A DNA stretch of 64,000 bases. It comes from Comamonadaceae bacterium (lineage in GTDB: Bacteria; Pseudomonadota; Gammaproteobacteria; Burkholderiales; Burkholderiaceae_C). The notes under the pieces were generated by a model. The model made no database searches and was not told the DNA's origin. It saw only the letters and a program-made list of their open reading frames with translations. The stretch covers positions 1 to 64,000 of the forward strand of contig CANCUP010000002.1 in NCBI GenBank assembly GCA_947381325.1, written 5' to 3'. Below are positions 1 through 64,000 of the stretch, piece by piece. The position numbers and the translations under genes were made by a program. Each line of letters begins with the position of its first letter. The first letter of the stretch is position 1.

Positions 1-89
1 GTTACGTGACCCGCGATGCCCGCGAAGTGGAACGTAAAAAGGTCGGCTTGCACTCTGCACGTCGCCGCAAGCAGTTCAGCAAGCGTTAA
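1..89 (+). CDS. rpsI: 30S ribosomal protein S9, 3' end (partial)
   Basis: Frame from nt 3 reads YVTRDAREVERKKVGLHSARRRKQFSKR*, the typical S9 C-terminus. Confidence 0.93.
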   Translation, partial: YVTRDAREVERKKVGLHSARRRKQFSKR

Positions 90-109
90 TCCGCTTTCTG
101 TCTTGCCCC

Positions 110-142
110 AAAGCCGCACCGGTTCGCCGCTGCGGCTTTTTT
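110..142 (+). terminator. Rho-independent terminator after rpsI
   Basis: AAAGCCGCA ... TGCGGCTTTTTT inverted repeat followed by a T run. Confidence 0.8.
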
Positions 143-206
143 GTGTCCGAACACGCAATTCCCGACTAAAGCGCTATACTTTAAGCCTTGATTTTGGAGA
201 GTCCCC

Positions 207-572
207 ATGAGCGCAGTTGCTGAAAACATTCAAACCGAAATGCCCACCCCCATCGTCTTCACGGACAGCGCTGCTGCCAAAGTGGCGGATTTGATTGCGG
301 AAGAAGGCAACCCAGACTTGAAGTTGCGCGTGTTTGTGCAGGGCGGCGGATGCTCGGGCTTTCAGTATGGTTTCACCTTCGACGAGGTGGTCAACGAAGA
401 CGACACCACCATGACCAAAAACAATGTGTCTTTGTTGATCGATGCCATGAGCTACCAGTACCTGTTGGGTGCTGAGATTGACTACAAAGAAGACTTGCAG
501 GGCGCACAGTTCGTCATCAAGAACCCCAACGCCACGACCACCTGCGGTTGCGGTTCGTCGTTCTCGGTTTAA
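207..572 (+). CDS. erpA: Iron-sulfur cluster insertion protein ErpA (A-type carrier)
   Basis: HesB/IscA family; conserved [10 protein letters not shown] and C-terminal [11 protein letters not shown]. Confidence 0.95.
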
Positions 573-609
573 CAGCCAGGTCCCTCGCGGACCCAGGTTT
601 TCCTAGCCC

Positions 610-1719
610 TTAGGCAGGAAACACCCCACCCAAGATACGGGCGCCTTGTGCGCCCGTGACTTTTGGGGCGTTGCCCGGCAAGCGCCGCATGGTTTGGCGG
701 GCCAGCCACGCAAAGGCGGTGGCTTCGACTTGCAAAGGGGGCAAGCCGCGCTCGGCGGTGGACACCACCTTGAGTTGCGGCAGCCCGCTTTGCAAGCGCG
801 TCATCAGCCAACCATTCAAAGCGCCGCCGCCACACACCAGCAACTCGGTCGCTTCGGGGGCGTGACGATGCACATCGGCCACACAGGCGCGTGCGGTGAA
901 TTCGGTCAATGTGGCTTGCACATCAACCGGTGAGGCGCTTGCAAAATCTTGCAACTGTTTCGCCAACCACGTGGGGTTGAACAAATCACGGCCCGTGCTC
1001 TTGGGCGGAGCTTGGTGCAAAAACGGTTCATCCAACAAGGCTTGCAACAAGGGCGCAATCACCTGCCCTGAGCGCGCCCAAGCGCCGTCGTTGTCAAAGG
1101 GCTGGCCGGTGTGTTGTTGGCACCAATGGTCGAGCAAGGCGTTGCCTGGACCGCAGTCAAAGCCTTGTGCATCACCCGCAGGCGGCAGCACGCTGAGGTT
1201 GGCGATGCCGCCTAAGTTGAGCACGCCCAGGGTCTGCGTATCGTGGGCAAACATGTGGCGGTGAAACAGCGGCACCAAGGGCGCACCTTGTCCGCCTGCC
1301 GCGACGTCGCGGCTGCGAAAGTCGGCCACGACATCGATGCCCGTGAGCTCGGCCAGTAGGGAGGGGTTGTTGAGTTGCAGCGTGTAGCCTGTGCCGTCAA
1401 AGGCACCGGGTTGGTGGCGCACGGTTTGACCGTGGGCGCCGATGGCGTGCACCTCCTTGGCTTGGCGACCGCTGGCTTTGAACAAGGCCTGGACGGTGTC
1501 GGCGTAGACGCGCACCAAGTGGTTGGCGGCCAAGGCGGCGCGGTGCAGTTCGTTGTCTGCCGGTGTGTTGAGCTCGAGCAAGCTGTGCTTGAGCGAGGTA
1601 TCAAACGGCTTGCTTTGGTGGCTGAGTACCTCGGGGCGCTGCCCCTCGAAATTCACCAGCACACCATCGACACCGTCGAGCGAGGTGCCCGACATCAAGC
1701 CGATGTAGAGCCGTGGCAT
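610..1719 (-). CDS. anmK: Anhydro-N-acetylmuramic acid kinase
   Basis: N-terminal YIGLMSGTSLDGVDGVLV; GAHGQTVRH; FDCGPGNALLD. Confidence 0.95.
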   Translation of the reverse strand: MPRLYIGLMSGTSLDGVDGVLVNFEGQRPEVLSHQSKPFDTSLKHSLLELNTPADNELHRAALAANHLVRVYADTVQALFKASGRQAKEVHAIGAHGQTVRHQPGAFDGTGYTLQLNNPSLLAELTGIDVVADFRSRDVAAGGQGAPLVPLFHRHMFAHDTQTLGVLNLGGIANLSVLPPAGDAQGFDCGPGNALLDHWCQQHTGQPFDNDGAWARSGQVIAPLLQALLDEPFLHQAPPKSTGRDLFNPTWLAKQLQDFASASPVDVQATLTEFTARACVADVHRHAPEATELLVCGGGALNGWLMTRLQSGLPQLKVVSTAERGLPPLQVEATAFAWLARQTMRRLPGNAPKVTGAQGARILGGVFPA

Positions 1720-3054
1720 TTACTCGGCGCGGCTTTGCTGCACGCTGGCGGCTGCGGTCAACTCAAGCTTGCTGCTGGCCACATGGCGCTTGAAGGCCTC
1801 GCGTGCTGAAGCAGAAACCTCTGTGGCCACACTTTGGCGCGCCATGGTCAGCGGGTCTTGGTGCTGGCCATTGACGCGGAATTCAAAGTGCAGGTGGGGT
1901 CCCGTGGCCCACCCGGTGGCGCCCACCTCGCCCAAGGTTTGGCCTTGCGCCACGCTTTGTCCGCGCTTGACCAAAATGCGGCTCAAGTGTGCGTACACCG
2001 TGGTGTGGCCGTTGGCGTGTTTGACGAACACCACATTGCCAAAGCCGCCCTGCACACCCGCAAAGTCAACCATGCCTTGTCCCACGCTGTGCACCGCAGT
2101 GCCGGTTGCCGCCGCGTAGTCGACACCCAAGTGAGCGCGCCAGGTTTGCAAGATCGGGTGAAAGCGCATTTTGAATCCACTGGTCATGCGCGAAAACGTC
2201 AAGGGTGAAGCCAGGTAGGCGCGGCGCAGGCTCACGCCCTCAGGCGAGAAATAACCCCCTTCGGTGGCTTGCGGATCTTTGAACCAGATGGCCTGGTGGG
2301 TTTTGCCGTTGTTCACAAACTCGGCCGACAACACGCGGCCTGTGCGCAGGGTTTCGCCATCGGCTTCGAGTGATTCGTAGACCACGGAGAAGCGATCCCC
2401 CTTGCGCAGGGCACGGTGGAAGTCGATGTCACCAGCGAAAATATTGGCCAACTGATTGGCCACGCTGTCTGGAATGTTGGCGTCGTCGGTGGCGGCAAAC
2501 AATGAGGTTTGGATGGCGCCACTGGCCAGACGGGTGCTCACATTCAGCGGTGCGGTTTCTACGCGCTGCGTCAGGCCGTCTGCGTTGCGTTCAACCACCC
2601 AACGGGTGAACTGGTCGGATTTGTCGGTGCTCCAGCGTGCGGTCAGTCGGCGCAAGCGGCGTGAGGCATCGCCTTCAACACTGACCCAGCGCCCCGCACG
2701 TCCCAGCAGTTGCTGGCGAGCCAAGGGCGAGTTGCGCAAAAAGCTGGCGGCTTCTTCGTCGCTGAGCCCTAAGCGGTTGAGCAGGCTCTCCGCTGTGTCG
2801 TTCGAGCGGGTCACATCTGCGCGAAACAACACCATCGGTGTTTGGCTGTCGTTGCGAGGGGTGAGGTTCAAACTCACGTTCTCTAAGACCTCGCGCAAGG
2901 GCAGGTGGCTGGCGTCAGGGCCCAGATTGGCGACGGCGAATGCACCGCCCCCCATCACCGACAAGGCCACGGCCACACCCGCCATGATGCGGCGTGGGTG
3001 GGTGGTCCAAACGGTGTGCAGGCGCAAAGCCAAGCTGTTGAGGTGTTGCTGCAA
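1720..3054 (-). CDS. M23 family peptidoglycan metallopeptidase
   Basis: N-terminal TM; LysM/OapA-like middle; M23 motifs HLGVDYAAATGTAVHSVGQG and GATGWATGPHLHFEF. Confidence 0.92.
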   Translation of the reverse strand: MQQHLNSLALRLHTVWTTHPRRIMAGVAVALSVMGGGAFAVANLGPDASHLPLREVLENVSLNLTPRNDSQTPMVLFRADVTRSNDTAESLLNRLGLSDEEAASFLRNSPLARQQLLGRAGRWVSVEGDASRRLRRLTARWSTDKSDQFTRWVVERNADGLTQRVETAPLNVSTRLASGAIQTSLFAATDDANIPDSVANQLANIFAGDIDFHRALRKGDRFSVVYESLEADGETLRTGRVLSAEFVNNGKTHQAIWFKDPQATEGGYFSPEGVSLRRAYLASPLTFSRMTSGFKMRFHPILQTWRAHLGVDYAAATGTAVHSVGQGMVDFAGVQGGFGNVVFVKHANGHTTVYAHLSRILVKRGQSVAQGQTLGEVGATGWATGPHLHFEFRVNGQHQDPLTMARQSVATEVSASAREAFKRHVASSKLELTAAASVQQSRAE

Positions 3055-3178
3055 GGGGGCTCTCCGGCAGAAGGTGGGTGTCAGGGTTTCATGCCCCCAC
3101 GTCCCGAGGTGTGGACGCCAACTAAAATTGGCCCATCACACAAAAGGTGGAGTATAGCCGATCCACCGAAAAATCCTT

Positions 3179-4411
3179 ATGAATCAAGCATCTTCACCCA
3201 CTTACCCCATCACCGACCGCGTACGAGAAGCCCTGGCTGTTTCAAAGCGTGGCTGCGAAGAACTGATTCCTGAGGACGAGTGGGTCAAAAAGCTGGCCCG
3301 CTCTGAAGCCACCGGTCAGCCTTTGCGCATCAAGCTGGGCCTGGACCCGACGGCGCCAGACATTCACATTGGGCACACCGTGGTGCTCAACAAGATGCGC
3401 CAATTGCAAAACCTGGGGCACCAAGTCATTTTTTTGATCGGTGACTTCACCAGCCTGATTGGCGACCCGTCAGGACGCAACAGCACACGGCCCCCTTTGA
3501 CGCCTGAGCAAATCAAGGCCAACGCCGAAACCTATTACAAGCAAGCGTCCTTGGTGCTGGATCCCGAAAAAACCGAGACCCGCTACAACAGCGAGTGGTG
3601 TTTGCCACTGGGCTCAATGGGCATGATCCAACTGGCTGCCAAATACACCGTGGCACGCATGATGGAGCGCAACGATTTTCATGACCGGTTCAAGGCGGGC
3701 ACGCCCATCAGCGTGCACGAGTTTTTGTACCCGCTCATGCAGGGCTACGACTCGGTGGCCTTGAAGTCGGACTTGGAGTTGGGCGGCACCGACCAAAAAT
3801 TCAACCTGCTCATGGGACGCCATCTGCAAGTGGAGTACGGACAAGAGGCGCAGTGCATCTTGACCATGCCTTTGCTCGAGGGCTTGGACGGCGTCGACAA
3901 AATGTCCAAGTCCAAAAACAACTACATCGGCATCAGCGAAGCGCCCAACACCATGTTTGCCAAGGTGTTGTCGATCTCCGACACCTTGATGTGGCGTTGG
4001 TACACCTTGCTGTCCTTCCAGTCGGAAGCCCAAATTGAGGCTTTGAAGCAAGAGATTGCCAATGGCCGCAATCCCAAAGATGCCAAAGTGGCGTTGGCCA
4101 AAGAAATCACGGCTCGTTTTCACGGTGCATCGGCTGCAGATGCCGCTGAGCAGGACTTCATCCACCGCAGCAAAGGCGGCGTACCCGATGACATTGCAGA
4201 TGTCGCGCTGCTGGGCGCGCCGATGGGGATCGCGGGCTTGCTCAAATCGGCAGGCTTGGCGCCATCCTCCAGTGAGGCCAACCGCTTGATCGATGGCGGG
4301 GGCGTGCGTGTGGACTCGGTGGTGATCAGCGACAAAGGCCTCAAGCTTGGGGCGGGCAGCTATGTGGTCCAAGTGGGCAAGCGCAAATTCGCGCGCGTCA
4401 CCCTGGCTTGA
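3179..4411 (+). CDS. tyrS: Tyrosyl-tRNA synthetase
   Basis: GLDPTAPDIHIGHTVVL, DKMSKSKNNYIG (KMSKS), C-terminal S4-like domain. Confidence 0.96.
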   Translation: MNQASSPTYPITDRVREALAVSKRGCEELIPEDEWVKKLARSEATGQPLRIKLGLDPTAPDIHIGHTVVLNKMRQLQNLGHQVIFLIGDFTSLIGDPSGRNSTRPPLTPEQIKANAETYYKQASLVLDPEKTETRYNSEWCLPLGSMGMIQLAAKYTVARMMERNDFHDRFKAGTPISVHEFLYPLMQGYDSVALKSDLELGGTDQKFNLLMGRHLQVEYGQEAQCILTMPLLEGLDGVDKMSKSKNNYIGISEAPNTMFAKVLSISDTLMWRWYTLLSFQSEAQIEALKQEIANGRNPKDAKVALAKEITARFHGASAADAAEQDFIHRSKGGVPDDIADVALLGAPMGIAGLLKSAGLAPSSSEANRLIDGGGVRVDSVVISDKGLKLGAGSYVVQVGKRKFARVTLA

Positions 4412-5367
4412 TGTTGAAAGAAACGACGTCGCGCATGAACAAAGCCACCATGGCCAAATGGCTCACCCCACAGGGCTTGCTCTGGACGTCGGTCGGGGTG
4501 GCCGTGGTCACCATCGCCTTGAAAACCCTGGCATGGTGGCTCACCGATTCGGTGGGTTTGTTGTCGGACGCCATGGAGTCACTGGTCAACTTGGCCAGCG
4601 CCATCTTCGGGCTCATGATGGTGACCATCGCTGCGCGCCCGGCTGACGACGACCATCCGTATGGCCACCACAAAGCCGAGTATTTCTCAAGCGGCTTCGA
4701 GGGCATTTTGATCGTGGTGGCGGCGCTCGGCATTGTGTGGGCCGCCAGCCACCGCCTCTTTGAGCCGCAACCGATTGAGCAAGTGGGCATCGGCTTGGCT
4801 TTGTCGGTGGTCAGCTCAGCCCTCAATGGCTGGTTGGCCTGGGTGATGTTTCGAGCCGCCAAAACACACCGGTCCATCGCCTTGGAGGCCGATGCCCGCC
4901 ACTTGGTCACCGACGTGTGGACTTCGGTGGGCGTGGTCTTGGGCATTGGTTTGGTCGGCATCACGGGGTGGTTGTGGCTGGATGCGGTGGTGGCCATTGG
5001 CGTTGCGCTGAATATTTTGAAAGAAGGCTTTCATTTGGTCTGGCGCGCGTCGCAAGGCTTGATGGACGAGGCGGTCGAGCCTGAGGTGATGGCGCAAATT
5101 CAAACCACCTTGGCGGGGTTTGAGCACCAGCGCGGCGAGCACCACATCATCCGGTTTGACCACGTCACCAGCCGCAAGGCGGGCCAGCGGCGCTTTGTCG
5201 ATTTGCACATGCACATGCCTGCCGAATGGTCGCTCGGGCGTGCTGCCGCCCTGCGTACCACCGTGGAACAAGCCCTGATGAGTGATGTGCCCGGTTTGCG
5301 CGCCACCATCCAATTGCTGCCCAGTGATGTCGAGGCGCACATCGACGACGGACGAGACATCTTGTGA
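4411..5367 (+). CDS. Cation diffusion facilitator family transporter
   Basis: [41 protein letters not shown] overlaps the tyrS stop (TGATG). Confidence 0.92.
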
Positions 5368-5810
5368 AAGCCGTTTTGCAGCGGGTCAGTGAAGCCCGGG
5401 TGGTGGTGGACGGTGAGACCGTGGGTGAAATTGCCCAAGGCTTGTTGGTGCTCTTGTGTGCCGAGCGTGGCGACACCGAGGCCGTGGGGCAAAAAATGCT
5501 CGACAAAATTTTGAAGCTGCGCGTGTTCTACGACGAAGCCGGCAAGATGAACCACAGCGTGCAAGACGTGGCGGGTGGGCTGTTGGTGGTGAGCCAATTC
5601 ACCTTGGCCGCCGACACCCGCAGCGGCACCCGACCCAGCTTCACCCATGCGGCACCCGCCGATGAAGGGCGCCGCTTGTACGAGCACTTTGTGGCGCAAG
5701 CCCGCGAGCGCCATGCGCTGGTGCAAACCGGTGTGTTTGGTGCCGACATGAAAGTTCATTTGGTCAACGACGGCCCTGTCACCATCCCGCTCACGATAAT
5801 CGGTGCATGA
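5364..5810 (+). CDS. dtd: D-aminoacyl-tRNA deacylase
   Basis: [39 protein letters not shown]. Confidence 0.95.
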
Positions 5811-7210
5811 CTGCACCTACCCCCACGTTTGACACCCTCCTTCTATCGCCTGCCACGCTGAGCAACTTGACCCAGCTCGGCTACACGGCCATGACGCCCA
5901 TCCAGGCGGCCAGCCTGCCGCTCACCTTGGCGGGGCGCGATCTGCTGGCGCAAGCCAGCACGGGCAGCGGCAAGACAGCCGCCTTTGGCCTGCCCTTGGT
6001 GGAGAAGCTCGACGCCGCGCAATTCGACGCGCAAGCGCTGGTGCTGTGCCCCACGCGTGAATTGGCCGATCAGGTGACGCAAGAAATTCGCCGCCTCGCG
6101 CGTGCAGTGGGCAACATCAAAGTTGTCACCCTGTGCGGTGGCGTGGCGCTGCGTGGTCAGACGGTGAGCCTGGAGCATGGCGCCCATGTGGTGGTTGGAA
6201 CCCCTGGCCGCATCCTCGACCATCTGGAGCGTGGCTCCTTGCGTTTGCAAGGCGTGCGCATGCTGGTGTTGGACGAAGCCGACCGCATGCTCGACATGGG
6301 CTTTTTCGACGACATCGCCAAGGTGGCGCGTCAATGCCCGGCGCAGCGCCAAACCCTGCTGTTCTCGGCCACCTACCCAGAAGGCATCGACAAACTGGCC
6401 GCGCAGTTCATGCGCGAGCCGCAAAGCGTCAAAGTGCAAGCGCAGCACGACGCACAAAAGATCCAGCAAATTTGTTACGAGGTGGAGGACCGCGAACGTC
6501 TGCATGCGGTGTCTTTGTTGCTCAATCACTTTCGCCCCGAGTCCACCCTGGCGTTTTGCAACACCAAGCAGCAATGCCGTGACTTGGTGGCTGTGTTGCA
6601 GGCCCAGGGCTTCAGCGCGCTGGCGCTGTATGGTGAGCTGGAACAACGCGAGCGCGACCAAGTGCTGGTGCAGTTCGCCAACCGCAGTTGCTCGGTGTTG
6701 GTGGCCACCGATGTGGCAGCACGTGGCTTGGATGTGGCCCAGCTGCAAGCGGTCATCAATGTGGATGTCACGCCTGACCCGGAAGTGCACATCCACCGCA
6801 TTGGGCGCACGGGGCGCGGCGATGCCGAAGGCTTGGCCCTCAGCTTGGCGAGCATGGACGAGATGGGATCTGTGGGCAAGATCGAGCAGCTGCAAGGCCG
6901 TGAGTCGGTCTGGCAACCTCTGAGCAGCTTGACTCCCGCCGCAGGTGGCCTGTTGCAGCCGCCCATGGCCACCTTGCAAATTGTGGGCGGACGCAAAGAG
7001 AAAATCCGCGCGGGTGACGTGTTGGGCGCGCTCACCGGTGACGCTGGTTTTGCCAAAGAGCAGGTGGGCAAGATCAACGTCAACGAGTTCTCCACCTATG
7101 TGGCCGTCTCGCGTGACATCGCGCGTGAGGCCGTTCAGCGCTTGAGCGTGGGCCGCGTCAAAGGCAAAACCGTGAAAGTGCGTTTGCTCGAAGACACCGC
7201 CGGACGCTGA
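5807..7210 (+). CDS. dbpA: ATP-dependent RNA helicase DbpA
   Basis: DEAD-box motifs [37 protein letters not shown]-terminal DbpA RNA-binding domain. Confidence 0.93.
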
Positions 7211-7246
7211 TGGGCTGCACCTGCCAGGCCCGGCAGGTGCGTGGTT

Positions 7247-7699
7247 TCAGTAAGGGTTGGGCAGTCCCAGCTCCGCCAAGATGTCGATCTCGTAGGCCTC
7301 CATCTCTTGCGCATCTTGCGTGCTGGTTTCATGGTCCCAGCCCTGTGCATGCAAGGTGCCATGCACCAACAGGTGCGCATAGTGCGCTTGCAAGGTTTTG
7401 CCTTGTTCTTTGGCTTCACGTGCCACCACCGGCGCGCACAGCACCAAGTCGGCCACCACCACGGGCGCTTGCGTGTAGTCAAAGGTCAGCACATTGGTGG
7501 CGTAGTCTTTTTTGCGGTAGCTCAGGTTGAGCGCGCGTCCTTCGTCTTCGCCCACGATGCGCACCGTGATCTCTGCGTCCAGGGCCAGCGCGTGGCGAAT
7601 CCAGCGGGCCACCTTGTGGCGTGGCAGCGCAGCGCGGTGACGTGCCGCATGCGGGACGTCACCGAATTGCAAAGAGAGTTGGAGTTTTTGCAGAGCCAT
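7247..7699 (-). CDS. ybeY: Endoribonuclease YbeY
   Basis: [14 protein letters not shown] and [16 protein letters not shown] metal-binding motif; the internal ATG ([11 protein letters not shown]) is preferred over the longer ORF start. Confidence 0.9.
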
Positions 7700-7743
7700 G
7701 GTGCTGAGGGCTGTGAATCCAGGGGATGGTGGATACGAAGGTG

Positions 7744-8709
7744 TCAGAGGCGTTTGCGTGGCGCGGCGGGCGAGTCGGCCTCGCGTTTGGCGTCGTAGGC
7801 GTCCACGATGCGCGCCACCAGAGGGTGGCGCACCACATCGGCGCTGGTGAAATGGCAAATCGCAATGCCCTTGACGCGGCGCAGCACGCGTTCGGCATCG
7901 ATCAAGCCGCTCAACTGGCCTTTGGGCAAATCGATTTGGCTCACGTCGCCCGTGACCACCGCTTTGGCCCCAAAGCCAATGCGGGTCAAAAACATTTTCA
8001 TTTGTTCGGGTGTGGTGTTTTGCGCTTCGTCCAAGATGACAAAGGCGTTGTTCAAGGTACGCCCGCGCATGAACGCCAGCGGCGCAATTTCAATCGCCTG
8101 GCGCTCGAACGCTTTTTGCACCCGGTCAAAGCCCATCAGGTCATACAGCGCGTCGTACAGCGGGCGCAAATACGGGTCGACCTTTTGGCCCAAATCGCCG
8201 GGCAAGAAGCCCAGCTTTTCACCCGCTTCTACCGCAGGGCGGGTCAACACAATGCGTTGCACCGCGCTGCGCTCCAGCGCATCCACGGCACAGGCCACGG
8301 CCAAATAGGTTTTGCCCGTGCCTGCTGGGCCAATGCCAAACGTGATGTCGTGTTGGGCAATGTTCTCTAGGTACGCACTTTGGTTGGGCGTGCGCGCGCG
8401 CAGGTCGGTGCGGCGTGTCTGCAAGCTCATGCGGCCCTCTTCGTCTGGGCTCATGCCCGCGTCTGCCGCCAGCATCAGTTGCACCTGTTCAGCGGGGATG
8501 GTGCGTGCGGCGCGTTCGTACAAGGCTTGCAGCACCTCCAGTGCCCGGGTGGCTTTGGCCTTGGGGCCATCCACCTTGAACTGTTCGTGGCGGTGCGCGA
8601 TTTTGACGTTCAGCGCCATCTCGATGGTGCGCAGATGTTCGTCAACGGGACCGCACAGGTGGGACAGGCGCGTGTTGTTGGGTGGGGAGAAGGTGTGTCG
8701 CAGAATCAA
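7744..8709 (-). CDS. PhoH family protein (YbeZ-like ATPase)
   Basis: [13 protein letters not shown] Walker [23 protein letters not shown]; adjacent to ybeY. Confidence 0.93.
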
Positions 8710-8750
8710 GTCGATAATCTCGCAAAAGGTGACCCAATGATAGGCAAGAT

Positions 8751-9323
8751 GTGATTGGCAGATTAAGCGGCATCCTCAGCGAGAAAAATCCGCCCCAAGT
8801 GCTGGTGGACTGCAACGGCGTGGGCTACGAGGTGGATGTGCCCATGAGCACCTTCTACAACCTGCCCGCCACGGGCGAGCGTGTGACCTTGCTGACGCAC
8901 TTCGTGGTGCGCGAAGACGCACAAATTCTGTATGGCTTTGGCACTGCCAGCGAGCGCGCCACCTTTCGCTTGCTGATCAAAATATCGGGCGTGGGCCCGC
9001 GCACCGCGCTCGGCGTGCTCAGTGGCATGAGTGCCGACGAGTTGGCCCGTGCCGTGGCTGAGCAAGAGCCGGGCCGTCTGACCAAGGTGCCCGGCATTGG
9101 CAAGAAAACCGCAGAACGTTTGTTGCTGGAACTCAAAGGCAAACTCGGTGCCGATCTCGGCCCCAGCAGCGCCGGTCACACCGACCACCACAGCGACATC
9201 TTGCAGGCCTTGCTGGCGCTGGGCTACAGCGACAAAGAAGCAGCCCTGTCACTCAAAGCCCTGCCTGCGGATGTGGGCGTGAGCGAGGGCATCAAGCTGG
9301 CCTTGAAGGCTCTGGCGAAGTAA
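8751..9323 (+). CDS. ruvA: Holliday junction DNA helicase subunit RuvA
   Basis: GTG start; [28 protein letters not shown]; followed by ruvB. Confidence 0.95.
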
Positions 9324-9335
9324 GGCGGCGCGTCC

Positions 9336-10403
9336 ATGAGCATTCAAACCGACAGTTTTGGCGAGGGCTTTGTGCCCCCCCCGCGTGTGGTGTCTGCCGC
9401 CCCCGTGTCGCCCCACGAAGAAGCCATTGAGCGTGCGCTGCGCCCTAAGCTCTTGCAAGAGTACGTGGGCCAGGTCAAGGTGCGCGAGCAACTGGAAATC
9501 TTCATCGGTGCGGCCAAAAAACGTGGCGAGGCACTTGACCATGTGCTGCTGTTTGGGCCACCGGGCTTGGGCAAAACCACCCTGAGCCACATCATTGCCC
9601 AAGAGCTGGGTGTGAACCTGCGCTCGACCAGTGGCCCGGTGCTGGAAAAGCCCAAAGACCTGGCCGCATTGCTCACAGGCTTAGAGAAAAACGATGTGCT
9701 GTTCATCGACGAAATCCACCGCCTCTCGCCGGTGGTCGAAGAAATTTTGTACCCCGCACTGGAGGACTACCAAATCGACATCATGATTGGCGAAGGCCCT
9801 GCTGCGCGCAGCATCAAGCTCGACTTGCAGCCTTTCACCCTGGTGGGCGCCACCACCCGCGCGGGCATGTTGACCAACCCGCTGCGCGATCGCTTTGGCA
9901 TTGTGTCGCGCCTGGAGTTCTACACCGCCGATGAGTTGCAACGCATCGTCATGCGCAGTGCCGGCTTGCTCAACACGCCCACCGATGTGGAAGGTGGTTT
10001 TGAAATTGCGCGTCGTTCACGCGGCACACCACGCATTGCCAACCGCTTGTTACGCCGGGTGCGTGACTACGCTGAAGTCAAAGGCTCTGGGCGCATCACA
10101 CAAGAGATGGCTCAACGCGCACTCGCCATGTTGGACGTCGACCCGCAAGGCTTTGACCTGATGGACCGCAAGCTGCTGGAGGCGGTGATCCACCGCTTTG
10201 ATGGGGGCCCTGTGGGCTTGGACAACATCGCGGCCAGCATTGGCGAAGAGCGCGACACCATCGAAGACGTGATCGAGCCCTATCTGATCCAGCAAGGCTA
10301 TTTGCAGCGCACGCCGCGTGGCCGCATGGCCACCTTGGCGGCCTACCGGCATTTGGGTGTGGCGCCCCCCAGTGCCAATGGCGACTTGCTGTCAGACGCT
10401 TGA
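9336..10403 (+). CDS. ruvB: Holliday junction DNA helicase RuvB
   Basis: [48 protein letters not shown]. Confidence 0.97.
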
Positions 10404-11042
10404 TTCGTCGCGTGATGTGCGCTCGAAGTGCGACACATCGCCCCAGCCCACCAAACTCAAACCCTGAGGCGTCCACAACAAACGGTTGATGGCGGCGTTG
10501 CCCAAATGCCAGGTGCGCGGGGCTTGGATGTCTTGCTGCGTGGCCAGGCGATACAGCACATCCATCACACCCCCGTGGGCCACCAGCACAATGTGCTGGC
10601 CCAGGTGCTGGCTGGCCAACGCGTCCACGCAGCGTGCAATGCGTTCGCGCAAGACCAGCAACGATTCACCACCCTGCGGCGACCACTGCGGATCGCGTGA
10701 ACGCCACAGCTTGGCGTCGGCGGGCCAGTCGGCTTCAATCGCGGCCCAGGTCTGGCCTTGCAAATGACCAAAGTGGCGTTCGCGCAATGCAGGGGTTGGT
10801 ATCAAGGGCACTGTTTGCGGGCCGGAGCGGGCCTGCGCAATGGCCTGTGCCGTTTGCAGCGCGCGCCCCAAATCGCTGCTGTAAATGGCGTGAATGTCTT
10901 CGTCCTGCAGGGCCTGGCCCACGCGTTGGGCCTGCCAAACGCCGGTGTCATTGAGCCCGATGTCGAGTTGTCCTTGGATGCGGGTGTCCACATTCCAGGC
11001 GGTTTCGCCATGACGGATGGCCAAAATTCGTGTGGCTTGCAT
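10392..11042 (-). CDS. Histidine phosphatase family protein (phosphoglycerate mutase-like)
   Basis: [37 protein letters not shown]. Confidence 0.9.
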
Positions 11043-11091
11043 AGGGCTTGAGTTTAGAAGTGGAAAGAGGCGTCAGCTTTTCATGCAAAAT

Positions 11092-11105
11092 AGCACGATC
11101 GTTCT
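11092..11105. promoter_or_regulatory. Candidate TetR-family operator palindrome
   Basis: AGcACGATCGTtCT, near-perfect dyad 14 bp upstream of the TetR start and within the divergent intergenic region. Confidence 0.5.
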
Positions 11106-11118
11106 TTTTAGGTGGTTC

Positions 11119-11802
11119 ATGACCGGTTCCCAAAAATTGCCCGCATCCGAAAGCCGTGCCGCACACAAAGGGCGGCAAACCAAAGCCGCCATCGTCGACG
11201 CCGCCTTGGGCTTGGCCACACAAATTGGTTTGGAGGGCTTGAGCATTGGCGCCTTGGCCGAGGTGGCGCGCATGAGCAAGTCGGGCGTGTTTGCCCACTT
11301 TGGCTCGCGTGAAGAGTTGCAGCTCTCGGTGGTGCGGGAGTACCACGAGCGTTTTGAGGCCGAGGTGTTTTACCCCGCCATGCAGGCCGAACGTGGCTTG
11401 CCCCGATTGCGTCAGCTGTTTGCCAACTGGACCCAACGCACCTCGGCCGAAATTGACTCCGGCTGCTTGTACATCAGCGGTGCGGCCGAGTTTGACGACC
11501 GCCCCGGCCCGGTGCGTGACGCCTTGGCGAGCTCGGTCAAAACCTGGCTGGCTGCCGTACATCGCGCGGTGGTGCAAGCGCGCGATGCGGGACATTTGGC
11601 GCCTGACATGGATGCCGAGCAAATGGTGTTCGAGATCCATGGCCTGATCTTGGCGCTCCAATACGAAGCACGTTTTTTGCGCTCAGCCAAATCGTTGCAG
11701 TACACCGCTGTGGGGTTTGAAAATATTTTGGCGCGTTATGGTGCCGCCACGCCAATGCTTCCCCGTCAGCGACAAACGGCTGAAATGGCGCTCAAGCAGT
11801 AA
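11119..11802 (+). CDS. TetR/AcrR family transcriptional regulator
   Basis: N-terminal HTH: TKAAIVDAALGLATQIGLEGLSIGALAEVARMSKSGVFAHFGSREELQ. Confidence 0.92.
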   Translation: MTGSQKLPASESRAAHKGRQTKAAIVDAALGLATQIGLEGLSIGALAEVARMSKSGVFAHFGSREELQLSVVREYHERFEAEVFYPAMQAERGLPRLRQLFANWTQRTSAEIDSGCLYISGAAEFDDRPGPVRDALASSVKTWLAAVHRAVVQARDAGHLAPDMDAEQMVFEIHGLILALQYEARFLRSAKSLQYTAVGFENILARYGAATPMLPRQRQTAEMALKQ

Positions 11803-11812
11803 GGAGTTTCTG

Positions 11813-13609
11813 ATGCCCAGCTACACCCCGCCCTTGCGTGACATGCAGTTTGTATTGCATGAGGTCTTGCATGTCACGGACGTCTTGCACGCCATGCCAC
11901 CCCATGCCGACATGGACGCTGACACCTTGGCTGCCGTGCTCGAAGAGGGCGGCAAATTTGCGTCAGAGGTGCTCTTTCCGCTCAACCAAGTCGGCGATCA
12001 GCAAGGGTGCCGGCTCGATGTCACCACACACGAGGTGAGAACCCCCGAGGGTTTCAAAGCCGCTTATGCACAGTTTGTTGAAGGGGGGTGGCCATCGTTG
12101 AGTTGTGATCCAGCCTATGGCGGCCAGGGCCTGCCGATCGTGGTGAACCAGTGCCTGTACGAAATGCTCAACAGTGCCAACCAGGCGTGGACCATGTACC
12201 CCGGTCTCACACACGGCGCTTACGAGGCCTTGCATGCCCATGGCACCGAAGCACAAAAGCAGTGCTATCTGCCCAAGCTCACCAGCGGTGAATGGACGGG
12301 CACCATGTGTCTGACCGAGCCCCATTGCGGCACCGACCTGGGGTTGCTGCGCACCAAGGCCGAGCCGCAAGCCGACGGGACCTACCGCATCACGGGCCAC
12401 AAAATTTTCATCAGTGCGGGGGAGCACGATTTGGTCAGCAACATCGTGCACTTGGTGTTGGCCCGTTTGCCCGACGCGCCTGCGGGCAGCAAAGGCATCA
12501 GCTTGTTTGTCGTGCCTAAGTTTTTGGTGCGCGACGACGGCAGTTTGGGCGAACGCAACGCCATCCACTGTGGTGGCTTGGAACACAAGATGGGCATCCA
12601 CGGCAACGCCACCTGTCAGATGGTGCTCGACGGTGCCGTGGGCACCCTGGTCGGCCAACCCCACAAAGGCTTGGCGGCCATGTTTGTGATGATGAACGTG
12701 GCGCGCATCGGCGTGGGCATGCAGTCTTTGGGTTTGACCGAAGTGGCCTACCAAAACGCACGGGCTTACGCCAAAGAGCGCATCCAGTCGCGCAGTTTGA
12801 CCGGCGTGAAGTCACCGCAACAACCCGCCGACAGCATCTTGGTGCATCCCGATGTGCGCAAGATGCTGCTCACCGCCAAAGCCTATGCCGAAGGGGGCCG
12901 CGCCCTGAGCTTGCATTGCGCCTTGTGGGTGGACCAAGCGTTGAGCCATCCTGACCCTGCTGTGCGTGCCGAGTCCGCCGAACAAGTGGCCTTGCTCACA
13001 CCCATCGTCAAGGCCTTCATCACCGACAACGCCTGGATCGCCACCTCGGCGTGCATGCAGGTGCTGGGCGGACACGGCTACATCCGCGAATGGGGCATGG
13101 AGCAGTATGTGCGTGACGCCCGCATCAACATGATCTATGAAGGCACCAACACCATCCAAAGCTTGGACTTGCTGGGGCGCAAGGTCTTGGGCAATCAAGG
13201 GGCCTCGCTCAAAAAGTTTGGCGAATACATCACCGCCTTGGTGATGGCTGAGCAGGGCAACGAGGACATGGCTGAGTTCATCCAACCTTTGGCCAAGTTG
13301 GGCCAGCAAATGACCCAGTTCACGGGAGAGATCGGCTACAAAGCTTTGCAAAACGCCGACGAGGTGGGCGCCGCGGCGGTGGACTATCTGCGTGTGGCCG
13401 GGCACTTGGTGTTCGGCTATTTTTGGGCTCGCATGGCGCAAGTCGCCTTGCAACGCATCGCTGCGGGTGACCGTGATCCGTTCTACCAAGCCAAGCTACA
13501 AACCGCCCGCTTTTACTTTGCCAAGTTGTTCCCTGAAACGGCTTCTCTGATGCAAACCGCACGTGCGGGATCTGCCGTGTTGATGGACACCGAGGCGGTG
13601 TTTGCCTGA
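11813..13609 (+). CDS. Acyl-CoA dehydrogenase
   Basis: MCLTEPHCGTDLGLLRTKA; QVLGGHGYIREWGMEQYVRDARINMIYEGTNTIQ; AAGGAG 8 nt before the ATG. Confidence 0.93.
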   Translation: MPSYTPPLRDMQFVLHEVLHVTDVLHAMPPHADMDADTLAAVLEEGGKFASEVLFPLNQVGDQQGCRLDVTTHEVRTPEGFKAAYAQFVEGGWPSLSCDPAYGGQGLPIVVNQCLYEMLNSANQAWTMYPGLTHGAYEALHAHGTEAQKQCYLPKLTSGEWTGTMCLTEPHCGTDLGLLRTKAEPQADGTYRITGHKIFISAGEHDLVSNIVHLVLARLPDAPAGSKGISLFVVPKFLVRDDGSLGERNAIHCGGLEHKMGIHGNATCQMVLDGAVGTLVGQPHKGLAAMFVMMNVARIGVGMQSLGLTEVAYQNARAYAKERIQSRSLTGVKSPQQPADSILVHPDVRKMLLTAKAYAEGGRALSLHCALWVDQALSHPDPAVRAESAEQVALLTPIVKAFITDNAWIATSACMQVLGGHGYIREWGMEQYVRDARINMIYEGTNTIQSLDLLGRKVLGNQGASLKKFGEYITALVMAEQGNEDMAEFIQPLAKLGQQMTQFTGEIGYKALQNADEVGAAAVDYLRVAGHLVFGYFWARMAQVALQRIAAGDRDPFYQAKLQTARFYFAKLFPETASLMQTARAGSAVLMDTEAVFA

Positions 13610-13651
13610 GTTCAAGGCGGCGACAATGCGAAGCAATTTCAAGGAGTGGGT

Positions 13652-14098
13652 ATGTTGAGTTGGCGTGCTTTTGGGATGGCCAGCGTGATGTGCGGCTGGG
13701 TGCTGGCCGCACACGCGCAGATGACACCGGTAGGCCTGTGGCGCACCATCGACGATGACACGGGCGAGGCCCGTGCCGAGATCGACATCGTCGAGCGCCA
13801 AGGGGTGTTGTTTGGCCGTGTGGCCAAGTCGCTGGACCCAGACCCCAAGGCTGTCAAAACCTGTGACGATTGCAAAGACGACCGCAAGGGACAAGCCATT
13901 GTGGGCATGGAGATCATCCGTGGCGTGCGCTACGAGCCGGATGACAAACGCTGGGGCGGCGGCGGCAAAATCCTCGACCCGGAAAACGGCAAGGAATACA
14001 CCGTGCGCATGGTGCCGCTCGAAGGCGGCAAACGCTTGCAGTTGCGTGGCTACATTGGCCCGTTTTACCGCACCCAAATTTGGCAACGCATTCCATAA
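13652..14098 (+). CDS. DUF2147 domain-containing exported protein
   Basis: Signal peptide; TPVGLWRTIDDDTGEARAEIDIVERQGVLFGRV and LRGYIGPFYRTQIWQR. Confidence 0.8.
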   Translation: MLSWRAFGMASVMCGWVLAAHAQMTPVGLWRTIDDDTGEARAEIDIVERQGVLFGRVAKSLDPDPKAVKTCDDCKDDRKGQAIVGMEIIRGVRYEPDDKRWGGGGKILDPENGKEYTVRMVPLEGGKRLQLRGYIGPFYRTQIWQRIP

Positions 14099-14113
14099 AC
14101 CCAACCGAGATTT

Positions 14114-14881
14114 GTGATGACCGACATCCTGCAACACCTCGACCAAGGCGTGATGACGCTGACCTTCAACCGCTTGGACAAAAAGAACTCCATCACGGCC
14201 GCCATGTACGCCAGCTTGGCCGATGCTGTGGAACATGCCCAAACCAACACCGAGGTGCGCGTGGTGCTGATCCAAGGGCATGAAACCATCTTCAGCGCCG
14301 GCAACGACATCGCCGACTTTTTGAACCACCCGCCCTCAGGTCATGACGCCCCGGTGTTTCGCTTTTTACGGGCCATCGCGGGTTTGAGCAAGCCTTTGCT
14401 GGCCGCCGTGGCTGGGCCAGCGGTGGGCATTGGCACCACGCTCTTGTTCCACTGTGACTTGGTCTACGCCGGTGACAACGCCGCCTTCTCGATGCCCTTT
14501 GTCAATTTGGGTCTGTGCCCAGAAGCGGGCTCCAGCATCTTGGTGCCGCAGATGATGGGCCACCACCGTGCGGCGGAGGCTTTGCTCATGGGCGAGCCTT
14601 TCATGGCCGAGGCAGCGCAAGAAGTGGGCTTGGTCAACCGCGTGGTGCCCCCCACCGAGGTCAACAGTTATGCCCAGGCGCAGGCGGGCAAACTGGCGGC
14701 CAAGCCCTTGAGTTCTTTGGTCGAGACCAAGCGGCTCATGAAGAGTGGCCAGTCTGCACAGATCATGGCGCAGATCGAGGCCGAGGCCACCAGCTTTGGG
14801 CGCATGTTGCAAGAGCCTGCTGCGCGAGAAGCGTTTGGTGCCTTCATGGAGAAGCGTCGCCCTGACTTTTCCAAACTCTGA
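14114..14881 (+). CDS. Enoyl-CoA hydratase/isomerase family protein
   Basis: VMTLTFNRLDKKNSITAAMYASLADAV; FSAGNDIADF; crotonase fold motifs. Confidence 0.92.
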   Translation: MMTDILQHLDQGVMTLTFNRLDKKNSITAAMYASLADAVEHAQTNTEVRVVLIQGHETIFSAGNDIADFLNHPPSGHDAPVFRFLRAIAGLSKPLLAAVAGPAVGIGTTLLFHCDLVYAGDNAAFSMPFVNLGLCPEAGSSILVPQMMGHHRAAEALLMGEPFMAEAAQEVGLVNRVVPPTEVNSYAQAQAGKLAAKPLSSLVETKRLMKSGQSAQIMAQIEAEATSFGRMLQEPAAREAFGAFMEKRRPDFSKL

Positions 14882-14891
14882 AAGCCTTGTT

Positions 14892-15374
14892 TTGATCAAA
14901 CGTCTGTCTGCCGATGGCCACTTTGAGCCCGAATTCGTCGAAGGTGTGCGCGCCATCTTTGAAGAAAAAATTGTGTTCAATCAAATCTTGGGCGTCAAGT
15001 TGGTGGACATCACGCCTACCGTGGTCACGGCGCGTTTGCCCATGAGGCCTGAGCTGGTCGGGCATTTCGCCTACAACCGGGTGCACGGTGGCGTCATCAG
15101 CGCGAGTTTGGATGCCTTGGGTGGCTTGGCTTGCTTGGTGGCCAAGGCAGCACGGCACATGGACCAAACGGCTGCGCAGCGGCTCGATTTCTTTCTCAAG
15201 GTCGGCACCATCGATTTGCGCATCGACTACCTGCGCCAAGGCATCGGCGAGTTTTTTGACATGCGTGCTGAGGTGCTGCGCATTGGCTCGCGTGTGGGGA
15301 GCACGCGCATGGAGTTTTTCGACCCCGATGGCCAGATGGTGGCGGCAGGCAGCGGGGCCTACATCGTCTCTTGA
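14892..15374 (+). CDS. Thioesterase family protein (YigI/PaaI-like hotdog fold)
   Basis: LGVKLVDITPTVVTARLPMRPELVGHFAYNRVHGGVISASLDALGG; start codon uncertain (TTG inferred). Confidence 0.75.
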   Translation: MIKRLSADGHFEPEFVEGVRAIFEEKIVFNQILGVKLVDITPTVVTARLPMRPELVGHFAYNRVHGGVISASLDALGGLACLVAKAARHMDQTAAQRLDFFLKVGTIDLRIDYLRQGIGEFFDMRAEVLRIGSRVGSTRMEFFDPDGQMVAAGSGAYIVS

Positions 15375-15376
15375 GC

Positions 15377-15793
15377 TCAGTCTTTGGGAATAGGGCGCGG
15401 CTTGCCCTGGTCGTCAATCGCCACATAGGTCAAGGTGGCTTGCGTGACTTTGATGTACTGCCCTTGCCGGCTGAAACGCTCGGCATACACCTCCACATCG
15501 ACGCTGATGGAGGTGTTGCCAATGCGGTTGACCTTGGCAAAAAAGCTCAAGATGTCGCCCACTTTCACCGCTTGTTTGAAGATGAACTCGTTCACCGCCA
15601 CCGTGGCCATGCGGCCGCGCACATAGCGCGCAGGTAGCACAGCCCCGGCCAAGTCCACCTGCGCCATGACCCAGCCGCCAAAAATATCGCCGTTGGCGTT
15701 GCAGTCGGCAGGCATGGGGATGACCTTGAGCACCAGCTCTTGGTCGGTGGGCAGTGTCACCACTGCGGCGGAGGAATGGGAAGACATAGGCAC
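15377..15793 (-). CDS. Acyl-CoA thioesterase (YciA-like)
   Basis: MPADCNANGDIFGGWVMAQVDLAGAV hotdog motif. Confidence 0.88.
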   Translation of the reverse strand: MPMSSHSSAAVVTLPTDQELVLKVIPMPADCNANGDIFGGWVMAQVDLAGAVLPARYVRGRMATVAVNEFIFKQAVKVGDILSFFAKVNRIGNTSISVDVEVYAERFSRQGQYIKVTQATLTYVAIDDQGKPRPIPKD

Positions 15794-15810
15794 AATCCAC
15801 GGTTAACTAT

Positions 15811-17637
15811 TTGGCATTGTGCAATATGCGTCATCACGCGCCTTCAACTCCCCCAAGTCCCGATACCTCGGGCACCCCGCGTTCAGACAGCGCCACCCTC
15901 CAGCGACTCTTCCCCTACCTGTGGCAATACAAATGGCGCGTCATGGCGGCCTTGGCGTTCATGGTGGGCGCCAAGTTGGCCAACGTGGGCGTGCCCTTGT
16001 TGCTCAAAGAGTTGATCGACAGCATGTCTTTCAAGCCCAGCGACCCCACCGCGGTGCTGGTGGTGCCGGTGTCTTTGTTGCTGGTCTATGGCGTGTTGCG
16101 TTTGTCGGTGTCGGCCTTCACCGAGTTGCGTGAGTTGGTGTTTGCCAAAGCCACCCAAGGCGCAGCCCGGCAAATTGCGCTGGAAACCTTTCAGCATCTG
16201 CACGGTTTGAGTTTGCGCTTTCACCTCGAGCGTCAAACCGGCGGCATGACGCGCGACATCGAGCGCGGCGTGCGTGGCATTGAGTCCTTGATTTCTTATT
16301 CGCTCTACAGCATCGTGCCCACCTTGATCGAGGTGGCCTTGGTGCTCACCATCTTGGCGGTGAAGTTTGATGTGTGGTTTGCCGGCATCACCTTGCTGGC
16401 CTTGGCGGTCTACATCGTGTTCACGGTCAGCGTCACCGAATGGCGCACCCACTTTCGCCGTCTGGCCAACGAGTTTGACTCGGCGGCCCACACCAAGGCG
16501 GTGGACTCGTTGCTCAACTACGAAACCGTCAAATACTTCAGCAACGAAGGCTTTGAAGCCAAGCGCTACGACACCAGCCTGGACCAGCTGCGCCGTGCAC
16601 GCCTGAAGTCGCAAACCTCGCTGTCGCTGCTCAACACCGGCCAGCAACTCATCATCGCCATCGCTTTGGTCACCATGCTGTGGCGTGCCACTGTGGGGGT
16701 GGTGGAAGGGCGCATGACTTTGGGCGACTTGGTGATGATCAACGCCTTCATGATTCAGCTCTACATCCCGCTCAATTTCTTGGGCGTGCTCTACCGTGAA
16801 ATCAAACAAAGCCTGACCGACTTGGACCGCATGTTCAGCTTGCTGGAAAAAGAGCGCGAAGTCGCCGACGACCCCGGCGCACCCGATTTGCAGGTGAGCG
16901 GCCCACCCACCGTGCGCTTTGAGTCGGTGGTGTTTGCCTATGAGCCTGCGCGTCCTATATTGCACGGCATCAGCTTTGACATTCCTGCGGGCAAAACCGT
17001 GGCGGTGGTGGGGCCCTCGGGCTCGGGCAAGTCCACCCTGGCGCGTTTGTTGTTCAGGTTTTATGACGTGGGCAGTGGCCACATCACCATCGACGGCCAA
17101 GACATTCGCCGCGTCACGCAGCACAGCGTGCGCCGTGCCCTGGGCATCGTGCCGCAAGACACGGTGTTGTTCAACGACACCGTGCGCTACAACATCGCTT
17201 ATGGGCGCACCGATGCGTCCGTGCAAGAGGTCGAGCAAGCGGCCCGTGCCGCCCACATCCACGACTTCATCGCCGCCACGCCCAAGGGTTACGACACCAT
17301 GGTGGGTGAGCGCGGCTTGAAGCTCTCGGGTGGCGAGAAGCAGCGCGTGGCGATTGCGCGCACCTTGCTCAAGAACCCACCGATTGTGATTTTTGACGAA
17401 GCCACGTCGGCCTTGGACAGCGCCAACGAGCGCGCGATCCAAGGTGAGTTGCAAAGCGCCGCGCACAACAAAACCACCTTGGTGATTGCCCACCGTTTGT
17501 CCACCGTGGTCGATGCCCACGAAATTTTGGTGCTCGACGCCGGCCACATCGTGGAGCGCGGATCGCACGCGGCTTTGTTGGCGCTCAATGGGCGCTATGC
17601 GCAGATGTGGGCGTTACAGCAGTCGTCTGAGGTTTGA
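15811..17637 (+). CDS. ABC transporter ATP-binding protein/permease (ABCB/Atm1-like)
   Basis: ABC membrane domain plus GPSGSGKSTLARLLFRFYD, LSGGEKQRVAIARTLLKNPPIVIFDEATSALD; ETVKYFSNE as in the Atm1/HMT1 group. Confidence 0.9.
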   Translation: MALCNMRHHAPSTPPSPDTSGTPRSDSATLQRLFPYLWQYKWRVMAALAFMVGAKLANVGVPLLLKELIDSMSFKPSDPTAVLVVPVSLLLVYGVLRLSVSAFTELRELVFAKATQGAARQIALETFQHLHGLSLRFHLERQTGGMTRDIERGVRGIESLISYSLYSIVPTLIEVALVLTILAVKFDVWFAGITLLALAVYIVFTVSVTEWRTHFRRLANEFDSAAHTKAVDSLLNYETVKYFSNEGFEAKRYDTSLDQLRRARLKSQTSLSLLNTGQQLIIAIALVTMLWRATVGVVEGRMTLGDLVMINAFMIQLYIPLNFLGVLYREIKQSLTDLDRMFSLLEKEREVADDPGAPDLQVSGPPTVRFESVVFAYEPARPILHGISFDIPAGKTVAVVGPSGSGKSTLARLLFRFYDVGSGHITIDGQDIRRVTQHSVRRALGIVPQDTVLFNDTVRYNIAYGRTDASVQEVEQAARAAHIHDFIAATPKGYDTMVGERGLKLSGGEKQRVAIARTLLKNPPIVIFDEATSALDSANERAIQGELQSAAHNKTTLVIAHRLSTVVDAHEILVLDAGHIVERGSHAALLALNGRYAQMWALQQSSEV

Positions 17638-17644
17638 CACAAAA

Positions 17645-17673
17645 AAGGCCTCTCGTCAGCAACGAGAGGCCTT
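17645..17673. terminator. Bidirectional Rho-independent terminator between the ABC exporter and metK
   Basis: AAGGCCTCTCGT-cagca-ACGAGAGGCCTT perfect 12-bp stem; T run on the metK (minus) side. Confidence 0.9.
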
Positions 17674-17695
17674 CAAAGCCAAAGCTGACAAGCGT

Positions 17696-18880
17696 TTACT
17701 TCAAACCAGCTGCGGCCTTCAATGCAGCTGCTTTGTCGGTGCGCTCCCAGGTGAACTCGGGCTCTTCGCGACCGAAGTGGCCGTAAGCCGCGGTCTTGCT
17801 GTAGATCGGGCGCAGCAAGTCGAGCATTTGAATGATGCCCTTGGGGCGCAGGTCAAAGTGCTCGGCCACCAAGGCGGCGATCTTCTCGTCGCTGATCACG
17901 CCCGTGCCTTCGGTGTTGACCGTGATGTTCATCGGACGGGCCACACCAATCGCGTACGCCACTTGAATTTGGCACTTGCTGGCCAAACCGGCGGCCACGA
18001 TGTTCTTGGCCACATAGCGTGCGGCGTAAGCGGCGGAGCGGTCGACCTTGGAGGGGTCTTTGCCCGAGAAGGCGCCACCCCCGTGGGGGCAAGCGCCGCC
18101 GTAGGTGTCCACAATGATCTTGCGGCCTGTCAAGCCGCAGTCACCTTGTGGGCCGCCAATGACGAAACGGCCGGTGGGGTTGATCAAGTACTTGGTGTCT
18201 TTGAGCCACTCTTTGGGCAGCACGGGCTTGATGATTTCTTCGATGATGGCTTCGGTGAAGCTGGCCTTCATCTTGGTGGCTGTCTCCGACTGATCGGGGC
18301 TGTGTTGGGTGGACAGCACCACGGTGTCGATGCTGTGGGGCTTGCCGTCCACATAGCGCATGGTCACTTGGCTCTTGGCGTCAGGACGCAAGAAAGGCAA
18401 GCGGCCATCTTTGCGCAGCTGGGCTTGACGCTCGACCAAGCGGTGGGCGTAGTGGATGGGGGCGGGCATCAGCTCAGGGGTTTCGCTGCAGGCGTAACCA
18501 AACATCAGGCCTTGGTCGCCAGCGCCGATGTTGAGGTGGTCGTCAGAGGCGTGGTCCACGCCTTGGGCGATGTCGTTGGATTGCTTGTCGTAAGCAACCA
18601 AGACCGCGCAGCCTTTGTAGTCAATGCCGTAGTCGGTGTTGTCGTAGCCAATGCGCTTGATGGTGTCGCGCGCCACTTGGATGTAGTCGACGTTGGCTTG
18701 GGTGGTGATCTCACCGGCCAACACCACCAAACCTGTATTGGTCAGGGTTTCAGCGGCCACGCGCGAACGCGGGTCTTGGGCAAAGATGGCGTCGAGGATG
18801 GCGTCCGAGATTTGGTCTGCCACTTTGTCGGGGTGGCCTTCCGAGACGGATTCGGACGTGAAGAGATAGTCGAGAGACAT
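17696..18880 (-). CDS. metK: S-adenosylmethionine synthetase
   Basis: [65 protein letters not shown]; start at MSLDYL, AGGAGC RBS upstream. Confidence 0.97.
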
Positions 18881-19028
18881 GAGAAAAGCTCCTAAGGTTG
18901 ATGGTTGGCGTTGCCAACCCCGAAGGAGCCCGGCGAACGCTTTAGCAGATGAACCAGTGTTGACCGATTCGGGTCCCACCGAAGTGGGGTTGTCGCTCTG
19001 CAAGTTGCTCTGTTAACTCAGCGACAAT
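18881..19028 (-). promoter_or_regulatory. Structured 5' leader of metK; candidate cis-regulatory RNA (riboswitch-like)
   Basis: On the RNA strand: 8-bp stem TTGTCGCT/AGCGACAA, CCCAC-UUCG-GTGGG hairpin, GGTTGGC-AAC-GCCAACC hairpin, and GCTCCT/AGGAGC anti-SD pairing. Confidence 0.6.
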
Positions 19029-19067
19029 CAATATTGTAATTTAACTTTTATCGTTCTGATCCGCCTC

Positions 19068-19934
19068 ATGGCTGCTGCAACCCGCTTGTTTGTTTGGCTA
19101 TCGCGCATGCCCCTGTCGAGGATGCAACGCGTGGGTGCTGTGCTGGGCTGGTTGGTGTGGGCTGTGTCGCCGCGTTATCGCCAACACTTCAAGGCCAATG
19201 TGCAGGCTGCCGGAGTGCCTTGGCACGACGCGCGTCCTGCGATCGCGGCCATGGGCATGATGGTGGCTGAGCTGCCGTGGGTGTGGATGCGCTCAACCGC
19301 CCCCCCCTTGGGTGACGTGGTGCGTTGGGACGGTGCGGAGCATTTTGAAGCGGCCATGCGCGCAGGCAAGGGGGTCATTGTGATGTCGCCCCATTTGGGC
19401 TGTTGGGAAATTGGCGCGCAAGCGATTGCCGAAAAATTTGGGCCGCGTTTTGGCCCTTTGGTGGCGCTGTACCGACCGGCCCGCAAAGCATGGCTCGAGC
19501 CCTTGGTGGCACAAGCCAGAACGCGCCCCTACTTGGCTTCCGCGCCCACCTCTTTGGCGGGGGTGCGCACCTTGATTCGCACCTTGCGTGCCGGTGGCTA
19601 CACCGCCATATTGCCCGACCAAGTGCCACCATTGGGGCAAGGTGTGTGGGCCCCTTTCTTTGGCCGTGAGGTCTACACCATGACCTTGTTGTCCAAACTG
19701 GCGCAACAGACCGGCGCCACCGTGCTCTTGACGTGGTGTGAACGCTTGGCGCCGGGGCAAGGTTTTTGCCTGCACATGCGACCTTTCAACGCGCCCGAGT
19801 TGTTGGACGTCAACTGCCCGCCTGAGCTGGCGGCGGCAGCGGTCAACCGTGGCGTTGAGCAATTGGTGCGGGCGGCTCCCGGGCAATACCTTTGGAGCTA
19901 TGCGCGCGACAAACAACCGCGGGCAGAGGGCTAG
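19068..19934 (+). CDS. Lysophospholipid/lipid A acyltransferase (LpxL/HtrB family)
   Basis: GVIVMSPHLGCWEIGAQAI; LVALYRPARKAWLEPLV; AILPDQVP. Confidence 0.88.
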   Translation: MAAATRLFVWLSRMPLSRMQRVGAVLGWLVWAVSPRYRQHFKANVQAAGVPWHDARPAIAAMGMMVAELPWVWMRSTAPPLGDVVRWDGAEHFEAAMRAGKGVIVMSPHLGCWEIGAQAIAEKFGPRFGPLVALYRPARKAWLEPLVAQARTRPYLASAPTSLAGVRTLIRTLRAGGYTAILPDQVPPLGQGVWAPFFGREVYTMTLLSKLAQQTGATVLLTWCERLAPGQGFCLHMRPFNAPELLDVNCPPELAAAAVNRGVEQLVRAAPGQYLWSYARDKQPRAEG

Positions 19935-19937
19935 GCC

Positions 19938-20804
19938 ATGGGCTCGCACATGGGGCTTTGGTTGTTGCGCGGATTGGGGTATTTGCCCTTGCCGTTCCTG
20001 CGTGCTTTGGGCGCTGGCTTAGGGCTGTTGTTGTTTGTGCTGGTGGCCGAGCGGCGTCACGTGGTGCTGACCAACTTGCGCATTTGCTTTCCTGCGTTGA
20101 GCCCCCGAGCGCGCGCCGAGTTGGCGCGCCAGAGTTTTGTGCATTTTGCCCAGGCTTGGTTGGACCGCAGCTGGCTGTGGCACCGCGCGCCGGCGTGCAT
20201 CCGTTCGCGTGTGGCGTTGACCGGCGAGGTGGCCGATTTGTTGCAAGCACAACCCACCGTGCTGTTTGCGCCCCATTTCGTGGGCCTGGACGTGGGGTGG
20301 ACAGCGCTGACACTGAATTTGCCCTTGCACTTCACCACCATCTTCACGCCGCAATCCAATGCCGCCGTGGACGCTTGGGTGGCCCAGGGCCGTCAACGTT
20401 TTGGCGATGTGCGTTTGTTCAGCCGAGAAGATGGCGTCAAGCCGATCGTCAGCGCCTTGCGCCACGATGCCTTGCTGTATTTGTTGCCTGACATGAACTT
20501 TGGCGCCAATGAATCGATCTTTGTCCCGTTTTACGGCGAGCTTGCCGCGACGGTGCCTTCGTTGTCACGTTTTGCCAAATTGGGACGTGCCCGTGTGGTG
20601 CCTGTGATCACCCGCATGACGGCCAGCGGGTATGAGGTGGTGGTGCATCCGGCATGGACCGACTTTCCCACCGACGATGCGCAGGCCGATACCGCCACCA
20701 TGAATCGGCGTTTGCAAGACATGATTGAGACCATGCCGGCGCAGTACTTCTGGGTGCACAAGCGTTTCAAAACCCGGCCAGAGGGTGCGCCAGAGCTGTA
20801 TTGA
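19938..20804 (+). CDS. Lipid A biosynthesis acyltransferase (LpxL/HtrB family)
   Basis: TVLFAPHFVGLDVGWTALTLN; LLPDMNFGANESIFVPFYGE; QYFWVHKRFKTRPEG. Confidence 0.9.
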   Translation: MGSHMGLWLLRGLGYLPLPFLRALGAGLGLLLFVLVAERRHVVLTNLRICFPALSPRARAELARQSFVHFAQAWLDRSWLWHRAPACIRSRVALTGEVADLLQAQPTVLFAPHFVGLDVGWTALTLNLPLHFTTIFTPQSNAAVDAWVAQGRQRFGDVRLFSREDGVKPIVSALRHDALLYLLPDMNFGANESIFVPFYGELAATVPSLSRFAKLGRARVVPVITRMTASGYEVVVHPAWTDFPTDDAQADTATMNRRLQDMIETMPAQYFWVHKRFKTRPEGAPELY

Positions 20805-20831
20805 CGGCGGTGTGTGGCGTGCCCGCTGGAA

Positions 20832-21557
20832 TCAGGGGTGCATCCAGTCGTAGAGCAAGGTGGCGACTTCGTCCACGCCTTGCTTTTTGAGGGCAGAAAA
20901 CAGTTTGACTTGTCCGCCACCAGCTTGCAGTTTGGCGATCGAGAGTGCTTTGGCACCCTCGGTGCGGTTGAGCTTGTCGGCCTTGGTCAGCAGCACCAAG
21001 AACTTCAGACCCTCTTCCACGCGCGGGCGAATCACGTCGAGCAAGATGTCGTCCAAATCGGTCAAGCCATGGCGTGGGTCGCACAGCAGCACCACGGCGC
21101 GCAGGTTCTCGCGGGTGAGCAAATAGTTGGCCATCACTTGCTGCCAGCGGATCTTGTCTTGCTTGGGGACCGCGGCGTAGCCATAGCCCGGCAAGTCAGC
21201 CAGCACCGCATCGGTTTGGCCTTGGCGGCCCAAAGCAAACAGGTTGATGTGCTGGGTGCGACCGGGTGTTTTGGACGCATAGGCCAAGCGCTTTTGCTGC
21301 GTCAGCACATTGATGCAGGTGGACTTGCCTGCGTTGGAGCGCCCGACAAAGGCAATTTCTGGCAATTCGTAGGCGGGCAGGTGGTGCAGTTGGGCGGCGG
21401 TGGTCAAAAACCGGGCGGTGTGCAACCAGCCCATGGCATGCTTGGCCTGATCGGCGGGACTCAACAATGCGGGCGAAGGCGCAGCCGAGACGCTGAGCAC
21501 GGGTTCCTCCGGGGTGTGGGCGGGGGAGGGGGCGGCTTGGGTGTCTGGCTGATTCAT
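20832..21557 (-). CDS. engB: Ribosome biogenesis GTP-binding protein YihA/YsxC/EngB
   Basis: EIAFVGRSNAGKSTCINVLTQQKRLAYASKTPGRTQHIN; DLPGYGYA. Confidence 0.95.
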   Translation of the reverse strand: MNQPDTQAAPSPAHTPEEPVLSVSAAPSPALLSPADQAKHAMGWLHTARFLTTAAQLHHLPAYELPEIAFVGRSNAGKSTCINVLTQQKRLAYASKTPGRTQHINLFALGRQGQTDAVLADLPGYGYAAVPKQDKIRWQQVMANYLLTRENLRAVVLLCDPRHGLTDLDDILLDVIRPRVEEGLKFLVLLTKADKLNRTEGAKALSIAKLQAGGGQVKLFSALKKQGVDEVATLLYDWMHP

Positions 21558-21620
21558 GCAGCATTGTAGAATCTGCCGAGTTTTTCAACGTCTTTGCGCG
21601 TCTTTTACCAAAGCACCTCT

Positions 21621-22247
21621 ATGAAATTGTTTGCCTCTTTGCTGATCGCTGCCGCCTTGGTGGCTCCTGTTGTGTCTGCACACGCCAACGAACCCGCCAA
21701 AGCCGCCAAGCCAGACTTGGCCAAAGGCGAAGCCAGCTTCACAGCCGTGTGCGCGGCCTGCCACGGTGCCGATGGCAACTCGGGCACTCCCGTCAACCCC
21801 AAGCTGGCCCAGCAGCACCCTGAGTACATCGTCAAGCAACTGCAAGAGTTCAAATCAGGCAAGCGAGCCAATGCCATCATGAGCGGCATGGCAGCAGCCC
21901 TCAGCGATGACGACATGAAGAACATCGCCGCTTGGGTGGGTTCCAAAAAAGCCAAAACCGGCTTTGCCAAAGACAAAGAGTTGGTCACCCTGGGTGAACG
22001 CATTTACCGTGGTGGCATTGCCGACCGTCAAATTGCGGCTTGCGCTGGTTGCCACACGCCCAACGGTGCGGGTATTCCTTCGCAGTACCCCCGTCTGTCA
22101 GGTCAGCATGCTGAATACACCGCCGCCCAACTGACGGCGTTCCGTGACGGCGTGCGCAAAAACAGCGTGCAAATGGCCCAAGTGGCCGCCAAGCTCAACG
22201 ACCGCGAAATCAAAGCCGTGGCCGACTACATGGCCGGTCTGCGTTGA
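21621..22247 (+). CDS. Diheme cytochrome c (cytochrome c4-like)
   Basis: Signal peptide; two heme motifs CAACHG and CAGCHT. Confidence 0.92.
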   Translation: MKLFASLLIAAALVAPVVSAHANEPAKAAKPDLAKGEASFTAVCAACHGADGNSGTPVNPKLAQQHPEYIVKQLQEFKSGKRANAIMSGMAAALSDDDMKNIAAWVGSKKAKTGFAKDKELVTLGERIYRGGIADRQIAACAGCHTPNGAGIPSQYPRLSGQHAEYTAAQLTAFRDGVRKNSVQMAQVAAKLNDREIKAVADYMAGLR

Positions 22248-22265
22248 TCTGACCCCTTGTGTGCA

Positions 22266-22294
22266 AAAAAGCTGGCCGTGTGCCAGCTTTTTTT
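22266..22294 (+). terminator. Rho-independent terminator after the cytochrome c4 gene
   Basis: AAAAAGCTGGC...GCCAGCTTTTTTT. Confidence 0.85.
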
Positions 22295-22405
22295 TGGGTT
22301 TTGAATTTGCACAACTTCCTTGGCCCACGTCTGGCCTTTGAGGCGCGGCGCTGCACCTTGGCGTCAAGCACCGCACAATGTCACGCTTGACCACCAGGAG
22401 ATACC

Positions 22406-23419
22406 GTGCAGCGCCACCTCTTTTCAGCCCACAGTGATTCAGGATTTATTCACCCCTACAGCAGCGAGATCACGCCACAGGCCGCGTATGTGAAGCGGCG
22501 AGACTGGTTGAAACAACTCACAGCGGGTGCAGGAGGCGCGGCCCTCGCTGCGTGGGCGGGTCGTGAGGCCTGGGCCCAATCCGCTGTGGCCAAGCCCGGC
22601 AAGCTCAGCCCTCTGGTGGGCGCGGTGAGTCGCCAAGCGGGGGGCACCACGATGGAGAAGGTCACGCCTTATGCCGATGCCAGCAGCTACAACAATTACT
22701 ACGAGTTCGGCACCGACAAAGCCGACCCGGCCAAATACGCCCACACCCTCAAGACCCAGCCCTGGCGTGTCGATATCGAAGGTTTGGTCAAAAAGCCGGG
22801 GCCCATCGATCTGGAAGAACTGCTCAAGGTCAGCCCCATGGAGGAGCGCATTTACCGTTTGCGCTGCGTGGAGGGGTGGTCGATGGTCATCCCCTGGGTG
22901 GGCTACTCCTTGTCCGAATTGATCAAACGTGTCGAGCCTTTGGGCAGCGCCAAGTATGTCGAGTTCATCACCCTGGCCGATCCCAAGACCATGCCGGGCG
23001 TGGCGTCACGTGTGCTGGATTGGCCTTATGTGGAAGGGCTGCGTCTGGACGAAGCCATGCATCCTTTGACCCTGTTGAGTTTTGGCATGTACGGCGAGGT
23101 GCTGCCCAACCAAAGCGGCGCGCCCGTGCGCTTGGTGGTGCCTTGGAAATATGGCTTCAAAAGTGCCAAGAGCTTGGTCAAGATCCGTTTTGTCGACAAG
23201 CAACCCATCAACTCTTGGGGCCGCTCAGCGCCTCAGGAGTACGGGTTTTATTCCAACGTCAATCCGACGGTGGACCACCCACGCTGGAGCCAAGCCACCG
23301 AGCGACGCATTGGTGAAGACGGCCTGTTCGCCAAGAAGCGCAAGACCTTGATGTTCAACGGTTACGAAGCGCAGGTGGGTCAGCTCTACAAGGGCATGGA
23401 CCTGGCTAAGTTTTTCTGA
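22406..23419 (+). CDS. msrP: Protein-methionine-sulfoxide reductase catalytic subunit MsrP (YedY)
   Basis: Tat-type N-terminus [43 protein letters not shown]. Confidence 0.94.
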
Positions 23420-23433
23420 ACACGACGCGCGCT

Positions 23434-24054
23434 GTGTCCGTGACCCTGACCGTGCGCTCGGCCTTGCGTCACGCGGCGGCCAAGCCGCTGTTGGGCGGCG
23501 TGTTGGTGATGCCTTTTGCTTGGCTGCTGTGGGGCGCGCTCAACGATGCGCTGGGGGCCAACCCCGCCGAATACCTGATCCGCTCTTCGGGCGACTGGAC
23601 CTTGCGTGCCTTGTGCCTGGCACTGGCCGTGACCCCCTTGCGTGTGAGCTTGGGGTGGCCCGAGCTGGCGCGTTTTCGCCGCATGCTGGGGCTCACGGTG
23701 TATGGCTATGCGCTGCTGCACCTGCTGTGTTACAGCTGGCTCGATATGGGCTTTGAGTGGGGCGACATCGCCCTTGACATTGCCAAGCGCCCGTTCATTT
23801 GGATGGGCTTTTCAGGCTTTGTGTTGCTCACGCCCTTGGCGGCCACGTCGTTCAATGCGGCCATTCGGCGTTTAGGGGCCAAGCGCTGGCAAACTTTGCA
23901 CAAGGCGGTCTACTGGGTGGCTGGCTTGGCGGTATTGCACTTTTACTGGATGCGTGCGGGCAAGCACAACTTTGCCGAGGTGTGGGTGTATGGCGGCGTG
24001 CTGGCTGGATTGCTGGGCTGGCGCTTGGTGCGCAGATTCAAGCGCACCACTTAA
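23434..24054 (+). CDS. msrQ: Heme-binding subunit MsrQ (YedZ)
   Basis: Multi-TM; YLIRSSGDWTLRALCLALAVTPLR; WQTLHKAVYWVAGLAVLHFYWM; follows msrP; GTG start. Confidence 0.92.
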   Translation: MSVTLTVRSALRHAAAKPLLGGVLVMPFAWLLWGALNDALGANPAEYLIRSSGDWTLRALCLALAVTPLRVSLGWPELARFRRMLGLTVYGYALLHLLCYSWLDMGFEWGDIALDIAKRPFIWMGFSGFVLLTPLAATSFNAAIRRLGAKRWQTLHKAVYWVAGLAVLHFYWMRAGKHNFAEVWVYGGVLAGLLGWRLVRRFKRTT

Positions 24055-24168
24055 AGATTTGAAGTCAACCAATTTCGGGCTCAGTCAAGAGGTGCGTCAC
24101 ACTTCAGGCTGTGAGTGGCCATTTTTGCTAGTATCCACAAGCCTGCTGTTTGCAAGAGCGAGGAATTT

Positions 24169-24390
24169 ATGACGACCATCGATATTGCAGCGATGCCTGC
24201 ATCAGAAAAGCTCAAGCTGATGGAGGCGCTTTGGGACTCCCTCTGCGTGAGTTCGGAAGGTGATTTTGAATCCCCCGCATGGCATGAGAAGGCCTTGAAG
24301 GATGCCGAACAGGCGCTGGCTGCGGGTGTGGCGACTATGGTTGACTGGGACCAAGCCAAGGATCATCTGCGCGCTCGCAAACAAGCGTGA
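24169..24390 (+). CDS. Addiction module antitoxin (putative addiction module component family)
   Basis: MTTIDIAAMPASEKLKLMEALWDSL...PAWHEKALKDAEQALAAGVATMVDWDQAKDHLR; typical of the TIGR02574/Pfam Unstab_antitox type; ends overlapping the toxin start. Confidence 0.85.
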   Translation: MTTIDIAAMPASEKLKLMEALWDSLCVSSEGDFESPAWHEKALKDAEQALAAGVATMVDWDQAKDHLRARKQA

Positions 24391-24683
24391 AAATCCGCCT
24401 ACTTTCCCTCGCAATTGACGACCTTCGCGCAGGTTCTCGCTTTTACGAAAGCCAGCAAACGGGGCTTGGTGACTATTTTCTTGACGCGCTGTTCTCAGAC
24501 ATTGATTCGTTGCTGTTGTACGCAGGCGTTCACCAAAAGGTGTTCGGCTACCACCGCGCGCTTTCTAAACGGTTTCCCTACGCGATCTACTACCGTGTCG
24601 GTGTAGAGGAGGTGCAAGTTTGGCGTGTGCTCGACTGTCGCCAGAACCCCACTTCCATCAAGCAAAGGCTTCAACGAGATTGA
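24387..24683 (+). CDS. RelE/ParE family toxin
   Basis: LAIDDLRAGSRFYESQQTGLGDYFLDALFSDIDSL...LSKRFPYAIYYRV...VWRVLDCRQNP; overlaps the antitoxin gene by 4 nt. Confidence 0.87.
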   Translation: MKIRLLSLAIDDLRAGSRFYESQQTGLGDYFLDALFSDIDSLLLYAGVHQKVFGYHRALSKRFPYAIYYRVGVEEVQVWRVLDCRQNPTSIKQRLQRD

Positions 24684-24727
24684 GCGACGCAGTTCGCTTG
24701 GCGAGGCCAAACAACCTACAAACGCAT

Positions 24728-26026
24728 TCAGTCAGTGAGGTCTTTGACTTGACCGACCAAGCGCTCCAGAGCCATTTGCTCAGCGGCTGACTCGCGGCGG
24801 CGAATCACATGGGCCTGGGTGCCGTCGACCAACACTTCCGCTGCACGTCCACGGGTGTTGTAGTTGCTGGCCATGGCCATGCAGTAGGCGCCGGTAGAGA
24901 GCACGGCCAACACATCACCGGCCTGCACCACCAATTGGCGGTCACGACCGAGCCAGTCGCCGCTTTCGCAAATTGGGCCGACCACGTCGTAGCACACGCT
25001 GTCACCCGCGCGGGGTGCGAGTGGCACGATTTGGTGGAAGGCCTCGTACATGGCGGGACGGGGCAAGTCGTTCATGGCAGCGTCGACGATGCAAAAGTTT
25101 TTCTGCTCGCCGGGCTTGAGGTAGAGCACCTCGGTCAGGCACACCCCGGCATTGCCCACCAGCGAGCGACCGGGTTCGATCATCAGTTGGCGCTGACCAT
25201 AGCCACGTGCATCGAGCTTGGCGAGCAGTTGCGCCCACAGCGCATCGGCGGCGGGCGGAGTGTCGCCGTTGTAGTTGATGCCCAAGCCACCGCCAAAGTC
25301 GATGTGGGCAATGGCAATGCCTGCGGCTTCGATGGCGTCCACCAAATCGAGCACGCGGTCCATTGCATCCAGGTAGGGCGTCGCCTCGGTGATTTGCGAG
25401 CCAATGTGGCAGTCAATGCCCACCACCTGCAAACCTGGCAGTGACGCGGCGCGCTGGTAGGTGCGCAAGGCTTGCTCGTGGGCGACGCCAAATTTGTTGC
25501 CCTTGAGTCCGGTGGAGATGTAGGGGTGGGTCTTGGCGTCCACATTGGGGTTGACGCGGATGCTCACGGGCGCGCGCAGGCCCATGGCGTGTGCCACCTC
25601 GCTCAAAACTTCCAGTTCGGCATCGCTCTCGACGTTGAAGCAGGCGATGCCCGCTTGCAGGGCTTGGCGCATTTCGGCGCGGGTTTTGCCCACCCCTGAA
25701 AAAATGACTTTGCGCGGGTCGCCACCGGCGGCGATGACGCGTTCCAACTCGCCGCCCGAGACGATGTCAAAGCCACAGCCGGCCTGTGCAAACACTTGCA
25801 GCACACCCAAGGACGAGTTGGCTTTCATGGCGTAGCAGATGCGGGCCTTGCGCCCAGCAAAGCCACGTTGATAAGCGGCCAGTGCGCTCAGCATGGCGGC
25901 TTTGGAGTAAACAAACAAGGGCGTGCCGTGCTGCGCGGCCAGGTCGGCCAGTTTCACGCCTTCTAGGTAAAGGGCATTGTGTTGGGTGGCCACAAAGGGG
26001 GCGCCGGCAAGCGAGGGGTGTGACAT
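24728..26026 (-). CDS. lysA: Diaminopimelate decarboxylase
   Basis: ICYAMKANSSLGVLQVFA (PLP lysine); CESGDWLGRDR. Confidence 0.96.
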   Translation of the reverse strand: MSHPSLAGAPFVATQHNALYLEGVKLADLAAQHGTPLFVYSKAAMLSALAAYQRGFAGRKARICYAMKANSSLGVLQVFAQAGCGFDIVSGGELERVIAAGGDPRKVIFSGVGKTRAEMRQALQAGIACFNVESDAELEVLSEVAHAMGLRAPVSIRVNPNVDAKTHPYISTGLKGNKFGVAHEQALRTYQRAASLPGLQVVGIDCHIGSQITEATPYLDAMDRVLDLVDAIEAAGIAIAHIDFGGGLGINYNGDTPPAADALWAQLLAKLDARGYGQRQLMIEPGRSLVGNAGVCLTEVLYLKPGEQKNFCIVDAAMNDLPRPAMYEAFHQIVPLAPRAGDSVCYDVVGPICESGDWLGRDRQLVVQAGDVLAVLSTGAYCMAMASNYNTRGRAAEVLVDGTQAHVIRRRESAAEQMALERLVGQVKDLTD

Positions 26027-26055
26027 CGAACAGCTCGTGAAAGAAAACAGAAAAA

Positions 26056-26313
26056 TCAGCGGCCCGATGACGCGGGGCTGACCGGTGCCGAGGCGGCAGG
26101 CGTGGGGGATGGCGCGCTGGACGCCGCGCCACCGGGCAACTGGCGGCGCACGATCTCGGGCAAGGTGGCGCGTTGTTGAAACTCGGGGTCGTTGGGCAAT
26201 TGCAGCGGCCCTTTTTGACCGCAGGCTACCAACAGCACCACAGCGCCTGCAATGGCGGCCACACGGCCACCAAGGGCACTGGCCCTGACTAGAATCTTTT
26301 GCTCAATACCCAT
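26056..26313 (-). CDS. LPS translocon maturation chaperone LptM-like lipoprotein (YifL family)
   Basis: Lipobox [14 protein letters not shown]; upstream of lysA. Confidence 0.82.
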
Positions 26314-26326
26314 GGCGCAAATTGTA

Positions 26327-26656
26327 ATGACCGATCTTGAATTCTTGGACCACGCTGAACAACTCCTGCGCGCGGTGGAGCTGGCGTGTGACCGCATCAA
26401 CGACGAGAGCGACGCCGACATCGACAACCAGCGCACCGGCGGCATGATCACGCTGACCTTTGCCAACCGCAGCCAAATCATCATCAACCTGCAAAAGCCC
26501 TTGCATGAGGTGTGGTTGGCGGCGCGCTCAGGGGGTTATCACTTTCGCTTTGATGGCCAGCAATGGGCCGACACCAAAGGGCAGGGTGAGTTCTTTCAGC
26601 GTTTGACGCAAGACGCCACCACCCAATCGGGCATGACGCTCACCTTCACAGCCTAG
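26327..26656 (+). CDS. cyaY: Iron donor protein CyaY (frataxin)
   Basis: [61 protein letters not shown]. Confidence 0.95.
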
Positions 26657-26707
26657 GCCGACCCGGCCGCTCGCAGGCGGTTTCGCCCACAGCTTGGCGC
26701 GAGACGC

Positions 26708-29077
26708 TCAGTTCTTGAACAAATCGAGGATGCGTTTTTTCTCGTCGTTGGCGGGCAACTCGCTGGGGCTTGATTTGCTCTCCAGCCCCAAGCTGCTCAC
26801 CCCACCGCCACGGCTGTATTCGCTGTAGAACCACTCTCCGCCTTCATGCGTGAGGCCGGCAGGTGGTGTGGGTTCGGCAACGGGCACGTTTTGCAGGGCG
26901 TGCTGCATGTAGCTGATCCACACCGGCAAGCTCAGGCCGCCACCGGTTTCGCGGTCACCCAGCTTGCGTGGCGTGTCGTAGCCAATCCAGGTCACGGCGG
27001 TGAGCGTGGGGTGGTAGCCCGCAAACCAGGCGTCCATGGAGTCGTTGGTGGTGCCTGTCTTGCCATAAATGTCGGGCCGCTTCAAGGTGGCTTGGGCGCG
27101 TGCGGCGGTGCCTGAGCGGGTGACCTCTTGCAACAAGCTGGTCATCACAAACGCGTTGCGCGCGTCGATGCCGCGCACCGACTCGTCCAACTCGGGCGGT
27201 GTGAACTCAGACAACACCTTGCCCGTTTGGTCGGTGACTTTGCTGATCAGGAAAGGGTTGATGCGGTAGCCGCCATTGGCAAACACCGAATAGCCGGTGG
27301 CCATTTGCATGGGGGTGACCGAGCCCGCGCCCAGCGCCATGGTCAGGTAGGGCGGGTGTTTGTCGGCTTCAAACCCAAAGTGGGTGATCCACTGCTGCGC
27401 GTTTTGTGCGCCTACCGCTTGCAGCACGCGGATCGAGACCATGTTCTTTGACTTGGCCAAGCCTTTGCGCAAGGTCATGGGACCGTCGAAGGTGCCGTCG
27501 TAGTTTTTGGGCTCCCACGGTTGGCCGCCGGTCACGCTGGCGTCAAAAAACAGCGGCGCATCGTTGACCACGGTGGCGGGCGTGAAGCCCTTTTCCAGAG
27601 CCGCAGAGTAAATGAAAGGCTTGAAGCTGGAGCCCGGTTGGCGCCAGGCTTGGGTCACGTGGTTGAACTTGTTTTTGTCAAAGTCAAAGCCGCCCACCAG
27701 CGCATGGATGGCGCCATTGCGTGGGTCGACCGACACAAATGCGCCTTCGACTTCGGGCAGTTGGGTGATTTCCCACGCGCCTTTGGCAGTTTTGGTGACG
27801 CGAATCAAGGCGCCCGGGCGCAAGCGGATGTTGGGCGGTGCTTTGTCAGACAGGCCCGACTGCACCGGCTGCAAGCCTTCGCCGGTGATCTCCAACACCT
27901 CGCTGTTTTGCCGCACCGCACGCACCTTTTTCGGCCCGGCTTCTAGCACCACAGCGGCCAGCAAATCACCCTTGTCGCCTTGCTCGATCAAGGCGTCGTC
28001 GATGGCGTCTTCTTGTTCTGCCGGGTTACTGGGCAGCGTGATGAATTTTTCGGGGCCACGGTAGTGCTGGCGGCGCTCGTAGTCCATGATGCCGCGACGC
28101 AAGGCGTGGTAAGCCGATTGCTGGTCACTGGCGCGAATGGTGGTGTACACGTTGAGACCCCGGGTGTAAATGTCGGGTCCGTATTGCGCAAACATCAATT
28201 GGCGCGCCATCTCAGCCACGTATTCGGCATGGGTGTTTTGGCTGCTCATGGCGGTGCGAATTTTGAGCTCTTCTTGTTTGGCGGCGGCGGCTTCGGCTTT
28301 GGTGATGAAGCCGTTTTCTTCCATGCGCTCAATGATGTAGAGCTGGCGTGAGCGTGCCCGCTTGGGGTTGGCAATGGGGTTGTAGGCCGAAGGGGCCTTG
28401 GGCAAACCGGCGAGCATGGCGGCTTCTGCGATGGTGATGTTTTTCAGGGGCTTGCCAAAGTAGGCTTCGGAGGCTGCGGCAAAACCGTAGGCGCGGTTGC
28501 CCAAATAAATTTGGTTCAGGTAGATCTCAAAAATCTGGTCTTTGCTGAGTAGGTGCTCGAGCTTGGTGGTGAGCAAGATTTCGTAGATTTTTCGGGTGAA
28601 GGTTTTCTCAGACGACAGGTACACGTTGCGCGCCACCTGCATGGTGATGGTGGACGCGCCTTGGCTTTTGGCACGGCCCAAGTTGGCCAAGCTGGCGCGC
28701 AGCAAGCCGATGTAGTCCACACCGCCGTGTTGGTAAAAACGGGCATCTTCAATCGCCAGCACCGCGTCTTTCATGACCTTGGGAATGTCTTTGAAGGGTG
28801 TGAGGTTGCGCCGCTCTTCGCCAAACTCGCCAATCTGTGTGCCCTCGACGGAATAGACCCGCATCGACAGCTTGGGTCGGTAGTCCGACAAGTCGGTCAC
28901 ATCGGGCAATTGGGGATAGGCCATGGCCAGCGCCACGCCCACCAACAAGGCCACCACCACCAGACCAGCGGCGGCGATGCCAAAGGCCCACAGCAACAAC
29001 TGACCAGCCAGTGAGCGGGGCGCTGCGCCAGCAGCGGCGTGTTCTTGCGAACTTTCGGGGGGGTGCTTGTGGGCCAT
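26708..29077 (-). CDS. mrcA: Penicillin-binding protein 1A (transglycosylase/transpeptidase)
   Basis: AIEDARFYQHGGVDYIGLLRA; QGASTITMQVARN; RQPGSSFKPFIYSAALE; GKTGTTND. Confidence 0.95.
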   Translation of the reverse strand: MAHKHPPESSQEHAAAGAAPRSLAGQLLLWAFGIAAAGLVVVALLVGVALAMAYPQLPDVTDLSDYRPKLSMRVYSVEGTQIGEFGEERRNLTPFKDIPKVMKDAVLAIEDARFYQHGGVDYIGLLRASLANLGRAKSQGASTITMQVARNVYLSSEKTFTRKIYEILLTTKLEHLLSKDQIFEIYLNQIYLGNRAYGFAAASEAYFGKPLKNITIAEAAMLAGLPKAPSAYNPIANPKRARSRQLYIIERMEENGFITKAEAAAAKQEELKIRTAMSSQNTHAEYVAEMARQLMFAQYGPDIYTRGLNVYTTIRASDQQSAYHALRRGIMDYERRQHYRGPEKFITLPSNPAEQEDAIDDALIEQGDKGDLLAAVVLEAGPKKVRAVRQNSEVLEITGEGLQPVQSGLSDKAPPNIRLRPGALIRVTKTAKGAWEITQLPEVEGAFVSVDPRNGAIHALVGGFDFDKNKFNHVTQAWRQPGSSFKPFIYSAALEKGFTPATVVNDAPLFFDASVTGGQPWEPKNYDGTFDGPMTLRKGLAKSKNMVSIRVLQAVGAQNAQQWITHFGFEADKHPPYLTMALGAGSVTPMQMATGYSVFANGGYRINPFLISKVTDQTGKVLSEFTPPELDESVRGIDARNAFVMTSLLQEVTRSGTAARAQATLKRPDIYGKTGTTNDSMDAWFAGYHPTLTAVTWIGYDTPRKLGDRETGGGLSLPVWISYMQHALQNVPVAEPTPPAGLTHEGGEWFYSEYSRGGGVSSLGLESKSSPSELPANDEKKRILDLFKN

Positions 29078-29205
29078 ATATAGGGGGAATTATAAAAAAC
29101 GCGCCTTGATCAAAAAATCTCTGAGTCAAGCGCGTCAAAGCCCATACCTGGGGTGCTCAAAATCTGCGGGCTTTCACCCCCCCCCGTCTATTTAAAAGAG
29201 TCACC

Positions 29206-30402
29206 ATGCGTTTCCCGTCTTGGCTGCTGTCGCCTTCTCCAAAGCGTCAATGCGTGGCAGGACTGGATCTGAGCCCCCATGGGGCTTGGCTGGTGGTCTT
29301 GAATGGCAGCTTGTCAGGGGCTGAGACCGTGGATTGCTGTGAGTTGCTGGACCCGCCCGAGGGTTTGCTCCAGGGCGCTCAACTGCTGGACCCTTTTGCG
29401 CTGGGACATTGGCTCAAGCGCTGGTTGAACGACAAACACCTGTTTCCCGATGGGCTGTGCTTGGCCGTGGAAGATGCCTGGCTGACGCGCCAAGTGGTGA
29501 GCTTGTCCGCGCAGTTGTCCGAGCGAGATGTCGCTTTCCAACTGGCCGCCGAATTGCCGTTGGCAGAGTTTGCGCAGGCGTCTCCACTGTGTTGGGCCTA
29601 CACACCGTCAGCACCCCAGGGGAGGAACCCGTCAGCTGCTGTGCATGCCTATGCCTTGGCTTGGTTGGCGCAAGAACCCGTGCAAGCTTTGATCAGCTTG
29701 GCCAAAGCGGCGGGTATTCGCGCTTGGGTGGTGGAGCCTCGATCCGATGCCACCCATCGCCCTGAGCAACTGGCCAAGCATGTCTTGCGCCCTTCTGCGC
29801 CCGTGGCGAAAGCTGCGCAAGCCGCGTATGGCTTGGCTCTGTCGGCGTGGGCTGAGACGGGCATGAATTTTTTACCCCACCGGCGCTGGGCGCGGCAACG
29901 TCGTCAACGCGCTTGGCTGCAGCGCCTGAGTTGGATGCTGGCCCTGGGTGTGAGCCTGGGTGGTGTGGCGACCGCTTGGTTGGCCTATGGGGCACAGTTG
30001 CAACCAGCCCTTGTGGCGGATCAAGCGCTGATTGCTGAGCGTTTAGCCCGGGCGCGTGACACCCAGCAATCCTTGCAAGCGACGCATAAACAGTGGACGA
30101 CCCAATGGCAATGGGCGCAGGCGCAGCAAGCCCAGCAGCGCCAAACCGTCTTGTGGCACGCGGGCTTGGCCGATGCCGGTGTGTGGGTGTCGCAGCTGCG
30201 CCAGCACCAATCACACTGGGTGGTTCAGGGTGAAGCACTGGGCGCTGACCAGGTGCGGCAGTGGGCAGCCCAACTGGCGCAGCAACCGGTGTGGCAAAAC
30301 CCGCCTGAGGTGCACCAGTTGCAGTTCAAGCGCTCAGCTTCGAACGGCGGCGGCTGGGTTTGGCACTTTCGATTAGAAGCTGACCTGAAGGAGGCACGTT
30401 GA
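29206..30402 (+). CDS. Type IV pilus assembly PilM-PilN fusion-like protein
   Basis: N-terminal PilM-like VAGLDLSPHGAWLVVL...; then PilN-type MNFLPHRRWARQRRQRAWLQRLSWMLALGV TM segment at about aa 220; divergent from mrcA and followed by PilO/P and PilQ. Confidence 0.78.
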   Translation: MRFPSWLLSPSPKRQCVAGLDLSPHGAWLVVLNGSLSGAETVDCCELLDPPEGLLQGAQLLDPFALGHWLKRWLNDKHLFPDGLCLAVEDAWLTRQVVSLSAQLSERDVAFQLAAELPLAEFAQASPLCWAYTPSAPQGRNPSAAVHAYALAWLAQEPVQALISLAKAAGIRAWVVEPRSDATHRPEQLAKHVLRPSAPVAKAAQAAYGLALSAWAETGMNFLPHRRWARQRRQRAWLQRLSWMLALGVSLGGVATAWLAYGAQLQPALVADQALIAERLARARDTQQSLQATHKQWTTQWQWAQAQQAQQRQTVLWHAGLADAGVWVSQLRQHQSHWVVQGEALGADQVRQWAAQLAQQPVWQNPPEVHQLQFKRSASNGGGWVWHFRLEADLKEAR

Positions 30403-31388
30403 TGCGTGACCTGCACCAAGCCTTGTTGGGTGCATGGCGTGCCTGGGTGGCATGGGCCGACGCCAACCGCACGTCCTCGGGATGGGCCGCACTCTTTGTG
30501 GGCCTGCTGCTGACCCTGCCCTGGCTGCTGTCTGCGTTGCAAGATGTTGTGGCTGTGCAAGACAGCTTGGTGCAGTTGGCCCAGCAGCAGCACGAATTGC
30601 GGGTCTTGGAGGAGGGCAACATCGCGCTGGCGCGGCGGGTCAGCGCCGAGGCCACGCTGCCAACCATGCCCGACGGTGTGGCGCAGCTGACCCTGTCGGC
30701 CCATGCGCAGGGTTTGCAAACTTCGGGTGTGTCGGTCGGCAAACCTACCCCCGTGGTCACGTCTGATCGCATGAATGTGCAGCAAGTGCCGGTCAGCTTA
30801 CGGGTCCAAGGCGCTTGGGCAGATTGGCAGCATTGGATCGCCCGCTGGCCCGAGGCCTTGCCTGGCGTGAGCTTGACGGGGCTGGAGCTTCAAGCCCAAG
30901 CCAGTGGCGATGTGGTGGCTGACATGGCGCTGTGGGTGCTGCAACGCCCAGTCTCTTGGGCGGCTCAACAGCTGAGCGCCGAGCCGGGTGCTCCTGGGCT
31001 GCCACCGACGGGTTGGGCGCTGGATGCCTCAGCATGGGGTCGGGTGCAGCAGCAGTCGCTTCAGCACGCAAGCTTTGCGCCTTGGCGAGCCAGTGAATGG
31101 AACCGAAAGCGTCAGCCCCTTGAGTCGGTGGCGCGTGAGCAGGTGCACTACACCGGGCGCCTCGAACAAGCGGGGCGCCAAGTGGCTTTGTTGCGGGTGA
31201 CGCAACACGAGCAGGCGGCGCTGCCCGAGTTTCACACGGTGGGGGTGGGCGCTTATGTGGGGCACGACATGGGGCGCATTGAGGCCATCGAACCCCTGCA
31301 GTTGCGTCTGCGTGAGTTGGTGCGCGACGCCAACGGCGCATGGCGTGCACGGACCGTCTTCATGCCATTCAAGGAGGGTGGGCCATGA
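30402..31388 (+). CDS. Type IV pilus PilO-PilP fusion-like protein
   Basis: N-terminal TM plus coiled coil (PilO-like); C-terminal YTGRLEQAGRQVALLRV...HTVGVGAYVGHDMGRIEAIEPLQLRLRELVRD PilP-like; ATG overlaps the previous stop. Confidence 0.72.
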   Translation: MRDLHQALLGAWRAWVAWADANRTSSGWAALFVGLLLTLPWLLSALQDVVAVQDSLVQLAQQQHELRVLEEGNIALARRVSAEATLPTMPDGVAQLTLSAHAQGLQTSGVSVGKPTPVVTSDRMNVQQVPVSLRVQGAWADWQHWIARWPEALPGVSLTGLELQAQASGDVVADMALWVLQRPVSWAAQQLSAEPGAPGLPPTGWALDASAWGRVQQQSLQHASFAPWRASEWNRKRQPLESVAREQVHYTGRLEQAGRQVALLRVTQHEQAALPEFHTVGVGAYVGHDMGRIEAIEPLQLRLRELVRDANGAWRARTVFMPFKEGGP

Positions 31389-32893
31389 GGCTGCTGGTGT
31401 CTGTCTTTGGGTTGCGTCGGTGGCGCTGCTGGTGGGTGTGTTGGGCCTTTGCTGCGAGCCACCTTCATGCGCAAGAACCGATACCGGTCTACAGCGGCAA
31501 ACCCTTGTCTCTGAACTTTCAGACCATCGAGGTTCGCACCGCCTTGCAAATCTTGGCCGATTTCACCGGGCTCAACATCGTCACCTCCGACAGCGTGACC
31601 GGTTCATTGACCCTGCGATTGCAGCAGGTGCCTTGGGATCAAGTGCTGGACATCATCACGCAAGCCAAAGGCTTGAGCCAGCGTCGCCAAGGCAATGTGA
31701 TTTGGGTGGCGCCCCGCGCTGAGGTGGCTGCACGCGACAAGCTCGAGTTTGAAAGCCGCATCGCCCTGCAAAACCTCGAACCGCTGCAGACCCGCAGCTT
31801 TGTGCTCAATCACGCCAAGGCCCTGGATGTGGTGGGGCAAATTCAAGGCACGGCGGCCGCGCCGCTCTCGCCTTCTTTGCCGGGTTGGGGCAGCAACTTG
31901 GGCACTGGCAGTTATGCCAGCGCCGCGCAGGGTGTCGCCGCCATGGGCAGTGCCATCGGCAGTTCTGCGCGCCTGTTGAGCGCGCGCGGCAGCGTCATGG
32001 CTGAGCCGCGCACCAACCAACTGTTTGTCACCGACATCCCCATGCGCTTGGACCAAGTGACCGAGATGATTGCCAAGATCGATGTGCCGCTGCGCCAAGT
32101 GATGATCGAGGCGCGCATTGTGCAAGCCAGCGACAGCTTTGGCCGAACCTTGGGCGTGCGTCTGGGCGGCTTGGGACAAACCGGCGCCCAAACGGTGGTG
32201 GGCCCCACCGCTGCCAACACCCTCGCCAATGCCAACCCCACCGCCATGCAGGGCACCAGCTTCAACATCGCCGACAAAGCCCTCAACACCTCTGGACAGT
32301 TCGTCAACTTGCCTGCGGCTGCCATCAACGGCTTTGAGTCGGCCAGCTTTGCGGTGTCGATCTTCAATGCGTCGAAAAACCAGTTTTTGAATTTGGAGTT
32401 GTCTGCGCTGGAGGCCGATGGCAAAGGCAAGGTGGTGTCGAGTCCACGGGTGGTCACCGCCGACCAAACCAAGGCCATCATCGAGCAAGGCACCGAGCTG
32501 CCTTACCAAGTGGCTGCGGCCAGCGGCGCCACCTCGATCGCCTTTCGCAAGGCCAACCTCAAACTCGAAGTCACACCGCAAATCACCCCCGAGGGCGGCA
32601 TTGTGTTGGATTTGGACATTCACAAAGACAGCGTCGGGCAAACCACCCCGGCAGGGTTTGCGATTGACACCAAACACGTGTCTACCCAAGTGCGGGTGGA
32701 CAACGGGGGCACCGTCATGATCGGTGGCATCTACGAGAGCAGCGAGCAAGACGACGAGTACAAGGTGCCGTTTTTAGCCGATGTGCCGGTGCTGGGCACT
32801 CTGTTTAAAAACCGCCGTCGCAGCACCTCCAAGCAAGAGTTGCTGGTGTTCATAACCCCTAAAATACTCGACCAAAGTGCATCTGCACGTTAA
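31385..32893 (+). CDS. pilQ: Type IV pilus secretin PilQ (short form)
   Basis: VYSGKPLSLNFQTIEVRTALQILADFTGLNIVTSDSV; secretin motif VPFLADVPVLGTLFKNRRRSTSKQELLVFITPKIL. Confidence 0.92.
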   Translation: MRLLVSVFGLRRWRCWWVCWAFAASHLHAQEPIPVYSGKPLSLNFQTIEVRTALQILADFTGLNIVTSDSVTGSLTLRLQQVPWDQVLDIITQAKGLSQRRQGNVIWVAPRAEVAARDKLEFESRIALQNLEPLQTRSFVLNHAKALDVVGQIQGTAAAPLSPSLPGWGSNLGTGSYASAAQGVAAMGSAIGSSARLLSARGSVMAEPRTNQLFVTDIPMRLDQVTEMIAKIDVPLRQVMIEARIVQASDSFGRTLGVRLGGLGQTGAQTVVGPTAANTLANANPTAMQGTSFNIADKALNTSGQFVNLPAAAINGFESASFAVSIFNASKNQFLNLELSALEADGKGKVVSSPRVVTADQTKAIIEQGTELPYQVAAASGATSIAFRKANLKLEVTPQITPEGGIVLDLDIHKDSVGQTTPAGFAIDTKHVSTQVRVDNGGTVMIGGIYESSEQDDEYKVPFLADVPVLGTLFKNRRRSTSKQELLVFITPKILDQSASAR

Positions 32894-32904
32894 GAAAGCA
32901 CACC

Positions 32905-33447
32905 TTGTTGGTTTTGGTCGGTCTGCCAGGGTCTGGCAAATCCACCGTGGGGCGGCAGCTCGCCCGACGGCTCTCTATCCCTTTCGTTGATTCGGATCAT
33001 GCGATTGAGCAGCGCCTAGGCTGCTCGATCCGCGACTTTTTCGAGCGCGAAGGGGAGGAGCGTTTTCGTGACGTGGAAGCCGAGGTGCTCGACGACTTGA
33101 GCCAACGCCCGCGCGCGGTGTTGTCCACCGGTGGCGGGTCTGTGTTGCGGCCCGAAAACCGCCAGCGCTTGCATGAACGCGGCCAGGTGTTTTACTTGCG
33201 CTCCACCCCCGAAGAAGTGTTTCGCCGTTTGCGCCATGACCAAAACCGCCCTCTCTTGCAAGTGGCCGATCCGCTCGGGCGTTTGCGCGAGTTGTTTGCC
33301 ATCCGTGACCCGCTCTACCGCGAAGCGGCGCACTATGTGATTGAAACCGGGCGCCCCACCGTGGCGTCGCTGGTCAACATGATCGTGTCGCAACTGGAGC
33401 TGGCCGGCCAGCTGGGCCCCTCCCCAAGTTCTGCCTTGCGCTCTTAG
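32905..33447 (+). CDS. aroK: Shikimate kinase
   Basis: [47 protein letters not shown] start inferred. Confidence 0.94.
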
Positions 33448-33476
33448 CGTGGGCCTCAATTCATAAGGCGTTTGCC

Positions 33477-34589
33477 ATGTCTGCTTCTCCGGTTTCTTCC
33501 CCCTCTGCGGTGACTGTGTCGATCGATTTGGGCGAGCGCAGCTACCCCATCCTGATTGGCACCCAACTCCTCGACCAAGCCAGCACCTGGGCGGATTTGC
33601 CCAAAGCCAGCAGCGCCGTGATCGTCACCAACGACACCGTGGGGCCGCTCTATGTGGCGCGCTTGCAAGCGGCTTTGGCGGGCCAGTACCCGCACATCCA
33701 CACGGTGGTGCTGCCCGATGGCGAAAGTCACAAAGACTGGCCAACGCTGAATCAAATTTTTGACCTGTTGCTGGCCCAAGGTTGCGACCGCAAAACCGTG
33801 TTGTTTGCCTTGGGCGGCGGTGTGGTGGGCGACATGACGGGCTTTGCTGCCGCCTGCTACATGCGCGGTGTGCCTTTTGTGCAAGTGCCCACCACCTTGC
33901 TGGCCCAGGTGGACTCGTCGGTGGGGGGCAAAACCGCCATCAACCATCCGCTGGGCAAGAACATGGTGGGTGCTTTCTACCAACCCCAGCGCGTGGTGTG
34001 CGATTTGGACACCTTGCAAACCTTGCCGGCGCGTGAAATGAGTGCGGGCTTGGCCGAAATCATCAAGTACGGACCGATTGCTGACATGGCGTTTCTCGAC
34101 TGGATCGACGCCCACCTCGACGCCCTGATGGCACGTGACCCCAAAGCACTGGCCCACGCCGTGCAACGCAGCTGTGAAATCAAGGCCTGGGTGGTGGGTC
34201 AAGACGAACGCGAGTCGGGCCTGCGCGCCATCCTCAACTTTGGCCACACCTTTGGCCACGCCATCGAAGCCGGCCTGGGCTTTGGGGTCTGGTTGCATGG
34301 CGAGGCTGTGGGTTGTGGCATGGTGATGGCGGCGCATTTGTCGCAACGCTTGGGGCTGGTCGATGCGGCGTTTGTCAGCCGTTTCACCGCCTTGCTGGCG
34401 CGGGCCGGTTTGCCCACGGTGGGCCCACAACTGGGCGTCGAGGCTTACCTGCACCACATGCGGGTGGACAAAAAAGCCGAGGCCGGCGACATCCGCTTTG
34501 TGCTGATCAACCAGCCCGGCAGCGCGGTGGTACGCGGTGCACCTGACGACGTGGTGGCTGAGGTCATCACCGCATGCTGCCAAGGATGA
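33477..34589 (+). CDS. aroB: 3-dehydroquinate synthase
   Basis: [55 protein letters not shown]. Confidence 0.97.
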
Positions 34590-35725
34590 ACACCTCAAGC
34601 CTCGCCGTGTTTGCCTGCGACCCGGCGCAATCGCGCGGTCGCCGACACGTCGAATCCGAGGCGCACCTGCTGGCACCCAATGTGCGCAATCCGCACCAAC
34701 GCGACCGCGACCGCATCGTCCACGCCACCGCATTTCGGCGCTTGGTCTACAAGACCCAGGTGTTCTTGAACCACGAAGGCGATTTGTTTCGCACCCGCAT
34801 GACGCACTCCCTGGAGGTGGCGCAACTGGGGCGTTCCATCGCACGCGCCTTGCGTTTGAACGAAGACTTGGTCGAGGCCGTGGCCTTGGCCCATGACCTG
34901 GGCCACACACCGTTTGGCCATGCCGGCCAAGATGCGCTCAACGAATGCATGGCGCCCTTCGGCGGCTTTGAGCACAACCTGCAAAGCTTGCGTGTGGTGG
35001 ACGAACTGGAAGAGCGCTATCCCGCCTTCAACGGCTTGAACCTGAGCTTTGAAACCCGTGAAGGCATCTTGAAGCACTGCGCGCGGCGCAACGCCGAGTT
35101 GATCGAGGCGCAAGAGCCCGGCGGGGTGGCTGCCCGTTTTTTGAATGGCACGCAACCCAGCTTGGAAGCCCAGTTGTGCAACCTGGCCGACGAGATTGCC
35201 TACAACGCGCACGACATCGATGACGGCGTGCGCTCAGGGCTATTGACTTTGGAGCAAATGCAAGAGGTGCCGCTGTTCGCACGCTACTGCGAACAGACCT
35301 TGGCCGACTACCCGCAACTGCAAGGTCGCCGTGTGCTGTACGAGACCATCCGCCGCATGCTGAGCGATCAGGTGTATGACGTGGTGGCCGCCACCCAAAC
35401 GGCGTTGGCGCAGCACGCGCCGGCCAGTCCCGATGCGGCGCGTGCCTGCCCAGCACTGATGCAGTTCAGCGACGAGATGCGGGCACAGTCCAAGGCGCTG
35501 AAGTCGTTTTTGTTTCGTAACCTCTACCGTCACCCGCAGGTGATGCAAACCACCGACTGGGCGCGTGACGTGGTGCGCGCGTTGTTTGCCGCCTACTTGG
35601 CCAAGCCCCACGAAATGCCTGCTGCCTACGCCCAGCGCCCGGATGTGCCGCGTGCTGTGGCCGACTACCTGTCGGGCATGACCGACCGTTTTGCCACCCG
35701 CGAACACACGCGCTTGATCCCATGA
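34586..35725 (+). CDS. dgt: Deoxyguanosinetriphosphate triphosphohydrolase-like protein
   Basis: HD motifs [49 protein letters not shown] overlap with aroB. Confidence 0.93.
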
Positions 35726-36942
35726 CCTTCACCCGCTCTTTCATTCATCCGTCTTGGGTGGTGGTGCTCGCAGGCGTGTGCGCGGCCTTGCATGTGGGCA
35801 AAATTCCGCCCGCCTTGCCGGTGCTGCAAGCGGCTTTGTCCTTGAGCTTGGTGCAAGCTGGCTTTTTGCTCTCGATGGTGCAGCTCGCTGGCATGACGCT
35901 GGGTTTGGTGGTGGGCTTGAGCGTGGACAGTGTGGGTCTGCGCCGCAGTGTCTTGATGGGCTTGGGGCTGCTCACGCTGGCCAGTGCCTTGGGCGGTTTT
36001 GCCACGGGCATCGAAGCCCTGCTGGTCTTGCGTGCGATGGAAGGCTTTGGCTTTTTGTGGGTGGTCATGCCCGCCCCGGCATTGATTCGCCGTTGTGTCT
36101 CGACTGCGCAGCTCAACACCCGCATGGGACAGTGGAGTGCTTACATGCCCCTGGGCACCGCCACCGCTTTGTGGGTGGGCTCTTGGGTGCTGTCGGTGTG
36201 GAGCTGGCACGTCTGGTGGTGGCTGATGAGCGGTGTTTCGGCTCTGGCGTGGTGGACGGTGTGGACGGGCATTGCGCCCGACGTACCCCATGCACCTTCT
36301 GCCAGAGCGGCCGCGAGCGAAGGTTGGCGACAACGTTTGCGTCAAACCTTGCGTGCTCGCGGCCCTTGGTTGTTGTCGTTGACCTTTGGGGTCTATGCCG
36401 CGCAGTGGTTGGCGGTGATTGGTTTCTTGCCCACGGTCTACGCAGGCCTGGGTGTGGCCGAGGGTTTGTCGGGTTTGCTCACGGCCGGTGTGGCCTTGGC
36501 CAATATGGGTGGCAACTTGGCGTCGGGGCGTTTGTTGCAGCGTGGCTGGCAAGGGCGTCAGCTGTTGTTCATTGGCTTTGGCGCCATGGCCTTGGGGGCT
36601 GTCGGTGCGTTTGGCGAATGGCAGGGTTGGGGCTTGCCCATGGCCGGGCGCTATGTGTCGGTCATCTTGCTCTCGTCGGTCGGCGGCTTGATCCCCGGTA
36701 CCTTGTTTGCGCTGGCCATGCGCTTGGCACCGAGCCCTGACACGCTGTCGACCACCGTGGGTTGGATGCAGCAGTGGTCGGCCACCGGGCAGTTCTTCGG
36801 CCCGCCCTTGGTGGCTTGGGTGGCTGCCTTTGCCGGTGGATGGGAGTGGACCTGGGCGGTGACAGGCAGTTGTTGTTTGATAGGCATGGGCTTGGCTGTG
36901 GCCATTGACCGAGCCTTGCGCGCTCTACCGTCCCGTGCATGA
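35722..36942 (+). CDS. MFS transporter (CynX/NimT-like)
   Basis: 12-TM hydrophobic pattern; LSLVQAGFLLSMVQLAGMTLGLVVGLSVDSVGLRR. Confidence 0.85.
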   Translation: MTFTRSFIHPSWVVVLAGVCAALHVGKIPPALPVLQAALSLSLVQAGFLLSMVQLAGMTLGLVVGLSVDSVGLRRSVLMGLGLLTLASALGGFATGIEALLVLRAMEGFGFLWVVMPAPALIRRCVSTAQLNTRMGQWSAYMPLGTATALWVGSWVLSVWSWHVWWWLMSGVSALAWWTVWTGIAPDVPHAPSARAAASEGWRQRLRQTLRARGPWLLSLTFGVYAAQWLAVIGFLPTVYAGLGVAEGLSGLLTAGVALANMGGNLASGRLLQRGWQGRQLLFIGFGAMALGAVGAFGEWQGWGLPMAGRYVSVILLSSVGGLIPGTLFALAMRLAPSPDTLSTTVGWMQQWSATGQFFGPPLVAWVAAFAGGWEWTWAVTGSCCLIGMGLAVAIDRALRALPSRA

Positions 36943-37508
36943 TGGACGCAGCCATGACCGAGACCGAGCGCACTGTCATTGAAGACACCCAAACCTGGTT
37001 GATGCAAGCCGTGGTGGGTTTGAACCTGTGCCCGTTTGCCAAAGCCGTGGTGGTGAAAGACAGGGTGCGCTACCGCGTGTGCACCTCGGCCGATCCGGCC
37101 GAGCTGTTGGCCATGCTGCGCGACGAGTTGCAACACCTGGCTGAGGCAGACCCGGAACAACTCGACACCACCTTGCTGATTGCGCCCCATGCCTTGCCTG
37201 AGTTTTTAGACTTCAACGACTTCTTGAGCGACTGCGATGCGGTGTTGCAAGACCTCGCGTTAGACGGTGTCTTGCAAGTGGCCGACTTTCACCCGCGCTA
37301 CCAATTTGGCGGCACGGATGTGGACGACATGGAGAACTTCACCAACCGCTCGCCGTATCCCACGTTGCACTTGTTGCGCGAGTCGAGCATCGACAAGGCC
37401 GTGGAGGCCTACCCGGATGCGTCGCTCATCTTCGAGCGCAACATCGAGGTGCTCAACACGCTGGGGCATGCGGGGTGGCTCGCGTTGGGAGTTCGGGCGC
37501 GGGTGTGA
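36939..37508 (+). CDS. DUF1415 domain-containing protein
   Basis: TWLMQAVVGLNLCPFAKAVVVKDRVRY; GTDVDDMENFTNRSPYPTLHLLRESSID; ATGA overlap-type coupling. Confidence 0.85.
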   Translation: MMDAAMTETERTVIEDTQTWLMQAVVGLNLCPFAKAVVVKDRVRYRVCTSADPAELLAMLRDELQHLAEADPEQLDTTLLIAPHALPEFLDFNDFLSDCDAVLQDLALDGVLQVADFHPRYQFGGTDVDDMENFTNRSPYPTLHLLRESSIDKAVEAYPDASLIFERNIEVLNTLGHAGWLALGVRARV

Positions 37509-37627
37509 GCGAGCGTGTCTGCGAGCATGTCGGTTCTTCGTGTGCGCTTCGCACACCGGCTGTGCCGCTTGGCTGCGGGTGAGTTAGGGTAAGACTGCCC
37601 ATCCCATGTGCCCGGCACAATCGCACC

Positions 37628-38482
37628 ATGCCCAAACACAAAGAAGCCGCAACGCCCAAACCTCTGGACCTCGACCTGCGCCCCGGCCAATCCATTGAAC
37701 TGCTCAAAGCGCTGCACATCCTCACGCGCGAGGGCAAGCTCAACCAAGACTCGCGGCGCAAACTCAAGCAGGTCTACCACCTGTTTCAGTTCATCGACAA
37801 GCTGCTGAAAGAACTGCCCGCCAGCGAGACGGGGCCCACCTTGGCGGACCACGGGGCAGGCAAGTCGTATTTGGGTTTCATCATCTACGACCTGTTTTTC
37901 AAGGCGCTGGGGCGGGGTCACATTTACGGCATTGAAACCCGGGCTGAACTGGTGGCCTCCTCACAGGCGCTGGCGCAGCGTTTGGGGTTTGAGCGCATGC
38001 AGTTTCTCAACCTCAGTGTGGCCGAGTCGGCGCACAGTGAGGCGCTGCCGGCGCAGATTGATGTGGTCACCGCGCTGCACGCCTGCGACACCGCCACCGA
38101 CGACGCCATCGCCTTTGGCCTGCAAAAGAAAGCCAAGTTCATGGTCTTGGTGCCTTGTTGCCAAGCCGAGCTGGCGCGCGTGCTCAACCAGCACAAAGCC
38201 CTGAACTTGCAGCGCACACCCTTGGCTGAGCTGTGGCGCCACCCGCTGCACACCCGCGAGATGGGCAGCCAACTCACCAACGTGTTGCGCTGTTTGTACC
38301 TGGAGGCGCAGGGCTACCAAGTCACCGTCACCGAGCTGGTGGGTTGGGAGCACAGCATGAAAAACGAACTCATCCTGGCCAAGTACACCGGCCAGAAAAA
38401 ACGCAGCGCTGCCGAGCGTTTGCAGGCCCTGCTGGAAGAGTTTGGTTTGCAAGACCTGGCGCAGACCCGTTTCCATATTTAA
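37628..38482 (+). CDS. Class I SAM-dependent methyltransferase
   Basis: LADHGAGKSYLGFIIYDLF motif I; DVVTALHACDTATDDAIAFGL; VLVPCCQAEL. Confidence 0.8.
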   Translation: MPKHKEAATPKPLDLDLRPGQSIELLKALHILTREGKLNQDSRRKLKQVYHLFQFIDKLLKELPASETGPTLADHGAGKSYLGFIIYDLFFKALGRGHIYGIETRAELVASSQALAQRLGFERMQFLNLSVAESAHSEALPAQIDVVTALHACDTATDDAIAFGLQKKAKFMVLVPCCQAELARVLNQHKALNLQRTPLAELWRHPLHTREMGSQLTNVLRCLYLEAQGYQVTVTELVGWEHSMKNELILAKYTGQKKRSAAERLQALLEEFGLQDLAQTRFHI

Positions 38483-38517
38483 TGGGGGTCAGTTAATGGG
38501 GGTCAGAACCCAATTAA
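38479..38517. repeat. Left palindromic flank of the RayT unit, with a 14-bp tandem duplication
   Basis: TTAATGGGGGTCAG twice in tandem, then the palindrome TTAATGGGGGTCAGAACCCAATTAA (38493-38517). Confidence 0.8.
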
Positions 38518-38526
38518 TATGGCGCC

Positions 38527-39219
38527 ATGGCTCGCCTTCCTCGTCTCACTGTCACCGGCTACCCGCACCACGTCATCTTGCGCGGCAACAACCGGCAAGA
38601 TATTTTCAAAACCACCGCGGATCACCAGCGCATGCTGGACCTCTTGTACGACCACAGCCGAGCGCAACAGGTGGACATTCATGCCTATGTGCTGATGAGC
38701 AACCACCTGCACTTGCTGGTCACGCCCCAACAAGACCAAGCCTTGCCCAAGATGATGCAAGCGGTGGGACGCAGCTATGTGCAGGTGTTCAACAAAGTGC
38801 ATGGCCGCACCGGCACCCTCTGGGAGGGGCGGTACCGTTCCACCCTGATCCAGACCGACCGCTACTTGCTGGCCTGCATGGTCTACATCGACCTCAATCC
38901 CGTGCGAGCTCATAGGGTCACAGAGCCCGAAGACCATGTGTGGTCAAGCTACGCGCATTACATCGGGCGCCGCAACGATCGGCTGATCACGCCACACGCC
39001 TTGTATTGGAGCTTGGGCAACACGCCTTTTGCCCGCGAGGCAGCGTACGCCGAATTGGTGCAAGCTGGCATCACTTCTGACCAACAGGGTGCATTGACCG
39101 ATGCCACGCTCAGTGGTTGGGCGCTGGGCGATGAGGCGTTCAAGCTCAGTTTGCAAGCCCAAACCGAGCGCCGTTTGAGCAAAACTAAGGCGGGGAGGCC
39201 CTTTGCCAAGGGTGATTGA
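38527..39219 (+). CDS. REP-associated tyrosine transposase (IS200-like Y1 transposase)
   Basis: MARLPRLTVTGYPHHVILRGNNRQDIF; AYVLMSNHLHLLVTP (HUH); GTLWEGRYRSTLIQTDRYLLACMVYIDLNPVRA. Confidence 0.93.
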   Translation: MARLPRLTVTGYPHHVILRGNNRQDIFKTTADHQRMLDLLYDHSRAQQVDIHAYVLMSNHLHLLVTPQQDQALPKMMQAVGRSYVQVFNKVHGRTGTLWEGRYRSTLIQTDRYLLACMVYIDLNPVRAHRVTEPEDHVWSSYAHYIGRRNDRLITPHALYWSLGNTPFAREAAYAELVQAGITSDQQGALTDATLSGWALGDEAFKLSLQAQTERRLSKTKAGRPFAKGD

Positions 39220-39258
39220 TCTGTCCCTAATTAGATTGCAGCTTAATTCGTGAGCGGT

Positions 39259-39283
39259 TTAATTGGGTTCTGACCCCAATTAA
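39259..39283. repeat. Right palindromic flank of the RayT unit
   Basis: TTAATTGGGTTCTGACCCCAATTAA. Confidence 0.8.
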
Positions 39284-39289
39284 TTTTCT

Positions 39290-39305
39290 TGGCACAGATG
39301 CTGCA
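39290..39305 (+). promoter_or_regulatory. Candidate sigma-54 (-24/-12) promoter for gltBD
   Basis: TGGCACAGATGCTGCA matches TGGCAC-N5-TTGCA at GG(-24) and GC(-12) with correct spacing; 45 nt before the gltB ATG. Confidence 0.5.
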
Positions 39306-39350
39306 CTAGGGTATCCTCTCACCCCCGCTGAATATTTAGAGGAATGCGCC

Positions 39351-42300
39351 ATGACCACGGCTGCCCAAAAAGCTCAATTGCAACACCAGGGTTTGTACGA
39401 CCCCTCCAACGAACATGACGCCTGTGGCGTGGGCTTTGTGGCCCACATCAAGGGGGTCAAGAGCCATGCGATCGTGGGTCAGGCCCTCAAGATTCTTGAA
39501 AACTTGGACCACCGGGGTGCCGTGGGTGCTGACGCTTTGATGGGCGACGGCGCGGGCATTTTGATTCAGCTGCCCGATGCGCTGTACCGCGAAGAAATGG
39601 CCAAGCAGGGTGTGACCTTGCCAGCCATGGGCGAGTACGGTGTGGGCATGGTGTTTTTGCCCAAAGAGCACGCATCCCGTCTGGCCTGTGAGCAAGAGCT
39701 CGAGCGTGCCGTGTTGGCCGAAGGCCAGGTGATGTTGGGCTGGCGCGATGTGCCGGTCAACCTCGAGATGCCCATGTCGCCCACGGTGCGCGCCAAAGAG
39801 CCGATCATGCGGCAGATCTTCATCGGTCGTGGCAACAACGTGATCGTGCAAGACGCCTTGGAGCGCAAGCTGTACGTGATCCGTAAAACCGCCAGCGCGG
39901 CGATTCAACGCCTCAACTTGAAGCACAGCAAAGAGTATTACGTGCCCAGCATGTCCAGCCGCACCGTCATTTACAAGGGCTTGCTGTTGGCCGACCAGGT
40001 GGGCACGTATTTCACCGATTTGCAAGACGAGCGCTGTGTCTCTGCGCTGGGTTTGGTGCACCAGCGTTTCTCAACCAACACCTTTCCCGAGTGGCCGCTG
40101 GCTCACCCGTACCGCTATGTGGCGCACAACGGCGAGATCAACACCGTCAAGGGCAACTACAACTGGATGAAGGCGCGCGAAGGCGTGATGTCGTCACCCG
40201 TGTTGGGCGACGACCTGAAAAAGCTCTACCCGATCAGCTTTGCCGACCAATCGGACACTGCCACGTTTGACAACTGTTTGGAGTTGCTCACGATGTCGGG
40301 CTACCCCATCAGCCAGGCCGTGATGATGATGATCCCAGAGCCTTGGGAGCAACACACCACCATGGACGAGCGCCGCAAAGCGTTTTACGAATACCACGCA
40401 GCCATGTTGGAGCCCTGGGACGGTCCCGCGTCCATTGTGTTCACCGACGGTCGCCAGATTGGTGCCACGCTCGACCGCAACGGCTTGCGTCCCTCGCGCT
40501 ACTGCATCACCGACGACGACATGGTGATCATGGGCTCGGAGTCGGGCGTGTTGCCTGTGGCCGAAAGCAAGATCGTGCGCAAGTGGCGCTTGCAGCCCGG
40601 CAAGATGTTCCTGATCGACCTGGAACAAGGCCGCATGATCGACGACGAAGAGCTCAAAGCGGGCTTGGCCAACACCAAGCCTTACAAGCAGTGGATCGAG
40701 AACGTGCGCATCCGCTTGGACGATGTGGTTCACCCCGTCGCAGGCGAAGGTGCCCAAGAGCTGCCCAAGGGCGCCTATGAAACCCATGGCGCTGGCCTGG
40801 AAGACGCCAGTCCCGAATTGCTGGACTTGCAACAAGCCTTTGGCTACACCCAAGAAGACATCAAGTTTTTGATGGCGCCCATGGCCATCAACGGCGAAGA
40901 GGGCATTGGCTCAATGGGCAACGACAGCCCACTCGCCGTGTTGTCCAGTAAAAACAAGCCGCTCTACAACTACTTCAAGCAGTTGTTTGCCCAAGTGACC
41001 AACCCGCCGATCGACCCGATCCGCGAAGCCATCGTCATGTCTTTGGTGTCGTTCATCGGCCCCAAGCCCAACTTGCTCGACATCAACCAGGTCAACCCGC
41101 CGATGCGCTTGGAAGTGAGCCAGCCGGTGCTCGACTTCACCGACATGGCCAAGTTGCGCGACATCGCACAGCACACCCAAGGCAAATTCAAGAGCGCCAC
41201 CCTCAACATCGCCTACCCGCTGGCCTGGGGCCATGACGGTGTGGAAGCCAAATTGGCGTCCTTGTGTGCCGAAGCGGTGGATGCGATCAAAGGTGGCCAC
41301 AACATTCTGATCATCAGCGACCGTGGCGTGAGTGCCACCGAGGTCGCGATTCCTGCCGTGCTGGCGCTCTCAGCCATTCACCAGCACTTGGTGCGCGAAG
41401 GCTTGCGCACCACCGCAGGCTTGGTGGTCGAAACAGGCAGCGCCCGCGAAGTGCATCACTTTGCCGTGTTGGCCGGTTATGGCGCCGAAGCGGTTCACCC
41501 CTACCTCGCCATGCAAACCTTGGCGGCCATGCACAAAGACCTGCCGGCCGATTTGTCGACCGACAAAGCCATCTACAACTACGTCAAAGCGATCGGCAAA
41601 GGCCTGTCCAAGATCATGTCCAAGATGGGCGTGTCGACCTACATGTCGTATTGCGGCGCGCAGTTGTTCGAGGCAATTGGCATCAACACCGAAACTGTCC
41701 ACAAGTACTTCACCGGAACACCCACTCGGGTGGAAGGGATTGGCATTTTTGAGATGGCCGAAGAAGCCATCCGCATGCACAAAGCTGCCTTTGGCGACAG
41801 CCCCATCTTGGCCAACATGCTCGACACTGGCGGTGAATACGCTTGGCGTGCCCGTGGTGAAGAACACATGTGGACGCCCGACGCGATTGCCAAGTTGCAG
41901 CACAGCACGCGCTCGAACAACTTCAGCACCTACAAAGAGTACGCCCAGATCATCAACGACCAAAACAAACGCCACCTGACTTTGCGTGGCTTGTTTGAGT
42001 TCAAGATCGACCCGGCCAAAGCCATTTCGGTGGACGAGGTCGAACCCGCCACCGAGATCGTCAAACGCTTTGCCACCGGCGCCATGTCCCTGGGCTCAAT
42101 CAGCACCGAAGCCCATGCCACCTTGGCTGTGGCCATGAACCGCATCGGCGGCAAAAGCAACACCGGCGAAGGCGGTGAAGACCCGGCGCGTTACCGCAAC
42201 GAACTCAAAGGCATCCCCATCCAACTGGGCGAAACCTTGAAGAGCGTGATTGGTGATGACGTGGTCGAAGTCGACATGCCGCTGCAAGCGGGTGACAGCT

Positions 42301-44114
42301 TGCGCTCGCGCATCAAGCAAGTGGCTTCGGGCCGCTTTGGTGTCACGGCTGAGTACCTGACATCGTCGGATCAAATTCAAATCAAGATGGCCCAGGGCGC
42401 CAAGCCCGGTGAGGGCGGTCAGTTGCCGGGTTCCAAGGTGTCCGAGTACATCGGCAAGCTGCGCTACAGCGTCCCCGGTGTGGGCTTGATTTCGCCCCCG
42501 CCCCACCACGACATTTACTCCATCGAAGACTTGGCGCAGTTGATCCACGACCTCAAAAACGTGGCACCCCATGCCGACATCAGCGTCAAGCTGGTGTCTG
42601 AAATTGGTGTGGGCACCATCGCGGCCGGCGTGGCCAAGTGCAAGGCCGACCACGTGGTGATCGCCGGGCACGACGGTGGCACGGGCGCCTCGCCTTGGTC
42701 GTCCATCAAGCACGCAGGCAGCCCCTGGGAAATCGGTTTGGCCGAAACCCAGCAAACCTTGGTGCTCAACGGTCTGCGCGGTCGTATCCGTGTGCAAGCC
42801 GACGGCCAAATGAAGACCGGCCGCGACGTGGCGGTGGGCGCTTTGTTGGGGGCTGACGAATTTGGCTTTGCCACCGCGCCGCTGGTGGTGGAAGGCTGCA
42901 TCATGATGCGCAAGTGCCACCTGAACACCTGTCCGGTGGGTGTGGCCACGCAAGACCCTGAGTTGCGCAAAAAGTTCACCGGCAAGCCTGAGCATGTGGT
43001 GAATTACTTCTTCTTCATCGCCGAAGAAGTTCGCCAGATCATGGCCCAGCTGGGCATCCGCAAGTTCGACGACATGATTGGTCGCGCCGATTTGCTGGAC
43101 ATGCGCCAAGGCATTGAGCACTGGAAAGCCAGCGGCTTGGACTTCGGCCGTTTGTTGGCTGTGCCGCAAGTCGGGCCCGAGGTGCCGCGCTTGCACATGT
43201 CGGTGCAAGACCATGGCTTGGACAAAGCACTCGATCAGAAACTGATCGAGAAATCCAAACCTGCGATCGAGCGCGGTGAAAAAGTGCAGTTCATGGACGT
43301 GGCACGCAACGTCAACCGCTCGGTCGGCGCCATGCTCTCGGGTGCCGTGACCAAGGTGCATCCTGAAGGCTTGCCTGACGACACCATCCGCATCCAACTC
43401 GAAGGCACGGGCGGTCAATCGTTTGGCGCTTTCTTGTGCCATGGCATCACGCTGTACCTGATCGGTGACGCCAACGACTACACCGGCAAAGGCTTGTCGG
43501 GTGGTCGTGTGGTGGTGCGTCCCAGCATCGACTTCCGTGGCGACGCGGTCAACAACATCATTGTCGGCAACACCGTGATGATTGGCGCGACGCGCGGCGA
43601 GGCTTTCTTCAGCGGCGTGGCCGGTGAGCGCTTTGCAGTGCGTCTGTCGGGCGCCACCGCGGTGGTCGAGGGCACGGGCGACCATGGCTGCGAATACATG
43701 ACCGGTGGCACCGTGGCTGTGCTGGGCAAGACCGGACGCAACTTTGCGGCGGGCATGAGCGGCGGCGTGGCCTATGTGTACGACGAGGATGGTCAATTCG
43801 CCAAGCGCTGCAACACCGCCATGGTGTCTCTGGACAAAGTGCTGACCGCTGCCGAACAAGAAGCCGCTTTGCCGCGCGCCATCTGGCACCGTGACCAAAG
43901 CGACGAGGCGCAGCTCAAAAAGCTGCTCGAAGACCACCACCGTTGGACCGGCTCCAAGCGTGCCCGCACCTTGCTCGACACCTGGGCCGAGTCACGTGGC
44001 AAGTTCGTCAAAGTCTTCCCCAACGAATACAAGCGTGCCCTGGGCGAGCTCCATGCCGCCAAGGAAGCAAAGGCACCTGCGACCAAGGCCAAAAAAGCCG
44101 TGGCTGCCAAATAA
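39351..44114 (+). CDS. gltB: Glutamate synthase large subunit
   Basis: Class II amidotransferase N-terminus ([14 protein letters not shown]); [41 protein letters not shown]. Confidence 0.97.
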
Positions 44115-44149
44115 GCCATTCAGCACGTAAGAGCATAAGGACACACATC

Positions 44150-45631
44150 ATGGGAAAAGTCACCGGCTTCATGGAAATTGAGCGCATCGAAGAGGGCTAC
44201 AAGCCCGTGCCCGAGCGCCTGAAGCATTACAAAGAGTTCGTCATCGGCTTGGATGACAAGCAAGCCAAAGACCAAAGCGCGCGTTGCATGGATTGCGGCA
44301 CACCGTTTTGCAACAACGGCTGCCCGGTCAACAACATCATTCCGGATTTCAACGACTTGGTGTACCAGGGCGATTGGAAAAACGCCATTGAGGTGCTGCA
44401 CAGCACCAACAACTTCCCCGAGTTCACCGGCCGCATTTGCCCCGCGCCGTGCGAAGCGGCTTGCACCTTGAACGTCAACGACGACGCGGTGGGCATCAAG
44501 TCCATCGAGCACGCCATCATCGACAAAGCTTGGGCCGAGGGTTGGGTCACCGCCCAGACCCCCAAGCACAAGACGGGCAAAAAAGTGGCTGTCGTGGGCT
44601 CAGGCCCCGCAGGCATGGCGGCGGCCCAACAGCTCGCGCGCGTGGGCCACGACGTGACCTTGTTCGAAAAGAACGACCGCATCGGCGGTTTGTTGCGCTA
44701 CGGCATTCCAGACTTCAAGATGGAAAAGTCGCACATCGACCGCCGTGCCAAACAGCTTCAGGCCGAAGGCGTGACCATCCGCACCGGCGTGATGGTGGGT
44801 GAGTTGCCCAAAGGTTCCAAGGTCACCAACTGGGCCGTCGAGACCATCAGCCCGGAGCAGCTCAAGAAAGAGTTTGATGCGGTGCTCTTGACCGGTGGCT
44901 CTGAGCAGTCGCGCGACCTGCCAGCGCCTGGCCGCGACTTGGCCGGCATCCATTTTGCGATGGAGTTTTTGCCCCAGCAAAACAAGGTCAACGCAGGCGA
45001 CAAGTTGAAAGACCAGTTGCGCGCCGATGGCAAGCATGTGGTGGTGATTGGCGGTGGCGACACCGGCAGCGATTGCGTGGGCACCAGCACACGCCACGGT
45101 GCTGCAGGTGTGGTGCAGTTTGAAGTCATGCCCATGCCGCCCGAGCAAGAAAACAAGCCTTTGGTCTGGCCTTATTGGCCCCTGAAGCTGCGCACCAGCT
45201 CCAGCCACGACGAGAGTGCTGAAAAAGGCTTGCTCAAGCGCGAGTTCGCGATTTCGACCAAAGAGTTTGTGGGCGAAAACGGCCAAGTGACCGGCGTGAA
45301 AACCGTGCGCGTCGAATGGAAAGACGGCAAGATGGTGGAAGTGGCGGGCTCGGAAGAAATCATCAAGGCTGATTTGGTGTTGCTCGCCATGGGTTTTGTG
45401 AACCCTGTGGCCACCGTGCTCGACGCCTTTGGCGTGGACAAAGACGCACGTGGCAATGCCAAGGCCAGCACCGAAGTCACGGGTGGTTATGCCACCAACG
45501 TGGCCAAGGTGTTTGCGGCGGGCGACATTCGCCGAGGTCAATCCTTGGTGGTGTGGGCCATTCGCGAAGGCCGTCAGGCCGCACGCGCGGTGGATGAGTT
45601 TTTGATGGGTGTGAGCGATCTGCCCCGTTGA
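44150..45631 (+). CDS. gltD: Glutamate synthase small subunit
   Basis: [69 protein letters not shown]. Confidence 0.96.
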
Positions 45632-45678
45632 TGAATTGCCATCTTTACAAGTCTGTAAGGACTTGGTTTTAAAATTGC

Positions 45679-45707
45679 AAAAGCCGGCATTCCCCGGCTT
45701 TTGTTTT
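45679..45707 (+). terminator. Rho-independent terminator after gltD
   Basis: AAAAGCCGG-cattcc-CCGGCTTTTGTTTT. Confidence 0.85.
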
Positions 45708-45709
45708 CT

Positions 45710-46543
45710 ATGACCCCCACCTCATCCTCCTCTTCCACTATGACGCCCTTGGTCGAACTGCGCGACATCCGCTTTGGCTACGGCGAGCGCGTGATCCTGG
45801 ATGGCATCAGCTTGACCGTGCCGCGTGGCAAGGTCACGGCCTTGATGGGCGCGTCAGGTGGCGGCAAAACCACGGTCTTGCGCCTGATCGGCGGGCAGTA
45901 CCGTGCCCAGTCAGGCAGCTTGACATTTGACGGCCAAGAAATCTCCACCCTCGACCCAGCAGGCTTGTATGCCGTGCGCCGTCGCATGGGCATGTTGTTT
46001 CAGTTTGGCGCCTTATTCACCGACTTGAGTGTGTTTGACAACGTGGCGTTTCCCCTGCGTGAGCACACCGACTTGAGCGAGTCCATGGTGCGCGACATCG
46101 TGCTGATGAAGCTCGAAGCCGTGGGCTTGCGCGGCGCACGCGATCTGATGCCCTCAGAAGTCTCAGGCGGCATGGCGCGTCGTGTTGCCCTGGCCCGCGC
46201 CATGGCGCTGGACCCGCAACTGGTGATGTACGACGAGCCTTTTGCGGGCTTGGACCCCATTTCGCTAGGCACCGCTGCGCGTTTGATTCGCCAGCTCAAC
46301 GACACCTTGGGGTTGACCAGTGTCATCGTGTCGCACGACTTGGACGAAACCTTCCACATTGCCGATCAGGTGATCGTGCTGGCCAACGGCAAGATCGCGG
46401 CTCAGGGCACGCCCGACGAGGTGCGCCACAGCACCGACCCCTTGGTGCACCAGTTTGTCAGCGCAGCGCCTGAAGGGCCGGTGCGCTTTCATTACCCCGG
46501 CCCCTCTGTGGCGCAAGATTTTGGCGTGGGAGGTTCGCTGTGA
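45710..46543 (+). CDS. mlaF: Phospholipid transport ABC ATP-binding protein MlaF
   Basis: [52 protein letters not shown]; followed by mlaEDACB. Confidence 0.94.
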
Positions 46544-47316
46544 AGTTCATTGCCAACGTCGGCTTCGCCATTCGCAGCTACTTGACCAACTTGGGCCAGG
46601 GCACACGTTTGTTCGTGCGCCTGGTCAGCTTGTTTGGCGACAACATGCGCCGCTTTGGCTTGGTGCGCGACCAAATCCATTTCTTGGGCAATTACTCGCT
46701 GGCCATCATTGCCGTGTCGGGCCTGTTCGTGGGGTTCGTGCTCAGCTTGCAGGGCTACTACACCTTGCAGCGCTACGGCTCGTCCGAAGCACTGGGCTTG
46801 CTGGTGGCCCTGAGCCTGGTGCGCGAGTTGGGCCCGGTGGTCAGTGCCTTGTTGTTCGCTGGCCGTGCCGGTACCTCGCTCACCGCCGAAATTGGCCTGA
46901 TGAAAGCGGGCGAACAACTCAGTGCCATGGACCTGATGGCGGTCGATCCGGTGCGTCGCATTTTGGGTCCGCGTTTTTGGGGCGGCATCCTCACCATGCC
47001 TTTGCTGGCGGCTGTCTTCAGCGCCGTGGGGGTGTTGGGAGGCTGGATGGTCGGCGTGCTCATGATCGGTGTCGATGCGGGCTCTTTTTGGAGCCAGATG
47101 CAAGGCGGTGTTGACGTTTGGAAAGACGTGGGCAACGGGGTGGTGAAAAGTTTTGTCTTTGGCGTCACCGTGACTTTTGTGGCCTTGCTTCAAGGCTATG
47201 AAGCACAGCCCACGCCTGAAGGCGTGTCGCGCGCCACCACCCGCACGGTGGTGGTGGCTTCTTTGGCGGTGTTGGCCTTGGACTTTGTTCTGACGGCCAT
47301 GATGTTCAGTATTTAA
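46540..47316 (+). CDS. mlaE: Phospholipid transport permease MlaE
   Basis: [51 protein letters not shown]. Confidence 0.96.
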
Positions 47317-47331
47317 ATTCGAGGCGACGCA

Positions 47332-47814
47332 ATGCAACGCTCTAAAAATGATCTGTGGGTGGGTTTGTTTGTCCTGTTGGGGGCGGCGGCCATTTTGTTT
47401 TTGGCCCTCAAGTCGGCCAACTTACTGAGCTTGAATTTCCAGTCCACCTATTCGGTGAGTGCAAGGTTTGACAACATCGGCGGCTTGAAGCGCCAAGCGG
47501 CGGTCAAAAGCTCAGGCGTGGTGGTGGGGCGTGTGGAGTCGGTCACCTTCGACGACAAAACCTTCCAAGCCACCGTGACCATGGCCATGGAGAGTCGCTA
47601 CAAATTCCCCAAAGACAGCTCGTTGAAAATTTTGACCAGTGGCTTGTTGGGCGAGCAATACATTGGCATTGAAGCGGGTTCAGAGACCGAGAATTTGGTG
47701 TCGGGCGATCGCATCCAGTCCACCCAGTCGGCCGTCGTGTTGGAAAACCTGATCAGCCAATTCCTCTACAACAAAGCGGCAGATACGCCAGCGGCGCCAG
47801 GTGCTGCGAAATGA
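47332..47814 (+). CDS. mlaD: Outer membrane lipid asymmetry protein MlaD (MCE domain)
   Basis: DLWVGLFVLLGAAAILFLALK; YSVSARFDNIGGLKRQAAVKSSGVVVGRVESV. Confidence 0.95.
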   Translation: MQRSKNDLWVGLFVLLGAAAILFLALKSANLLSLNFQSTYSVSARFDNIGGLKRQAAVKSSGVVVGRVESVTFDDKTFQATVTMAMESRYKFPKDSSLKILTSGLLGEQYIGIEAGSETENLVSGDRIQSTQSAVVLENLISQFLYNKAADTPAAPGAAK

Positions 47815-48563
47815 GACAGCCAATTTTCATGCATCGGTTGCGTGCGCTGCTGTGCGCGGCCGCCTTGGCGGGGCTCAGTGGCTGTGCCTCTGGCCCGAAT
47901 GCCAATCCCAAAGACCCACTGGAGCCATTCAACCGCAAGATCTTCAATTTCAACGACACACTCGACAGCAACGTACTCAAGCCAGTGGCCACGGGCTACC
48001 AGAGCGTCACGCCCGATCTGGTTCAAACCGGTGTGCGCAATGTGTTCAACAACTTGTCGGACATGTGGTCCACCGTCAACAGCGGTTTGCAGCTCAAGGG
48101 CCGCGACACCGCCGAGTCGTTCATGCGCGTGGTGGTCAACACGGTGTTGGGTGTCTACGGCATCTTTGACGTAGCGACCGAGATCAAGTTGCAGCGCCAC
48201 ACCGAAGATTTTGGCCAAACCTTGGGTTACTGGGGTGTGCCCAGCGGCCCTTATGTGGTGTTGCCTTTGCTGGGCCCTTCCACCGTGCGTGACACCGCAG
48301 GCTTGCCTGTGGATACGTCGGTCGATGTGGTGCGCAACTTGGACCATGTGCCTACCCGCAACAGTGCCATGGCGCTGCGCATCACCGACAAGCGTGCCGG
48401 TTTGCTCAAGGCGGGCAATCTGCTGGAAGAAGCTTCGTTGGACAAGTACAGCTTCACGCGTGATGCGTATTTGCAGTACCGCCGTTCACAAATCTACGAT
48501 GGCAACCCGCCTGAAGAGGATGAACCCGATTACAGCGCCGAGCCCCCTGCGTCAGCCCAATGA
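47811..48563 (+). CDS. mlaA: MlaA (VacJ) lipoprotein
   Basis: Lipobox LSGCASG; DPLEPFNRKIFNFNDTLDSNVLKPVATGY; GYWGVPSGPYVVLPLLGPSTVRD. Confidence 0.95.
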   Translation: MRQPIFMHRLRALLCAAALAGLSGCASGPNANPKDPLEPFNRKIFNFNDTLDSNVLKPVATGYQSVTPDLVQTGVRNVFNNLSDMWSTVNSGLQLKGRDTAESFMRVVVNTVLGVYGIFDVATEIKLQRHTEDFGQTLGYWGVPSGPYVVLPLLGPSTVRDTAGLPVDTSVDVVRNLDHVPTRNSAMALRITDKRAGLLKAGNLLEEASLDKYSFTRDAYLQYRRSQIYDGNPPEEDEPDYSAEPPASAQ

Positions 48564-48594
48564 GCTGACAGCACGTTGAACTTTCACTTGATCC

Positions 48595-49281
48595 ATGGAA
48601 TTGAAACCGATGACCTGTTTTTCTCTCACGCGTCGCCATTTGGGCCGTGTTGTGTTTGGGTGGGCCCTGGGGCTGTCGACCAGCTTGGCGATGGGCTCGG
48701 CGGCGTGGGCTGCCGATGACACCGCGGATATGTTCGTCAAACGTTTGTCGACCGAATTACTCGACACGGTCAGAGCCGACAAATCGATCTTGACGGGTGA
48801 CATCAACAAAATCTCGGTGTTGGTCGATCAGCGCGTCATGCCGCATCTGAACTTTCAACGCATGACGGCGTCTGCTGTGGGGCCCGGCTGGCGCCAGGCC
48901 ACGCCCGAACAACAAAAACGCTTGCAAGAAGAGTTCAAGGCTTTGTTGGTGCGCACGTATGCGGGTGCGGTCACCCAGGTGAGTGACCAATCCATTGTGG
49001 TCAAACCTTTGCGCGCAGCAGCAGACGACAAAGAGGTGATCGTGCGCACCGAGGTGCGCGGCAAAGGCGACCCCATTCAGCTGGACTACCGGGTTGAAAA
49101 AGCCCCCGATGCACCGGCGGGTTGGCGCATCTACAACCTCAATGTCATGGGCGTGTGGTTGGTCGACAACTACCGCACCCAGTTCGCCCAAGAGATCAAT
49201 GCCAAAGGCGTGGACGGCTTGATCGCGAGTTTGGCCGAGCGCAACAAAGCCAACAGCGTGCGCAAAGCGGACGCCAAATAA
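48595..49281 (+). CDS. mlaC: Periplasmic phospholipid-binding protein MlaC
   Basis: Toluene tolerance Ttg2/MlaC family: RVMPHLNFQRMTASAVGPGWRQATPEQQKRLQEEFKALLVRTYAGAV. Confidence 0.94.
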   Translation: MELKPMTCFSLTRRHLGRVVFGWALGLSTSLAMGSAAWAADDTADMFVKRLSTELLDTVRADKSILTGDINKISVLVDQRVMPHLNFQRMTASAVGPGWRQATPEQQKRLQEEFKALLVRTYAGAVTQVSDQSIVVKPLRAAADDKEVIVRTEVRGKGDPIQLDYRVEKAPDAPAGWRIYNLNVMGVWLVDNYRTQFAQEINAKGVDGLIASLAERNKANSVRKADAK

Positions 49282-49284
49282 GCC

Positions 49285-49575
49285 ATGACCAGCCCTGCCG
49301 TGTTGCCCGTCGCTTTGCCTGCCGTGTTGACGCAGGCGCAAGCCCAGTCCGTCTCGGACGCCTTGGTCAAAACCTTGCTGGCCAACTTGGCGCAGGGTGG
49401 TCAAGCCGTGGTGGACGCTTCGGCGCTGTCGCAGTTTGATTCGTCCGCGCTGGCGGTGGTGTTGGCCTGTCGCCGTGCGGTGTTGGCGCAGGGCGGGCAG
49501 CTTCAAGTCCAAGGCTTGCCCGAACGCGCTCAAGCCTTGGCGCGCGTCTACGGCGTGACCGATTTGCTCACCTGA
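49285..49575 (+). CDS. mlaB: STAS-domain protein MlaB
   Basis: VVDASALSQFDSSALAVVLACRR; end of the mla operon. Confidence 0.88.
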   Translation: MTSPAVLPVALPAVLTQAQAQSVSDALVKTLLANLAQGGQAVVDASALSQFDSSALAVVLACRRAVLAQGGQLQVQGLPERAQALARVYGVTDLLT

Positions 49576-49625
49576 GCGATGCCGCCCGAAGGGTACTGGC
49601 AAAGCCTTAAAATATAAGGCTTCCC

Positions 49626-50546
49626 ATGCCAGCCATCTCCTTCCAATCCGTTTCCAAAACCTATGTCACTGACCGAGGCCCGTTTCAGGCTTTGGACGGT
49701 GTGCGCTTTGACATCGAGCCCGGCGAGTTCTTCGGTTTGCTCGGCCCCAACGGCGCAGGCAAAACCACCTTGATCAGCATCCTTGCCGGTTTGGGCAAGG
49801 CCACGGCAGGGGCCGTGACCGTGCATGGTTTTGATGTCAACACCCAAGCCGCTCAGGCGCGACGCCAATTGGGCGTGGTGCCGCAAGAGTTGGTGTTCGA
49901 CCCCTTCTTCAATGTGCGCGAGACCTTGCGCTTTCAGTCGGGCTACTTTGGGGTGGCGCACAACGACGACTGGATTGATGAGTTGCTGCACAGTCTTGGC
50001 TTGGCCGACAAGGCCCACCACAACATGCGCCAACTCTCGGGTGGCATGAAGCGTCGCGTTTTGGTGGCGCAGGCCCTGGTACACAAACCCCCAGTCATCG
50101 TGCTCGACGAGCCGACCGCTGGCGTGGACGTGGAGCTGCGCCAAACCCTTTGGCAGTTCATTGCCAAGCTCAACAAACAAGGCCACACCGTGTTGTTGAC
50201 CACGCACTACCTGGAAGAGGCCGAGGCCTTGTGCAGCCGCATTGCGATGCTCAAGCAGGGCAAGGTGGTGGCGCTTGACAGCACCAGCGAGTTGCTCAAA
50301 GCGGCGTCGAGCACCGTGCTGCGCTTCAAGCTCGATGCCGAGTTGCCTGCCGCCTTGGCTGCCAAGGCGCGTGTCACAGGCCGCATCGTGCAATTGCCCG
50401 CCAACGATGCGCTGGAGATTGAGCGCTACTTGGCCGCAGTGCGTGAAGCGGGCTTGGTGGCCGAAGACATTGAGATTCGCAAAGCCGATTTGGAAGATGT
50501 GTTTTTGGACGTGATGTCCTCTCACCCGGATGAGGTGCGCGCATGA
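49626..50546 (+). CDS. ABC transporter ATP-binding protein (YadG-like)
   Basis: GLLGPNGAGKTTLISILAGL; LSGGMKRRVLVAQALVHKPPVIVLDEPTAGVDVELR. Confidence 0.92.
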   Translation: MPAISFQSVSKTYVTDRGPFQALDGVRFDIEPGEFFGLLGPNGAGKTTLISILAGLGKATAGAVTVHGFDVNTQAAQARRQLGVVPQELVFDPFFNVRETLRFQSGYFGVAHNDDWIDELLHSLGLADKAHHNMRQLSGGMKRRVLVAQALVHKPPVIVLDEPTAGVDVELRQTLWQFIAKLNKQGHTVLLTTHYLEEAEALCSRIAMLKQGKVVALDSTSELLKAASSTVLRFKLDAELPAALAAKARVTGRIVQLPANDALEIERYLAAVREAGLVAEDIEIRKADLEDVFLDVMSSHPDEVRA

Positions 50547-51322
50547 CCGGCTGGACTGCCCTGTTTTATAAAGAAGTGATGCGCTTTTGGAAAGTCGGTT
50601 TCCAAACGGTCGCTGCGCCTGTCTTGACGGCGGTGCTGTACCTGCTGATCTTTGGTCATGTGCTGGAAGACCGGGTGCAGGTCTACAGCGGGGTGAGCTA
50701 CACCGCGTTCTTGATCCCTGGCTTGGTGATGATGAGTGTGTTGCAAAACGCGTTTGCCAACAGCTCGTCGTCCTTGGTGCAGAGCAAGATCATGGGCAAT
50801 TTGGTGTTCTTGTTGCTCACGCCCTTGTCGCATTGGAATTGGTTTTTGGCCTACACCTTGTCGGCCATGGTGCGTGGCTTGGTGGTGGGCTTTGGCGTGC
50901 TGCTGGTGACCAGTGTGTTTGTCTGGCAATCCTCGGTGCTCAGCGTCTCGCTCTTGCCGGCTTACCCACTGTGGGCTTTGGTGTTTGCCGTTTGTGGTGC
51001 GGCGATGCTCGGTTGTCTGGGGCTGATCGCCGGTTTGTGGGCTGACAAATTTGACCAAATGGCCGCGTTTCAAAATTTCGTCATCATGCCGATGACGTTT
51101 TTGAGCGGCGTGTTTTATTCCATCCATTCCTTGCCCAGTTTTTGGCAAGGCGTGAGCCACCTCAACCCCTTCTTCTACATGATCGACGGTTTTCGTTATG
51201 GCTTTTTCGGCCAAAGCGATGTCTCGCCCTGGTTGAGTCTGGGCTTGGTGTTGACATGCCTGAGCCTGGTGTCGGGCGTGGCCCTGCACTTGCTGCGCAC
51301 AGGCTACAAAATTAGAGGCTAA
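50543..51322 (+). CDS. ABC-2 type transporter permease (YadH-like)
   Basis: ABC-2 membrane protein; YTAFLIPGLVMMSVLQNAFANSSSSLVQSKIMGNLVFLLLTPLSHW; ATGA overlap with the ATPase. Confidence 0.92.
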   Translation: MTGWTALFYKEVMRFWKVGFQTVAAPVLTAVLYLLIFGHVLEDRVQVYSGVSYTAFLIPGLVMMSVLQNAFANSSSSLVQSKIMGNLVFLLLTPLSHWNWFLAYTLSAMVRGLVVGFGVLLVTSVFVWQSSVLSVSLLPAYPLWALVFAVCGAAMLGCLGLIAGLWADKFDQMAAFQNFVIMPMTFLSGVFYSIHSLPSFWQGVSHLNPFFYMIDGFRYGFFGQSDVSPWLSLGLVLTCLSLVSGVALHLLRTGYKIRG

Positions 51323-51330
51323 GAAGCACC

Positions 51331-51585
51331 ATGACTGCACAAGAACTTCAAGCATTGATTGCTGCCAAGCTGCCCTGCGAACATTTGCAGGTTGACGGCG
51401 ATGGCCGTCACTGGTACGCCACCTTGGTATCGACCGAGTTTGAGGGCAAGCGTCTGATTCAGCGCCACCAGCGGGTGTATGCCACGTTGGGCCAAAAAAT
51501 GCAGACGGACGAAGTCCACGCCTTGTCGATGAAAACCTACACCCCCGCCGAGTGGCAAGCCCTGCCCGCTGCTGACCGCGCTTGA
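51331..51585 (+). CDS. BolA family protein (IbaG-like)
   Basis: LPCEHLQVDGDGRHWYATLVSTEFEGKRLIQRHQRVYATLGQKMQTDEVHALSMKTYTP. Confidence 0.92.
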   Translation: MTAQELQALIAAKLPCEHLQVDGDGRHWYATLVSTEFEGKRLIQRHQRVYATLGQKMQTDEVHALSMKTYTPAEWQALPAADRA

Positions 51586-51597
51586 GCACGAAACACA

Positions 51598-52878
51598 ATG
51601 GATAAATTATTGATTCGCGGTGGCCGCACATTGAAGGGCGAGGTGCAGATCTCTGGCGCCAAGAACGCCGCTTTGCCCGAGCTGTGCGCGGCCTTGTTGA
51701 CCGACCAGTCTGTGGTGTTGGGCAATGTGCCGCAGCTGCAAGACGTGGCCACCATGCTCAAGCTCATTCGCAACATGGGCGTCACCGCCGAGCGTGATGA
51801 GTCTGGCGCTGTCCATTTGAATGCAGGAAGTTTGAACAACCCCGAAGCGCCTTACGAGTTGGTCAAAACCATGCGTGCCTCGGTCTTGGCTTTGGGGCCC
51901 TTGCTCGCGCGTTTTGGCCATGCCAAGGTGTCGCTGCCCGGCGGTTGTGCCATTGGCTCGCGCCCGGTCGATCAGCACATCAAGGGCCTGCAGGCCATGG
52001 GTGCCGAGATTGAAGTGGCGCACGGCTACATGCTGGCCAAGCTCAAACCGGGTTTGACGCGCTTGAAGGGCGCGCGCATTGCCACCGACATGGTGACCGT
52101 CACGGGCACCGAAAACTTCCTGATGGCCGCTGCTTTGGCCGACGGCGAGACGGTCTTGGAAAACGCTGCCCAAGAGCCTGAAATCCCTGATTTGGCGGAA
52201 ATGCTGATCGCCATGGGCGCCAAGATTGAAGGACACGGCAGCAGCCGCATTCACATCCAAGGCGTGAGCCGTTTGAACGGCTGTCACCACCAGGTGGTGG
52301 CTGACCGCATTGAAGCGGGCACTTTTTTGTGTGCCGTGGCGGCCACGGGGGGTGATGTGTTCTTGCGCCATGCGCGGGCCGACCATTTGGATGCGGTCAT
52401 CGACAAGCTGCGCGATGCTGGTGCCACCGTCACTGCCACCCCTGAGGGCATCCGCATTCAAGGCGCAGCCCCCGCGTTTGCGCACCTGAAGGCACAAAAC
52501 TTCCGCACCACCGAATACCCCGGCTTTCCCACCGACATGCAAGCGCAGTTCATGGTGCTCAACGCCATCGCCCAAGGCGCGTCCAAGGTGACCGAGACCA
52601 TTTTTGAAAACCGCTTCATGCACGTCAACGAGTTGGTGCGCTTGGGTGCGCACATTCAGATCGACGGCAAGGTGGCGGTGCTCGAAGGCGTGCCCCAGTT
52701 GTCGGGTGCCACCGTCATGGCCACCGACTTGCGCGCTTCGGCGTCGCTGGTGATTGCCGGCTTGGTGGCCGAAGGCGAGACCTTGGTCGATCGCATCTAC
52801 CACCTCGACCGAGGTTACGACAAGATGGAAGCCAAGCTGCGCGCTATTGGCGCTGACATCGAAAGAGTCAAGCAGTGA
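51598..52878 (+). CDS. murA: UDP-N-acetylglucosamine 1-carboxyvinyltransferase
   Basis: [50 protein letters not shown]. Confidence 0.97.
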
Positions 52879-52975
52879 TCCGCGCGCGCGCCACTGCATG
52901 TCCTGCGCTGCTTCCTGAGCAGGCCCTCGCAGTCCAGGGCGAACCGGCGGCGCTCACGCCATGAAAGGACAAAAC

Positions 52976-53647
52976 ATGATCACACTCGCGCTCTCTAAAG
53001 GCCGCATCTTTGACGAAACCATGCCGCTGCTCAAAGCCGCAGGCATTGAGGTGTTGGAAGACCCCGAAAAATCGCGCAAGCTGATCTTGCCCACCAACCA
53101 CGCCAACGTGCGTGTGGTGCTGGTGCGTGCCTCGGATGTGCCCACCTACGTGCAGTACGGCGGGGCCGATTTGGGCGTGACCGGCTTGGACACCTTGATC
53201 GAACACGGTGGAGGCTATGCCAACGGCGTGGCGGCTACGGGCCTGTACCAGCCGCTGGACTTGCAAATTGCCAAATGCCGCATGAGCGTGGCGGTGCGGG
53301 CAGACTTTGACTACGCGGCCCAGGTCAAGCAGGGCGCACGCTTGAAGGTGGCCACCAAATACACCGCGATTGCGCGTGATTTTTTTGCCTCCAAGGGCGT
53401 CCACGTCGACATGGTCAAGCTGTATGGCTCCATGGAGTTGGCGCCACTCACTGGCTTGGCAGACGCCATCGTTGACTTGGTGTCGACGGGCAACACGCTC
53501 AAGGCCAACCACTTGGTGGAGGTCGAACGCATCATGGACATCAGCTCGCGTTTGGTGGTCAACCAAGCGGCCCTCAAAATGAAGCAAGCGCCCATTCGCC
53601 GCATCATCGATGCGTTTGAAGCCGCCTTGCCCGCCCTTAACCCTTAA
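52976..53647 (+). CDS. hisG: ATP phosphoribosyltransferase (short form)
   Basis: [54 protein letters not shown]. Confidence 0.95.
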
Positions 53648-53666
53648 CTTCTGACACGCACCTGCC

Positions 53667-55013
53667 ATGGCACAACCGCTTCGTCTCTCGACCACAAGCC
53701 CAACCTTTGAAGCCGATTTCAAAGCCCGCTTGCATTGGTCTGCCGACACCGATGCTGCCATTGAGCAACGTGTGGCCGAGATCTTGGCCGATGTGCGCGC
53801 ACGCGGCGACGCCGCAGTGCTGGAATACACCGAGCGCTTCGACGGCTTGAAGGCCCACAGCATGGCCGCGCTGGAGTTGACGCAGGCCGAGCTCAAAGCC
53901 GCTTTCGACGGTTTGCCCAACGCGCAGCGCGAGGCCTTGCAGGCAGCGGCGGCCCGGGTGCGCAGCTACCACGAGGCGCAACGCAAAGCCAGCGGCGAGA
54001 GCTGGAGCTACCGCGACGCCGATGGCACCTTGCTGGGCCAAAAAGTCACGCCCCTGGACCGCGTGGGCATTTACGTGCCAGGTGGCAAAGCGGCTTACCC
54101 ATCGAGTGTGTTGATGAATGCCATTCCCGCCCACGTGGCCGGGGTGGGCGAGATCATCATGGTGGTGCCCGCGCCCGCCCGCGACAAAAATTCGGCACAT
54201 GCTGCACAGGGCGAGCGCAACCCCTTGGTGCTGGCCGCGGCCTATGTGGCAGGGGTCAGCCGTGCTTTCACCATTGGCGGCGCGCAAGCGGTGGCAGCGT
54301 TGGCCTACGGCACGGCCACGGTGCCAGCGGTCGACAAAGTCACGGGCCCTGGCAACGCCTATGTGGCGGCCGCCAAGCGCCGTGTGTTTGGCACTGTGGG
54401 CATCGACATGATTGCGGGTCCGAGCGAAATTTTGGTGTTGGCAGACGGCTCCACCCCACCCGATTGGGTGGCGATGGATTTGTTCAGCCAGGCCGAGCAC
54501 GACGAGCTGGCGCAAAGCGTGTTGCTGTGTCCCGATTCGGCCTACATTGACCGTGTGCAAGCCGAGATCGAGCGGTTGCTGCCGCAGATGCCACGGCGCG
54601 CCATCATCGAAAAATCGCTCAATGGCCGTGGGGTGTTGATTCATACCCGCAGCATGGAAGAGGCCTGCGCCATCAGCAACCGCATTGCGCCCGAGCACTT
54701 GGAAGTGTCGAGCCATGAACCGCATCGCTGGGAGCCGTTGCTCAAGCACGCGGGGGCCATCTTCTTGGGGGCCTACACCAGCGAGAGCTTGGGCGATTAC
54801 TGTGCGGGCCCCAACCATGTGTTGCCCACCAGTGGCACCGCACGCTTTAGCTCGCCATTGGGGGTGTACGACTTTCAAAAGCGCAGCAGCCTGATTGAGG
54901 TGAGCGAGCAGGGGGCGCAGACGCTGGGCAAGATTGCCGCTGTGTTGGCCTATGGCGAAGGCTTGCAAGCCCACGCCATGGCGGCTGAGTTCCGTTTGAA
55001 GAAAAGCAACTGA
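53667..55013 (+). CDS. hisD: Histidinol dehydrogenase
   Basis: [57 protein letters not shown]. Confidence 0.97.
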
Positions 55014-55014
55014 C

Positions 55015-56127
55015 ATGACGAATCCAACGAACCTGGCGCTGCGCTTCATTCGCCCCGATGTCCAAGCCATGCATGCGTATGTGGTGCAGCATTCGGCGGG
55101 CATGGTCAAGCTCGATGCGATGGAAAATCCCTTCACGCTGCCCCCTGAATTGCAAGCCCAATTGGGCGCGCGCTTGGGGGCGGTGGACATCAATCGCTAC
55201 CCCGGCACACGCATCGACGATTTGAAGCACGCGCTGGCGCGTTATGTTGATTTGCCTGCAGGCCTGGGCCTGATGTTGGGCAATGGCTCAGACGAATTGA
55301 TTTCTTTGTTGTCCATGGCTTGCGCTGTGCCCAACGCCAAGGTGCTGGCGCCAGAGCCTGGTTTTGTGATGTACGGCATGAGCGCGCAATTGCAAGGTTT
55401 GCAATACATCGGCGTGCCCTTGACGGCTGACTTTGAGTTGGACGAAGTCGCCATGGCTGAGGCCATAGCCCAGTCTGAGCCCGCCATCGTCTACATCGCC
55501 TACCCCAACAACCCCACGGCCAATCTGTGGAACGCCGACACCATCCGTCGCCTCATCACACAGGTCAGCGCCTACGGCGGTTGGGTGGTGATGGACGAGG
55601 CCTACCAGCCGTTCTCGAGCCGCAGTTGGTTGGATGAAATTCGCCGTGATCCGAACGCCAATGCCCAGGTGTTGTTGATGCGCACGCTGTCCAAATTTGG
55701 CTTGGCTGGTATTCGCCTGGGCTACATGGTGGGCCCCACGGCGCTGGTGCATGAAGTCGACAAACTGCGCCCACCCTACAACGTCAGCGTGCTCAACGCC
55801 GAGTGCGCCTTGTTTGCGCTCGAGCACACCGAGGTGTTCGCGCAACAAGCCGCCACCATCCGTGCCGAACGTGAAAAGTTGTTCAACGCCTTGCAGCAGT
55901 TGCCGGGTGTCACCCCTTATGCCAGCGAAGCCAACATGATGGTGCTGCGCTTCACGGGCGACGCGGACGCAGCCCACCGCGCGTTTGAGGTGCTCAAGGC
56001 CCATAAGGTATTGGTCAAGAACGTTTCTAAAATGCATCCCTTGCTGGCCAACTGCCTGCGCCTGACGGTGGGAACACCGGATGAGAACGCACAGCTCCTG
56101 GCCGCTTTGACCTCTGCCCTTTCTTGA
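55015..56127 (+). CDS. hisC: Histidinol-phosphate aminotransferase
   Basis: LDAMENPFTLP; LGNGSDELISLL; YPNNPTANLW; RTLSKFGLAGIRLGYM. Confidence 0.96.
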   Translation: MTNPTNLALRFIRPDVQAMHAYVVQHSAGMVKLDAMENPFTLPPELQAQLGARLGAVDINRYPGTRIDDLKHALARYVDLPAGLGLMLGNGSDELISLLSMACAVPNAKVLAPEPGFVMYGMSAQLQGLQYIGVPLTADFELDEVAMAEAIAQSEPAIVYIAYPNNPTANLWNADTIRRLITQVSAYGGWVVMDEAYQPFSSRSWLDEIRRDPNANAQVLLMRTLSKFGLAGIRLGYMVGPTALVHEVDKLRPPYNVSVLNAECALFALEHTEVFAQQAATIRAEREKLFNALQQLPGVTPYASEANMMVLRFTGDADAAHRAFEVLKAHKVLVKNVSKMHPLLANCLRLTVGTPDENAQLLAALTSALS

Positions 56128-56136
56128 AAGCCCCGC

Positions 56137-56730
56137 ATGACCGCCCGCACCGCTGAAGTCAGCCGCCACACTGCCGAGACCCGCATCACCGTCAAGGTCA
56201 ACCTCGATGGCACGGGGCAATCCAAGCTGTCCACCGGCATTGGTTTTTTCGACCACATGCTGGATCAAATTGCGCGTCATGGCTTGATCGATTTGGACAT
56301 CCATGCCGAAGGTGATTTGCACATCGATGGCCACCACACCGTGGAAGATGTGGGCATCACCTTGGGCCAGGCGTTTGCCAAAGCCGTGGGCGATAAAAAA
56401 GGCATTCGCCGCTATGGCCACGCCTACGTGCCACTCGACGAAGCACTGAGCCGCGTGGTGGTGGATTTCTCAGGCCGCCCAGGTTTGGTGATGCACGTGC
56501 CGTTCAAGAGCGGCATGATTGGCGAATTCGACAGCCAACTGGCGTTTGAATTTTTCCAAGGCTTTGTGAACCACGCCTTCGTGACCTTGCACATCGACAA
56601 CTTGCGTGGCGAAAACGCGCACCACCAGGCCGAGACCGTGTTCAAGGCCTTTGCCCGCGCTTTACGCGCTGCGCTCGAACTGGACCCACGTTCTGTGGGG
56701 GTGATTCCCTCGACCAAGGGCAGTCTGTGA
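56137..56730 (+). CDS. hisB: Imidazoleglycerol-phosphate dehydratase
   Basis: [52 protein letters not shown]. Confidence 0.97.
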
Positions 56731-56782
56731 TGCTTCAAGCGCAGTGCGACCAGCAGCCGCAAGCCCCTGAGACTGCGCTGCC

Positions 56783-57433
56783 ATGAACAACAAAGTGGCC
56801 GTCGTGGACTACGGCATGGGCAACCTGCGCTCGGTGGCGCAAGCCGTGATGCACGCCGCCTCGGTGGTCGACCATGCCGAGGTGGTGGTCACCTCCAGCC
56901 CGCAGGTGGTGCGTGATGCACACCGCGTGGTCTTGCCGGGTCAAGGTGCCATGCCCGATTGCATGCGCGAACTGCGTGAGTCGGGCCTGATGGACGCCGT
57001 ATTGGATGCCGCGCACAAGAAACCTCTGTTTGGAGTCTGTGTGGGCATGCAAATGTTGCTCGACCACAGCGCAGAGGGCGACACCCCGGGCTTGGGACTG
57101 ATTCCCGGGGAGGTGGTGAAGTTTGATTTGGCCGGGCGCACCCAAGCCGATGGCAGCCGCTTCAAAGTGCCGCAGATGGGCTGGAACCAGGTGTTGCAAA
57201 CCCGAGCTCACCCCATGTGGCAAGACGTGCCCGACAACAGTTACTTCTATTTCGTGCACAGCTTTTATGCACGCCCCAAAGACTTGGCCCATTGCGCAGC
57301 GCAAACGGACTATGGCAACTTGTTCACCTGCGCTGTGGCGCGCGATAATATTTTTGCGACACAATTTCACCCAGAAAAAAGTGCGACACACGGTTTGACC
57401 CTGTACCGCAATTTTCTGCACTGGACACCCTGA
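56783..57433 (+). CDS. hisH: Imidazole glycerol phosphate synthase subunit HisH
   Basis: [40 protein letters not shown]. Confidence 0.96.
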
Positions 57434-57473
57434 TCTTTCACCTCACCGGGCCTGCTTGAAGCCCTTTGACACC

Positions 57474-58214
57474 ATGCTACTTATTCCTGCGATTGACCTC
57501 AAAGACGGACATTGCGTGCGCCTCAAACAAGGCGACATGGACCAGGCCACCACGTTTGGCGAAGACCCCGCGCAAATGGCCCTGAATTGGGTGGCCAAAG
57601 GTGCGCGGCGTTTGCACCTGGTGGACTTGAACGGCGCGTTCGCGGGCAAGCCGCAAAACAACCTGGCCATCAAAGCCATTTTGAAAGCCGTGGGACAAGA
57701 CATTCCGGTGCAGCTCGGTGGCGGCATCCGTGACTTGGACACGATTGAAAAATACATCGACGCGGGTTTGCGCTACGTCATCATCGGCACGGCTGCGGTG
57801 AAAAACCCGGGTTTTTTGCGCGACGCTTGCAGTGCGTTTGGCGGTCACATCATCGTGGGGCTCGATGCCAAAGACGGCAAAGTGGCCACCGATGGTTGGA
57901 GCAAACTCACCGGTCACGAAGTGGCAGATCTGGGCAAGAAGTTTGAAGACTACGGTGTGGAGTCCATCATCTACACCGACATTGGGCGTGACGGCATGCT
58001 CAGCGGCATCAACATCGAAGCCACCGTCAAACTGGCACAGGCCCTGACCATTCCCGTCATCGCCTCAGGCGGTTTGTCCAACATGGCCGACATCGACCAG
58101 TTGTGCGCCGTGGAAGACGAAGGCGTGGAAGGCGTGATTTGTGGCCGTGCCATTTACAGCGGGGATCTGGATTTTGAAAAAGCCCAGGCCCGCGCTGACG
58201 AACTCAATGGCTAA
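57474..58214 (+). CDS. hisA: HisA isomerase (ProFAR isomerase)
   Basis: [44 protein letters not shown]. Confidence 0.96.
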
Positions 58215-58257
58215 GCCGTCGTGCGCGGGTTGCGCGGCCTGCGCCTGAAGCCCCCGC

Positions 58258-59097
58258 ATGTTGACCTCTACCCCGGAAGTTTTCCAAGGCCTGGACTGCC
58301 ATCGCCTGACCTTGCCGTGCGGCGACACCGTGTTGGTGGCCTTGCAAGGTGCCCATGTGTTGTCGTGGGTCAGCCAAGGGCGTGAGCGTTTGTTTCTGAG
58401 CCCGGCCAATCTGTGGGATGGCCAGTCGGCCATCCGTGGCGGTGTGCCGGTGTGTTTTCCGCAATTCAACCAGCGTGGCGACTTGCCCAAGCATGGCTTT
58501 GCCCGCAACATGGCGTGGACGTTGGCGGGTTCACGTGTGGACGACGCGCAGGCGCACATCGATGTCAGTCTGACGGCAGATGCGCGTACATGCGCCATGT
58601 GGCCGCAGCAATTTGTGGCGCAACTGCGGGTGCAGTTGCAGCCCGGTGAGTTGCAAATGAGTTTGTCCGTGCACAACACCGACACGCAGCCCTTGCTCTT
58701 TACAGGCGCCTTGCACACTTACTTGTTGGTGGATGACATTGATTTGACCGACGTGACCGGTTTGCAGGGCCAGGCCGAATGGGATGCCGTGGCCGATGTG
58801 CATGGCGTGGCCGATGAGGCCCTGTACTTGGATGGCGAGTTTGACCGTGTGTACGCTGCCGCCCCTGGCCCGCTGCGCGTGCAAGATGGCAGCGGCGTGC
58901 TGTGCATTGCGCAAAGCCCGTCCTGGGGCCAATCGGTGGTGTGGAACCCTGGTCCTGAGAAATGCGCCACACTGGCGGACATGCCGCCCGATGGCTTTGC
59001 GCACATGGTGTGCGTGGAGGCGGCTCAGGTGTATGAGCCGATCCATGTGCCAGCAGGTCAGCAATGGCTCGGCTGGCAACGTTTGACGGTGGCTTGA
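58258..59097 (+). CDS. D-hexose-6-phosphate mutarotase / aldose 1-epimerase-like
   Basis: LQGAHVLSWVSQGRERLFLSPANLWDGQSAIRGGVPVCFPQF; HGFARNMAWTL; LHTYLLVDDI. Confidence 0.9.
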   Translation: MLTSTPEVFQGLDCHRLTLPCGDTVLVALQGAHVLSWVSQGRERLFLSPANLWDGQSAIRGGVPVCFPQFNQRGDLPKHGFARNMAWTLAGSRVDDAQAHIDVSLTADARTCAMWPQQFVAQLRVQLQPGELQMSLSVHNTDTQPLLFTGALHTYLLVDDIDLTDVTGLQGQAEWDAVADVHGVADEALYLDGEFDRVYAAAPGPLRVQDGSGVLCIAQSPSWGQSVVWNPGPEKCATLADMPPDGFAHMVCVEAAQVYEPIHVPAGQQWLGWQRLTVA

Positions 59098-59118
59098 GAA
59101 TTTATCTGTTGGACTTCT

Positions 59119-59919
59119 ATGCTCGCTAAACGCATCATTCCTTGCCTTGACGTGACCGGTGGTCGCGTGGTCAAAGGCGTCAACTTTGTGGCGCTGCGTG
59201 ATGCAGGAGACCCGGTGGAAATTGCCGCCCGCTACAACGAGCAAGGCGCCGATGAGCTGACGTTTTTGGACATCACCGCCACCAGCGATGCGCGCGATGT
59301 GATCTTGCACATCATCGAAGCCGTGGCCAGCCAAGTGTTCATTCCGCTCACGGTGGGTGGGGGCGTGCGCACGGTGGACGACGTGCGCCGCTTGCTCAAC
59401 GCCGGTGCCGACAAGGTGAGCTTCAACTCAGCCGCCATTGCCAACCCTCAAGTGATTCGTGAGGCCTCGGCCAAATACGGTGCCCAGTGCATCGTGGTGG
59501 CCATTGATGCCAAGCGCCGCACCCCCGAAGAAGAACAACGCATGGGCGCCAACGGTCTGCCGATGGGCCCCGGCTGGGACGTGTTCAGCCATGGCGGGCG
59601 CAAAAACGTGGGCCTGGATGCGGTGGCTTGGGCCACCCAAATGGCCGACCACGGCGCTGGCGAAATTTTGCTCACCAGCATGGACCGTGACGGCACCAAG
59701 TCAGGTTTTGATTTGGCCTTGACCCGTGCCGTGGCCGATGCTGTGTCGGTGCCTGTCATCGCCTCAGGGGGCGTTGGCAATCTGGATCACTTGGCCGACG
59801 GCGTGCAGCAAGGCGGTGCCGATGCGGTGCTGGCGGCCAGCATTTTTCACTATGGCGAATACACCGTGCAACAAGCCAAAGAACGCATGCGTGAGCGCGG
59901 CATTCCTGTGCGACTGTGA
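59119..59919 (+). CDS. hisF: Imidazole glycerol phosphate synthase subunit HisF
   Basis: [51 protein letters not shown]. Confidence 0.97.
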
Positions 59920-59930
59920 GAGAGACCTGG

Positions 59931-60329
59931 ATGACACACCCTGCTTGGTTGGATGCTGTGCGATGGGACGACAAGGGCCTGGTGCCCGTCATCGCCCAAG
60001 AAAAAGACAGCGGCGATGTGCTGATGTTTGCTTGGATGAACCGCGAAGCCCTGCAAAAAACCGCAGAGCTCAAGCGGGCGGTGTACTTCAGCCGTTCGCG
60101 CAACAAGTTGTGGTTCAAAGGCGAAGAGTCGGGCCACGTGCAAACCGTGCATGACATTCGCCTGGACTGCGACAGCGACGTGGTGTTGCTGCGTGTGACA
60201 CAGCTGGGTCACACCCCGGGCATAGCCTGCCATACTGGGCGTCACAGTTGCTTTTTCCAACGCTTGGAAGGCGACGACTGGCAAGCCTGTGAGCCTGTGC
60301 TCAAAGACCCCGAATCGATTTACAAATGA
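59931..60329 (+). CDS. hisI: Phosphoribosyl-AMP cyclohydrolase
   Basis: [50 protein letters not shown]. Confidence 0.96.
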
Positions 60330-60718
60330 CCGCCATGAGTTCGACCGACGTCAACAATTTAGACACTTTGCAACGCCTCGCAGCAGTGATTGAAAGTCGC
60401 AAGCCGGCCAACGGGGGCGACCCTGAGAAGAGCTACGTCTCGCGTTTGCTGCACAAAGGTCCCGATGCTTTTTTGAAAAAGATTGGTGAAGAGGCCACAG
60501 AGACCGTGATGGCCGCCAAAGATGTGGACCATGGCGGAGACCCTGCGAAGTTGGTGTACGAAGTGGCTGATTTGTGGTTTCACAGCATGATTGCGCTGGC
60601 CCATTACGGTTTGACGCCTGCCGATGTGGTCAATGAGTTGGCGCGTCGTGAAGGACTCAGTGGCCTTGAGGAAAAGGCCTTGAGAAAAGCCCAGGACCGA
60701 GAGCAGCGTGGCGAGTGA
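60326..60718 (+). CDS. hisE: Phosphoribosyl-ATP diphosphatase
   Basis: [48 protein letters not shown]. Confidence 0.95.
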
Positions 60719-60752
60719 GTTCGCTGCAGTTTGAATTTTCAAAGTAAACGCC

Positions 60753-61109
60753 ATGACTGACCCCAACTGCATCTTTTGCAAAATCATCGCTGGACAGATT
60801 CCTTCACGAAAAGTCTACGAAGACGATGAGATTTTTGCGTTTCATGACATCCATCCTTGGGCGCCCATACATTTTTTAGTGATTCCCAAACTGCATATTC
60901 CATCGATGGCGCACATAGGCTCTGAACACGAGGCGCTTTTGGGTCGAATGATGACCCTGGCGCCTAAGTTGGCTTTGCAAGAGGGTGCGCGTCCTTATCC
61001 AGAGGGTGGCTTTCGTCTTGTGACCAACACAGGGGTAGAAGGTGGACAAGAAGTGCACCATTTGCATTGGCATGTCATGGGTGGACCGCGCCCCTGGCTG
61101 CGTGGCTGA
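60753..61109 (+). CDS. HIT family (histidine triad) protein
   Basis: CIFCKIIAGQIPSRKVYEDDEIFAFHDIHP; HHLHWHVMGG. Confidence 0.95.
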   Translation: MTDPNCIFCKIIAGQIPSRKVYEDDEIFAFHDIHPWAPIHFLVIPKLHIPSMAHIGSEHEALLGRMMTLAPKLALQEGARPYPEGGFRLVTNTGVEGGQEVHHLHWHVMGGPRPWLRG

Positions 61110-61139
61110 TTAGAATTCCCCGTATTCAAGGAGAAACAC

Positions 61140-61367
61140 ATGGGTTCGTTTTCAATTTGGCATTGGCTGATCGTTTTGCTGATCGTCATCATGGTGTTTG
61201 GCACCAAAAAGCTCAAAAACCTGGGCGGCGATCTGGGTGGGGCTGTGAAAGGCTTCAAAGATGGCATGAAAGACGGCTCGACGCCCGAGGACAAGCCTGC
61301 TGCGGCGCCTGCTGCTGTGGCGGCCGACAAAACCACCATTGACGTCGAAGTCAAGAGCAAAACTTAA
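61140..61367 (+). CDS. tatA: Sec-independent protein translocase subunit TatA
   Basis: [45 protein letters not shown]. Confidence 0.95.
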
Positions 61368-61386
61368 TTGCTGTTGATCGCCTGCT

Positions 61387-61857
61387 TTGTTTGATCTTGA
61401 TTTTTCCAAAATTGCGGTAGTCAGTGCGGTGGCGCTCGTCGTCATCGGGCCTGAGCGACTGCCCGGCGTGGCGCGCACGGTGGGGACTTTGATCGGCAAA
61501 GCAAGACGCTATGTCGCGGATGTCAAAGCCGAGGTGAACCGCACGATGGAGCTCGACGAGCTCAAGAAAATGAAAGACACCATGGAGAGTGCGGCCCGCG
61601 ATGTGGAGCATTCAGTTCAGACGGCGACCAGCGAGTTTGAGAAAGACTGGGCCGAAACGACGGCAGGTTTGACCGGCAACGAGTACACCCCGTTAGAAAC
61701 GCCGCCATTGAGCTACCAACATCCCGGAAAAAAGTGGCGCCTCAAGCGAGGCAGCGTGCCGCACTGGTACAAAGCCCGCCAAGGTGTGCGTACCAAGGCG
61801 CTCTCTAGCGCTGCCCGTGTGGCCCGTTTTCGTCCCGCAGTGAGGCCTGATGTCTGA
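61387..61857 (+). CDS. tatB: Sec-independent protein translocase subunit TatB
   Basis: [53 protein letters not shown] start inferred. Confidence 0.92.
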
Positions 61858-62620
61858 TACCCCTTCCCAAGACGAGTTGGCTGGCACCGAGCAGCCCTTT
61901 GTTCAGCACCTGATTGAGCTGCGCGACCGTTTGGTCAAGTCCACCATTGCGGTGGCGATTGCTGGTGCCGTATTGGCGATCTTTCCTGGACCTGCCGAGT
62001 TGTACGATTTGTTGGCGGCACCCTTGGTGGCGCAGTTGCCCGCAGGCGCAACCTTGATCGCCACGTCGGTGATTTCACCGTTTTTGGTGCCCCTCAAAAT
62101 TTTGCTCATGACCGCTTTTTTGCTGGCCTTGCCTGTGGTGTTGTACCAGGTGTGGGCCTTTGTGGCGCCGGGCTTGTATGCGCACGAAAAAAAGCTGGTC
62201 TTGCCTTTGGTGGTCTCCAGCACTTTGTTGTTCATGATTGGGGTGGCTTTTTGTTACCTCTTTGTGTTCGGTCAGGTCTTCAAGTTCATCCAAAGTTTCG
62301 CGCCCAAGAGCATCACGGCGGCACCTGACATTGAGGCCTACTTGAGTTTTGTGTTGACCATGTTCATCGCCTTTGGCTTGGCCTTTGAGGTGCCGATTGT
62401 GGTGATCGTGTTGGCCCGTATGAAGGTGGTGAGCATTGAAAAGCTCAAGGGCTTTCGCTCTTATTTCATCGTGCTGGCCTTCATCATTGCGGCCATCGTC
62501 ACACCGCCTGATGTGGTGTCGCAGTTGGCGTTGGCAATCCCCATGTGTGTGTTGTACGAAATTGGCATCTGGGCTGCTCAGGTGTTCATCAAACATACCC
62601 AAGCCCCTGACGCTGAGTAA
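61850..62620 (+). CDS. tatC: Sec-independent protein translocase subunit TatC
   Basis: [20 protein letters not shown]; six-TM pattern; [22 protein letters not shown]. Confidence 0.97.
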
Positions 62621-62638
62621 AAACGTCGTCAAAGCCCC

Positions 62639-63781
62639 ATGAAACGTCATTGGTTGCTTTTTTCTCAATGGGTCACTGTGTTGGTGGCAATTTGGTTTGT
62701 GGTGGCCACCCTCAAGCCGGAATGGGTAAGCCGCATGCCGCGCATCGCGGGTGTGAGCTTGCAAGAGGCTGCGCCCATGCCACCTGGTGCGGTGATGCCT
62801 GGCAGCTTGAGTCCTGCCGCCAAGCGGGCAGCGCCTGCGGTGGTGAGCATTGCCACGACGCAGGCGGCCGCCAAAAACTCACCCTCCAATGATCCGTGGT
62901 TTCGCTTTTTCTACGGTGACCGAGATGACGATGCGCCCCAGGCTGGATTGGGCAGCGGCGTGATTGTGAGCCCAGAGGGCTATATCCTGACCAACAACCA
63001 TGTGATTGAGGGCGCGGATGAGATTGAGGTCACCCTCAGTGACAGCCGACGCGCGCGTGCGACGGTGATTGGCACGGACCCGGAGACCGATTTGGCCATC
63101 TTGCGCATTGAGCTCGACCGCCTGCCGGTGATCACGCTGGGCAACTCTGATGCAGCGCAAGTGGGGGACAAGGTCTTGGCGATTGGCAATCCATTCGGGG
63201 TGGGTCAAACCGTGACCAGTGGCATTGTGTCGGCCTTGGGACGCAATCAACTGGGCATCAACACATTTGAAAATTTCATTCAGACAGATGCCGCCATCAA
63301 CCCGGGCAATTCCGGTGGTGCGCTGGTCGATGTGAATGGCAGTTTGCTGGGCATCAACACAGCGATCTATTCGCGCTCGGGCGGCAACATGGGCATCGGC
63401 TTTGCCATTCCTGTCTCAACCGCACGGCAAGTCTTAGAGGGCATCGTGCGTGACGGACAAGTCACCCGGGGTTGGGTGGGTGTGGAGCCCAACGAATTGA
63501 CCCCTGAATTGGCCGAGACTTTTGGCTTGAAAGACGTGGAAGGCGTGATCATCACAGGCGTTCTGCAAAACGCGCCAGCGGCCAAAGCAGGACTACGTCC
63601 AGGCGATGTGCTGGTGCGGGTGGCGGGTGAGCCCGTGCGTCATGTGGGCGAGTTGCTGACGCGCATTGCAGCCTTGACGCCGGGTGTCTCCGCCAAGATC
63701 GATGTGATGCGTCGCAATCAAGCCTTGACCTTGGAGGTGACGCCCACCCAGCGCCCCAAAACCAAGGCGGTGCAACGGTGA
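62639..63781 (+). CDS. S1C trypsin-like serine protease (DegQ/DegS-like) with PDZ
   Basis: [66 protein letters not shown]. Confidence 0.94.
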
Positions 63782-64000
63782 CTGAGCCAGTGAATGTTTC
63801 GCGTCATGCGTTGGTTTCCACTTGCAACGCTTTGTTGCAGCCTGCGCGCTTCAAAGACTATGGCCCCAACGGCTTGCAGGTTGAGGGCAAGGAACACGTT
63901 GGGCATATCGTGTCAGGGGTGACAGCCAGCCGTGCTTTGATTGAGGTTGCCATTGACGCCAAGGCGGATGCGATATTTGTCCATCACGGCTTGTTTTGGC
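63778..64000 (+). CDS. Nif3-like dinuclear metal center protein (partial, 5' end)
   Basis: GTG start overlapping the previous stop; [51 protein letters not shown]. Confidence 0.88.

Follow-up and report, generated by a model that had tools for sequence, protein, structure and literature searches.

A PilM-PilN fusion with a half-length PilM in a type IVa pilus locus of a Comamonadaceae bacterium

The fused gene and its locus

The window, by which we mean the whole analysed stretch of 64,000 nucleotides, contains an open reading frame on the forward strand (29206-30402; 398 aa plus stop) that starts with ATG, has no internal stop and joins parts of the type IVa pilus proteins PilM and PilN in one chain. 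Residues 13-186 (29242-29763) align to residues 1-172 of classical PilM proteins. Within this part, the codon of Trp28 (29287-29289) occupies the alignment column of the ATP-binding lysine, which is Lys26 in Thermus PilM. Further downstream, still on the forward strand, follow the motif GLAL (29830-29841) as a remnant of the PilM C-terminal helix (CGLAMRRF in classical proteins), an eight-residue linker (29842-29865) and the motif NFLPHR (29866-29883), which corresponds to the peptide through which PilN docks into PilM (PMC5805733, PMC7613929). An in-frame ATG (Met220, 29863-29865) lies at the expected start of PilN and is a possible internal start. Next to these motifs, there is a predicted transmembrane segment (residues 241-259, 29926-29982) with a hydropathy of 1.55, the values in relatives being 1.4-2.2, and a domain match to the periplasmic domain of PilN (PF05137, 30172-30381).

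The following open reading frame (30399-31388, forward strand; 329 aa) is a fusion as well. Its N-terminal part consists of a transmembrane segment and a PilO-like region (hhalign to PilO 87.6%, E = 3.5e-6), and its C-terminal end is a PilP domain (residues 227-320; PF04351, E = 9.4e-15). It is followed on the same strand by a short form of the secretin PilQ (31385-32893; TIGR02515, E = 3.4e-146) and by the synteny markers aroK (shikimate kinase, 32905-33447) and aroB (3-dehydroquinate synthase, 33477-34589), which were assigned from their sequences and from the gene order usual for this locus. On the other side, a divergently oriented gene for a ponA-type penicillin-binding protein (26708-29077, reverse strand), which adjoins the pil genes in most of the loci, fixes the synteny. 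The order in the window, ponA-[MN]-[OP]-Q-aroK-aroB, is that of a type IVa PilMNOPQ operon, ponA-pilMNOPQ-aroKB being the usual arrangement in beta- and gammaproteobacteria. Just upstream of the fused gene, nine consecutive C at 29177-29185 form the longest C/G run in the window. We considered this tract as a phase-variation switch and rejected the idea, since it is not conserved in the two nearest relatives (L006, L007).

Identity of the two halves and the missing lobe of PilM

Searched as a single sequence, the PilM half matches TIGR01175 with E = 0.0075 over model positions 2-174 of 348. The score of 15.3 bits is below the curated cut-off of 133, and none of the genomes with a fusion has a PilM above this cut-off. 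Other members of the family match the same model directly (E = 3e-14, positions 3-174). When the profile of 18 fused proteins was compared with that of 30 classical PilMs from the same GTDB family, hhalign gave 97.9% (E = 3.2e-13) over PilM 1-172 of 349, while the column-shuffled PilM control reached 0.1%. The PilN half falls just below the cut-off of PF05137 (E = 1.7e-4, 22.0 bits versus 22.8). However, residues 220-395 align to PilN 6-186 of 220 with 97.9% (E = 3.9e-13) in a comparison with a profile built from the PilNs of the same loci as the classical PilMs, so that the docking motif, the predicted transmembrane segment and, by profile, the PilN domain are all present. Searching the PDB with the full-length fused sequence gave no genuine match, and an AlphaFold2 prediction from only three sequences had a mean pLDDT of 38.7 and a pTM of 0.20, values too low for the model to be of use. 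The sequence-only reading had proposed a PilM-PilN fusion in one open reading frame. The profile comparisons bear this out by assigning the two halves to PilM and PilN, and the fusion is found in 18 genomes.

In actin-like folds, domain I is built from the first half of the chain together with the C-terminal helix, domain II lies in the middle of the second half, and the nucleotide sits between the two. According to the profile alignment, approximately positions 175-335 of PilM (about 160 residues) have no counterpart in the fused proteins and only the last helix is retained. Judged from this alignment, the second lobe of PilM is missing and with it the two-lobed actin-like fold. The earlier suspicion that PilM lacks part of its ATPase fold was therefore justified, since the match stops at PilM residue 172 of 349 and the lysine is lost. 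The ATP-binding lysine column holds lysine in 12 of 12 classical PilMs and in none of the 31 reduced forms that cover it, and Lys26 of Thermus PilM is required for ATP binding (PMC6325625). The fused protein would therefore not be expected to bind ATP. A nucleotide-free PilM is plausible, because the K26A variant of Thermus PilM still binds the motor PilF and, together with PilN, still stimulates it (PMC6325625).

The part that is kept probably corresponds to the first lobe of PilM (subdomains IA and IC) plus the last helix and would hold the docking cleft for PilN. Since the N-terminal peptide of PilN binds to the cleft between IA and IC, within domain I (PMC7613929), the fused protein has retained the docking half and lost the one that closes the nucleotide site. 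The half-PilM is thus predicted to adopt the fold of PilM domain I. Among the 18 fused proteins, the mean identity is 100% in GLAL and 88% in NFLPHR, compared to a protein average of 64%.

Reduction of the alignment complex within one genus

The bacterium, a freshwater organism, belongs to a large GTDB genus, possibly Limnohabitans, of the family in which Comamonadaceae are placed. In our survey of this family, 187 of 201 genomes possess a PilM above the curated cut-off; at E ≤ 1e-12, PilM is matched in 122 of the 126 genera. Within the genus of the window, a PilM above the cut-off occurs in one of 84 genomes (G038), where it is located on a 5.3-kb contig that may be contamination and was left out when placing the ancestral state. 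Four stages can be distinguished at the locus. Classical, separate genes for M, N, O, P and Q are present in the outgroup G069 and in G038. Ten genomes have a short M (202-271 aa), an N and a fused OP. In the third stage, represented by the window and 17 others, a fused MN of approximately 400 aa is combined with the fused OP, so that the survey of relatives that had been suggested along with the first reading revealed 18 genomes of the genus with fused MN. Finally, G004, G117, G001 and G010 have a single open reading frame of about 303 aa in front of PilQ (L071-L074; for instance 1577-2491 of L072, reverse strand). Its product matches the M half plus the PilN motif and transmembrane segment of the fused family (96.5%) as well as the PilP portion of the OP fusion (99.3%; E = 5e-22 with the Pfam PilP model), and profile comparison detected neither the periplasmic part of PilN nor a PilO part in it.

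In the tree of the neighbouring ponA, all reduced forms group together (support 99/99). The MN-fused genomes and G040 constitute a group (100/99) within which the one-ORF genomes fall, and G103, which possesses a longer MN fusion, is placed among the unfused genomes (95/95). Because of these placements, shortening of PilM and fusion of OP came first and the MN fusion later. According to the tree, the MN fusion arose at least twice, G103 being the second event, and the PilO-PilP fusion is older in this genus than the PilM-PilN fusion. The longer fusions of 486-507 aa are found in G118 and G103 (L069, L070); the proteins of G040 and of G103/G118 match the fused family (97.4% and 95.7%, respectively), not classical PilM or PilN directly. 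The sequence-only reading hence needs an amendment: PilM was shortened before it was fused, and the next open reading frame is fused, too. Therefore, the alignment complex should be studied as a shrinking whole.

In another genus (g152), we noticed in G318 a 395-aa candidate for a PilM-PilN fusion together with a PilO-PilP fusion (L203, 3658-4845, reverse strand). The candidate matches PilN with 74.7% (E = 2.6e-5) and PilM weakly (E = 0.026 over 30 residues). This is likely a third, independent fusion; in its congener G234, M and N are separate.

The motor seems to be affected as well. In the genome of the window, the pilBCD locus is located on contig C98, and its PilB is no longer than 436 aa (L107, 8242-9531). 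The PilB open frames in genomes of the fused clade comprise 401-485 aa, and the MshEN domain is absent in the two scanned proteins of this clade (from the window genome and one other). G043, which is at the short-M stage, has a PilB of 574 aa with MshEN (L131). The N-terminal ND1 domain is the binding site of GspL on GspE and has been modelled as the binding site of PilM (PMC8389850), so that the reduction of the motor apparently went along with that of the coupler. In Thermus, removal of the N-terminal domains of the motor leaves PilMN binding intact, and loss of the last one abolishes stimulation (PMC6325625).

The genus might thus preserve the natural stages through which the type IVa alignment complex shrank: four proteins, then three, then two and in the end a single one of about 303 aa, made up of a half-PilM, the PilN motif with its transmembrane segment, and PilP. 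If so, a working DNA-uptake pilus that crosses a secretin could do without PilO, without the ferredoxin domains of PilN and PilO, and without both the second lobe of PilM and its ability to bind ATP. We regard this extended interpretation as tentative, its chances being somewhat short of even. It is of special interest, since the role of nucleotide binding by PilM and of the individual PilMNOP parts in pilus assembly is still disputed. Here, parts were removed or fused singly at a fixed locus and sister species exist at each stage, which makes every stage directly testable. Moreover, the fusion repeats, recently and traceably, the step that gave GspL in type II secretion.

Alternative explanations, known systems and function

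A merger of two open reading frames by a sequencing or assembly error, which had been named as a caveat beforehand, could be suspected, as the assembly of the window genome is fragmented (242 contigs, 88.9% complete). This is practically out of the question, because the same one-ORF fusion exists in 18 genomes, several of which are closed single-contig genomes (e.g. G050 and G058). In addition, the spacing between GLAL and NFLPHR is eight residues in 18 of 18 fused proteins, close to the nine expected from an intact PilM C-terminus followed by an intact PilN N-terminus, and most junctions lack a start codon. The same junctions speak against a second possibility, namely that the fusion is translated but that free PilN is also or mainly produced from the ATG at 29863, or that the product is proteolysed, so that the parts stay separate. 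The window, G059 and G031 do keep an ATG exactly at the old pilN start, and three or four other fused genomes have GTG or TTG there, so that some free PilN could be made from this ATG in the subclade of the window. Most fused genomes, however, have a non-start codon at this position (such as GCG, ACT, TTT or GTC), where only the fusion can be made, and we consider a general separation of the parts unlikely. Only slightly less unlikely is a decaying, non-functional locus that shrinks on its way to being lost. The successive loss of PilM lobe II, the lysine and the N-terminal domain of PilB would fit to such a decay, as would the absence of PilO and the periplasmic domain of PilN in some relatives and, in part of the genus, of any PilQ match at E ≤ 1e-60. 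On the other hand, the dN/dS values against the two nearest relatives are 0.20-0.23 for the M half, 0.19-0.22 for the N half and 0.14 for PilQ, pointing to purifying selection on the fused gene. Furthermore, the open reading frames are intact in many species across a long divergence (33-38% identity), and ComEC is kept along with the locus.

The earlier reading had also mentioned a GspL-like protein as an alternative. GspL has the same overall architecture and size, i.e. an actin-like cytoplasmic domain, one transmembrane segment and a ferredoxin-like periplasmic domain in one chain of about 400 aa, and it has been described as the equivalent of a PilM-PilN fusion (PMC10191384). Nevertheless, it is very improbable that the protein is the GspL of a type II secretion system. 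It has no match to the T2SS-L Pfam models even at E = 10 and aligns to PilM and PilN encoded at this locus in sister genera; the adjoining secretin is PilQ (TIGR02515), the flanking genes are pil genes, and gene sets for type II secretion lie elsewhere in this genome, on contig C12 and probably on C39. In contrast to GspL, which belongs to another machine and another locus, the fusion in the window is recent, occurred within one genus with unfused sisters and retains the NFLPHR motif of PilN.

PilM-PilN fusions as such have precedents, GspL being one. Another one is the type IVa system of Clostridioides difficile, in which PilM and PilN are fused (PMC6916266); judged from this published statement, the likeness lies in the fusion itself, whereas C. 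difficile is a monoderm and has neither PilP nor a secretin. Classical PilM and PilN of Burkholderiales share with the fused protein the orthologous locus, the N-terminal lobe, the C-terminal helix and PilN, but they are encoded by separate genes, and their PilM of about 360 aa possesses both lobes and Lys26. The crystallised chimera of Pseudomonas PilM with PilN residues 1-12 (PDB 5EOU; PMC5805733) likewise joins the C-terminus of PilM to the docking peptide of PilN. It differs in being man-made and in comprising full-length PilM and just the first 12 residues of PilN. In the mainly open-access literature that we consulted, no PilM-PilN fusion is described for Burkholderiales, and no half-PilM, PilO-PilP fusion or single-chain M-N-P protein is described at all. 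What is new here is the half-PilM, together with the series of stages and its end point, the single chain.

Taken from sequence comparisons, the explanation that we prefer, with a probability of roughly 0.78, is that the open reading frame is the orthologue of pilM plus pilN at a standard type IVa locus and encodes one inner-membrane protein, nucleotide-free and competent for docking, that likely serves a competence pilus. The fused protein would form a cytoplasmic collar that carries no nucleotide and is joined for good, in a 1:1 ratio, to PilN's membrane anchor and periplasmic domain, with the docking peptide probably still residing in the PilM cleft of its own or a neighbouring chain. The PilM-PilN and PilO-PilP fusions would together form the link between the secretin PilQ on one side and PilC with the shortened motor PilB on the other, and the resulting machine most likely builds a pilus for DNA uptake. 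The expectation that the fusion alters stoichiometry and dynamics stands in part. The stoichiometry need not change, since current models already assume a 1:1 ratio of M to N; of greater weight is the loss of the nucleotide cleft and of PilM exchange. Against the preferred explanation we count that PilB seems to be without the domain bound by GspL-like proteins, which would leave the PilM part without an obvious contact.

A DNA-uptake pilus is favoured because ComEC co-occurs with PilQ. Among genomes of the genus with a completeness of 90% or more and a contamination of 5% or less, ComEC exceeds the cut-off in 22 of 25 PilQ-positive and in 0 of 15 PilQ-negative ones (Fisher test, p = 2e-8, with kinship ignored). 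The pilus may also have a role in twitching or adhesion.

Two further clusters of the same genome deserve mention. Contig C39 carries a second T2SS-like cluster, in which the protein at the position of GspL (506 aa; L109, 6295-7815) matches no Pfam family. The search for other pilM/pilN copies, which the sequence-only reading had recommended, revealed no other classical PilM in this genome and only an MSHA-type pair. This pair is part of a complete-looking MSHA-type locus on contig C42 (L027), which comprises an MshI-like PilM (323 aa), a separate PilN, pilins, MshE, MshG and a PilT-like ATPase.
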